From NCBI GenBank assembly GCA_902800645.1, contig CADCFC010000006.1, positions 1 through 40,224 on the forward strand: DNA of 40,224 nt, given 5' to 3'. The notes under the pieces were generated by a model. The model was not told the DNA's origin. It ran no database searches and saw only the letters and a list, made by a program, of their open reading frames with translations. Source of the stretch: an uncultured Erysipelotrichaceae bacterium (lineage in GTDB: Bacteria; Bacillota_I; Bacilli_A; RFN20; CAG-826). Shown here one piece after another: positions 1-40,224 of this stretch. Position 1 is the stretch's first letter; each line of letters begins with the position of its first letter. The position numbers and the translations under genes were made by a program.

Positions 1-15
1 ATCAATTTTTGGTTT

Positions 16-135
16 TTACATAATTTGATAGTTGTTTTTGTCGTGGAATGGAGTTTTTGCTTGATTTTGCTTATCTAATTTTATTTCAACTATTATCAAT
101 AAAGTGATGAATAGGAATGTTAAGAACTCACTCAT
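16..135 (-). CDS. Small hydrophobic peptide, possible type I toxin-like
   Basis: This 39-codon reading frame is preceded by a good ribosome binding site (AAAGGAG, about 9 bases before the ATG). It encodes a short acidic start, one hydrophobic stretch (residues about 4-16, FLTFLFITLLIIV) and a polar, charged tail. That layout is like the holin-like or type I toxin peptides of Firmicutes, but I do not recognise a specific family. An opposing plus-strand promoter-like pair and a terminator at 254-286 would give an RNA antisense to its start and leader. It could instead be an ordinary small membrane protein or a chance frame. The family is inferred; the frame and ribosome site are seen. Confidence 0.45.
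   Translation of the reverse strand: MSEFLTFLFITLLIIVEIKLDKQNQAKTPFHDKNNYQIM
67..96 (+). promoter_or_regulatory. Possible promoter for an antisense RNA
   Basis: TTGCTT (67-72) and TATTAT (91-96) are spaced by 18 bases. A transcript starting near 103 and ending at the terminator at 254-286 would be about 180 bases and complementary to the start and leader of the small peptide gene. Both boxes deviate from consensus, so this is only a candidate. Confidence 0.25.
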
Positions 136-157
136 AAGCATCATCTCCTTTCTATTT

Positions 158-233
158 GTCGACTAGTGGTTACTCGTCGATATAAGAAATCACAGAAAGA
201 AGTTTCGACGAATCGATCGCTCGACTAGTCGAC
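158..233. repeat. Imperfect inverted repeat with nested palindrome
   Basis: GTCGACTAGT (158-167) and TCGTCGA (174-180) are matched in reverse by TCGACGA (205-211) and ACTAGTCGAC (224-233). The right arm also contains the 12-base perfect palindrome TCGACTAGTCGA (221-232). The region is richer in G+C than its surroundings and lies in what would be the leader of the minus-strand small peptide gene, so it could fold in either transcript. It might also be a recombination or protein-binding site. Confidence 0.5.
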
Positions 234-253
234 TATGTTTGGAGGCATTTTTA

Positions 254-286
254 TCCCCCTCTATATATTAGGTAGGGGGATTTTTT
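254..286 (+). terminator. Rho-independent terminator
   Basis: TCCCCCT (254-260) pairs with AGGGGGA (274-280), followed by six T (281-286). No annotated plus-strand gene lies upstream, which suggests a non-coding transcript across 100-286. The stretch from 287 to 400 is AT-rich and I see nothing else in it. Confidence 0.7.
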
Positions 287-400
287 AAAAAATTTATTTT
301 TTTGTTAAAATATTTTTATTTGTTTTGGATTATATTTACAAAGTAAATATTATTTTGAAGAATTATTTAAATAATATATAGAGATTATTTAATTGTTGTG

Positions 401-406
401 TATAAT
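401..406 (+). promoter_or_regulatory. -10 box for the gene at 490
   Basis: A perfect TATAAT lies 84 bases before the start codon. No clear -35 is visible. The resulting leader of about 75 bases contains short complementary segments (CACT and AGTG around 431-445) but no riboswitch that I recognise. Confidence 0.45.
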
Positions 407-489
407 AATAAAAGCCCGTTACATGAGAAGACACTATCCGTGAGTGAAGTTAATCTTCCCTATATGTATTGAAGGAGGGCAATTATTAT

Positions 490-1332
490 ATGAAAAACAT
501 TAATCAATACAATTTCGACATTATTCACGTTGCGACACATTTAAGAGACACTCTTGAATATGTTTTACCACGTGAACATGACGCTAAAATCTTTGAACAA
601 AGAAAAGGCGTTCTTACTAAAGGACTTGAAGTTGAAACACCTCTTGGAAAATTCTTAGAAGCTAACAAAGATAAGTTTGAAGATTTTATGACTAGATATC
701 ATGAACTTCTCGATGATGTTTATGGTGATGAATCCACAATCTTAGTTAAGACAAACGATGGCAAAATCAGAGTGGACCATTCTCAACACTTAAGAATTTA
801 TGAATTAGTCGTTAACTTAATGGAACCTCTTAGAGATATCATTTATTTCCATGTTGGATTAGCGAGAAAGCAACATGAAAACGAGGCTGTCATTGAAGAC
901 TTAATGCCTGTTGATGATCGTCATTATCGTTTATTCTTGTATTTACTCTTAATGCAAGATTTCCAAAAATCATTCTTTGAATTCCAAAAAGTTATGGGAG
1001 AAAACAAAGGTCAACCTTCTCCTCAATCTAACTTCATCGTTCAAAATGAACTCAGTAAGTACGCGGAATTATTAAGATTTGTTAGAAGTCACAATAGATG
1101 CACTGATAACGAAACTCTTGATGCTTTAGATAAATGCTTACAAGTCGTGGAGATGAGTGAAGGAAAACGTGATCGCAGAGATAATAAAAACTTCCCAGAT
1201 TTATTCAAGGAAGCACTTGATAACGTTAATGCCTTAGTCCAAAAGAATGGACCAAAATGGCAAGAACTCTTTAACAGAGCATTACAAGAAATGCTTGCAG
1301 ACATTCGTAAGAACGCTCCTCAACAAGCATAG
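490..1332 (+). CDS. Hypothetical protein, helical, unknown function
   Basis: This is a 280-residue soluble protein that I do not recognise. It is rich in charged residues and predicted helices, with no signal peptide or membrane segment. The frame opens upstream at a TTG (469), but the ATG at 490 is preferred because GAAGGAGGG at 471-479 sits at the right distance from it. Nothing in the sequence looks like a catalytic motif. The next gene follows after 23 bases and probably shares the transcript, ending at the hairpin at 1744-1775. Function unknown. Confidence 0.8.
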   Translation: MKNINQYNFDIIHVATHLRDTLEYVLPREHDAKIFEQRKGVLTKGLEVETPLGKFLEANKDKFEDFMTRYHELLDDVYGDESTILVKTNDGKIRVDHSQHLRIYELVVNLMEPLRDIIYFHVGLARKQHENEAVIEDLMPVDDRHYRLFLYLLLMQDFQKSFFEFQKVMGENKGQPSPQSNFIVQNELSKYAELLRFVRSHNRCTDNETLDALDKCLQVVEMSEGKRDRRDNKNFPDLFKEALDNVNALVQKNGPKWQELFNRALQEMLADIRKNAPQQA

Positions 1333-1355
1333 TTATATTTTTTGCAGGTAATAAT

Positions 1356-1724
1356 ATGAAGAAAAAACTCCCTATATCAATCGTTGAATTAGTTATTTAT
1401 ATCGTTAGTGCGCTTCTTGCAATCTGGGCGCTCACCTATATCGCTTTAGGAATTACTGTATCTTTCTTAAGATATGATGCGACATTAGTCTTTACTGATA
1501 ATTCCCTTAAGGCTTCTACTAGTGGACTTGGATTCCTTTTCCAAGGATATATTATCTTAGCTAGTGCAGTTTTATTAAGTGTTGTCACTTTACTTGTCAC
1601 TGCTAAAAAGAGTGACCGTGATTTTGAAAAAGCACAACGTCGTGCTGCTCGATTAGCCAAAATCAATAACAAACCAACTGAAGAAGTAGTGGATGTTGAA
1701 GCTACTGAAAAACCTGCTCAATAA
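1356..1724 (+). CDS. Small two-span membrane protein, unknown function
   Basis: This is a 122-residue protein with two hydrophobic segments (about residues 9-36 and 55-81). The C-terminal tail begins basic (KKSDRDFEKAQRRAARLAK) and ends acidic and proline-containing. Both ends are probably cytoplasmic under the positive-inside rule. It starts at an ATG with AGGT upstream and lies directly behind the hypothetical gene at 490, so the two may be co-transcribed. I do not recognise a family. Confidence 0.75.
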   Translation: MKKKLPISIVELVIYIVSALLAIWALTYIALGITVSFLRYDATLVFTDNSLKASTSGLGFLFQGYIILASAVLLSVVTLLVTAKKSDRDFEKAQRRAARLAKINNKPTEEVVDVEATEKPAQ

Positions 1725-1743
1725 TTATTAAAAAACAAAAAAT

Positions 1744-1775
1744 AATCTACCAGTTTTTAACTGGTAGATTTTTTT
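1744..1775. terminator. Terminator between convergent genes
   Basis: AATCTACCAGTT (1744-1755) pairs perfectly with AACTGGTAGATT (1759-1770) around a three-base loop, followed by T to 1775. The minus strand also has a weaker T-rich tail, so it may serve both the gene ending at 1724 and the operon ending at 1774. Confidence 0.85.
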
Positions 1776-2877
1776 AATCTGTGAAGTCGTTATCAATAAC
1801 GATGTAATAGGAATATGATGGATGAATTGCTTTTAGTTTATTAATGATTTCGTTTTTGATTTCTTCGACGTGCTTTTCTTCAAAATCTATTAATATATCA
1901 AATGATATTGTTTTAAGTTCTTCATCGACATAGAATCCGTGAACTTGTTTAATTGTTTTTATTTCTTTAACAATATTTGTTAAATCTTTTCTGATCTCTT
2001 TAATTTCTGGATTGGATGTATTTGAAGCATATATTCCAATGGTTAATATAACTCCATATTTCAAATATACTTCTTGAGCAATCTTTCTAGTTAACGGATG
2101 AATCTCTTTAGCGGTTAAACTATCATCGACTTCAATATGAATTGAACCAATCGCTCTATTAGGTCCGTAGTTATTTAAGATTAAATCATATGAACCTTTA
2201 ACTTCTTTAAAGGAGTTAACAGTTTGTTTAATTTGGTTAGATATTTCTTTACTAGTTCTTTCTCCAATGATGTCACTAACACTGTCTTGAAGAATTCCAA
2301 TACCGCTTTTAATGATAAATAAGCCGATAATAATACCTAGATATCCTTCAATTGATACATGTGCAAACATTGACACAATCGCTCCGATTAAAGTAGATAA
2401 CGAGAGCACTGCGTCCCATAAAGCATCAACTCCGCTTCCTTTTAGAGCGTCGCTATTAACGTCTTTGGCAACTTTTCTAAAATATAATCCAAGCGCTACT
2501 TTTACTAATATAGCAATAGAGATGATGATTAAGGATATATTAGTATAACTAGCTTCCCCACCTCTAATAATTGATTGGATTGACTCAAAGATTGCACTTC
2601 CACCAGCAACGAGAACGATAACCGCTACCGCTAAAGAAGTGAGGTATTCAATTCGTCCATGTCCATATGGATGTTTTTTGTCTGGTTTTTTAGTGCTGAG
2701 TTTAGTGCCAATAATTGTGATGACACTACTTAACATATCAGTTAAGTTATTGACAGCATCTAAGATAATTGAAACAGATCCAGCAATAAAACCGATAACA
2801 GCCTTAGCGCTTACTAATAATACGTTACCGATTATTCCTATAACACTAGTTTGGATGATCTTATTTTCTCTATTCAT
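1774..2877 (-). CDS. Cation diffusion facilitator (Mn/Fe/Zn efflux)
   Basis: This 367-residue protein is a member of the CDF family (COG0053). It has six predicted membrane helices over residues 1-200, the HPYGHGR signature at 69-75 and a cytoplasmic C-terminal domain. The transport-site residues read N43-x3-D47 in helix 2 and D151-x3-D155 in helix 5. Zinc transporters usually have His-x3-Asp in helix 5, so an all-Asp/Asn site points to manganese or iron export (family knowledge plus inference). The gene overlaps the end of ohrR by 8 bases and has GGAGGT upstream of its ATG. It therefore belongs to the GPx-OhrR operon, which suggests that metal efflux is induced together with peroxide defence. 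Confidence 0.9.
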   Translation of the reverse strand: MNRENKIIQTSVIGIIGNVLLVSAKAVIGFIAGSVSIILDAVNNLTDMLSSVITIIGTKLSTKKPDKKHPYGHGRIEYLTSLAVAVIVLVAGGSAIFESIQSIIRGGEASYTNISLIIISIAILVKVALGLYFRKVAKDVNSDALKGSGVDALWDAVLSLSTLIGAIVSMFAHVSIEGYLGIIIGLFIIKSGIGILQDSVSDIIGERTSKEISNQIKQTVNSFKEVKGSYDLILNNYGPNRAIGSIHIEVDDSLTAKEIHPLTRKIAQEVYLKYGVILTIGIYASNTSNPEIKEIRKDLTNIVKEIKTIKQVHGFYVDEELKTISFDILIDFEEKHVEEIKNEIINKLKAIHPSYSYYIVIDNDFTD

Positions 2878-3319
2878 TATTAGAAAGACCTCCTAACACT
2901 TTATATAGTAAATCATATAACGTTTTTGCTTCTTCGCTAGTGAGTTTTACTTTTTTAGCGATTTCTGGTGGAACTACTTTAATTTTTTCTTTTAATTCTT
3001 TTCCTTCTTTTGTTAAGGAAATAATTAATTCTCTCTCATCTATTTTGGATCGACTTTTCTTTATATAACCTTTTTTAATTAATTTATTAATTAGAGGAGT
3101 AAGAGTGCCACTATCAAGATATAGTTTAGAACCGATTTCTTTAACACTTATATCGTCGTTTTCCCATAGGACTAATAAGACGATATATTGTGTATAAGTT
3201 AAATCAAACTTTTCTAAATATGGTTGATATTTTCTAACAATCTCTTTTCCAGAGGCATATAAAGGGAAACAAATCTGATTAGAGAGTTTTAAGATTTCGT
3301 CTTCGTAATTATGTTCCAT
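2870..3319 (-). CDS. ohrR: OhrR-type MarR family peroxide-sensing repressor
   Basis: This 149-residue winged-helix regulator resembles OhrR rather than a generic MarR. It has the N-terminal segment with the reactive cysteine (QICFPLY, C17), the YTQYIVLLVLW region, the recognition helix with LYLDSGTLTPL, and the wing with SKIDERE. In B. subtilis OhrR, oxidation of the equivalent Cys by organic hydroperoxides releases DNA. The start codon is 2 bases beyond the stop of the peroxidase gene and lacks a clear ribosome site, so translation is probably coupled. A matching OhrR box lies at the operon promoter (3817-3831), implying autoregulation. Only one conserved N-terminal Cys is seen, as in the 1-Cys class. 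Confidence 0.9.
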   Translation of the reverse strand: MEHNYEDEILKLSNQICFPLYASGKEIVRKYQPYLEKFDLTYTQYIVLLVLWENDDISVKEIGSKLYLDSGTLTPLINKLIKKGYIKKSRSKIDERELIISLTKEGKELKEKIKVVPPEIAKKVKLTSEEAKTLYDLLYKVLGGLSNNE

Positions 3320-3321
3320 TT

Positions 3322-3798
3322 TTATTTAAGTGCTTCTTTAACAGCGGCTTTAAAATTTTCAGGCTTGTCGGTTGGTTCAAATCTTCCGATTACATTACCT
3401 TCGCGATCAATTAAGAATTTGGTGAAGTTCCATTTAATCTTCTTATATTTATTCTTTTCGTTTTGTTCACAAAGCCATAAGAAGAGTGGGCTTGCGTTTT
3501 TGCCGTTAACATCAAGCTTTTTAAATCTTGGGAATTGGGTGTTATATCTTAAAGAACAGAAAGCGTTAATTTCTTCATCGCTTCCTGGCGCTTGACGGAA
3601 GAATTGATTGCATGGGAAATCTAGGATTTCAAATCCTTCTTCTCTATATTCTTCATACATTTCTTCAAGTCCCTTATATTGTGGGGTGAAGCCACATCCA
3701 GTAGCGGTATTAACAATTAATAAGACCTTCCCTTTATAAGCTTCCAAAGAAACTTCGTTTCCTTTTTGGTCTAATACTTTAAAATCATATACGTTCAT
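3322..3798 (-). CDS. Thioredoxin-dependent glutathione peroxidase-like peroxidase
   Basis: This 158-residue member of the GPx family (BsaA/Gpo-like) reduces hydroperoxides. The peroxidatic Cys is C35 in NTATGCGFTPQY. The family's second signature is present as FPCNQFFRQAPG, and the catalytic Trp-Asn pair lies in WNFTKF. C81 sits where thioredoxin-dependent GPx enzymes carry the resolving Cys, so electrons probably come from thioredoxin rather than glutathione (inference). The usual NxASxCG is changed to NTATGCG. It is the first gene of a three-gene operon, with GGAGG upstream of the ATG and a strong promoter/operator in front. Confidence 0.92.
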   Translation of the reverse strand: MNVYDFKVLDQKGNEVSLEAYKGKVLLIVNTATGCGFTPQYKGLEEMYEEYREEGFEILDFPCNQFFRQAPGSDEEINAFCSLRYNTQFPRFKKLDVNGKNASPLFLWLCEQNEKNKYKKIKWNFTKFLIDREGNVIGRFEPTDKPENFKAAVKEALK

Positions 3799-3816
3799 AA
3801 ATGGACCTCCATTTTG

Positions 3817-3831
3817 TACAATTAAATTGTA
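3817..3831. promoter_or_regulatory. OhrR operator
   Basis: TACAATTAAATTGTA is a 15-base inverted repeat around a central A. It matches, from memory, the operator described for B. subtilis OhrR at ohrA. A partial second copy (TACAATC) follows directly at 3832. It covers the -10 box of the minus-strand promoter and the predicted start of transcription, consistent with repression by blocking polymerase. Confidence 0.75.
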
Positions 3832-3854
3832 TACAATCTATATTATGTTGTAAA
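3826..3854 (-). promoter_or_regulatory. Promoter of the peroxidase operon
   Basis: On the minus strand TTTACA (3854-3849) and TACAAT (3831-3826) are spaced by exactly 17 bases. The predicted start near 3819 gives a leader of about 20 bases with GGAGG before the ATG at 3798. Confidence 0.7.
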
Positions 3855-3882
3855 TAAAAATGTGAAGATTTTACCTCACATT
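3853..3882 (-). terminator. Terminator of the D-lactate dehydrogenase gene
   Basis: Read on the minus strand, AATGTGA and TCACATT (3882-3876 and 3865-3859) pair around a 10-base loop and are followed by TTTATTT. It ends at the -35 box of the next promoter. Confidence 0.65.
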
Positions 3883-3887
3883 CTTTT

Positions 3888-4922
3888 TTAGAAACACTGT
3901 AACTTTCTTTTCTTTTTGCAGTTTTCGATATTCGCACAGTGATAGCAAACTTCGTTAGTGTTTACTTCATTAGCGAAATACTTTACGATATTTTCAGTAG
4001 TGGTTTCAGCGATATTATTAAGCGCTTCTTTTGTTAAGAAAGCTTGGTGAGAAGTAACGATGATATTTGGCATTGAGATTAAATTTCTAAATGTATCATC
4101 ATCTAAGATATGACCGCTTTTATCTTGATAGAAGATATCACCTTCTTCTTCATATACATCTAAACAGGCAAATCCAATTTTTCTTTCTTTTATTCCTTTT
4201 AGTAACGCGTCAGCGTCAATTAATCCACCTCTAGAAGTATTGATGATTCCCACTCCCTTTTTCATTGTCTTAATCGTTTCATCATTAATCATATGTTTAT
4301 TTTCTTCGGTTAACGGGCAGTGGAGTGAGATAAAATCACTCTCTTTAAATAATTCCTCTAATGAAACATATCTAATATCGCTAGATTGATCTGGAAATTT
4401 ATCATATGCGATAACATTCATTCCAAATCCTCTACAGATGTTAATGAATACTTTTCCAATTTTTCCAGTTCCAATAACTCCTATGGTTTTATTGTGTAAA
4501 TCAACTCCTGTGAGCTCGTTTAGTGAGAAATTGTAATCGCGTGTGCGGTTATACGCTTTATGGATTCTTCTATTAGAGGTGAGGAGTAAGGCCATTGCGT
4601 GCTCTGCTACTGCGTAAGGTGAATAAGCAGGAACGCGATAGATATGAATTTTGCCAAACGCTGCTTTGGTGTCGACATTATTAAAACCAGCACATCTTAA
4701 AACAATAAGTTTTATTCCGTATGAATATAAAATGTTGATTACTTCTTTATTAACAACATCGTTTACAAAGACACACACTCCATCAAACCCTTTTGCTAAG
4801 TGAGCAGTGTCTTCATTTAAATGAACTTCAAAAAATTTATATTCAATATTATTTTGTTTTCCATATTCTATGAAACTTGGCTTGTCATAACTTTTTGTAT
4901 CAAACATTGCGATTTTAATCAT
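3888..4922 (-). CDS. ldhA: D-lactate dehydrogenase (D-2-hydroxyacid dehydrogenase family)
   Basis: This 344-residue NADH-dependent D-2-hydroxyacid dehydrogenase most likely reduces pyruvate to D-lactate in fermentation. The start MFDTKSYD, the Rossmann motif GTGKIG (151-156), the catalytic Arg in NTSRGGLID (R231), the acidic DVYEEE segment and the catalytic His in SHQAF (H292) are all present. The frame extends 11 codons further up, but the ATG at 4922 has GAGGTG at a proper distance and begins at the family's normal N-terminus. The last 20 residues carry four cysteines (C326, C329, C335, C343) among lysines, which is unusual for the enzyme and could bind metal or sense redox state (inference). 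It is divergent from the ECF gene. Confidence 0.9.
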   Translation of the reverse strand: MIKIAMFDTKSYDKPSFIEYGKQNNIEYKFFEVHLNEDTAHLAKGFDGVCVFVNDVVNKEVINILYSYGIKLIVLRCAGFNNVDTKAAFGKIHIYRVPAYSPYAVAEHAMALLLTSNRRIHKAYNRTRDYNFSLNELTGVDLHNKTIGVIGTGKIGKVFINICRGFGMNVIAYDKFPDQSSDIRYVSLEELFKESDFISLHCPLTEENKHMINDETIKTMKKGVGIINTSRGGLIDADALLKGIKERKIGFACLDVYEEEGDIFYQDKSGHILDDDTFRNLISMPNIIVTSHQAFLTKEALNNIAETTTENIVKYFANEVNTNEVCYHCANIENCKKKRKLQCF

Positions 4923-4972
4923 GCTTATCACCTCTACTATTTCTACTTTATACAAATTATATAATTATTACT

Positions 4973-4990
4973 TATCTTTTCTAAAAGATA
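4973..4990. promoter_or_regulatory. Candidate operator between divergent genes
   Basis: TATCTTTT and AAAAGATA form a perfect inverted repeat around CT. It sits just upstream of the -10 box of the ECF gene, between two divergent genes, where a repressor would be expected to bind. No known regulator box is recognised, and AT-rich palindromes can arise by chance. Confidence 0.4.
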
Positions 4991-4994
4991 CTCG

Positions 4995-5000
4995 TATAAT
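4995..5000 (+). promoter_or_regulatory. -10 box close to the ECF start codon
   Basis: TATAAT lies only 10 bases before the ATG at 5011. Transcription would begin about 3-4 bases upstream of the start codon, giving an essentially leaderless message. No Shine-Dalgarno sequence is present. Confidence 0.55.
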
Positions 5001-5010
5001 AGATATCGCT

Positions 5011-5613
5011 ATGGCTGAAAGAAAGAGATTATTTAACACTAAAATGATTGCGGTTACTGGGATATTAACCGGTATTGAAATCATTCTTCAAGTTATTGGA
5101 AATTACATTAATCCATCTTTTTCTAATATTAATCTATCTTTAATTCCTATTGCTCTTGGCGCTATTTTATATGGACCATTAGTGGGTGGATTTCTTGGTC
5201 TTGTCTGTGGAGTGATGGTAATTTTATCTCCAAGTACGATTTCCATTTTCTTTGCGGTTAGTCCAGTTGGAACGATTGTAACTTGTATCTTAAAAACCAC
5301 TTTAGCGGGTGTTATAAGTGGATTAGTTATGAAGCTTTTTAAGAAGAATAATTTTGTCGGATCAATCGTTTCTAGTGCTTTAGTGCCGATTATTAATACT
5401 GGATTATTTGCAGTTTTTGCAGCATTATTTTTTAAAGAAAATTTAAATGCTTTAGTCGCTTCTAACAGTGCTTTATATCCTAATCTTGCCGCCGCACTTT
5501 TCCTAGGATTTATCGGACTTAATTTCATTATTGAAATTATTTCAACAGTGATTTTAACTCCTAGCTTATATAAGATTATCGAACAAAACTCTAGAAACCC
5601 TTATAAAGACTAA
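5011..5613 (+). CDS. ECF transporter substrate-binding (S) component
   Basis: This 200-residue integral membrane protein has about six hydrophobic segments and the layout of the ECF S-component family (PF12822). A positively charged N-terminus (MAERKRLFNTK) precedes helix 1, and LSLIPIALGAILYGPLVGG falls in the conserved second and third helices. Such proteins capture a vitamin or cofactor precursor and dock on a shared EcfA-EcfA'-EcfT module, which is not in this window. The substrate cannot be read from the sequence; pantothenate or folate types have similar patterns. The open frame begins 30 codons earlier, but that segment lies across the promoter, so the ATG at 5011 is chosen although it lacks a ribosome site. 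Confidence 0.8.
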   Translation: MAERKRLFNTKMIAVTGILTGIEIILQVIGNYINPSFSNINLSLIPIALGAILYGPLVGGFLGLVCGVMVILSPSTISIFFAVSPVGTIVTCILKTTLAGVISGLVMKLFKKNNFVGSIVSSALVPIINTGLFAVFAALFFKENLNALVASNSALYPNLAAALFLGFIGLNFIIEIISTVILTPSLYKIIEQNSRNPYKD

Positions 5614-5727
5614 TAAGGATTTAAATATGTGTATACGTATGCGAGATTAGAAAAATCTTGCATTTTTTATTTTTGTAGTTATATACTCTTACCAAACTTA
5701 AATTATTTCAGAAAGGAGAAAATGAAA

Positions 5728-6942
5728 ATGAAAAAAATGAGTTTATTAACACTCGCTGCAGCTTCGTTTGTAGGCTTGGTGAGTTGTGGAAACCAACCAG
5801 CTCCAGTACCTAGTGCACCAACATTAAAGTCTGTCACTATTGATGTTTGTAGAGCTGCATTCCAATTGGATCATGAGCCAGTTGAAAATACAGATTATTT
5901 CTTATATCGACCAGGTGAATACGCAATGTATGAAAAGGGACTTCCTGTTGATCCATCATCTGAAAATCCATATTTGGATTTACTTACCACCATTCACGGT
6001 AGAGTCGGTGGAGTTAGTTATTTAAAAGAAGCTATTGCTCCAAGTTGGGATGCCGAAGATGAAATGGCATCTTCTAGATATGTAACTAACGATGAAAATT
6101 CATCATTCTGGGTTGATATTGATTCTTTCGAGTCATCATCTGACCCAGGAAAAGGATACTGGCAAATTTCTGTTTATGCTAATCCATTTACATATGGTTG
6201 GCCAACAGGCGCTGAATTAAAAGAAGTGTTAGGATTAGAGGATGAATTTGAACTCCTTGAACCAACATTTACTGAAGAAGGTGTTTCTGTTGCTTGGCAA
6301 TCAATTACCACCAAATTTGGAACTGGAATTGATGTTAAAGTTTTAGGAGAAAATATCGCTGAATCTTATGGTGCTGCTTTAACAAACGAAGAAAATCAAT
6401 TTGTTAAAGAAGCTGACCCATATAGCCCAACTTCTGGCGGAGATGTTTATCATGATAAAGACGAAACCATTGTAGTTGTCTTATGGGGTTCTGAAGCAGA
6501 TTCAGAAGATCCAACCGACTATGCTTCTTCTGAAGTTGCAATCCTTGCATATGCTGATTATCACAAACCAGTCGATCCTGTTCCTGCTACATTTGATGAA
6601 TTTGTCGTTGCTGTCGCAAATCTTTGGTTAGCAGAACCAATTACATCTGCAGATGATATTTATAATGCATCATCAGGTTCATATGGTTTCTATTTTAGTG
6701 GTGTTCAAATCTTAGATAATAGTGCTGCAAAGACAATTAAGGCATTGGCGTTAGATCTTCCAAATTATATGTTCCAATACACAGAACCTGCTGATCAACA
6801 AGTTTCCGAAACATGCCTTGCTGCCCAAGGTTTATATGTTTCAAACGATTATCACTTTGGCGTTCAATTACTTTGCTACACCAATCATCCATCACTCGGT
6901 ACTAGTGTATTCCAAGTCACATTTAAGGATTTCTCTAACTAA
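5728..6942 (+). CDS. Lipoprotein of unknown function
   Basis: This is a 404-residue secreted lipoprotein. The signal peptide ends in LVSC (C20), followed by Gly-Asn and a short Pro/Ala/Ser linker. The mature part is acidic and rich in Asp, Glu, Ser and aromatic residues, with no enzyme motif that I recognise. It may contain two related globular parts, roughly residues 50-290 and 295-404. The frame opens upstream at a GTG (5629), but AAAGGAG at 5712-5718 points to the ATG at 5728 (9-base spacing); the ATG at 5722 is too close. It stands alone before a terminator and is followed by another lipoprotein gene. Confidence 0.8.
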   Translation: MKKMSLLTLAAASFVGLVSCGNQPAPVPSAPTLKSVTIDVCRAAFQLDHEPVENTDYFLYRPGEYAMYEKGLPVDPSSENPYLDLLTTIHGRVGGVSYLKEAIAPSWDAEDEMASSRYVTNDENSSFWVDIDSFESSSDPGKGYWQISVYANPFTYGWPTGAELKEVLGLEDEFELLEPTFTEEGVSVAWQSITTKFGTGIDVKVLGENIAESYGAALTNEENQFVKEADPYSPTSGGDVYHDKDETIVVVLWGSEADSEDPTDYASSEVAILAYADYHKPVDPVPATFDEFVVAVANLWLAEPITSADDIYNASSGSYGFYFSGVQILDNSAAKTIKALALDLPNYMFQYTEPADQQVSETCLAAQGLYVSNDYHFGVQLLCYTNHPSLGTSVFQVTFKDFSN

Positions 6943-6987
6943 TTGAAATTACGGTTTCATAAATTGAGAACTCGTTAATTGAGATTC

Positions 6988-7020
6988 ACCCCAAATCCTG
7001 AATAAGGAGGAGGGGTTTTT
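6988..7020 (+). terminator. Rho-independent terminator
   Basis: ACCCC (6988-6992) pairs with GGGGT (7012-7016), with an inner TCCT/AGGA helix and a T-run to 7020. It lies 45 bases after the lipoprotein stop codon. Confidence 0.65.
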
Positions 7021-7135
7021 CATATTACTATTCAAGTTGAATCCCAGAATTAAAAATATAAAGGCCATTTACTATAAGGTTGATAATATATAGGCATTTC
7101 AATATAATTAAAAAAACAAGAAAGGTTCTAATAAA

Positions 7136-8044
7136 ATGAAAATTATTAAGTTACTTCCAATTTTATTGTTAGCGTCATTACCATTAGTGGGTTGTGGAAA
7201 CTCACAAACTAGCCCTAGTGCTCCTGTTGTTCCTCCAGAACCGACCATCGAACTTGTAGAAGGTGATTATGATTTTACTTTTTCTCAGATGGGATTATCT
7301 AACGCTGAAGATGTAACTCAACTCGATAAACACTATATTTCGATATTATTTGAACAAGGAGATAACTCAAACACTCCTAAATATTATGATTCAGGTACTG
7401 CAATTAGAGCATATGGTGGAAATTCATTTACGGTTTATGGAACATTCCTCAGTAAGATTGTATTTCAAAAAAGTGGAAATGATATTACAGCGAGTAGTGG
7501 AACACTAAGTGGAACCACTTGGACTAATAGTGAAGATGGTGATGACTATGTCACATTTACTGTTAGTGGCACTAGTGGCCACACCAAACTTGTTAAATTA
7601 ACAGTTACTTGTTACGGATATAAAAATGCCGAAGAGGGATATCCTGGTGGAGCAGGAGGAGAAATGGATCCTGAGATGGCTTTGGATTTTCAAGATATCT
7701 TAGACGCCGCTTTTCCTGGTGATGGATATGTTGCTGTAGATTGCTATTATGGTGATAGTGGTGAATTCTATGCGGAAAAGGTTTTAAGTTCAGTTCCAAG
7801 TGGTGCGACTACCGCAACATTAGCGACTGACTATGCTAATACTATTAAAGGAAGCGTTGCCATGCAAGAATGGACAACAGGTGCTACTGCAATTGATTCG
7901 GAAGATTTGCCTGAAGGAGTTGCTTCTGGCCACTATGTTGGACTTGAGATGATTAGTGATAATGCTCTTTCTCTTGATGTCGATGCATACTTAACAACTG
8001 ATGGAGAATACGTAATAGCGCTTTGTTACTACTATTACATCTAG
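7136..8044 (+). CDS. Lipoprotein with beta-sandwich-like module
   Basis: This 302-residue lipoprotein has its lipobox at LVGC (C20), followed by Gly-Asn and a Pro/Ser linker. Residues about 40-160 form a beta-rich module with the pattern AIRAYGGNSFTVYGT, then KIVFQ, then a Ser/Thr/Gly-rich stretch, then HTKLVKLTV. A similar arrangement (SVRLYQNNTITI, then KIEI, then HTWFDSFTATY) is seen in the large lipoprotein at 10427, so the two may share a fold. The C-terminal 140 residues are acidic and Tyr-rich. AGAAAGG upstream supports the start. No function is recognised; a surface binding or adhesion role is only a guess. Confidence 0.78.
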   Translation: MKIIKLLPILLLASLPLVGCGNSQTSPSAPVVPPEPTIELVEGDYDFTFSQMGLSNAEDVTQLDKHYISILFEQGDNSNTPKYYDSGTAIRAYGGNSFTVYGTFLSKIVFQKSGNDITASSGTLSGTTWTNSEDGDDYVTFTVSGTSGHTKLVKLTVTCYGYKNAEEGYPGGAGGEMDPEMALDFQDILDAAFPGDGYVAVDCYYGDSGEFYAEKVLSSVPSGATTATLATDYANTIKGSVAMQEWTTGATAIDSEDLPEGVASGHYVGLEMISDNALSLDVDAYLTTDGEYVIALCYYYYI

Positions 8045-8051
8045 GCTTAAT

Positions 8052-8091
8052 AAAAAAAGAAGATTCGTTATTCGATTGAATCTTCTTTTTT
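8052..8091. terminator. Bidirectional terminator
   Basis: AAAAAAGAAGATTC pairs with GAATCTTCTTTTTT across a 10-base loop, with A-rich and T-rich flanks. It serves the lipoprotein gene ending at 8044 and overlaps the last codons of the minus-strand gene ending at 8068. Confidence 0.85.
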
Positions 8092-8571
8092 GTTGTCTTC
8101 TTGAAGTTTTTTCTTTTTAAATTTTACTGGTTTAGTATCGATACTATCTTTAAATACAAAGAATCTTTGATAGAGGAATTCAGTTACAAAATTAACAATC
8201 ATAACTACCATTTTTACTAAGATATCGTTCCATCCAAGTGTATCAATAAGATACATTTGGGCTAGCCAGATTGATAAAGGAGCAAAAACAACGTAATACG
8301 CAAGTGTTTTTAACATTGCGATAGGAACATTATTAGCGCTTTGGAAGGTGAATTTACGGTTAAACGTAAAATTCCATAAGACTGAAAGGATTAAAGACGC
8401 TAAAGCAGCTTCCCAATAATATTTACTATAATAGCCTGGTAACAAAGAGAAGATAGTGAAAGATAATAGTTCAACTAATCCAGCGCTTGCCGCGAATAAG
8501 GTATATTTAATTGCTCTAAAGGCTTCCTTTTTCTTTTCTTCTTTACTGAGTTTAATTCTTTCCTTGCTCAT
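8068..8571 (-). CDS. GtrA family membrane protein
   Basis: This 167-residue protein has four membrane segments and the GtrA (PF04138) signatures WNFTFNRKFTF after helix 2 and YQRFFVFKDS after helix 4. GtrA-like proteins are thought to help move polyprenyl-linked sugars across the membrane during surface polysaccharide modification. No glycosyltransferase partner is beside it. The N-terminus is basic, and the tail is lysine-rich and then acidic (KEDSIE), partly encoded by the terminator hairpin. The ribosome site is weak (AGGT two bases before the ATG). Confidence 0.85.
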   Translation of the reverse strand: MSKERIKLSKEEKKKEAFRAIKYTLFAASAGLVELLSFTIFSLLPGYYSKYYWEAALASLILSVLWNFTFNRKFTFQSANNVPIAMLKTLAYYVVFAPLSIWLAQMYLIDTLGWNDILVKMVVMIVNFVTEFLYQRFFVFKDSIDTKPVKFKKKKLQEDNKKEDSIE

Positions 8572-8612
8572 AACCTAAATAACCATACGCCTTTTATTTA
8601 ATAAAAGCAAAC

Positions 8613-8646
8613 AAATAAAAATCCAAGAAAATTTCTTCTCTTGGAT
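8613..8646 (-). terminator. Rho-independent terminator (minus strand)
   Basis: On the minus strand ATCCAAGA and TCTTGGAT (8646-8639 and 8628-8621) pair and are followed by TTTTATTTG. It ends the hydrolase transcript. Confidence 0.75.
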
Positions 8647-8666
8647 ATTTAAATTTTGTAGTTTAA

Positions 8667-9569
8667 TTATTCATTTAAGAATTTGAGGATATCTTCATAG
8701 ACTACTTGCTTCTCGTCTTCGTTAAGAATTTCGTGTCTCATCTTATCTAAAGTGATGACTGAGATATCTTTAAATCCGGCTTTAAGAAGTGTCTTTTTAC
8801 TCGCTTCTCTTCCTTTTTCTCCTCCAGTACATGGATCATCCACTCCAGAGATAAGTAAGATTGGTAAATCAACTTTAACATCTTTATATTTTTTGGCCTT
8901 GCCCATGTTATTTAATAAATGGAATAAAGCGTCATAGCTTCCATTAGTGAATTCGACTCCACATAATGGATCTGCAATATAGTTATTAACGTTATCTTCA
9001 TTATATGAAAGCCAATCTAAATCTGTCTTTCTATCTTTGACTGCTTTAGAAAATTGTCCAACCGCTAAAGAGGTGAGAAGTTTAGAGTGACCAGTTGGTT
9101 TTTTAAATGTTTTAACGATATTACCTAACATAACCGCAACTGGAGAAGCTGGGTTAGGATTAACATATCCACTTAATGCGACTTTGGTGAATTTTTGTGA
9201 TTCGGTTTGAAGAAGAACTCTAGTAATAATAGTACCCATTGAGTGAGCGAAAATCATATTTGGAAGATTTGGGAATGTTTCTTCCATATATTGACGAATT
9301 TTCTTTTGATCTTCGATGATTAATTTATCGCCGTGTTTATCAGCGATGTGGGATAATTTAGGCGCGTTTTTGCCATGCCCTCTCATATCTGAAAGAACAA
9401 CGTTATATCCGTTTGCTGATAAGAAAGAAGCGAAAGCGTCATATCTTTCTTTATATTCTTCCATTCCGTGGACGAACATAATATTGGCCTTTGGTTTATC
9501 TGCTTTATATAAGCAAAGAGAAAGGCTATAATTTTCCGCACTTAAAAGGGTTACTTCTTGTTTATTCAT
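8667..9569 (-). CDS. Alpha/beta hydrolase, monoacylglycerol lipase-like
   Basis: This 300-residue serine hydrolase belongs to the Hydrolase_4 (PF12146) group, which includes monoacylglycerol lipases and lysophospholipases. VHGMEEY (33-39) forms the oxyanion hole region, S110 in AHSMGT is the nucleophile, and D244/D245 in GVDDP and H279 in MRHE complete the triad. The nucleophile elbow starts with Ala instead of the usual Gly. There is no signal peptide, so it probably acts in the cytoplasm. GAGGT lies 7 bases before the ATG. It is a single-gene unit ending at its own terminator. The substrate cannot be told from the sequence. Confidence 0.88.
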   Translation of the reverse strand: MNKQEVTLLSAENYSLSLCLYKADKPKANIMFVHGMEEYKERYDAFASFLSANGYNVVLSDMRGHGKNAPKLSHIADKHGDKLIIEDQKKIRQYMEETFPNLPNMIFAHSMGTIITRVLLQTESQKFTKVALSGYVNPNPASPVAVMLGNIVKTFKKPTGHSKLLTSLAVGQFSKAVKDRKTDLDWLSYNEDNVNNYIADPLCGVEFTNGSYDALFHLLNNMGKAKKYKDVKVDLPILLISGVDDPCTGGEKGREASKKTLLKAGFKDISVITLDKMRHEILNEDEKQVVYEDILKFLNE

Positions 9570-9611
9570 ATAATCTATACCTCGCTATAATTATAAATTC
9601 TTTTCGTATTG

Positions 9612-9641
9612 TTTGCGAAATAAAATTACTTTCCTTAATAT
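9612..9641 (+). promoter_or_regulatory. Promoter of the serine gene cluster
   Basis: TTTGCG (9612-9617) and TAATAT (9636-9641) are spaced by 18 bases. The predicted start gives a leader of about 15 bases without a ribosome binding site before the ATG at 9663. Confidence 0.45.
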
Positions 9642-9662
9642 ATATGTGTACGCGTAATATTT

Positions 9663-10418
9663 ATGACTAATCAATCTTGTTTTGATACTTTCCCTAAAAT
9701 TGATGAAGTTCTTATTTTCGTTAACGATGTTAAGAATTATCTTTTCCCTGGATATTTTTCTAAATTAAAAGGTGATAAAGAGAGTTATCGTAGACGTAAA
9801 CTTAAAGATATTAAAAAACATTACACAAAGTATGTTTGTAGTCACACTGCGGATTTATTTATTCAAAGACTTCCTATTTTAGAGAAAGAGATTTATCAAG
9901 ATCTAGATTTTTTCTTTGAAAGTGATCCTGCTAGTGAAAGTAAAGACGAAATCGTTATTGCTTATCCAGGATTCTTTGCAATTTTATATTATCGCATCGC
10001 TCATATCATTTATGATTTAGCGGTTCCTTTTGTTCCGCGTTTAATTACTGAAAGAGCCCATTCCCGTACTGGTATTGATATTCATCCAGGCTGTAAGATT
10101 AGTTCTCCTTTCTTTATTGATCACGGTACTGGAATCGTTATTGGTGAAACCAGTGAAATTGGTAAAAATGTGAAGATATATCACGGAGTGACTTTGGGCG
10201 CTTTAACCTTAAAAGAAGGAAGAGATTTAGTTGGAAAGAAAAGACATCCAACTATTAAAGATAATGTCACTATTTATAGTGGTGCCTCTATTTTAGGTGG
10301 AGAGACTGTGATAGAAGAAGATTCTGTTATTGGTTCTAACGTCTTTATTGTTAACTCTGTTGTTAAAGGTACTAAAGTAGTGTACTCACAAGATTTGATT
10401 AACAAGTTTATTAATTAG
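9663..10418 (+). CDS. cysE: Serine O-acetyltransferase
   Basis: This 251-residue protein has an N-terminal helical domain (about 1-115) with the family's FFAILYYRIAHIIY segment, followed by a left-handed beta-helix of hexapeptide repeats. The motifs SRTGIDIHPG, DHGTGIVIGET and KIYHGVTLGAL match serine acetyltransferases, which make O-acetylserine from serine and acetyl-CoA for cysteine synthesis. No cysteine synthase is in the window. The start has no Shine-Dalgarno sequence. Only 8 bases separate it from the large lipoprotein gene downstream, whose ribosome site overlaps this gene's end, so the two are probably co-transcribed. A related sugar acetyltransferase is the main alternative but is less likely. 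Confidence 0.88.
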   Translation: MTNQSCFDTFPKIDEVLIFVNDVKNYLFPGYFSKLKGDKESYRRRKLKDIKKHYTKYVCSHTADLFIQRLPILEKEIYQDLDFFFESDPASESKDEIVIAYPGFFAILYYRIAHIIYDLAVPFVPRLITERAHSRTGIDIHPGCKISSPFFIDHGTGIVIGETSEIGKNVKIYHGVTLGALTLKEGRDLVGKKRHPTIKDNVTIYSGASILGGETVIEEDSVIGSNVFIVNSVVKGTKVVYSQDLINKFIN

Positions 10419-10426
10419 GAGAAAAA

Positions 10427-12961
10427 ATGAAAAAGCCTATTATATTTATTGCATCATTATTACTATTAGCGTCATGTGGAAATTCTTCTAGTAGTCCTAG
10501 TGAACCTCCTGTTACTCCAAAATCTTTAGAAAAGATTGAAGTAACTCAATATAAAGATTCTTATTTTGTGAATGAAGCATTTGTTACTCCTACTGTCATT
10601 GCTTCTTTTAGCGATTCTTCTAATGAAAATGTATCTAGTAAGGCTACATATATTGGATTTGATTCCTCTACTCCTACTAATGAACAGGAGATTACTGTTA
10701 CTTATTTAACTAAGACTACAAGCTTTACAGTTTCTATTAATAAAAAGGCCACTTCTTTAACTTTATCTAACAAAGTAACCGAATTTGAATTAGGTGATGA
10801 TTTTGTTAGATGTTCAGTCGAGGCCACTTTTAATGATGGAAGTAGTGAAGATGTCACTAATGACGCTATTTTTAGCGGATATAATCCTGATCAAATTGGT
10901 GAACAAACTATAACTGTTTCTTATGGTGGCGTAACTGAAACTTATGTAGTTACTGTAGTTAAGACCACTGATAGTAAAACTATCACTGGCATGGCAAAAA
11001 CCATCGATAAGAGTTCAGATTTAACTAAACTTGAACCAGTCGTTTTTGAAAATATGTTTAAAGTATCTTTTGGAAATGATGGAGGTTCTACTAATCCAAT
11101 CGTTAATAATGATAATGGTTGGTCAGTTCGCTTATATCAAAATAATACAATTACAATTGATTGCCCTTTATACACCTTATATAAAATTGAAATTCCAACA
11201 GTGAAATTAACTGGCTCTATGACCTCTGAAGAGGGCGAAGTTACAGTTAAAGGCTCAACTATTATTTGGAGTGGATCATCTAATAAAGTTACATTAAAGA
11301 GCACTGCTCATACTTGGTTTGATAGCTTTACTGCGACTTATAAAAATAGCGGGAGTGGTGAAGAAGATTTACCTGGTGTTAGCACAATTAGTGAAGTTAG
11401 AGCGAAAGCAAGCACCATGCACTATGTTCCTAATAATGTCGGATGGTATTTATCTAATGTTGGTGTCACTTTAGAAATTGAAGCAATCGACACGATTGAT
11501 AGTAAAGATGAAAGTTCAAAGGCTGGATATGATCCTAATGTTAGAGGTAAAACAGTTGCGAGAGATGAAACTGGTTATATTATTCTTGGCAGTGGAACAA
11601 GTGACGAAAGTCCAATTAGTTTATACGCGAGAGCGAAATACTATATTAGAAGAGAAAATAAACCAACTACTTATGTAGTTCATGGTCATATTGCTTTCTT
11701 AAATGGAAACGTTGAAGTTAAGGTTGATTCTTATACATTTGATGAATCAATTGAGATTACTACTCCTATTAGTGAATTAAGCGCTAAAGAGATTTCTTCT
11801 CAAAGTGAGTTTGTAGATGAAACATTAGAAGTCACTTCTTCTCAAAGTGGATATGCGGTTAAAGATATCGTTACTTTTAAAGGATTAACTTATCTCACTA
11901 AATATAACGAAGCTGGAAGTTATTTATTCACTGACCAAAGTGGAAATATTGTTCCTGTTTATTCTCTTGAAGATAAAGATCGTTCTTATTTAGTTAAAGG
12001 ACTTTGCTATGACATTATTGGTTTAGAATCTCAATATGGTTTTAGACCATCCTTTAGAATTCTTAAAGTTAATAAGAGTGAACTTTCACCTGTCGATTTT
12101 GATTTTGAAAATAATGTGACTACTGTTACAGATTTATCTTCTCTAAATCAAATTAAGGAAGGAACGAGCTCTTATCCTAGAAGTCAATTAACTATTTATA
12201 AAGCTGATATGTATGTTTCTTCTTATGAGAATAACGCAGAGAAATTTGCGCTTAATACTAAGTATTATAAGTCTGGTTCATATTATTATGCGGCGAGAAA
12301 TGATACAGATATTGTCACTCAAAAAGCGATAGGTGTATTTAATAGCAAAGACTGCTATGACCATCAAACATTCGCTGATTTCGATATTTCTTCTATTAGT
12401 GATGAATCTCTTTTAACTGATAAGAAAGTTACTATTTATTTCGGTTTAGCTTTGACGGGCACTGCTTATCGAACTAGCTATTGGAGAGTTAATGTTTTTG
12501 AAGATTTGGTGTACACCCTTGATTACTATAAAAGTAAAGAAGCCTCTATGACTTTTGATAGTAGTAGAGAAGACACAACTGTTAATCAAGTACAGGGTGA
12601 ATATCAATCTTGGAGCAACTCTAATAATTCTTTAGTGGTGAGAAATGATAAGACGAGTGAAAGCACAACTACAACAGTTTTTAACTATTTAAAGATTAAT
12701 GACGGCACTAAACTCACAATTACATTTGATAAACCTATTATTGGTTTTACTCTTTTTACTGGAACTTATTCCTATATTTATAGCTTAGATGATGATTTTA
12801 TTGATAACGTTTTTGCTTATAAACAATTTTCTTCATACACAACCTTTATCTTAAAAGAGAAAAGTACTGAAGTAGTTATTGCTTCTTTAGGAGTTGGTAG
12901 TAACCACAATAATTCATATCTTAAAGTTGAATCGATTACCGTTAATTATTTAGAGGCTTAA
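10427..12961 (+). CDS. Large multidomain surface lipoprotein with Ig-like repeats
   Basis: This 844-residue lipoprotein has its lipobox at LLASC (C17), followed by a Ser/Pro linker. Two tandem bacterial Ig-like domains follow (about 33-106 and 108-178); each ends in a strand pattern such as QTITVSYGG and contains the F(N/S)D(G/S)S motif. A beta-sandwich-like module (about 200-305) resembles one in the lipoprotein at 7136. Two OB-fold-like stretches (about 320-440 and 445-560) and another beta-rich end domain follow. No catalytic motif is recognised. AGGAG precedes the ATG. It lies between two serine-metabolism genes with 8- and 1-base gaps, which is odd for a surface protein and may mean only shared transcription. 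Confidence 0.85.
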   Translation: MKKPIIFIASLLLLASCGNSSSSPSEPPVTPKSLEKIEVTQYKDSYFVNEAFVTPTVIASFSDSSNENVSSKATYIGFDSSTPTNEQEITVTYLTKTTSFTVSINKKATSLTLSNKVTEFELGDDFVRCSVEATFNDGSSEDVTNDAIFSGYNPDQIGEQTITVSYGGVTETYVVTVVKTTDSKTITGMAKTIDKSSDLTKLEPVVFENMFKVSFGNDGGSTNPIVNNDNGWSVRLYQNNTITIDCPLYTLYKIEIPTVKLTGSMTSEEGEVTVKGSTIIWSGSSNKVTLKSTAHTWFDSFTATYKNSGSGEEDLPGVSTISEVRAKASTMHYVPNNVGWYLSNVGVTLEIEAIDTIDSKDESSKAGYDPNVRGKTVARDETGYIILGSGTSDESPISLYARAKYYIRRENKPTTYVVHGHIAFLNGNVEVKVDSYTFDESIEITTPISELSAKEISSQSEFVDETLEVTSSQSGYAVKDIVTFKGLTYLTKYNEAGSYLFTDQSGNIVPVYSLEDKDRSYLVKGLCYDIIGLESQYGFRPSFRILKVNKSELSPVDFDFENNVTTVTDLSSLNQIKEGTSSYPRSQLTIYKADMYVSSYENNAEKFALNTKYYKSGSYYYAARNDTDIVTQKAIGVFNSKDCYDHQTFADFDISSISDESLLTDKKVTIYFGLALTGTAYRTSYWRVNVFEDLVYTLDYYKSKEASMTFDSSREDTTVNQVQGEYQSWSNSNNSLVVRNDKTSESTTTTVFNYLKINDGTKLTITFDKPIIGFTLFTGTYSYIYSLDDDFIDNVFAYKQFSSYTTFILKEKSTEVVIASLGVGSNHNNSYLKVESITVNYLEA

Positions 12962-12962
12962 T

Positions 12963-14171
12963 ATGGGACTTAGATCAATTAAAGAAATTTTTATTACTGG
13001 ACACGGACCGAGTTCATCTCATACGATGGGCCCTCATTTTGCCTGCCAATATATTTTAAAAAAATATAAGGATATTAAAAATATTACTGTCACTTTATAT
13101 GGTTCACTTGCCTTAACTGGCAAAGGGCACTTAACTGACCATATTATTGATCTCTCTTTAAAAGACTATCCTCATGAAGTGAAATTTGATTATAAAACCG
13201 TTACTGAGCATCCAAATACGATGACTTTTGAAGTGACAACTTCTAAAGGTGTTTTTTCTGAAAACGTCATCTCTATTGGTGGTGGTAGTATCATCACTGT
13301 TGATAACTTATTAGACACTAAAATCAAAGAGATTTATCCACACCGTTATATGAAAAATATCATGGATTATTGTTTATCTAATGACATCTCTTTATATCAA
13401 TATGTTGCTGATCACGAAGATAAAGATACATACGACTATTTCAAAAAAGTTTTAAAAGTGATGGATGACGCTGTTGAGCGTGGCTTAAAAGCAGACGGGT
13501 ATCTACCTGGTTCACTTAAAGTGAAACGCAAAGCAAAAGCCATGCATGAAAATATGGAGCATACGACTCTTGGCGAAAACGATGTAGCGATGAATGTCGC
13601 TATCGCATCTTTTGCAGTCGCTGAAGAAAATGCGAGTGGTGGAATTATTGTTACCGCCCCAACTTGTGGTAGCGCTGGAGTTATTCCTGGATGTATCAAA
13701 TATTTACGCATGAAAGGCGTTAGTGATGAAAATATCATTAAGGGCTTAATGGTTGCTGGCTTATTCGGTATTGTTTGTAAGATGAATGCTTCCGTTAGTG
13801 GAGCGGAATGCGGTTGCCAAGCTGAGATTGGGGTTGCTTGCTCAATGGGAGCGGCAATGATTGCCCATTGTTTTGGTAAAAACACTATTGATATCGTTCA
13901 ATCTGCTGAAATTGCTTTAGAACATTCGCTTGGATTAACTTGTGATCCAGTTGATGGATATGTTCAAATTCCATGTATAGAAAGATGCGCATTATTTGCA
14001 ATCAAGGCAATTAATGCTGTAAAATTAGCAGTCATCATTCCTGATGATGATATCCATGTTAGTTATGATGATTCAGTGAAGACCATGTATAAGACTGGTC
14101 TTGACATGAATCCTAACTACAAAGAAACTTCGCTTGGTGGTTTAGCAGAAACGCTCGCTAACGAAGAATGA
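12963..14171 (+). CDS. sdaA: L-serine ammonia-lyase, iron-sulfur dependent (single chain)
   Basis: This 402-residue single-chain L-serine dehydratase has its small beta domain (with GPSSSHTMGP, residues 15-24) fused to the large alpha domain. It converts L-serine to pyruvate and ammonia. Candidate ligands of the oxygen-sensitive [4Fe-4S] cluster lie in GAECGCQAE (C283, C285), LTCDPV (C327) and QIPCIERC (C338, C342). The TAPTCGSAG substrate loop is present. The gene starts 1 base after the lipoprotein stop and uses AGAGG inside it as ribosome site, so translation is probably coupled. The Fe-S enzyme fits an anaerobe. The stop is TGA, which shows the standard code. Confidence 0.93.
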   Translation: MGLRSIKEIFITGHGPSSSHTMGPHFACQYILKKYKDIKNITVTLYGSLALTGKGHLTDHIIDLSLKDYPHEVKFDYKTVTEHPNTMTFEVTTSKGVFSENVISIGGGSIITVDNLLDTKIKEIYPHRYMKNIMDYCLSNDISLYQYVADHEDKDTYDYFKKVLKVMDDAVERGLKADGYLPGSLKVKRKAKAMHENMEHTTLGENDVAMNVAIASFAVAEENASGGIIVTAPTCGSAGVIPGCIKYLRMKGVSDENIIKGLMVAGLFGIVCKMNASVSGAECGCQAEIGVACSMGAAMIAHCFGKNTIDIVQSAEIALEHSLGLTCDPVDGYVQIPCIERCALFAIKAINAVKLAVIIPDDDIHVSYDDSVKTMYKTGLDMNPNYKETSLGGLAETLANEE

Positions 14172-14199
14172 ATTTATTAAAAATAAGGAGCTTAAATTT

Positions 14200-15570
14200 A
14201 TGTATAGAGAAAATGCTTGGAAGAAATACGACGAGAAAGAAGAAAAACTCGTCTATGACTTTGCGGAAGGTTATAAAGATTTTATTTCCGTAAGCAAAAC
14301 TGAAAGAATTGCTGTTAAAGAAGCGATTAAAAGGCTTAATGCGAAAGGATTTAAAAACGCTGAAGAAGTTAAATCAGTCAAACCTGGTGACAAAGTATAT
14401 TTCTTAAATAGAAATAAAAACGTATGTGCTTTTGTCGTCGGTAAAGAAAAGATTACTAGTGGCCTCCGTATTTTAGGAGCGCATATCGATTCTCCTAGAA
14501 TGGATTTAAAAGAACATCCAATTTATGAAAAGAATGAGTTTGCTTTAGGCGACACTCATTATTACGGCGGTATTAAAAAATATCAATGGGTGACTATTCC
14601 TCTTGCTCTTCACGGTGTCGTTTGCAAAAAAGACGGTTCTACTATTGAAGTAAATATCGGTGAAGATGAAAAAGATCCTGTCGTTGGTATTTCTGATTTA
14701 TTAATTCATTTATCAGCGGATCAATTAACTAAGACCGCTGCTAAAGTTATCGAAGGTGAAAATCTTGATGTAACTTTAGGCAACAAACCTCTTAAAGGTG
14801 AAGAAAAAGGCGCGGTTAAGGCAAATGTTTTGAAACTTCTCAAAGAAAAATATGGTTTTGATGAAGAAGATTTAGTTAGTGCCGAGATTGAAGTTGTTCC
14901 TGCTGGAAAAGCTAGAGACTATGGTCTAGATAGAAGTATGGTAGCAGGCTATGGACATGATGATAGAAGCTGTGCTTATACTTCCTTAATGGCGCTTCTT
15001 GAAGTGAATGAACCAGAATTCACAAGTTGTTGCATTTTAGTTGATAAAGAAGAAATTGGTTCAGTTGGTGCAACTGGCGCTCAATCTCGTTTCTTTGAAA
15101 ACGTTATTGCTAAATTATTAGAATTAGCAGGAGAAAAAGATCCATTATGGGGCGCTAGACTTACCATGGAAAATAGTAAGATGCTTTCAAGTGATGTTTC
15201 TGCTGGTTATGATCCTTTATTCCCTTCTGTTAGTGATCCAAATAACGCTGCGTATTTCGCTTACGGCCTTGTATTTAATAAATACACTGGTAGTCGTGGT
15301 AAGAGCGGTTCTAACGACGCTAATCCTGAATATTATGCTTGGGTTAGAAGAGTTATGGATGACGCTAAAGTCAGTTGGCAAAACGCTGAGCTTGGTAAAG
15401 TTGACCAAGGTGGCGGAGGAACTATCGCTTATATCTTAGGTAACTACAATATGAATGTTATCGACGCTGGTATTCCAGTTCATAATATGCACGCCCCTAT
15501 GGAAATTGTTTCTAAAGCCGATTTATATGAAGCTTATAGAGGCTATATTGCCTTTTTAACTAGTAAATAA
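14200..15570 (+). CDS. M18 family aspartyl aminopeptidase
   Basis: This 456-residue zinc aminopeptidase of family M18 removes acidic residues from peptide N-termini and probably forms a large oligomer in the cytoplasm. Metal and catalytic residues are visible: H95 in GAHIDSPR, the Asp of GHDDRSC, the Glu pair of DKEEIGS, the Asp of SSDVSAGYDP and the His of HNMHAPME. AAGGAG lies before the ATG. It follows the serine dehydratase by 28 bases and probably shares the transcript, linking peptide breakdown to serine use. Confidence 0.93.
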   Translation: MYRENAWKKYDEKEEKLVYDFAEGYKDFISVSKTERIAVKEAIKRLNAKGFKNAEEVKSVKPGDKVYFLNRNKNVCAFVVGKEKITSGLRILGAHIDSPRMDLKEHPIYEKNEFALGDTHYYGGIKKYQWVTIPLALHGVVCKKDGSTIEVNIGEDEKDPVVGISDLLIHLSADQLTKTAAKVIEGENLDVTLGNKPLKGEEKGAVKANVLKLLKEKYGFDEEDLVSAEIEVVPAGKARDYGLDRSMVAGYGHDDRSCAYTSLMALLEVNEPEFTSCCILVDKEEIGSVGATGAQSRFFENVIAKLLELAGEKDPLWGARLTMENSKMLSSDVSAGYDPLFPSVSDPNNAAYFAYGLVFNKYTGSRGKSGSNDANPEYYAWVRRVMDDAKVSWQNAELGKVDQGGGGTIAYILGNYNMNVIDAGIPVHNMHAPMEIVSKADLYEAYRGYIAFLTSK

Positions 15571-15591
15571 TTTACATAGTAAAACTTTATT

Positions 15592-15614
15592 GAGAATCCA
15601 CTAGGTTTCTCTTT
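15592..15614 (+). terminator. Weak terminator-like hairpin
   Basis: GAGAATCC and GGTTTCTC pair with one mismatch around ACTA, followed by only three T. It lies between the aminopeptidase stop and tRNA-His, so termination there is possible but uncertain. Confidence 0.35.
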
Positions 15615-15654
15615 ACAAACAGGAGATATTTTTATAAACTATCTCTTGCGATTT

Positions 15655-15728
15655 GGCGAACGTGGTGAAGTGGTTAACACATCTGGCTGTGAACCAGACA
15701 CTCGTGAGTTCGATTCTCATCGTTCGCC
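15655..15728 (+). tRNA. tRNA-His (GTG)
   Basis: The cloverleaf is complete. The extra G at position -1 faces C73, as is typical of tRNA-His, and GCGAACG pairs with CGTTCGC. The anticodon stem TCTGG/CCAGA holds the loop CTGTGAA with anticodon GTG, and the T arm is GTGAG-TTCGATT-CTCAT. No CCA is encoded: CAA follows C73. The 3' end must be added by a CCA-adding enzyme, unlike the four other tRNAs here. Confidence 0.93.
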
Positions 15729-15744
15729 CCAAACAGCAAAAAAT

Positions 15745-15771
15745 GGCAGTCAAAATTAGGCTGCCTTTTTT
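15745..15771 (+). terminator. Terminator after tRNA-His
   Basis: GGCAG (15745-15749) pairs with CTGCC (15761-15765), followed by a run of six T. Confidence 0.65.
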
Positions 15772-15813
15772 AGTTAAAAAATAGTTTTTAATTATTAAAT
15801 TGCTATTTATAGT

Positions 15814-16371
15814 TTAATAGAATTTGAAGTAATATTCGCTTATTTTTTCAGGAGTTAGATTTTCTCCGTGTCTTAAATAATATTGAAGTAAAGCAGTGTA
15901 TCCATTGATATATTGATGTGTCTTTATATCAAGTGGGATATCATTATTTCCTATTACTTTCTTATCAATTAAAGATATTACAAGTGGTTTAATTCTTTTT
16001 CTTAGTTGTTTTAAAAAGATGGAACTCGCTGCTGAATTTAAAATTGCTAATATTAATTCTTTTTCTTCTAAAAAATGATAGAAGGAATGGGTGATGATAT
16101 TCTGTAGATCTTCTTTTTTGTCTTTAGAGAAATCGTGATGCTTTTCCTTCTTTAAATCTTTAGAAAAGATGTGATCAAATATATCGTCACAAATATGAGT
16201 GATTATTTGTTCTTTGTTTTTAAAATACAAATAGAATGTAGAGCGGGATATACCTGCTTTACGAATTATTTCACTATTATTGATTTTGCTATAATCCATC
16301 TCCTTCATCAAAGATGAGGTGGAGTTATAGATTCTTATTAAGGCTGTATCTTCTTCTTTTTTATATCTCAT
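15814..16371 (-). CDS. TetR family transcriptional regulator
   Basis: This 185-residue regulator has an N-terminal TetR helix-turn-helix (about residues 28-55, with AGISRSTFYLYFKNKE). Its C-terminal helical domain, which would bind a ligand, has no recognised specificity. It is divergent from the FecCD-type importer operon across 88 bases, the usual arrangement for a local repressor, so the importer and methyltransferase are its likely targets (inference). I could not find a convincing palindromic operator in the intergenic region. Confidence 0.88.
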   Translation of the reverse strand: MRYKKEEDTALIRIYNSTSSLMKEMDYSKINNSEIIRKAGISRSTFYLYFKNKEQIITHICDDIFDHIFSKDLKKEKHHDFSKDKKEDLQNIITHSFYHFLEEKELILAILNSAASSIFLKQLRKRIKPLVISLIDKKVIGNNDIPLDIKTHQYINGYTALLQYYLRHGENLTPEKISEYYFKFY

Positions 16372-16459
16372 AGTGATTATTATATAAGTTATCGAACACT
16401 TTATCCATTTTTTGTTTCTTTTTTGCTATTAAGTATTTGTTTACATAGTTATCATATAC

Positions 16460-17518
16460 ATGATGACTAGGTCTATTAACAAAATGAGTTTATCCACTAA
16501 AAGATTGGTAGTATTACTCATTTTTTCTATTTCCACCTTATTATTATTTATTTCTTCTATTTTCATCGGTTCAAGCGGAATGTCTTTTATTGATGGACTT
16601 AAAGCTTTGTTTGGTGAAGGTGACCGTATTAATGTCATTATCGTTCAAAACATTCGTTTGCCAAGAATTTTTGCTGCAGTGATTGCTGGAATTGCTTTAT
16701 CAATTAGCGGCGTTATTATGCAGACAGTTAGTAATAACGTTATGGCGTCCCCTTCTACTTTGGGAGTTAGTAATGCGGCAGTACTTGGCGCTAACATCGC
16801 AATTATTGTTTTAGGAGGAGGAACGATATTTTCTAGTGGTGGATTCATTGATATTAATAATCCCTATATCGTTTCTTTATTCGCTTTTGGATTTGCCTTC
16901 TTATCTATCCTATTGGTGCTTGGCTTAGGAAGAATTAGAAGATTTAATAATGCGACCACTGTTTTAATCGGTGTTACCTTTGGTACGTTCTGTACTGGGT
17001 TAACTACTTTAATTCAATATTTTGCTAGCGACAATGTTCTTAGCGCTGCGGTTTATTGGTCTTTTGGTGATTTAGGAAGAGCTAATTACATCGAAGACTT
17101 AATTATGCTAGTGGTCACTGTTATTGCTTTAATTTTCTTCTTAGTGTTCTCTTATCGATATAACGCAATGTTGCTCGGTGAAGATAGTGCTTCTACATTA
17201 GGTATCAATCTGAATGCTTTTAGATTTATATCTTTATTACTCGCCTCTTTGCTCACCGCTGTTGTTGTTTCGCTTGTGGGTATTATTGGTTTTATTGGAC
17301 TTATTGTTCCTCAAGTGATGAGAAAGCTTGTTGGAAACGATCATTTACCTTTAATTGTTGGCTCTTCTTTAATGGGGGCAAGCGTTTTACTGTTTAGCGA
17401 TATTATCGCGCGAGTTGCTTTAAACGGTTTAGCTTTACCAGTTGGGGCGGTAACTTCTGTTATTGGAGCGCCTGCTTTTATTCTTATTCTTCTTTTAGGT
17501 AGGAGGAAAAGCGAATGA
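16460..17518 (+). CDS. FecCD-type ABC importer permease
   Basis: This 352-residue permease of the BtuC/FecCD/FhuB family has about nine or ten membrane segments. Family signatures include LPRIFAAVIAGIALSISG, SPSTLGVS, the cytoplasmic coupling segment near GFIGLIVPQVMRKLVG, and LPVGAVTSVIGAPAF at the end. It transports an iron-siderophore, haem or corrinoid; the sequence alone cannot choose. The first ATG (16460) is used; no ribosome site precedes it, so initiation may be leaderless. It overlaps the ATPase gene by 4 bases (ATGA). Confidence 0.93.
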   Translation: MMTRSINKMSLSTKRLVVLLIFSISTLLLFISSIFIGSSGMSFIDGLKALFGEGDRINVIIVQNIRLPRIFAAVIAGIALSISGVIMQTVSNNVMASPSTLGVSNAAVLGANIAIIVLGGGTIFSSGGFIDINNPYIVSLFAFGFAFLSILLVLGLGRIRRFNNATTVLIGVTFGTFCTGLTTLIQYFASDNVLSAAVYWSFGDLGRANYIEDLIMLVVTVIALIFFLVFSYRYNAMLLGEDSASTLGINLNAFRFISLLLASLLTAVVVSLVGIIGFIGLIVPQVMRKLVGNDHLPLIVGSSLMGASVLLFSDIIARVALNGLALPVGAVTSVIGAPAFILILLLGRRKSE

Positions 17519-18270
17519 TTTCTATAAGAAATATTTCTTTCTCTTACATTAAAAATAAGAAAGTCTTAAATGACGTATCTTTTGATATTAATGACGGGGA
17601 ATGTGTCGTTCTTCTCGGCCCTAATGGAGCTGGCAAATCAACATTGATCAGTCTTATCTTAAAAGCACATAAGCCACTAAGTGGAACTATTCATTTTGAT
17701 AATTTGGATATCAAGAAAATGAATGCATTAGAGAAGGCTAAATACATCTCCTATGTTCCTCAATTAATTAATGGAACTAGCTTAACAGTAAGAGAAACTG
17801 TCCTTCTCGGTAGATTGCCATTTTATAAAATCTATCCGAATAAAAAAGACTACGAATTAGTGGAAAACTTACTTAAAGAATTCAACTTAATTGAATTAAA
17901 GGATAAAGAAACCAATCAAATCAGTGGTGGTGAACGTCAAAAGGTGAGCGTCGCTAGAGGCATCATTCAAGATAGTAAAGTCATCATCTTTGATGAACCC
18001 ACTAGTAACTTAGATATCAAGGCCCAACAAGATGTTATTAATCTCATTAAAAATGAGAGAAATAAGAATCATAAGAGCTTCTTAATATCAATCCATGATT
18101 TAAATCAGGCTCTTGCGATTGGTGATAAATTCGTTTTCTTAAAAGAAGGCGAAGTATTCAAAGTGTGTAACAAAGACGAAATCGATGAATCACTTATTGA
18201 AAGCGTCTACAACATAAAAACAAAAATAATTAATAATAATGGAGGTAAATATATTATTTATGAAAACTAG
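17515..18270 (+). CDS. FepC/BtuD-type ABC importer ATPase
   Basis: This 251-residue ATPase powers the FecCD-type importer. It has Walker A GPNGAGKST, the Q-loop in VPQL, the signature ISGGERQKVSVARG, Walker B VIIFDEPTS, and the switch His in SIHDLNQA. AGGAGG lies before its ATG inside the permease gene, with which it overlaps by 4 bases. Its last 11 bases overlap the start of the binding-protein gene. Partners are the permease upstream and the lipoprotein downstream. Confidence 0.95.
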   Translation: MISIRNISFSYIKNKKVLNDVSFDINDGECVVLLGPNGAGKSTLISLILKAHKPLSGTIHFDNLDIKKMNALEKAKYISYVPQLINGTSLTVRETVLLGRLPFYKIYPNKKDYELVENLLKEFNLIELKDKETNQISGGERQKVSVARGIIQDSKVIIFDEPTSNLDIKAQQDVINLIKNERNKNHKSFLISIHDLNQALAIGDKFVFLKEGEVFKVCNKDEIDESLIESVYNIKTKIINNNGGKYIIYEN

Positions 18271-19393
18271 AATGATGTTTGTATTTCTATCTTTAACGGC
18301 GTTAAGTGGATGTGGAGTTCAGAATGACATTCCTGCATCTAACGCGGTGACCATTCAAGATATGTTTGGTCGAAACGTAACTTATGATAAGACAAAAATT
18401 GACCGTGTCGTTTGTATCGGTGCCGGCGCTTTGCGTTATTATTCTTACGTCGGTGATATGAGTAAGATTGTCGCTGTTGAAGAAATTGATGGCGCTACTC
18501 CATTTGGAGTAGGTAATGCGTTACGTCCATATTATGAGGCTAACAAATCCACTTTCTCAACCTTACCAAACTGTGGTAGAGGTGGTCCTGACGCTCAAAC
18601 AGTTACTGAGCAACTCGCAACTAACATTTTAAAAAATAACCCAGGTATTGTTATTTCTTTCTTAAGTAGCGCAGAGAAAAATGACGATTTATTCAATCGT
18701 ATTCAAGTCCCTGTTGTTGGATTAAAACAAGGTCCAGATGCAGTGTTTGATCAAGTGACAATGAATTCTTTAAATCTTATTGCTCGTATCTTTAACAAAG
18801 AGAGCCGTTATAACGAACTAAAGAATTATGTTGATACCTGTAAAGCTGATTTTGAAAATCTAACTATGACTACTGAAAAATATTATGCAGCTTATGTAGG
18901 TAACTGGGGTACTTTTGACTTCTATGGATCGTTCTATAAATTCCCAGTCTTCAAATATGCGAAAGTCAGAAATATAGTTGATGAAATTTATCCAGAAGGA
19001 ACAAAACCTGGTCAAGTCACTTTAGACACTGAAAAGCAACTCGCTTTAAACCCAGATTATGTCTTTGTAGACACTGTTGGTTATAATCATTTAAGAACTA
19101 ACTATAACACTGACTCTAGTTTCAAAACTAATATCGATGGAATGAATGCTTTCCAAAACGGAAAAACATATAAGCTTCTTCCATATAATGCTTATTTCAC
19201 TAACCTTGAAATTCAACTTATGTCCACGTATTATGTTGCTAGCATCGCACATCCTGAAGCTTTTGCTACTCTTGATATGGATGCCAAAATTAATGAGATT
19301 ACCACTAAATTTAATGGTAAGGCATTATTAGACACTATGAGAGCTCATGCCTCCTATAATGGTGGCTATGATAGCTTCGTTATTGGAGAATAA
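18260..19393 (+). CDS. Substrate-binding lipoprotein of the FecCD-type importer
   Basis: This 377-residue lipoprotein has its lipobox at LSGC (C18). The mature part looks like a class III periplasmic-binding protein for iron, haem or cobalamin complexes (COG0614 type): the N-lobe opens with the typical DMFGRNVTYD and RVVCIGAGALRYYSYVG, and the C-lobe contains LNPDYVFVDTVG. The frame could begin at 18239, but that would place Glu and Asn in front of the signal peptide. ATG 18260 is preferred, with GGAGG 14 bases upstream. It probably delivers the ligand to the permease/ATPase encoded just before it. Confidence 0.87.
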   Translation: MKTRMMFVFLSLTALSGCGVQNDIPASNAVTIQDMFGRNVTYDKTKIDRVVCIGAGALRYYSYVGDMSKIVAVEEIDGATPFGVGNALRPYYEANKSTFSTLPNCGRGGPDAQTVTEQLATNILKNNPGIVISFLSSAEKNDDLFNRIQVPVVGLKQGPDAVFDQVTMNSLNLIARIFNKESRYNELKNYVDTCKADFENLTMTTEKYYAAYVGNWGTFDFYGSFYKFPVFKYAKVRNIVDEIYPEGTKPGQVTLDTEKQLALNPDYVFVDTVGYNHLRTNYNTDSSFKTNIDGMNAFQNGKTYKLLPYNAYFTNLEIQLMSTYYVASIAHPEAFATLDMDAKINEITTKFNGKALLDTMRAHASYNGGYDSFVIGE

Positions 19394-19396
19394 TTA

Positions 19397-19975
19397 GTGA
19401 ACGAAAACGTCAAACTTTTCTTTGATGAAATGGCCGTGAACTATGTTCATGACGATTCAAAATTAATTGAGGAACTCCTCGATTCTTTAAGAGTTACCAA
19501 ATGTAATCGCATATTAGATTTAGGATGCGGAAAAGGAATTATCTCTTCTAAACTCGCGAAAAGAAATCACGGTGAGGTAGTGGCAATTGATCTCTCTAGT
19601 AAGATGATTGAACTTGCTAAAGAGAAGATTAAAGATCCCACAGTGACATTTATAAACGCTGATTTTTATCAGTTTACTGATAGTGATAAGTTTGATGCGA
19701 TTGTCTGCTTTGATGCCTTCCCTCATTTCCTCTATGTAGAAGGATATGTTAATAAGGCATACGAACTTCTTAAAGACGACGGGTTACTTGCGATTATTCA
19801 TGACTGTGGAAGAAATGAACTAAATTCTCATCATAGAGCACACGCTTTAAAGGTGAGTAGAATGCTTGATACCCCTCAAAAAGAGTTTGAAAATTTCAAA
19901 GAAAAATTTACACCACTTGAACTATTCGAAAACGAGAAAGAATACAAAATGGTGATGATTAAGAAGGAGAGTTAA
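19397..19975 (+). CDS. Class I SAM-dependent methyltransferase
   Basis: This 192-residue protein is a small class I methyltransferase (Methyltransf_11/25 type). Motif I reads LDLGCGKG (40-47), the acidic residue after strand 2 is in VAIDLSSKM, and motif II is FDAIVCFDAFPHFLY. A His-rich segment (ELNSHHRAHAL) lies near the C-terminus. It starts with GTG, with GGAG 7 bases upstream, 3 bases after the binding-protein gene, so it is the last gene of the importer operon. The position suggests it modifies the imported ligand or a product derived from it, but the substrate is unknown. Confidence 0.88.
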   Translation: MNENVKLFFDEMAVNYVHDDSKLIEELLDSLRVTKCNRILDLGCGKGIISSKLAKRNHGEVVAIDLSSKMIELAKEKIKDPTVTFINADFYQFTDSDKFDAIVCFDAFPHFLYVEGYVNKAYELLKDDGLLAIIHDCGRNELNSHHRAHALKVSRMLDTPQKEFENFKEKFTPLELFENEKEYKMVMIKKES

Positions 19976-19985
19976 TCTCCTTTTT
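19964..19985 (+). terminator. Terminator of the importer operon
   Basis: AAGGAGA (19964-19970) pairs with TCTCCTT (19976-19982) around a five-base loop, followed by T. It overlaps the methyltransferase stop codon. Confidence 0.75.
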
Positions 19986-20033
19986 CTTTTTATTTATGTA
20001 GTCATTCATACAAAAATAATATAAATTAATTGT

Positions 20034-20708
20034 ATGAATATCTTGCTTACTAATGATGATGGATATTTTGCTGATGGCATCAATCTACTTTATCGATTGC
20101 TTTCTAAAAAACATCATGTCGTAATCGTTGCTCCTAAAGTGGTGATGAGCGCGAAGTCTGTATCGATTATTGTTGATCGGGATGTTGAAGTTAAAAAGAT
20201 AGATGATCACACTTTTGTGATGGACGCTACTCCTAGTGATTGTGTCGCCTTTGGTCTATCTTCTTTAGATGTTGACTTTGACCTGGTTGTAAGTGGTTGT
20301 AACCACGGGCTTAACATCTCTTATGACACGATGTATAGCGGCACTATTGGGGCGTGTTTACAGGCTCTTACTTATCGAAAACCTGCAATTGCTATTAGTT
20401 GTAACAATAATTTTGAGATAGTTGAAAATCATTTATATGAAGTGCTTGATTATATTGAAAATAATCGACTTCTTTCGTCTGAATATATGCTTAATGTTAA
20501 CTTCCCTATGGGAAAGACGGTTAAAGAAATTAAGCTAACACATATTTACTATAGGAAAGAAGTCACATATTATATTTCTAATGGTGGAGATCAATATCGC
20601 GCTACCAGAGATCTTAAAGATTCTGAATGCGATGATATAGATAGCGATGTCTACGCCGTTAATCACGACATTATTTCGATTACTAAGTTAAGGAAAACGT
20701 TAGATTAA
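20034..20708 (+). CDS. surE: 5'/3'-nucleotidase SurE
   Basis: This 224-residue member of the SurE family dephosphorylates nucleoside monophosphates in a metal-dependent way. The metal-binding LLTNDDG (D8, D9) opens the protein, followed by the Ser-containing VVMSAKSVS, the Asn in SGCNHGLNIS and the YSGTIGAC segment. There is no ribosome binding site. A TATAAA sequence 8 bases before the ATG suggests a nearly leaderless message. It is followed after 1 base by the 900-residue membrane protein gene, so the two are probably co-transcribed, although no functional link is known. Confidence 0.92.
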   Translation: MNILLTNDDGYFADGINLLYRLLSKKHHVVIVAPKVVMSAKSVSIIVDRDVEVKKIDDHTFVMDATPSDCVAFGLSSLDVDFDLVVSGCNHGLNISYDTMYSGTIGACLQALTYRKPAIAISCNNNFEIVENHLYEVLDYIENNRLLSSEYMLNVNFPMGKTVKEIKLTHIYYRKEVTYYISNGGDQYRATRDLKDSECDDIDSDVYAVNHDIISITKLRKTLD

Positions 20709-20709
20709 T

Positions 20710-23412
20710 ATGGGCCAAGTAACCTTAAAAAACGGCGACAATGTACCTAAGGCAAAGCCAAAAGTAAAACACTATTGGTGGAGGTATCTTTTAACTTTCC
20801 TTGGTGGTTTTACTTTTTGCTTACTTTTAATTGGTGGTGGATTAGCAATTACCGGTACCGTAATTAAAAGCAGCCAACTCATTTCTATGTTTGGTGGTAA
20901 CCCTAATGATATTTTAGCCATAGAATATCAAGACCAATCCATTTTAAATATGATTTTAAGTCTCACTAGAAAAAGATTTGATACTTTGGGTGATATTGAT
21001 TCAGTTACTCCAATGATTTCTAAGTTTGTGAATGAAACACTCAATCCTATGCTAGACGAAAACATTCATTTCACCTTTGATTGGGACGAAATGAAAACCA
21101 AGCCTTTTGTCATTCAAGACACTGGTAGACCCGCTACGGAAGTAGACCCTTCTGAGACATTAGGTGATTATATTCCTAGAACCATGAAAGATAATATTAC
21201 TCTTGCTTCTTTTATTACTGGCGAAGTAAGTGGCGTTCTTAAATATTTCTTATATGAAACAATTGATCAAGGCGGTGGAGAATACACCTTTGGTGATCCT
21301 TATACATTAAGTGATTTTATTAATGGTGGCGAACATTTCTTTGATGACATCATGGACAAGATCAAAGTTGGTGATGTGATTACTATTGATGAGGACGCTG
21401 ATCCATTCCTTGCTCAAATCAAAGATTGGAAACTAACTGATTTTAATGATGACAATATTAAAGGTTTAGAAGTCGGAAAATTATTTTCTGATAGTGAAAT
21501 TGAAGGTAACCTCTTACTTCAAGCAATTAAAAGTAAGCATTGGACAATCGAAGACTTGAGCGATGAGAATAACGTTCTCGCTTTAAAGATTGATGAAATC
21601 TTTGATGTAACCGATCCAAGCACTAGTAGTCTTATAGTTTCCATTCAGGATAAAACATTAAGCGATTTGAAATCTGATGATTTTGTTGATGATTTATATT
21701 TAAAAGACGTTTTTCCTTCTGCAACTGGTATTATTGGTTCGCTTGCTAGCAAAACCTATATCGATACCGACACTGGTTTAGAAGAATATTATAGAGTTAG
21801 AGACTTAAGAAATAATTCTAGAATTCTTTCTTTGACTATCAATGATGTCTTCCCAGAACTCGTTGAAGGTGATGTTTTATATAACTTTAGAACTAAAACA
21901 CTTCAAGAAATGGGAACGATGGATATCGCTAATTTGAAGCTCACAGAAATATTCTCCCTTTCACAAATCAACGCAAATAAGTTCTTAAAAGCGATTTATG
22001 ATCTTGATAATAATTCAACAATTATGACGGTGTGTGATCAAACTGTCCTTGATAGTTTGCCTCTTGCTAGTGTTATTGATGTTGGTTCTAATAATGTTTT
22101 AATCGCCTTAACAAGCGATCCAATTAACGCGACTATTGGTAGCTTAGCTACTAGTGTTAATATGCTTAAACTTTCTGATATTCTAGGTCCTCAAACCCCT
22201 GGCTCTTTCCTAGATAGATTAATTAATTCTGACGCATTAAGAGATGCGACAATTACCACTCTCGGTTCTTCTTTTGGAAATGTTTTAATTGGTGACATAG
22301 TTGATGTAGATGATCCAAACACCCCATATGTTTTAAAATCGATGGCAAATGTTTCATTAACTAATTTATCAAGTGCGATGAATGATTTTAAAATCAAGGA
22401 TGTTATGCTTGTTTATCCTGGTGATTTATATAAAGATTTATCTTTAGATAAATACTACATATATGAAAACGATGATTGGACTCTTTTAGAAGGCGCTCGA
22501 ATCGATGAAGAATTATCGCTTTATTTAGGTGAAGATGGATATATTGAAAAGGGAGAGGCACTTTTATTTACTGGTAATGGCGCTCCTACTTCTATTGGTG
22601 GTGCAACTCAAAGAGATGCATTATATCCGGTAAGAAATAGCAGCATTAACGATACCGCCTCTTTAATTACGGGTTTGAAGGAAAACTTATTGCTTAAGGA
22701 TGTTGTTGAAATTGATTCTTCTTCTCCTAGAGTTTTACAAAATTTGAAATATACAAAACTACAAGATATCGCAGTTGAATTAAAAGAAATGACCTTAGCG
22801 GAGATTGTTGATCTCGGTTCTTCTACTTCGCCTTTATTAACTTATTTAGGTAGCAAAAAGGTATTTTCTGACACCGATAACTTTGTTACCGCTATCAATA
22901 ACATGAAATTTAATAATGTCTTTTCCGCTAGCGATTGTTCTAGTGGAGTTCTTAAAACCTTATGGGATAAGACTGGTGGAGATTTCTTAATTACTGACAT
23001 TTCTAGTCAAATTAGCGATCTCGCTTTAGTAGAGATTTTTGAAGATCAAATTTACTATATGGATGGCTCTATTAAAAAGGTCAACACTGAATGGTGGTTC
23101 TTATTAACTGAAGAAAGCGAAAAAGCATATTACGACGCTAATCCAAGTGAAAAATATATAACCCTTCATAAAGGAGCGTTATATAAGCTCACTGACATTA
23201 ATAATCTCATCGACAATATGAAATATCATATGCAAAGCGAATCTATTAGCGATCTTAACGACGCCCACTTTATCACTGTCAATTTTGATTTAACAAAAAT
23301 TATTAGCACTCCTCTACATAATACCCCTTATGAAGGAAGGGTCATTGGTTCATTAACGCTTACTGAGTTACTTGATTTACTCGGTACACAAATCTCCTTA
23401 TTTACGAATTAG
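20710..23412 (+). CDS. Large single-span protein with degenerate repeats, unknown function
   Basis: This 900-residue protein has a basic N-terminus, one membrane segment (about residues 25-52) and a long acidic extracellular part. I do not recognise it. The outer part repeats a loose unit of about 40-70 residues in which a Thr/Leu segment, a spacer and a closing LxLxDI(F/L/V) recur. Examples are LSLTINDVFP, ANLKLTEIFS, NMLKLSDILG, DFKIKDVML, KEMTLAEIVD, SDLALVEIFE and GSLTLTELLD. The regular spacing suggests a rod or solenoid. It lies directly behind surE without a good ribosome site. It could be a surface scaffold or a lipid-transfer-type rod; both are guesses. Confidence 0.85.
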   Translation: MGQVTLKNGDNVPKAKPKVKHYWWRYLLTFLGGFTFCLLLIGGGLAITGTVIKSSQLISMFGGNPNDILAIEYQDQSILNMILSLTRKRFDTLGDIDSVTPMISKFVNETLNPMLDENIHFTFDWDEMKTKPFVIQDTGRPATEVDPSETLGDYIPRTMKDNITLASFITGEVSGVLKYFLYETIDQGGGEYTFGDPYTLSDFINGGEHFFDDIMDKIKVGDVITIDEDADPFLAQIKDWKLTDFNDDNIKGLEVGKLFSDSEIEGNLLLQAIKSKHWTIEDLSDENNVLALKIDEIFDVTDPSTSSLIVSIQDKTLSDLKSDDFVDDLYLKDVFPSATGIIGSLASKTYIDTDTGLEEYYRVRDLRNNSRILSLTINDVFPELVEGDVLYNFRTKTLQEMGTMDIANLKLTEIFSLSQINANKFLKAIYDLDNNSTIMTVCDQTVLDSLPLASVIDVGSNNVLIALTSDPINATIGSLATSVNMLKLSDILGPQTPGSFLDRLINSDALRDATITTLGSSFGNVLIGDIVDVDDPNTPYVLKSMANVSLTNLSSAMNDFKIKDVMLVYPGDLYKDLSLDKYYIYENDDWTLLEGARIDEELSLYLGEDGYIEKGEALLFTGNGAPTSIGGATQRDALYPVRNSSINDTASLITGLKENLLLKDVVEIDSSSPRVLQNLKYTKLQDIAVELKEMTLAEIVDLGSSTSPLLTYLGSKKVFSDTDNFVTAINNMKFNNVFSASDCSSGVLKTLWDKTGGDFLITDISSQISDLALVEIFEDQIYYMDGSIKKVNTEWWFLLTEESEKAYYDANPSEKYITLHKGALYKLTDINNLIDNMKYHMQSESISDLNDAHFITVNFDLTKIISTPLHNTPYEGRVIGSLTLTELLDLLGTQISLFTN

Positions 23413-23459
23413 GACAAAGATTTTTATTAAATGCTTATACAATAATTTTTTAATTATTA

Positions 23460-23465
23460 TATAAT
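23460..23465 (+). promoter_or_regulatory. -10 box of the aldolase gene
   Basis: TATAAT lies 32 bases before the start codon of the aldolase gene. No good -35 is visible, but a short AATAATT/AATTATT hairpin precedes it. Confidence 0.45.
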
Positions 23466-23497
23466 ACAAAAGGAATTAACAAAGGAAGGAAATTAAC

Positions 23498-24472
23498 ATG
23501 CCATTAGTTAACACAAAAGAAATGTTTGAAAAGGCCTATAAAGGCGGATACGCCATTGGTGCTTTTAACTGCAACAACATGGAAATCGTTCAAGCGATTA
23601 CTGAAGCTGCTAAAGAATGCAATTCTCCAGTTATTCTTCAAGTCAGTGCTGGAGCAAGAAAATATGCGAAACCAGTCTACTTAAAGAAGATGGTTGAAGC
23701 CGCTGTTGAAGATACTGGTTTACCAATCGTTCTTCACCTTGACCACGGTGCAGACTTCGAAATCTGTAAAGATTGTATCGATGGTGGATTTACCTCAGTT
23801 ATGATTGACTGTTCTAGTAAACCATTTGAAGAAAATATTGCGATTACTCGTAAAGTTGTTGAATACGCTCACGCTCACGTACCATATGTCACTGTTGAAG
23901 CCGAACTTGGTACTTTAGCGGGTATTGAAGATGAAGTTAAAGTTGAACACGGTAATGAAAGCTATACCAGACCAGAAGAAGTCGAAGAATTCGTTCGTAG
24001 AACTGGTGTTGATAGTTTAGCTATTGCTATTGGAACAAGCCACGGTGCTTATAAATTCAAGCCAGAACAATGCACAAGAGATCCAAAAACCGGAAAACTT
24101 TTGCCTCCTCCATTAAGATTCGATATCTTAGAAGAAGTTAGTAAGAGACTCCCAGGTTTCCCAATCGTTTTACATGGTAGTAGCTCCGTTAACCAAGAAT
24201 ACGTTGATATTATTAACGCTCACGGTGGTGCTCTTAAAGACGCAGTTGGTGTTCCAGAAGAACAACTTCGTCATGCTGCTAGATTATCTGTTTGTAAAAT
24301 TAACATCGATAGCGACCTCCGCTTAGCGATGACTGCAGGTATCCGTCAACACTTTGAAGAACATCCTGATCACTTCGATCCACGTCAATACGTTGGTGAT
24401 GGTAGAGCCTACGTTAAAGAACTTGTTAAGCACAAAATTACTGAAGTTCTTGGCTCTAACGATAAGATCTAA
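23498..24472 (+). CDS. fba: Class II fructose-1,6-bisphosphate aldolase
   Basis: This 324-residue zinc-dependent aldolase of glycolysis and gluconeogenesis interconverts fructose-1,6-bisphosphate with dihydroxyacetone phosphate and glyceraldehyde-3-phosphate. The metal-binding LHLDHG (D82, H83), the Glu of VEAELG, the His of GTSHGAY, the His of VLHGSSSV and the phosphate-binding NIDSDLR are all in order. AAGGAAGG precedes the ATG, and its own promoter and terminator make it a single gene. Its codon use appears more biased than its neighbours', as expected for a highly expressed enzyme. A tagatose-bisphosphate aldolase is a less likely alternative. Confidence 0.95.
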   Translation: MPLVNTKEMFEKAYKGGYAIGAFNCNNMEIVQAITEAAKECNSPVILQVSAGARKYAKPVYLKKMVEAAVEDTGLPIVLHLDHGADFEICKDCIDGGFTSVMIDCSSKPFEENIAITRKVVEYAHAHVPYVTVEAELGTLAGIEDEVKVEHGNESYTRPEEVEEFVRRTGVDSLAIAIGTSHGAYKFKPEQCTRDPKTGKLLPPPLRFDILEEVSKRLPGFPIVLHGSSSVNQEYVDIINAHGGALKDAVGVPEEQLRHAARLSVCKINIDSDLRLAMTAGIRQHFEEHPDHFDPRQYVGDGRAYVKELVKHKITEVLGSNDKI

Positions 24473-24490
24473 TTTAATCATTAAATTAAC

Positions 24491-24513
24491 AAGAGACCTT
24501 CGCGGTCTCTTTT
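24491..24513 (+). terminator. Rho-independent terminator
   Basis: AAGAGACC (24491-24498) pairs with GGTCTCTT (24504-24511) around a TTCGC loop, followed by T. It terminates fba and overlaps the promoter region of the phosphatase gene. Confidence 0.85.
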
Positions 24514-24515
24514 GT

Positions 24516-24521
24516 TATACT
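24516..24521 (+). promoter_or_regulatory. -10 box for a leaderless gene
   Basis: TATACT ends 6 bases before the ATG at 24528, so transcription would start at or within one base of the start codon. The -35 would lie inside the preceding terminator stem and is poor. Confidence 0.5.
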
Positions 24522-24527
24522 TGTTTT

Positions 24528-24971
24528 ATGAATATTATCTTTATTTGTCACGGCAATATTTGTAGGTCTCCAGTCGCAGAAATACTTTTAAATAAACTCA
24601 TTAAGGAGAATCATAAAGAAAATGAATTTGTTGTTTCTTCTAGAGCGACTTCTTTAGAAGAAATAGGAAATGATATCTATCCTCCAATGAAAAGAGTTTT
24701 ATCTAATCACGGTGTTAATTTTCTTCGTCACTACGCGACAAGAATCTCTAGGGAAGAATTTGATTCTGCTGATTATATCTTTTATATGGATAGAAACAAT
24801 CTATTTAACTTAGAAAGAATGTTTGGACCTAGTAACAAGTTTCATCTTATTTCTGAATTTTATGACAATTTAGATATAGAAGACCCATGGTACACGGATA
24901 GATTTGAATTTGTGTTTGATAAGATAGAGAAAAGCGTAATTAAAATATATGAAAAAATGACCACAAAGTAG
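24528..24971 (+). CDS. Low molecular weight protein-tyrosine phosphatase
   Basis: This 147-residue phosphatase has the P-loop CHGNICRS at its N-terminus (C7, R13; C-x5-R with the second Cys at C12) and the general-acid motif DPWY near residue 118. That pair defines LMW-PTPs. The P-loop has His where Leu or Thr is common. A longer frame opens at 24354 inside fba, but it would give an unrelated N-terminus; the ATG at 24528 starts exactly at the family's first strand. There is no ribosome site. Likely substrates are tyrosine kinases or arginine-phosphorylated proteins, but none is encoded here. Confidence 0.9.
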   Translation: MNIIFICHGNICRSPVAEILLNKLIKENHKENEFVVSSRATSLEEIGNDIYPPMKRVLSNHGVNFLRHYATRISREEFDSADYIFYMDRNNLFNLERMFGPSNKFHLISEFYDNLDIEDPWYTDRFEFVFDKIEKSVIKIYEKMTTK

Positions 24972-24985
24972 TGGTCATTTATTTC
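24955..24985. terminator. Bidirectional terminator
   Basis: AAATGACCAC pairs perfectly with GTGGTCATTT around AAAGTA. It spans the phosphatase stop codon and lies between two convergent genes. Confidence 0.85.
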
Positions 24986-24999
24986 TTAATAATCAAAGA

Positions 25000-25515
25000 T
25001 TATTTTTCTTCTTTCTTTTCTTCTTCAACTTTTTCGTCTTTAGCTTTTGCTTCGAGCTTTGCCTTTGCTTCAACACCAGCCTTGTGGACATTATTGATTG
25101 TCTTAATGATGAGGAAGAGAATTAAGGCTACTAATAAGAAGTTGATGATTGCAGAAATGAAATTACCCCAGTCAATATAATTGGTTTTGCTCCAATCGAC
25201 TGAAATAGGAGTGGTTCCATCTAAAGAAGACACTGCTGGAATTGGTCCGTTAGTTGGATACCAAATTGTTCCATCAGATAAGACATAGTGGTCTAAGACT
25301 GTTCTAGCTGCTTCAAGTCCGCCATTTCCAGCTATCTTACCAATAATATAGTTAATTACTGGTTGAAGAATGCCGCTGGTTAATGCAGTAACGATAGCGG
25401 TGAAAGCACCACCAATAATGACACCAACAGCCATATCGAGGACGTTACCACGAGTAATGAATTCTTTAAACTCACCAAAGAAGCCCTTTTTATTTGGATC
25501 TTTTTTCTTGCACAT
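25000..25515 (-). CDS. mscL: Large-conductance mechanosensitive channel MscL
   Basis: This 171-residue channel opens on membrane tension to release solutes during osmotic downshock. The amphipathic N-terminal helix (FFGEFKEFITRGNVLDMAVG) and pore helix (IIGGAFTAIVTAL) match MscL, and the second membrane helix is near residues 115-140. The outer loop between the helices (about 50 residues, with WYPTNGPIPAV) is long, and the tail is a charged Lys/Glu/Ala helix. The frame begins 11 codons earlier, but AAAGGAA points to the ATG at 25515. Confidence 0.93.
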   Translation of the reverse strand: MCKKKDPNKKGFFGEFKEFITRGNVLDMAVGVIIGGAFTAIVTALTSGILQPVINYIIGKIAGNGGLEAARTVLDHYVLSDGTIWYPTNGPIPAVSSLDGTTPISVDWSKTNYIDWGNFISAIINFLLVALILFLIIKTINNVHKAGVEAKAKLEAKAKDEKVEEEKKEEK

Positions 25516-25603
25516 ATTTTTATTCCTTTCGTTTAAATAATAATTCAAACGACTTTATTTTAAAATAGTTTTTTCTAATGTATACTAACTCTAGGAGTTA
25601 AAT

Positions 25604-26608
25604 ATGATTGATTTACACTTACACCTTGATGGTTCTTTATCTATAGATGATTTTAAATTTTTAGCAGAACGTAATGGAGTGGATTTAGGCGAAGATTTCC
25701 CTAATAATGTTCGTGTTCCTGAGGGATGTAAATCTCTTGAAGAATATCTTGAAAGATTTGACCTACCTTTAAGTGTTATGCAAGATGAAATATCTATCGC
25801 GTATGTTACTAAAAGTTTAGTGAATAGACTTTATGATATGGGGTATATATATGCAGAGATTAGATTTGCTCCTCAGCTTCATACAAGAAAAGGTTTAACT
25901 CAAGAAGATGCAGTGTTGGCCGCTATAAGTGGTTTAAATAATGCTTTAAGAGATAAACAAAATTTTGATGCGAATTTAATTCTTTGTTGCATGCGTCAAG
26001 CTGACTATAAAACAAATAGGCAAACCGCTCTTTTAGCAAAAAAATATCAAGACCGCAAAGTTGTCTGTCTTGATTTGGCGGGACCTGAAGCATTTCACAC
26101 CGGAGACTTTTATCAATCTATTTTTGATGAAGCAAAAGATAATGGAGTTAACATTATCATTCATGCTGGTGAAGCTTGTGGAAGTGATGAAGTTATTAGA
26201 GCGATTGATCTACTTCACGCTAAGCGCATTGGTCACGGTGTTCATCTCGACCTCTCTAGAGAAAACGTTCGTAAAGTCGTGGAGAATAGAATCGCTTTTG
26301 AATTCTGTCCAACTAGTAACCTACAAACAACTTCTTTACCTGATTATGAACATGTCCCTTTAAAGGATTTTGATAAATATGGAATTCTTGTGACTATCAA
26401 TTCTGATAATATGACTGTTAGTAACACTGATGTATTAAAAGAATATCGTCACTTATATAAAACCTTTAAATTCACTAAATATGAAGTGAGACACTTTATC
26501 GCCAATTCGATAGAGGCCGCATTTATTTCGCAGGAAGATAAAATAAGACTACTTAAAGAACTCGATAAACGAATCGATAGCTATTATCAAAAGATTATAG
26601 AAGAATAA
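25604..26608 (+). CDS. add: Adenosine deaminase
   Basis: This 334-residue zinc enzyme converts adenosine or deoxyadenosine to inosine or deoxyinosine in purine salvage. The metal-binding DLHLHLDGS (H5, H7), the proton-shuttle Glu in HAGEACGS, the His of RIGHGVHL, CPTSNL and the final metal Asp in INSDNMTVSNT are all seen. The last motif has Asp-Asn, as I recall from many Firmicute enzymes, rather than Asp-Asp. TAGGAG precedes the ATG. It is divergent from mscL and ends at its own terminator. Confidence 0.94.
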   Translation: MIDLHLHLDGSLSIDDFKFLAERNGVDLGEDFPNNVRVPEGCKSLEEYLERFDLPLSVMQDEISIAYVTKSLVNRLYDMGYIYAEIRFAPQLHTRKGLTQEDAVLAAISGLNNALRDKQNFDANLILCCMRQADYKTNRQTALLAKKYQDRKVVCLDLAGPEAFHTGDFYQSIFDEAKDNGVNIIIHAGEACGSDEVIRAIDLLHAKRIGHGVHLDLSRENVRKVVENRIAFEFCPTSNLQTTSLPDYEHVPLKDFDKYGILVTINSDNMTVSNTDVLKEYRHLYKTFKFTKYEVRHFIANSIEAAFISQEDKIRLLKELDKRIDSYYQKIIEE

Positions 26609-26636
26609 AAAGGAGCTATGCTCCTTTATTTTTTTA
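26609..26636 (+). terminator. Rho-independent terminator
   Basis: AAAGGAG (26609-26615) pairs with CTCCTTT (26621-26627) around CTATG, then T-rich sequence. It follows the adenosine deaminase stop and overlaps the end of the convergent gene. Confidence 0.8.
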
Positions 26637-27738
26637 ATAAGTATGTTTCGAAGAATAATTCTGCCATCGGTTTATGATATGAGAACTTTACATTAGTGGT
26701 CGAATCAAACCAATTAGTGAATTCTTCCTTGGTTATGGATTTATCCTTTAAGATGTAATTCTCCTTTTTATCAGCAGGAATACATTTAATGTTATTTATC
26801 CTTTCACTTGTGAAATATGTGGTGTTGATTTTATATGGTTCCCCACCAACTAGATTAGGGAAATCGTTTAATAGAACCATTCCATCATATATTTGTCCAT
26901 CTTTATATCTATGTAGAGTTGGGAAGGCTCCCTTAGTAACATCGCTTACTATAGATTGATCAGCACCTTGATATTCAAGGGTGTAGTTATATCCGTATGT
27001 TGCGTTACCTTCTTCTGATAGTCCATATTTATCTTTTTTGGCTTGGTAGTCAGCTGTACCACGATATTTCTCCATATCAAAGAAATATAACGTTTCGCTG
27101 AATTCGACCTGATTATCAACATATGTATGAAGGAGTTTATCTTCTAGTTCAGCGCAGTCACCACATTTATTTCTACCAACATATAAATTGAAAGATTTGC
27201 CTTCTTCAATATATTGATCGAGTAGTGCTTCATCGATTTTAAAGATATTTTTTGGTTCGTTAATATAATTAGAGATCCAGGCTTCAAACTTCTGATATTC
27301 GGCGAAGATTGGTCGACTGCTATTATCTCCGTAATAGGCAGTGACTTCAAAAGTTCCTCTTCTTGCTATAGCAATCGCGGGGAAAACTTTAGAAAAGTCG
27401 AGACCAAAAGTACTTTTGGCTTCGAATTCAGTATCTTCCATAACAAAGACGTCCATGTTATGAGCGTTTTGATATGATACTAAAATCTTTTGGAAAGTAT
27501 CCCAACATCCACATGTATAGTGAGGATAAACGCAGACGATAAACGATTCTTTAAATGTGAGTTTATACTTTAAATCGTCATAGTTGATATATGAATCACC
27601 GATGAGTACTTGTGCTTGTTTTCTTACATGTCCAAAATCAATATTTATCTTGTTAAAAGTAGCTTGTGGAGCCCCACAACTAGAAAAAGAAAAACTTAAT
27701 AGTGGAATTAATGATAACAACAATGATTTTTTCTTCAT
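26626..27738 (-). CDS. Lipoprotein with tandem thioredoxin-like domains
   Basis: This 370-residue lipoprotein has its lipobox at FSSC (C21). The mature part appears to hold two thioredoxin-like folds. The first (about 45-160) has C69 and the unusual C76-G-C78-W cluster, with a cis-Pro candidate in VFPAIAI (P120). The second (about 165-290) has a clear CGDC (192-195) and a later AFPTLHRY. The role is likely thiol-disulfide exchange or reduction at the outer membrane face, but no partner such as CcdA is nearby. A perfect 17-base-spaced promoter precedes it, with a short leader lacking a ribosome site. Confidence 0.8.
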   Translation of the reverse strand: MKKKSLLLSLIPLLSFSFSSCGAPQATFNKINIDFGHVRKQAQVLIGDSYINYDDLKYKLTFKESFIVCVYPHYTCGCWDTFQKILVSYQNAHNMDVFVMEDTEFEAKSTFGLDFSKVFPAIAIARRGTFEVTAYYGDNSSRPIFAEYQKFEAWISNYINEPKNIFKIDEALLDQYIEEGKSFNLYVGRNKCGDCAELEDKLLHTYVDNQVEFSETLYFFDMEKYRGTADYQAKKDKYGLSEEGNATYGYNYTLEYQGADQSIVSDVTKGAFPTLHRYKDGQIYDGMVLLNDFPNLVGGEPYKINTTYFTSERINNIKCIPADKKENYILKDKSITKEEFTNWFDSTTNVKFSYHKPMAELFFETYLLKK

Positions 27739-27759
27739 AAATTTTACTAATTTTTTAAT

Positions 27760-27788
27760 AGTATAAATCGTGCGCGAGATTTAGTCAA
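27760..27788 (-). promoter_or_regulatory. Promoter of the thioredoxin-fold lipoprotein
   Basis: On the minus strand TTGACT (27788-27783) and TATACT (27765-27760) are spaced by 17 bases. The leader of about 15 bases contains no Shine-Dalgarno sequence. Confidence 0.7.
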
Positions 27789-28006
27789 AAAACCGATAAA
27801 AAAATTAACAAAAATTTTTAAATTTTAGATTTCAAAAAAATATAGGCTGTATCAAACTATTTTATAGATTGACTGCCTTTGAAAAGTCATTTGAAAAATG
27901 CAGCGAAAAAAATTTGTTTGTTTTTTGATTTTTTTTCATATATATTTTTTCGCGAAATATTGAATAAATATTCTCACTCGTTTTTTGAAAGGTTTAGGGA
28001 TACATT
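27789..28006. other. AT-rich intergenic region before potA
   Basis: This stretch is dominated by A and T runs. It contains the palindromes TTTCGCGAAA (27948-27957) and GAATAAATATTC (27962-27973), which could be operator sites for the pot operon. It also holds a segment at about 27841-27880 (TAGGCTGTATCAAA then GACTGCC) that faintly resembles an insertion sequence end. No clear -35/-10 pair for potA is visible. The ribosome site AAAGG, then AGGG, is seen shortly before 28007. No gene is supported here. Confidence 0.4.
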
Positions 28007-29536
28007 ATGGCGAATAAAAACTGTATTATCTCACTTCAAGGTGTGAACAAGACATTCGGCAATAACACTGTTGTCGATGACTTTAACCTTGATATTACTA
28101 AGGGTGAATTTGTTACATTCTTAGGACCATCAGGTTGTGGTAAAACCACGACGCTCCGTATGATCGCAGGCTTTGAAACTCCAACCAGCGGACAAATTTT
28201 ATTGAACGGGGAGGATATCACAAAAATTCCTCCACACAAAAGACCTATTAACACGGTCTTCCAACGTTATGCATTATTTCCTTACTTAGATGTTTACGAT
28301 AATGTTGCCTTTGGTTTAAAACTTAAAAAGATTCCTTATGAAGTTACTAACAAAAAAGGTGAAACCGTTACTAAATATCGTCACTATACTCGCGCTGAGA
28401 TAGATGAAAAAGTAATGCGTGCGTTACGTGTTATTGATTTAGAGGATCTTGAAAATCGTGACATTTCTACTCTTTCTGGTGGACAACAACAACGTGTTGC
28501 TATCGCTAGAGCGATTGTTAATGAGCCAGAGATTCTTCTTCTTGATGAACCTCTCGGTGCTCTTGATTTAAAGATGAGAAAAGAAATGCAACTCGAGCTT
28601 AAAGAGATGCATAAGAAAATTGGTATTACCTTTATCTATGTTACTCATGATCAAGAAGAAGCTCTTACTATGAGTGATACAATTGTTGTTATGAGTAATG
28701 GTGTTATTCAACAAATCGGTACTCCAATTGATATTTATAACGAACCTGTTAACGCTTTCGTCGCTAACTTTATCGGTGAGAGCAATATTTATAACGCAAC
28801 AATGGTGGGTAAACTTAAAGTCAAATTCCTTAACCATGTCTTTGATTGTGTTGATGATTTCACTCTTAATGAAAAAGTCGAAGTCGTTGTCCGTCCTGAA
28901 GATGTAGAAATGACTAAGATTACTGGTGAAGCTGACGAAAGTCGCTTAAAAGGTAAGATTGTCACACAAATATTTAAAGGTATTCATTATGAATACGTTT
29001 TAATGGTGGGTAAGAGCGAAGTTGTCGCTCAATCCACTAAAAACTACGCAGTTGATTCAATGGTGTATGTCGATGTTGAACCCGAAAACATCCAAATCAT
29101 GAAGAAAGATACAACTGCGAATATTTATCCAGAAGCTTATATTGATAAATACAACAAACTTATTATCAGTGATGCTGAATTTGATGTTGATGTCACTCAA
29201 CTTCTCAAAGGCAGCCACGTCGATGATGAATTATATCTCATCGGTCCTGATGGTAAGAAATATGATTTAGACGACGCTGATGTTATTGCGACCATCGGTC
29301 TTGGTGATGTCGAAATCGTCGACGGTTTTGATAATGGTAACGTTAACGCTACTGTTGTCGATACCATTTATAAAGGAGACCATTATTCCGTCTTAGTGAG
29401 AACAAAAGAGGAAGAAGATTTCATTATCGATACTGTCGATACTTGGAATGAAGGAGACCTCGTTTCTGTTAAAGTTGAAGCGAGTAAGATTTCCCTATCG
29501 TTGAAAGGCGATATTTCGAAATATGAAGTCGAATAA
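28007..29536 (+). CDS. potA: Polyamine ABC transporter ATPase PotA with duplicated C-terminal domain
   Basis: This 509-residue ATPase, about 140 longer than usual PotA, has Walker [10 protein letters not shown] (40-48), the Q-loop at Q86, the signature LSGGQQQRV (157-165), Walker B ILLLDEP (176-182) and the switch His in THDQEEA (H214). A charged insertion lies at about 110-128. The normal TOBE regulatory domain spans about 262-366. A second, similar unit (372-500) follows: [16 protein letters not shown] mirrors [16 protein letters not shown]. It energises uptake of spermidine or putrescine with PotB, PotC and PotD downstream; its end overlaps potB by 14 bases. Confidence 0.93.
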
Positions 29537-30365
29537 GGCAAAGAGATTCTTTGCTTTGCAAAGAAAATATCTTTGTATCCCTTACGTTGTATTCTTAGTT
29601 TTGTTCATCATTGTTCCAATTTTGATCATCGTTTTCTATGCATTCACATACGAATTCTTTGATGAAACTACTGGTAAAACATTTATTGGATTATCTCATA
29701 TTCCTTTGACTAATTTCTTTACCGATTGGAGCAAGATTAATGTTTTAATTGTCTCTTTATTTATCGCGTTAGTGACCACGATAATCTGCTTATTAATTGG
29801 ATTTCCTCTCGCTTATTTTTTAGCGGACAAGAAAGTAAACAAAAACGCTGTACTTGTTACTTTATTTGTCGCTCCGATGTGGATCAACTTTGTTCTCCGT
29901 ACTGGTGCAACACGTGATCTTCTTACTTGGATGGGAATTAACGGTGGAAATCATCCTTATCTAGCAACCATTATTGGTATGGTTCAAAACTATTTGCCAT
30001 TCGTTATTTTGCCTTTATATACGACAATGACTAAACTTGATAAATCTCAAGTTGAAGCTGCACGTGATTTAGGTGCGAATCCAACTCAAGTATTCTTTAA
30101 GAATATTATTCCTCAAGCAGTCCCTGGAATCGTCAGTGCTTGCTTGATGACTTTCATGCCAACAATGAGTAGCTATGTTATCTCGGATACTTTATCTGAA
30201 GGTAAGATTACTTTGTTCGGTAATTATATCGAACTTGAATTCACCAACAAGGCATGGAACGATGGTTCATTTATGGCCCTTGTAATGCTCTTCTTCATTG
30301 CGATTACAATGGTGATTTCTCAAAAATTCGAAAAAGAAGGAAAGGAGAATGACAAATCATGGTAA
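29523..30365 (+). CDS. potB: Polyamine ABC transporter permease PotB
   Basis: This 280-residue permease has six membrane segments and the inner-membrane coupling (EAA) loop QVEAARDLGANPTQVFFKNI at about residues 178-197. Together with PotC it forms the channel of the polyamine importer. It starts 14 bases before the end of potA and overlaps potC by 7 bases, so the genes are translationally linked. Confidence 0.93.
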   Translation: MKSNKAKRFFALQRKYLCIPYVVFLVLFIIVPILIIVFYAFTYEFFDETTGKTFIGLSHIPLTNFFTDWSKINVLIVSLFIALVTTIICLLIGFPLAYFLADKKVNKNAVLVTLFVAPMWINFVLRTGATRDLLTWMGINGGNHPYLATIIGMVQNYLPFVILPLYTTMTKLDKSQVEAARDLGANPTQVFFKNIIPQAVPGIVSACLMTFMPTMSSYVISDTLSEGKITLFGNYIELEFTNKAWNDGSFMALVMLFFIAITMVISQKFEKEGKENDKSW

Positions 30366-31195
30366 AGAAAATATTTGGTCAATGCTATATTTGGCTCATC
30401 CTTATCCTCATGTATCTTCCTGTCCTCGTCTTAATCGCCTTCTCTTTTACTGAGGCGACTAACGTTGGTGAATGGACTGGATTCTCATGGAACTTATATC
30501 CTCGCTTATTTAATAGCCAAGAAATTATGATTGCTTTAGGCAACACTGTTCTTATCGCTATTATTAGTGCGCTTGTTGCAACATTACTTGGCACTCTTGG
30601 TGCTATTGGTGCTTATTACAGTAAAAAGAGATGGAGAAACACAATTGATTTAGCGACTCAAATTCCTGTCGTTAACGCTGAAATTGTTGTTGCATTCTCT
30701 TTGACAGTTATGTTCGTTTTTATCGGAAACATAATTAACGTATATATGTTCTCTTTCTGGACACTTTTAATCGGTCATATTTGCTTATCTATTCCATTTG
30801 TTTACATTAATGTAAAACCTAAACTACAACAAATGGATCCTAGTTTATATGAAGCCGCACTTGATTTAGGTGCTTCTCCAAGCCAAGCTCTTGGAAAAGT
30901 TATCGTTCCTGAAATCATGCCTGGTGTATTAAGTGGTTTCATGCTTGCAATTACTCTTTCTTTAGATGACTTTATTGTTACTGCCTTTACTCGTGGTAGC
31001 GGTTTACTTTCTGGAGAAAAGAAAATCGAAACCCTTTCTACTCTCGTCCAAGCGAAGATCAAAAAAGGCCCAATTCCTCCAGAAATGCGCGCTTTAACCA
31101 CTTTGCTTTTCATCTTAGTGGTTCTTGCTGTTGTTGGAGTGAGTATCTACAGAAATAAACAAGCTAAAAAAACTAAAGTAAGGAGGGCTTTCTAA
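30359..31195 (+). CDS. potC: Polyamine ABC transporter permease PotC
   Basis: This 278-residue permease is the partner of PotB. It has six membrane segments, and its EAA loop reads YEAALDLGASPSQALGKVIV. It resembles PotC in the start (LILMYLPVLVLIAFSFTEA) and in SLDDFIVTAFTRG near the end. GGAG precedes the ATG inside potB. The last base overlaps the first of potD, and AGGAGG just before its stop serves the next gene. Confidence 0.93.
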   Translation: MVKKIFGQCYIWLILILMYLPVLVLIAFSFTEATNVGEWTGFSWNLYPRLFNSQEIMIALGNTVLIAIISALVATLLGTLGAIGAYYSKKRWRNTIDLATQIPVVNAEIVVAFSLTVMFVFIGNIINVYMFSFWTLLIGHICLSIPFVYINVKPKLQQMDPSLYEAALDLGASPSQALGKVIVPEIMPGVLSGFMLAITLSLDDFIVTAFTRGSGLLSGEKKIETLSTLVQAKIKKGPIPPEMRALTTLLFILVVLAVVGVSIYRNKQAKKTKVRRAF

Positions 31196-33165
31196 TGAAT
31201 AAGAAAATTAAATGGCTCATGTTAGCCCCTTTATTAATTGCCTCAGGTGCTTCTTTAACCAGCTGCGGTAGTTCTAGTGATGTTTTATATTTAAGAGTTA
31301 TTAACTCTGAAGATTATATTTATCTTCAAGATAAAACTGATCCTGAAAGTGCTGAAGATTTAGTCGTTCAATTTGAAAAGAGTGACGCGGTAAAAGATTT
31401 ATTAACTAAATATCCAGAATATAAATCTGTCAAAGTTGTTTATGACACTAGTGACACTAATGAAACACTTTATAGCGAACTTCAAACTGGAAAATCTAAT
31501 TATGATTTGATGAATGTTAGTGACTATATGGCTCAAAAAATAGTTGCTAGTAAAATGGCGGTTCCTCTATACCAAAATGGTTGTGAGATTCCAAATTATG
31601 AAAATTATGCTTCTAAAACAATTAAGGGCAGATTAGATCAAATCGTCGCTAATCAAATTGATTATTCAACTGGAAAAGCTGTTGATAATCCTGTTCCATT
31701 AAAAGATTATGCGGTTGGTTATATGTGGGGTACTCTTGGTGTTTTGTTTAATCCAACCTATCCAACATTCGCTAATAGTGGTTTAACCAAAGAACAAGTC
31801 ATCAACGATATGCAAGACTTCGATACTTTGTGGAACCCAAGATATAAAGGCACAATTTCTATTAAAAACTCTATGCGTGATACCTATGCACTTGGTTTAT
31901 TGCATGCCTTTAAAAACGGTGATGGTGGTTTCCTTGATTTAAAGACCAAATACGATGAAGGAACATTATCATTAGAAGAATATCAACAAGCATTTAGTAA
32001 ACTTTTTAACCGTAGCGATATCGACGCGGTTAATGCAGTTAAAAACGCACTAGATGAATTAAAGAATAATATTTTTGGTTTAGAAGTCGATAGTGGTAAA
32101 CAAGATATCATCACTAAAAAGATTGGTGTTAACCTCGCATGGAGCGGTGATGCGGTTTATTCTATGGACCAAGGTGAAGATTTAACTCAAGTTACTGAAC
32201 TTGTCGAACTTTGCTACTCTGTCCCTGAACTTGGTAGTAACCTTTGGTTTGATGCTTGGATTATGCCAAATTGTTCTCGTAGTGCCGCTCAATATGAATG
32301 TGCTCACTTATTCTTAGATTTCTTATGTGACCCTGCTAATGCTTATCAAAACATGGAATACACTGGTTATACCTCCTTTATTGGTGGAGATAGCATTGTT
32401 GACCTTGTAAGAGAATGGTATGATGCGAGATACGAAGAAGTTTATGATGGCGATGACGGCTATCAGGTTTATTACGCCGACGAAACTTCTAAGAACTTTG
32501 GAGCGGTTGATTTTAATACCGATTTCTTCTCGACTAGGGATTCTTCTAAAGACGGTTATTTGCTTTATGCATTTGTTCCATATGAAGATGATAATGAAGA
32601 GCTTATTGAAGAACCTACAAGTTATGAAGAATTAATCGCTAATAGCTATGAAGTTCTCATCGATCCTGAAGATGAGGAATCAGATCAAAAAACATACGCT
32701 GACCTCACTTTAGTGGATGATGCTGAAGAAGTCGACGAAAATGGTGAATGTCCACTTGAAGAAGTTGACTTAACTTATTTCTTTGATGGTACGCTTGATG
32801 AATATGCTGCTGATACTAAAAATATGGTCTTCTATGGCTATTATCTTCCTTATTATCAAAGAGACGCTGAAGGCGAAATTATTGAAATTGGTGGAGTTAA
32901 ACAAAAGAATATTTCTGTTGGTAGACAATTCTTCTGCCAATATCCGAGCGAAGAAGTTATTAATCGTTGTGCGGTAATGGAAGATTATGGCAAGAACAAT
33001 ACCAATGTTATGAAGATGTGGGAGAACTTTAAGAGTGATCCTCTTCCAACCTGGGCAATTGTTACCTTCGCTATAATAGGGGTTGGTATCGCTGGATTTA
33101 TTACTATTTCAATAGTTAATAACCAATCTAAAAAATCATTAAAAAAGAAAAGAAAGCAAAAATAA
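31195..33165 (+). CDS. potD: Polyamine-binding lipoprotein PotD with insertion and C-terminal membrane anchor
   Basis: This 656-residue protein is nearly twice the size of usual PotD. The lipobox is LTSC (C24). The binding-protein fold runs over residues 30-405 (YDLMNVSDYMAQKI, GYMWGTLGVLFNP, VNLAWSGDAVYSM). An acidic segment without resemblance to PotD occupies about 406-575. The usual C-terminal helices return at about 578-612, and a membrane helix (617-641) with a basic end (KKSLKKKRKQK) closes the chain. The protein would therefore be anchored by lipid at one end and a helix at the other. The insertion might be a partner-binding domain (inference). It is the last gene of the potABCD operon. 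Confidence 0.9.
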   Translation: MNKKIKWLMLAPLLIASGASLTSCGSSSDVLYLRVINSEDYIYLQDKTDPESAEDLVVQFEKSDAVKDLLTKYPEYKSVKVVYDTSDTNETLYSELQTGKSNYDLMNVSDYMAQKIVASKMAVPLYQNGCEIPNYENYASKTIKGRLDQIVANQIDYSTGKAVDNPVPLKDYAVGYMWGTLGVLFNPTYPTFANSGLTKEQVINDMQDFDTLWNPRYKGTISIKNSMRDTYALGLLHAFKNGDGGFLDLKTKYDEGTLSLEEYQQAFSKLFNRSDIDAVNAVKNALDELKNNIFGLEVDSGKQDIITKKIGVNLAWSGDAVYSMDQGEDLTQVTELVELCYSVPELGSNLWFDAWIMPNCSRSAAQYECAHLFLDFLCDPANAYQNMEYTGYTSFIGGDSIVDLVREWYDARYEEVYDGDDGYQVYYADETSKNFGAVDFNTDFFSTRDSSKDGYLLYAFVPYEDDNEELIEEPTSYEELIANSYEVLIDPEDEESDQKTYADLTLVDDAEEVDENGECPLEEVDLTYFFDGTLDEYAADTKNMVFYGYYLPYYQRDAEGEIIEIGGVKQKNISVGRQFFCQYPSEEVINRCAVMEDYGKNNTNVMKMWENFKSDPLPTWAIVTFAIIGVGIAGFITISIVNNQSKKSLKKKRKQK

Positions 33166-33176
33166 TTAATCTTTTC

Positions 33177-33205
33177 TTGATAGAAAAAAAGTGCAGTGAT
33201 ACAAT
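33177..33205 (+). promoter_or_regulatory. Promoter of the tRNA cluster
   Basis: TTGATA (33177-33182) and TACAAT (33200-33205) are spaced by exactly 17 bases, 18 bases before the first base of tRNA-Cys. Confidence 0.7.
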
Positions 33206-33223
33206 ACATATCGCTGCAACAAT

Positions 33224-33298
33224 GGTTCCTTAGCCAAGCTGGTAAGGCAGTTGACTGCAACTCAATAACCGATGGTTCGAATCCGTCAGGAACCTCCA
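33224..33298 (+). tRNA. tRNA-Cys (GCA)
   Basis: The acceptor GGTTCCT pairs with AGGAACC. The anticodon stem GTTGA/TCAAT holds the loop CTGCAAC with anticodon GCA. The T arm is GATGG-TTCGAAT-CCGTC, the discriminator is T, and CCA is encoded. Confidence 0.93.
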
Positions 33299-33355
33299 GT
33301 TAATCTATAATAATTGTTGCTTGTCGGAATTAAGTTATCTTAAAACCGACGAAAT

Positions 33356-33432
33356 GCGCTAGTAGCTCAGTTGGATAGAGTATCACACTACGAATGTGGG
33401 GGTCATGAGTTCGAATCTTATCTAGCGCGCCA
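33356..33432 (+). tRNA. tRNA-Arg (ACG)
   Basis: The acceptor GCGCTAG pairs with CTAGCGC. The loop CTACGAA gives anticodon ACG, whose first base would be inosine after modification by TadA. CCA is encoded. A G+C-rich inverted repeat (GTCGG/CCGAC) lies in the 57-base spacer before it and may be a processing signal. Confidence 0.93.
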
Positions 33433-33437
33433 ATCTC

Positions 33438-33514
33438 CGGGACGTAGCGTAGCTTGGTATCGCGTCTGCTTTGGGAGCAGAAGGCCGCAGGTTCAAATCC
33501 TGTCGTCCCGACCA
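33438..33514 (+). tRNA. tRNA-Pro (TGG)
   Basis: The acceptor CGGGACG pairs with CGTCCCG. The stem TCTGC/GCAGA holds the loop TTTGGGA with anticodon TGG, and CCA is encoded. It lies 5 bases after tRNA-Arg, so the two are co-transcribed. Confidence 0.94.
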
Positions 33515-33522
33515 GGATTTCA

Positions 33523-33551
33523 AAATAAACAGCTTCGGCTGTTTTTATTTT
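33523..33551 (+). terminator. Terminator of the tRNA cluster
   Basis: AAACAGC (33527-33533) pairs with GCTGTTT (33538-33544) around a TTCG tetraloop, extended by A/T pairs and followed by T. Confidence 0.85.
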
Positions 33552-33588
33552 GCCTGCTTCCTTCTACTCCCAAACTCAATACGCTCTA

Positions 33589-33614
33589 CAAAAACGAAGA
33601 GTATTACTCTTCGT
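33589..33614 (-). terminator. Terminator overlapping a stop codon
   Basis: ACGAAGAGTA and TACTCTTCGT form a perfect inverted repeat with a single central base. On the minus strand it is followed by TTTTTG. It covers the stop codon of the gene at 33604-34386. Confidence 0.75.
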
Positions 33615-34386
33615 AGGTGCGGTGTTTAATTGGGGTGTAGTTATCATAACGTTTCGAAATATATTCGATATCAGATATGACTTTGGGCCAAGATACATCC
33701 ACTCTATTTCTTGATTTTTCACTATGGATTTCTGTTCCAATATATCTCGCATGTGGATATATCATAAATGGTCCGATATGCAAATTATCAAAGAAATCCC
33801 AATTGCCGCGGCTCAAATGCTTGAGAATTTGCTTCCTCGTTGCTACGACGCCGAATTCATAATCACCGTGATATAATGCGTCAGCCTTTGGAACATCATC
33901 TCTAACGCCCTGAAATAGTATTCTTTCGGCAAAAGCAATAAGAACCGCTCTATCGCTATTTAATTCTTCATTTGCTTCTTTGATTTGCTTATACAAATGG
34001 TATTTCAGTTCATTGATTGGCATTCTTTCTTTTCCTGAACCATCGGTAGTGCCATCTCCATAATGATGAAGGAGAATTGTGTTGATTGTTTTTTCACTAA
34101 TTCCAAGGCTTCGTAAAAACGGAATAAAAGTAGTGATTTGTTCACCATGCATCAAAATAGAAGAGCCGCTTTTCATGGAGACATATCTTTTTCTATCTGA
34201 ATGAGTAATTACAAAATCAGGCTTAGTGTATTCAATAGCATATTCACAACTAACCGGTTTATAAGGATCGACAACACCAAATAAATCAACCACTAAGTTT
34301 TGTAGATTCTTAGGAAGATCACAAAATCTATCAGCGTTTAGAACGTGGATGATTTGATCTTCGTTAAGTCTGCCTTTGTTAACCAT
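33604..34386 (-). CDS. Hypothetical protein, possible PD-(D/E)xK-type nuclease
   Basis: This is a 260-residue soluble protein without a recognised family. KPDFVITHSDRKRYVSMKSG resembles the core of PD-(D/E)xK nucleases, where an Asp on one strand is followed by xxK on the next, although Ser stands where the Glu/Asp is expected. Other conspicuous motifs are HHYGDGTTDG, ALYHGDYEFG, IGPFMIYPHARY and VSWPKVISDI. A frame opens 11 codons upstream, but AAAGGAGG before the ATG at 34386 decides the start. It stands alone, next to a tRNA cluster and with its own terminator, which fits a transferred gene such as an orphan restriction enzyme (inference). Confidence 0.72.
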   Translation of the reverse strand: MVNKGRLNEDQIIHVLNADRFCDLPKNLQNLVVDLFGVVDPYKPVSCEYAIEYTKPDFVITHSDRKRYVSMKSGSSILMHGEQITTFIPFLRSLGISEKTINTILLHHYGDGTTDGSGKERMPINELKYHLYKQIKEANEELNSDRAVLIAFAERILFQGVRDDVPKADALYHGDYEFGVVATRKQILKHLSRGNWDFFDNLHIGPFMIYPHARYIGTEIHSEKSRNRVDVSWPKVISDIEYISKRYDNYTPIKHRTYEE

Positions 34387-34488
34387 ATTGTGCCTCCTTT
34401 CTAAGGGGTGGTCCCTCATATACTTAAGTAGGTGGACTTTTTGAAAAATTTAATTTTTTCATAAAACTTTTTTTGAAGGAGGATATCT

Positions 34489-34505
34489 ATTGACTTTGTC
34501 AATAA
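34489..34505. repeat. Short palindrome TATTGAC-TTT-GTCAATA
   Basis: A perfect 7-base inverted repeat with a three-base spacer lies between the terminator of the gene at 34518 and the gene starting at 34386. It could be an operator; on the minus strand it also contains TTGACA, but no -10 at the right distance is seen. Confidence 0.4.
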
Positions 34506-34531
34506 AAAAAGAAGGACTTAATCATCCTTCT
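34500..34531 (-). terminator. Rho-independent terminator (minus strand)
   Basis: On the minus strand AGAAGGA and TCCTTCT pair around TGATTAAG and are followed by seven T. It overlaps the end of the membrane protein gene. Confidence 0.8.
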
Positions 34532-35009
34532 TATTTGTGTTTGCTTCTTGTTCTTTTTTAAGTGCCTCAGCTTTTTCTTCTTCCTCAATCGCTTCAATCA
34601 TCATTGGAATCGGATGATAGTAGTGATATATTGCTTGAAATACATATATACAAGTAATGTAGAAGAAGACCATCGATACACCGATTTGATAATAGGAGTT
34701 TGGTCGATTGACCACAAATCCAGCGATATCATATGCGAATAGATAAATAGCTAAAGGGAGAACCATCACTTTATCAAGAAGTGAATTTTTCTTTCTTCTT
34801 CTAGGGGAAAATAAACACCAGAAAAAGTCGCTAACCATAAGTGTAGCGCCACCTAAAGTAACGATTTTAAAGATTAATTGAGAATTGTCACTTGTTGGAA
34901 TGACGGAAAATAGTTTCAGCATTCCTAATACAAAAAACACGATTGCAATAGCGAGTAATTCGCCACTATAAATAAATTTAACTTTCTTCTCGGGGGATAA
35001 TTTGCTCAT
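34518..35009 (-). CDS. Four-span membrane protein, unknown function
   Basis: This is a 163-residue protein with four hydrophobic segments (about 15-35, 46-66, 79-101 and 106-127). A basic loop (SPRRRKKNS) lies after the second, and the cytoplasmic tail is acidic and then lysine-rich (EEEEKAEALKKEQE). It starts 2 bases after the aldo/keto reductase stop, so the two form an operon. I do not recognise a family. Confidence 0.75.
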   Translation of the reverse strand: MSKLSPEKKVKFIYSGELLAIAIVFFVLGMLKLFSVIPTSDNSQLIFKIVTLGGATLMVSDFFWCLFSPRRRKKNSLLDKVMVLPLAIYLFAYDIAGFVVNRPNSYYQIGVSMVFFYITCIYVFQAIYHYYHPIPMMIEAIEEEEKAEALKKEQEANTNKKDD

Positions 35010-35011
35010 AA

Positions 35012-35866
35012 TTACGCTCTTTTCTTTTTATAAATTGGCCAAAATGCAATGGAACCATAATCGATTTCATTGAGCTTTAATAATTCAATCATATCTTCTT
35101 CACTAATAGTGAAATCAAGCTTTGTATTACTTAAAATATGTTCTTCTTTGCTCGCTTTAGGAATTGAAACGGTGTCGAGTTGGAGAGTGTATTTAATACA
35201 GAGCTGAGGGACACTAACGTGATATTTGTCTGCCATTAATTTAATGCTTTCATTTTTTAAGGCCGCACCATGAGTGATAGGAGAATACGCTTCTACAACA
35301 ATGTCATTTTCTTGGCAAAATTTAACAACATCCATTGGAGTATTTCCAATATGAAGCAAGATTTGATTAACCATAGGTTTAATCTCGCAATTATCAATAA
35401 TGTTTTTTAAATCATCGACATCAAAATTAGAGACCCCAATCGCTTTAACTTTTCCGCTTTTGTAGGCTTCTTCCATCGCTTTCCATACTTCGATATTTTC
35501 TTTGAAATAGCGGCGAGGACCTCTAAAACGAGACCAAGGTTGAGGACAATGGATTAAAAGTAAATCAATATAACCGCAATCGAGTTTCTTTAGTGACTTT
35601 TCAATCGATCGTTTAGCGCCTTTATAGTTTTTAATTTCTGCGGCTACTTTGGTAGTAACGAATATTTTTGAGCGATCTATTCCGCTTTCTTTTATCGCTT
35701 TACCGACGCCTTTTTCATTAAAATACGCTTGAGCGGTATCGATATGGGAATAACCATTATTAAGCGCATATTTGACGCAGCTCACAACTTTTCGATTATT
35801 GATAAGCCAAGTTCCATATGATAAAGAGGGGATAATTAATCCATTATTCATCTTAAGTTCACTCAT
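35012..35866 (-). CDS. Aldo/keto reductase
   Basis: This 284-residue NADPH-dependent reductase has the (beta/alpha)8 fold. The catalytic tetrad is complete: D43 and Y48 in HIDTAQAY, K73 in TTKVA and H106 in LIHCPQPW. The GVSNF motif and the IPKAS cofactor loop near the C-terminus agree with the AKR family (2,5-diketo-gluconate reductase-like group). AGAGGTC precedes the ATG. The substrate cannot be told; such enzymes detoxify aldehydes. Confidence 0.93.
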   Translation of the reverse strand: MSELKMNNGLIIPSLSYGTWLINNRKVVSCVKYALNNGYSHIDTAQAYFNEKGVGKAIKESGIDRSKIFVTTKVAAEIKNYKGAKRSIEKSLKKLDCGYIDLLLIHCPQPWSRFRGPRRYFKENIEVWKAMEEAYKSGKVKAIGVSNFDVDDLKNIIDNCEIKPMVNQILLHIGNTPMDVVKFCQENDIVVEAYSPITHGAALKNESIKLMADKYHVSVPQLCIKYTLQLDTVSIPKASKEEHILSNTKLDFTISEEDMIELLKLNEIDYGSIAFWPIYKKKRA

Positions 35867-35967
35867 ACATTTGACCTCTAACCGATATTATACAAAATCG
35901 CAATAAATTAGTCGCTTATTTCTTTTAAGAAAATGTGATTCGTGTAATAATTAAGAGAAAAGAAATT

Positions 35968-36405
35968 ATGCCTATTTGTAAGAACTGCCATACGCGAATC
36001 GATAAATTTAATTCAGATAGATGCCCAATATGTGGAGTTGAACATCCTTTTGAAGGTGTGAGTAGTGATACGATTGAAATCACCACAAATATTGATACAA
36101 CTAATCTTGATATCGAATATAACCCAAGAAAAAGAAAAACGTTTTTAATTCTCTATTTAACTCTTGGAATATTTGGAGTGCCTTTCTTTTATATTTATAA
36201 AAAAAGAGAGGGAATTATTAGTTGCTTAATTAACGTTATTTTATTGACTTTAGCAATTGTTTTAACAGCAGTGTTTACTAATATACATGTTGCTTTAGTA
36301 ATAGTAATGTACTTATTTGCCTTTATCGCACTAAATGCTTTTATCGGTTTATATTTATATAATATGCCTAATTTAAAAGATGGCCGTGGAGATTTCTTGA
36401 ACTAA
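35968..36405 (+). CDS. Zinc-ribbon membrane protein
   Basis: This 145-residue protein begins with a zinc ribbon (C4-x2-C7 and C19-x2-C22), followed by an acidic and Thr-rich linker and two or three hydrophobic segments (about 59-78, 88-108 and 109-131). The frame opens 11 codons upstream, but the ATG at 35968 begins exactly at the zinc ribbon. The ribosome site is weak. It precedes rsmE by 1 base. Function unknown. Confidence 0.75.
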   Translation: MPICKNCHTRIDKFNSDRCPICGVEHPFEGVSSDTIEITTNIDTTNLDIEYNPRKRKTFLILYLTLGIFGVPFFYIYKKREGIISCLINVILLTLAIVLTAVFTNIHVALVIVMYLFAFIALNAFIGLYLYNMPNLKDGRGDFLN

Positions 36406-36406
36406 T

Positions 36407-37120
36407 ATGCAAAGATATTTTGCTAATGTGAAAGATAACATCGTCTATTTAAAAGAAGACGATATTTTTCATTTAACAAAAGTGATGCGTGCAAGAATAA
36501 ATGACAGAATTGAAATCGTTGATGAAAATCATTGTGCCTATTTAGCAGTTATAACCTCTATTTCGCCTTTAGGAATAGAAATACAAGAGCCAATATTAAA
36601 AAATAGTGAACTCGATAGTGAAGTTACTTTATTTTTTGGTTTAGCAAAATTAGATAAGATTGAACTAGTTATTCAAAAAGCAACTGAACTCGGAGTAAAG
36701 AACATTGTACTTTTTCAAGGGAAGAGATCGGTTGTTAAATTTAATGAGACTGATTTCTCACGTAAATTACCTCGCTATAACGCGATTGCTAAAGAAGCGA
36801 GTGAGCAATGTCATAGAGAATATATTCCAAATATCAAATTTAGAAAATCGCTTCATGAGATTAAAGATGATTTATGCGAATTAAATCTTTTTGCTTATGA
36901 GCTTGACGCTGGAGACACTAGCTCCTTTAGCTCGTTATTAGAAAAACACTACAATTCAATTTCTATTATTATCGGACCAGAAGGTGGATTTGATAGTAGC
37001 GAAGCAGCATTTTTAAAAGAACTAGGCTTTAACAATGTTTCGTTAGGAAAAAGAATATTAAGGTGCGAAACCGCGGCGATTTACGCTTTAAGTGTAATCT
37101 CGTTTAATTTAGAAAAATAA
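36407..37120 (+). CDS. rsmE: 16S rRNA (uracil1498-N3)-methyltransferase RsmE
   Basis: This 237-residue SPOUT methyltransferase modifies U1498 of 16S rRNA. It has an N-terminal PUA-like part (HLTKVMRARINDRIEIVD), the middle KATELGVKNI segment, and the knotted SAM site with IIGPEGGFDSSE and LGKRILRCETAA. It starts 1 base after the preceding stop and ends 1 base before mtaB, a pairing common in Bacilli. Confidence 0.95.
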   Translation: MQRYFANVKDNIVYLKEDDIFHLTKVMRARINDRIEIVDENHCAYLAVITSISPLGIEIQEPILKNSELDSEVTLFFGLAKLDKIELVIQKATELGVKNIVLFQGKRSVVKFNETDFSRKLPRYNAIAKEASEQCHREYIPNIKFRKSLHEIKDDLCELNLFAYELDAGDTSSFSSLLEKHYNSISIIIGPEGGFDSSEAAFLKELGFNNVSLGKRILRCETAAIYALSVISFNLEK

Positions 37121-37121
37121 T

Positions 37122-38375
37122 ATGAAGAGTTATGTAACTATTTCTTTAGGGTGCAAAGTTAATTCTTATGAAGTAAGTGCTTTAGTGTCCCGTTTAAAAG
37201 AAAGAGGATATGTTGAAGATAAAATTAATCCAACCGTTGCGATTATTAATACGTGTTCAGTAACTGCAACCGCGGATCAAAAATCAAGGCAACACATTCG
37301 TAAACTCATAAATACATATAAAGACGCTATTATTGTGGTTATGGGCTGCTATTCTCAAGGGCAACATAAATTTATCGCTGAAGAAATTAAAGCAAATATT
37401 ATCACAGGAACAAGTAATAGAGACAAGCTCGTAGATTTGATCGAAAACTATAAAGGTGGAGTAATCGATATCACCGATGAGAAAAGTCGATTATTTAATC
37501 TATATGAAGAATTAGGGGTTACAAATCATAGCGAAAATGTTCGAGCGTATCTTAAGATACAAGATGGATGTGACAATTTTTGTAGTTATTGCTTAATCCC
37601 ATATAGAAGAGGAAAAGCGAGAAGTAGAAATCACCTAGATGTTATAAAAGAGGCGACTTCTTTAGTGAAATTTGGTTATAAAGAAATTGTTTTAACCGGT
37701 ATACACGTTGGAGGATATGGTAAAGATTTAACAAATGAGACATTCTCAAATTTGGTAAAAGATTTACTGGACACTAATGTATATCGATTAAGAATCTCTT
37801 CTATAGAAGCGAGCGAGATCGATGATGAGTTAATCAAATTGATCAACGAGAAAGAAAATCTCGCTAATCATTTTCATATACCTCTTCAAAGTGGAAGCGA
37901 CACAGTGTTAAAAAGAATGAATCGAAAGTATAACAAAGAAGAGTTTTTAAAGACACTTACAAAAATTAGAGAAGCGTGTCCAAATGTCGCTTTTACTACA
38001 GATGTAATCGTTGGCTTTCCTGGAGAAAGCGATGAAGAATTTATGGAAACGTATAACTTTATTAAAGAATGTGGATTTAATATGCTTCATGTTTTCCCGT
38101 TTAGTAGTAGAGAAGGAACAGCGGCTTCTAGACTCCCAAATCACATCGATCCAAAGATAAAGAAAGAAAGAGTAAATAAGCTTTTAGATTTATCTAATAG
38201 ACTATGGGAAGAATACGAAAATAGATTTATTAATAAAGAAGTGGAAGTATTAGTGGAGCAATATGATGAGATAAATCACTTAAATATTGGCCACACTTCT
38301 AATTATTTAGAAGTAAAAATCCCTTCTAGAGAAAATAAAGTTGGTCAAATCGTTAAAACAATTTACAAAAAGTAA
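37122..38375 (+). CDS. mtaB: tRNA t6A37 methylthiotransferase MtaB
   Basis: This 417-residue radical SAM enzyme converts t6A37 to ms2t6A37 in tRNAs reading ANN codons. The auxiliary cluster ligands are C11, C45 and C76, and the radical SAM cluster is C150-x3-C154-x2-C157 in GCDNFCSYCLIPYRRG. The MtaB-type CSVTATADQKSRQ motif separates it from MiaB and RimO. A TRAM-like domain occupies the last 60 residues. It lies 1 base after rsmE and probably shares its transcript. Confidence 0.95.
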   Translation: MKSYVTISLGCKVNSYEVSALVSRLKERGYVEDKINPTVAIINTCSVTATADQKSRQHIRKLINTYKDAIIVVMGCYSQGQHKFIAEEIKANIITGTSNRDKLVDLIENYKGGVIDITDEKSRLFNLYEELGVTNHSENVRAYLKIQDGCDNFCSYCLIPYRRGKARSRNHLDVIKEATSLVKFGYKEIVLTGIHVGGYGKDLTNETFSNLVKDLLDTNVYRLRISSIEASEIDDELIKLINEKENLANHFHIPLQSGSDTVLKRMNRKYNKEEFLKTLTKIREACPNVAFTTDVIVGFPGESDEEFMETYNFIKECGFNMLHVFPFSSREGTAASRLPNHIDPKIKKERVNKLLDLSNRLWEEYENRFINKEVEVLVEQYDEINHLNIGHTSNYLEVKIPSRENKVGQIVKTIYKK

Positions 38376-38423
38376 GATGTAATCAAGATAAATTGAGAAA
38401 ATTTAGAAGATGTCCAAAATCGC

Positions 38424-38453
38424 TTGATTTACTTTCATTAAATGAAATATAAT
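38424..38453 (+). promoter_or_regulatory. Promoter of rpmF
   Basis: TTGATT (38424-38429) and TATAAT (38448-38453) are spaced by 18 bases, followed by an AGGAGG site before the ATG at 38482. Confidence 0.65.
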
Positions 38454-38481
38454 TACTCTCGGAAATTAGGAGGATTTCAAT

Positions 38482-38757
38482 ATGGCAGTCCCACAAAGAA
38501 GAATTAGCAAAACTCGTAAAAGAATGAGAAGAACCCACTTCAAACTCTCTGTTGAAGGATTAGTCACTTGCCCAAACTGTGGCGAAATGATTAAAGCCCA
38601 TCACGTCTGTCCAAAGTGTGGTTATTACGCTGGCAAGGCTCAAGTATTAGATGGTAAGCTCGTTAAGAAAGAAGAAAAGAAACCAGCACCAGCTAAAAAA
38701 CCAGCAGCTAAAAAAGCACCAGCGAAGAAAACTGAAGCTAAAGAAGAAAGTAAATAA
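38482..38757 (+). CDS. rpmF: Ribosomal protein bL32 with basic C-terminal tail
   Basis: This 91-residue protein contains a complete bL32 (residues 1-60): the start [19 protein letters not shown] and the zinc ribbon C30-x2-C33 and C43-x2-C46. About 30 extra residues follow, made of Lys, Ala, Pro and Glu ([16 protein letters not shown]), like histone H1-type or other disordered nucleic-acid-binding tails. Usual bL32 ends near residue 60. AGGAGG precedes the ATG. The DUF177 gene that often precedes rpmF is missing; mtaB lies upstream instead. Confidence 0.94.
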
Positions 38758-38782
38758 GGTCATTCATTTGACCTTTTTATTT
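38756..38782 (+). terminator. Terminator of rpmF
   Basis: AAGGTCA (38756-38762) pairs with TGACCTT (38769-38775), followed by T-rich sequence. Confidence 0.75.
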
Positions 38783-38791
38783 TGCTATAAT
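38783..38791 (+). promoter_or_regulatory. Extended -10 promoter of deoC
   Basis: TGCTATAAT is a perfect extended -10 element (TGn followed by TATAAT), 25 bases before the deoC start codon. No -35 at standard distance is needed for this promoter type. Confidence 0.55.
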
Positions 38792-38816
38792 GAAATAGTT
38801 AAGGAGACAATGAAAA

Positions 38817-39452
38817 ATGTCATTTAATAAATTAATTGATCACACACTTTTAAAGCAAGATGCTACACCAGAACAAATTATGAAGCTTTGTGAAGAAGCA
38901 AAACAATATGATTTCATGTCTGTATGTGTTAATCCAGCTTATGTTCCTCTTGCAAGTGAATGCTTAAAAGGAAGCGATGTTAAAGTTTGCACAGTTATCG
39001 GATTCCCATTAGGAATGAACTTAACAAGAACAAAAGTCGATGAAGCTAAACTTTGTATTTCTCAAGGTGCGAATGAAATCGATATGGTTATTAATGTCGG
39101 CATGCTTAAAGCTGGACATGATGATTATGTTAGAGAAGAGATTCGACTTCTTAAAGAAGTTGCTGGTAAAAATGTCTTAAAAGTTATCATTGAAACTTGC
39201 TTATTAACTGATGAAGAAAAAGTTAGAGCATGTAGACTTTCTAAAGAAGCGGGCGCAGACTTCGTTAAAACTTCAACTGGATTCTCTACCGGTGGGGCAA
39301 CCGTTCACGATGTTAAACTCATGAGAGAAACAGTTGGCAAAGAAATGGGAGTTAAAGCTAGTGGAGGAGTTAGAACTCACGAAGATTTACTCGCTATGGT
39401 AGAAGCTGGTGCGAGTAGAATTGGTACTTCTAACGGAACCAAAATCATCTAA
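38817..39452 (+). CDS. deoC: Deoxyribose-phosphate aldolase
   Basis: This 211-residue class I aldolase splits 2-deoxyribose-5-phosphate into acetaldehyde and glyceraldehyde-3-phosphate. The Schiff-base lysine is K151 in FVKTSTGF, K180 lies in VKASGG, and an Asp of the catalytic relay is D89 in [10 protein letters not shown]. The opening LIDHTLLK is typical. AAGGAG is properly placed for the ATG at 38817; the ATG at 38810 is in another frame. Together with adenosine deaminase it indicates use of nucleosides as carbon source. Confidence 0.95.
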
Positions 39453-39461
39453 ATAGAATTA

Positions 39462-39498
39462 AAAGGCAACTGGTTATCAAATTAAAGTTGCCTTTTTC
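39462..39498 (+). terminator. Terminator of deoC
   Basis: AAAGGCAACT (39462-39471) pairs with AGTTGCCTTT (39486-39495), followed by T. Confidence 0.85.
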
Positions 39499-39581
39499 TA
39501 TACTTTTTTCAAAGAAAATGTTGCATTCGTTTTTATTTTCCTATACATTTATTAAAGCGTAATCGCAAGGAGGTGAATATC

Positions 39582-39758
39582 ATGCCAAAAGTAGTCGTTC
39601 GTGAAAATGAATCATTAGATGACGCACTTCGTCGTTTCAAAAGACAAGTGAATAAAGCTGGTACGATCCAAGAAGCGAAGAAAAGAGAATTCTACCTTAA
39701 ACCAGGTTTAAAGAGAAAACTCAAATCTGAAAACGCTAGACGCAAGAATCGTAAGTAA
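39582..39758 (+). CDS. rpsU: Ribosomal protein bS21
   Basis: This 58-residue small-subunit protein has the family's [20 protein letters not shown] start and a highly basic end (ENARRKNRK). A perfect AAGGAGGTG ribosome site precedes the ATG at 39582. The frame begins with a GTG 9 bases earlier inside that site, which is not the start. No terminator with a T-run follows; a hairpin (39769-39793) leads directly into tRNA-fMet. Confidence 0.95.
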
Positions 39759-39768
39759 GGCGTCTAAT

Positions 39769-39793
39769 CCTGTTAGCTATATAGAGCTACAGG
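39769..39793 (+). other. Hairpin between rpsU and tRNA-fMet
   Basis: CCTGTTAGCT and AGCTACAGG pair with one bulged T and no following T-run. It is more likely an RNA processing or stability element than a terminator, implying that rpsU and the tRNA may share a transcript. Confidence 0.4.
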
Positions 39794-39800
39794 GCGAGAT

Positions 39801-39876
39801 CGCGGAGTAGAGCAGTGGTAGCTTGCCAGGCCCATAACCTGGAGGTCGGAGTGTTCAAGTCCTCCCTCCGCAACCA
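39801..39876 (+). tRNA. Initiator tRNA-fMet (CAT), unusual
   Basis: The acceptor starts with an unpaired C1/A72 and the D stem has A11-T24, the two marks of a bacterial initiator. The loop CCCATAA carries anticodon CAT, and CCA is encoded. Three departures are seen. Position 33 is C instead of the near-universal T. The anticodon stem has A29-G30-G31 paired with C39-C40-T41 rather than three G-C pairs. The T stem reads GGAGTG against CCTCC, so one T is bulged. The rest of the cloverleaf is normal. Confidence 0.85.
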
Positions 39877-39887
39877 AGTGCAGACTA

Positions 39888-39922
39888 AAAGACTGATACG
39901 CAAAATATCGGTCTTTTTTATT
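39888..39922 (+). terminator. Terminator after tRNA-fMet
   Basis: AAAGACTGATA (39888-39898) pairs with TATCGGTCTTT (39906-39916) with one wobble, followed by T. Confidence 0.8.
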
Positions 39923-39953
39923 GTTTTTTGGCATTTTTTGATGTTTTTTGGAT

Positions 39954-40087
39954 GTATCACATTTTTGAGAGGAGTGTAGTGTATCACTTTTTTGCCCCTT
40001 ATTTAGAGGGGATGAACACTAAAATGGTATGACAGGTGGGACTCGGAAAGGCGTTATTTAGAGCTTTTTCGCATACTAAAGTGATAC
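39954..40087. repeat. GTATCAC repeats, two direct and one inverted
   Basis: GTATCAC occurs at 39954 and 39981 (27 bases apart) and in inverted form at 40081. The longer inverted pair is GTATCACTTT (39981-39990) and AAAGTGATAC (40078-40087). A small CCCC/GGGG hairpin lies between them. The arrangement just downstream of a tRNA and upstream of a new gene could be an element end or an operator cluster. Confidence 0.4.
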
Positions 40088-40159
40088 AATTATTAAAAAG
40101 GTCGCTGACGAATTATTAATAATGCGGCAGTATATTCTTAGAAAGAAGGTACGATTTAA

Positions 40160-40224
40160 ATGAGTACAAAAGAACCAAGAATTAAAATCTCCCAAGACAG
40201 GACAAGAATTTGCAAGTATTGTAT
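40160..40224 (+). CDS. Start of an unidentified gene (cut by window end)
   Basis: An ATG at 40160 follows GAAGGT at suitable distance and opens a frame that runs off the window. The 21 visible codons begin MSTKEPRIKISQDRTRI and then KYC, basic and polar with a Cys-x2-Cys. Too little is visible to assign a family. A transposase or recombinase start is possible given the flanking repeats, but unproven. Confidence 0.45.
   Translation, partial: MSTKEPRIKISQDRTRICKYC

Follow-up and report, generated by a model that had tools for sequence, protein, structure and literature searches.

The window that we analyzed, a stretch of 40,224 nucleotides from an uncultured Erysipelotrichaceae bacterium, contains an open reading frame (20710-23412, + strand) that begins one base after the stop codon of surE, and it raises the question of what kind of protein is specified there and what that protein might do. 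The reading frame starts with ATG and comprises 900 intact codons, specifying a protein of 900 amino acids, and the gene is present in one copy in its own genome. A preliminary description of the locus had proposed a single N-terminal anchor, and hydropathy analysis bore this out, as the protein contains one hydrophobic segment, at residues ~23-45. As in a type II envelope protein, this sole segment is N-terminal and positive charge is greater before it than after it (six lysine or arginine residues in residues 1-25 vs one in residues 44-68). The ectodomain, moreover, is acidic in every relative (pI 4.05-4.9). The positive charge before the segment, together with the acidity of the ectodomain, makes it likely that the ectodomain lies outside the membrane; the anchor is apparently uncleaved, and neither a wall-binding nor a sorting motif was identified. 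The protein would thus begin with a short basic cytoplasmic tail (residues 1-22, MGQVTLKNGDNVPKAKPKVKHY; 20710..20775, + strand), assigned from its sequence and the six basic residues in residues 1-25, that leads into a single transmembrane signal anchor (residues 23-45; 20776..20844, + strand), assigned from hydropathy and regional identity. The anchor is the most conserved region of the protein, with a mean identity of 51% in the genus.

The preliminary description had also noted a unit, L-x-L-x-D-I-(F/L/V), that recurs about ten times. The repeat is real, but ten is an undercount. In particular, the strict motif L.L.D[IV][FLVM] was seen three times in the window protein vs 0.04 expected, the relaxed motif [LIVF].[LIVF].[DEN][IVL][FLVM] was seen 10 times vs 1.1 +/- 1.0 expected (shuffle maximum 5), and a six-residue helix-start motif was seen 17 times vs 3.1 +/- 1.7 expected (shuffle maximum 12), with 2000 shuffles serving as the control for each of the latter two motifs. 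Repeat detection, which the description had suggested, was performed with a hidden Markov model (HMM) seeded from a relative; this repeat HMM found seven separate units in the window protein vs 0.01 per shuffled copy, and zero units in reversed family proteins. In the structural model of the window protein, ~14 first-half motifs span residues 218 to 780. Successive motifs are 34-46 aa apart, except across a single step of 100 residues, in which a beta-rich insert lies. As in solenoid tandem repeats, therefore, tandem units of near-constant length occur above chance.

A profile of 230 copies of the unit has the consensus LkLgDvididsssppiLkaLkdktindLsda, followed by a short variable linker. The two halves of the unit start alike, the first with L-[K/T]-L-x-[D/E]-[V/I] and the second with [T/K]-[I/L]-x-[D/E]-[L/I]. 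In the first half, position 1 is L/I in 100% of copies, position 2 is K/T/S in 97%, position 3 is L/I/V, and position 5 is D/E in 76%; the second half carries T/K/S (85%), L/I/V, D/E (72%) and L/I/F. From the T/S-x-x-D/E pattern we infer that LxLxDI is most aptly interpreted as a start that caps a helix and that occurs twice per unit.

Structure prediction with AlphaFold2 yielded a regular series of bridges and helices in the window protein, rather than disorder or a known domain family without repeats. At 33 helix-start sites the model has a one-residue beta bridge that leads into a helix, with a hydrophobic residue at +1 in 32 of the 33 and likewise at +4 in 32, and with D/E at +3 in 23. The whole model has a mean pLDDT of 76.5 and a pTM of 0.34, with the repeat blocks mostly at 80-90. 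The units of the window protein are more degenerate than those of certain relatives, and the most regular array, that of the relative L042 (residues 507-830), was folded alone from an alignment of 12 sequences, giving a pLDDT of 88.6 and a pTM of 0.55. This array contains 16 sites whose spacings alternate between 22-25 and 12 residues, apart from one spacing of 38 residues where a second-half site was not called. The same pattern of secondary structure in each unit, as expected of a solenoid, is thus predicted both for the window protein and for the L042 array, and the solenoid that the preliminary description had envisaged emerges as a series of regular half-repeats. With pTM values of 0.34 for the full protein and 0.55 for the array, a long rod is plausible as the overall shape. 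An AsmA/TamB-like lipid bridge, which is built of multi-stranded beta modules, was considered and rejected; helices predominate in the model, whose bridges are one residue long, and there was no match to an AsmA/TamB family.

Between the anchor and the C terminus, the ectodomain can be divided into five regions, all on the + strand. A helical N-terminal head (residues 46-215; 20845..21354), defined by alignment A1, regional identity and the model, contains the conserved motifs ETLGDIxxVTP and W-x-E and has a regional identity of 40%. The first repeat array (residues 216-565; 21355..22404) comprises ~10 units of 34-46 aa, as judged by the repeat HMM and the positions of motifs in the model, with first-half motifs at residues 219, 254, 293, 330, 376, 410, 451, 487, 526 and 561. 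It is followed by the beta-rich insert (residues 566-645; 22405..22644; modeled strands at 573-622), which is aligned in only about half of the relatives in the genus (mean coverage 0.53), and by the second array (residues 646-780; 22645..23049), for which the repeat HMM and the model indicate ~4 units, with first-half motifs at residues 661, 695, 733 and 772. Finally, a C-terminal domain (residues 781-900 plus the stop codon; 23050..23412), delimited by alignments A1, A3 and A8 and by pLDDT, is kept across the family with the pattern WWFLLTE ... NMxxHM ... ISDL ... LTLTELLDL and is modeled with lower confidence (pLDDT 52-72).

Searches of Pfam, NCBIfam, PHROGs and PDB sequences with the window protein returned nothing above the cut-off, in agreement with the earlier statement that the protein has no known domain. 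Sub-threshold matches to Glyco_hydro_49 (E 0.12), lone7_assoc_B (E 0.017) and phrog_4263 (E 0.3) were judged to be chance. The best match of a four-unit array profile among PDB sequences was unrelated (E 0.13), a Pfam search with the window protein and five relatives gave no match to a leucine-rich repeat (LRR) model at E up to 1, and Foldseek with the full-length model gave nothing at E up to 0.001. The Foldseek search did align residues 563-630 weakly with periplasmic chains of the type VII secretion protein EccB (Z 2.5-2.9 over 52-57 residues). This, together with a match to an NCBIfam type VII secretion-associated family (E 0.017, below the cut-off), is what might lead one to see in the protein a single-pass scaffold subunit of an envelope machine, for example one for secretion or cell-wall assembly, with the repeats as assembly surfaces. 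We consider such a role improbable: all of these scores fall in the noise range, the matched stretch is the optional insert that is missing from about half of the relatives, and no secretion genes adjoin the gene in the window. Identification as EccB by sequence was also rejected, there being no EccB family match in Pfam or NCBIfam.

When the window protein was the sole query, a pattern scan of genome contigs revealed no relative; an alignment query revealed 14 named loci. These belong to Bacilli assembled from metagenomes, and several come from rumen, goat reticulum or horse faeces. The gene occurs in 16 of the 19 genomes of the genus, counting its own. Beyond the genus, matches came from roughly ten genera belonging to its GTDB family, where the distribution is patchy and the majority of sampled genomes have no match; there was none in the genomes sampled elsewhere in the order (279), class (395) and phylum (392), samples that overlap and that all lie within the phylum of the window organism. 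A diverged subfamily, A8, with units of 42-43 aa, could be aligned with the family of the genus (698 columns, 99.8% probability). Searches of viral contigs, phages and plasmids yielded no relatives, and a search of the literature on the repeat family turned up nothing relevant. Judged by sequence, the repeat family is real and undescribed, and it was found only in a single GTDB family, whose Bacilli are uncultured and live largely in the rumen or gut.

Relatives retain the anchor, the head and the C-terminal domain and differ in the number of units. Complete or nearly complete copies in the genus range from 741 to 1300 aa (leaving aside two others, which are truncated or masked), and those in other genera from ~510 to 1141 aa. 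In a shift-identity scan, L031 showed an internal identity of 90% over 60 residues at a shift of 222, and a value of 0.65 was recorded at a shift of 67. High internal identity was also found at a shift of 71 in L090 (88%) and L089 (82%), at 72 in L097 (67%), at 147 in L035 (65%), and at 35 in L041-L043 (~60%; 0.63-0.57). Growth and loss by whole units, with high identity when a sequence is shifted against itself by 34-37 aa or a multiple of this, are what one finds in solenoids, and internal identities of up to 90% at whole-unit shifts indicate that unit duplication is ongoing. L031 in addition contains four consecutive super-units of 113-118 aa that are 56-83% identical; copies 1 and 3 resemble one another, as do copies 2 and 4, and this alternating likeness indicates that a double super-unit was itself duplicated. 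The array of the window protein, in which internal identity does not exceed 23%, is by comparison old. Pairs or triples of units have been duplicated together at L042:6818-9916 and L031:7717-11526 (shifts 71-72, 111, 147 and 222), a hint that the family usually changes by blocks of several units.

The repeat gene lies between surE (20034..20708, + strand; Pfam SurE, 3.8e-43) and, at the downstream end of a block conserved in the genus, fba, the gene for a class II fructose-bisphosphate aldolase (23498..24472, + strand; Pfam F_bP_aldolase, 1.1e-100), both assignments being supported by synteny. Wherever the repeat gene was found in the genus with both flanks on the contig, the order is surE, repeat gene, fba, with one to three extra genes before fba in some species; in some relatives surE and the repeat gene overlap by a few bases. 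This arrangement suggests that surE and the repeat gene are cotranscribed. The single-base gap and the constant order are also what could be cited for the idea that the repeat protein, SurE and the products of the neighboring metabolic genes form one functional unit at the membrane. In other genera, however, the neighbors are unrelated and include gltX-, metK-, smpB- and folC-like genes (identified by eye from N-termini). Furthermore, two members of the genus (G014 and G004) keep surE and fba and have a different N-terminally anchored protein of ~560 aa in the slot, and a third (G005) has an intact surE and a slot empty of both proteins. SurE and the aldolase, moreover, are cytoplasmic enzymes, whereas the repeats are predicted to be outside. 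Such a unit is accordingly very unlikely in our view. As regards the coupling to surE that had been proposed at the outset, the gene order within the genus stands, and a functional tie to SurE is unlikely, given that the synteny is confined to the genus and that three of its members have surE without the repeat gene.

In G008, the repeat protein and the ~560 aa anchored protein are encoded in tandem. The latter family (L140:4532-6232, L141:3771-5444 and L038:9894-11570) has an N terminus resembling that of the repeat protein (MGE[IY]T...) and an LN-x-LL ... GRI pattern, which we take to recall DUF2140/YpmS-type proteins. As a homologous stalk it was rejected, and its ectodomain was treated as unrelated (61 columns aligned, 79.5% probability). 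Downstream, fba is followed by genes for a low-molecular-weight phosphotyrosine phosphatase, an MscL-like protein (minus strand) and adenosine deaminase (23498-26605 in the window, and likewise in L031-L043), in an order conserved throughout the genus. Beyond this block, at 26626-27738, is a gene for a 370 aa protein without a Pfam match, for which a weak thioredoxin-like match to a PedC/BrcD disulfide isomerase model (E 0.0012) fell below the cut-off. Shortly upstream of surE, several members of the genus encode very long secreted proteins of 1290-1350 aa (MNKLF[KT]KIAGLSLGLAMAIGVGVAVG...; L033:12481-16530, L036:1613-5524 and L043:1316-5185).

What, then, might the protein do? The reading that we favor, and to which we would give about an even chance of being correct, is that it is a solenoid stalk, acidic and extracellular, that is anchored at its N terminus, keeps both of its ends conserved and can evolve in length. 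A short basic tail would sit in the cytoplasm and a single uncleaved anchor would hold an acidic ectodomain, in which a solenoid of tandem units, each 34-46 aa long, joins the conserved head to the conserved C-terminal domain. Each unit would consist of two stacked half-repeats, in which a one-residue beta bridge precedes a helix that begins with [T/K]-L-x-[D/E]-[L/I]. Tandem duplication and loss of whole units alter their number while both ends are retained, and the resulting adjustable stalk or spacer, with whatever binding partner it may have, would set the distance of the C-terminal domain from the membrane, reaching through the wall or past it; in some species the stalk would also carry the extra beta-rich insert. 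The C-terminal domain is poorly modeled (pLDDT 52-72) and, with an identity of 32%, is no better conserved in the genus than the repeats, which argues only weakly for this domain as the working end.

The main rival to a stalk is that the repeats themselves bind ligand. The array would then be the working part, an acidic scaffold acting as an adhesin or as a binder of cations or polysaccharide, and unit number would tune avidity. The loops after the first helix are indeed acidic (D/E in 54%, 41% and 40% of copies at profile columns 8, 10 and 11, respectively), the low pI of the ectodomain is found throughout, and units turn over quickly, as is common in surface binders. However, the loop residues are not invariant and loop length differs among units, known binding domains were not found, and variation in the profile is much greater at solvent-exposed positions than at hydrophobic or helix-start ones, as in a structural repeat. 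We therefore regard a binding array as a rather doubtful alternative to the stalk.

The stalk reading extends to a broader and more tentative suggestion, which is that the array could possibly represent a previously undescribed class of solenoid, made of two alternating bridge-helix half-repeats, that serves as an evolvable molecular ruler in one family of gut Bacilli and fixes how far a conserved domain lies from the membrane. Pfam, NCBIfam and PHROGs all lack this repeat family, whose unit is simple enough to fit on a single line, and the natural length series within one genus can be used to study how solenoids gain and lose units. The array might be usable as a design scaffold, and what is likely a surface structure could label, or serve to recognise, lineages of uncultured gut Bacilli with small genomes.

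The protein resembles solenoid repeats generally (alpha and alpha/beta, for example LRRs) in its tandem units of near-constant length, in the single predicted pattern of each unit and in the duplication of whole units. Unlike those of known solenoids, its two-half-repeat consensus matches no Pfam repeat model, and, lacking LxxLxLxxN in the profile consensus, it cannot be recognised as an LRR by sequence. With Gram-positive anchored surface proteins that have a repetitive stalk it shares a single anchor, a repetitive middle of variable length and conserved ends. In classical wall-anchored surface proteins the anchor is a C-terminal sorting signal; no such signal is visible in the sequence of the window protein, whose anchor, in contrast, is N-terminal and apparently uncleaved, so that the C terminus would point away from the cell. 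The Knotted Solenoid fold of Brevundimonas, described as a knotted soluble homodimer of all-beta coils (PMC13123833), likewise represents a family of solenoid repeats restricted to a single bacterial group. The protein described here differs in its phylum and in its half-repeats, which are predicted to be mainly helical and are carried on a membrane anchor.
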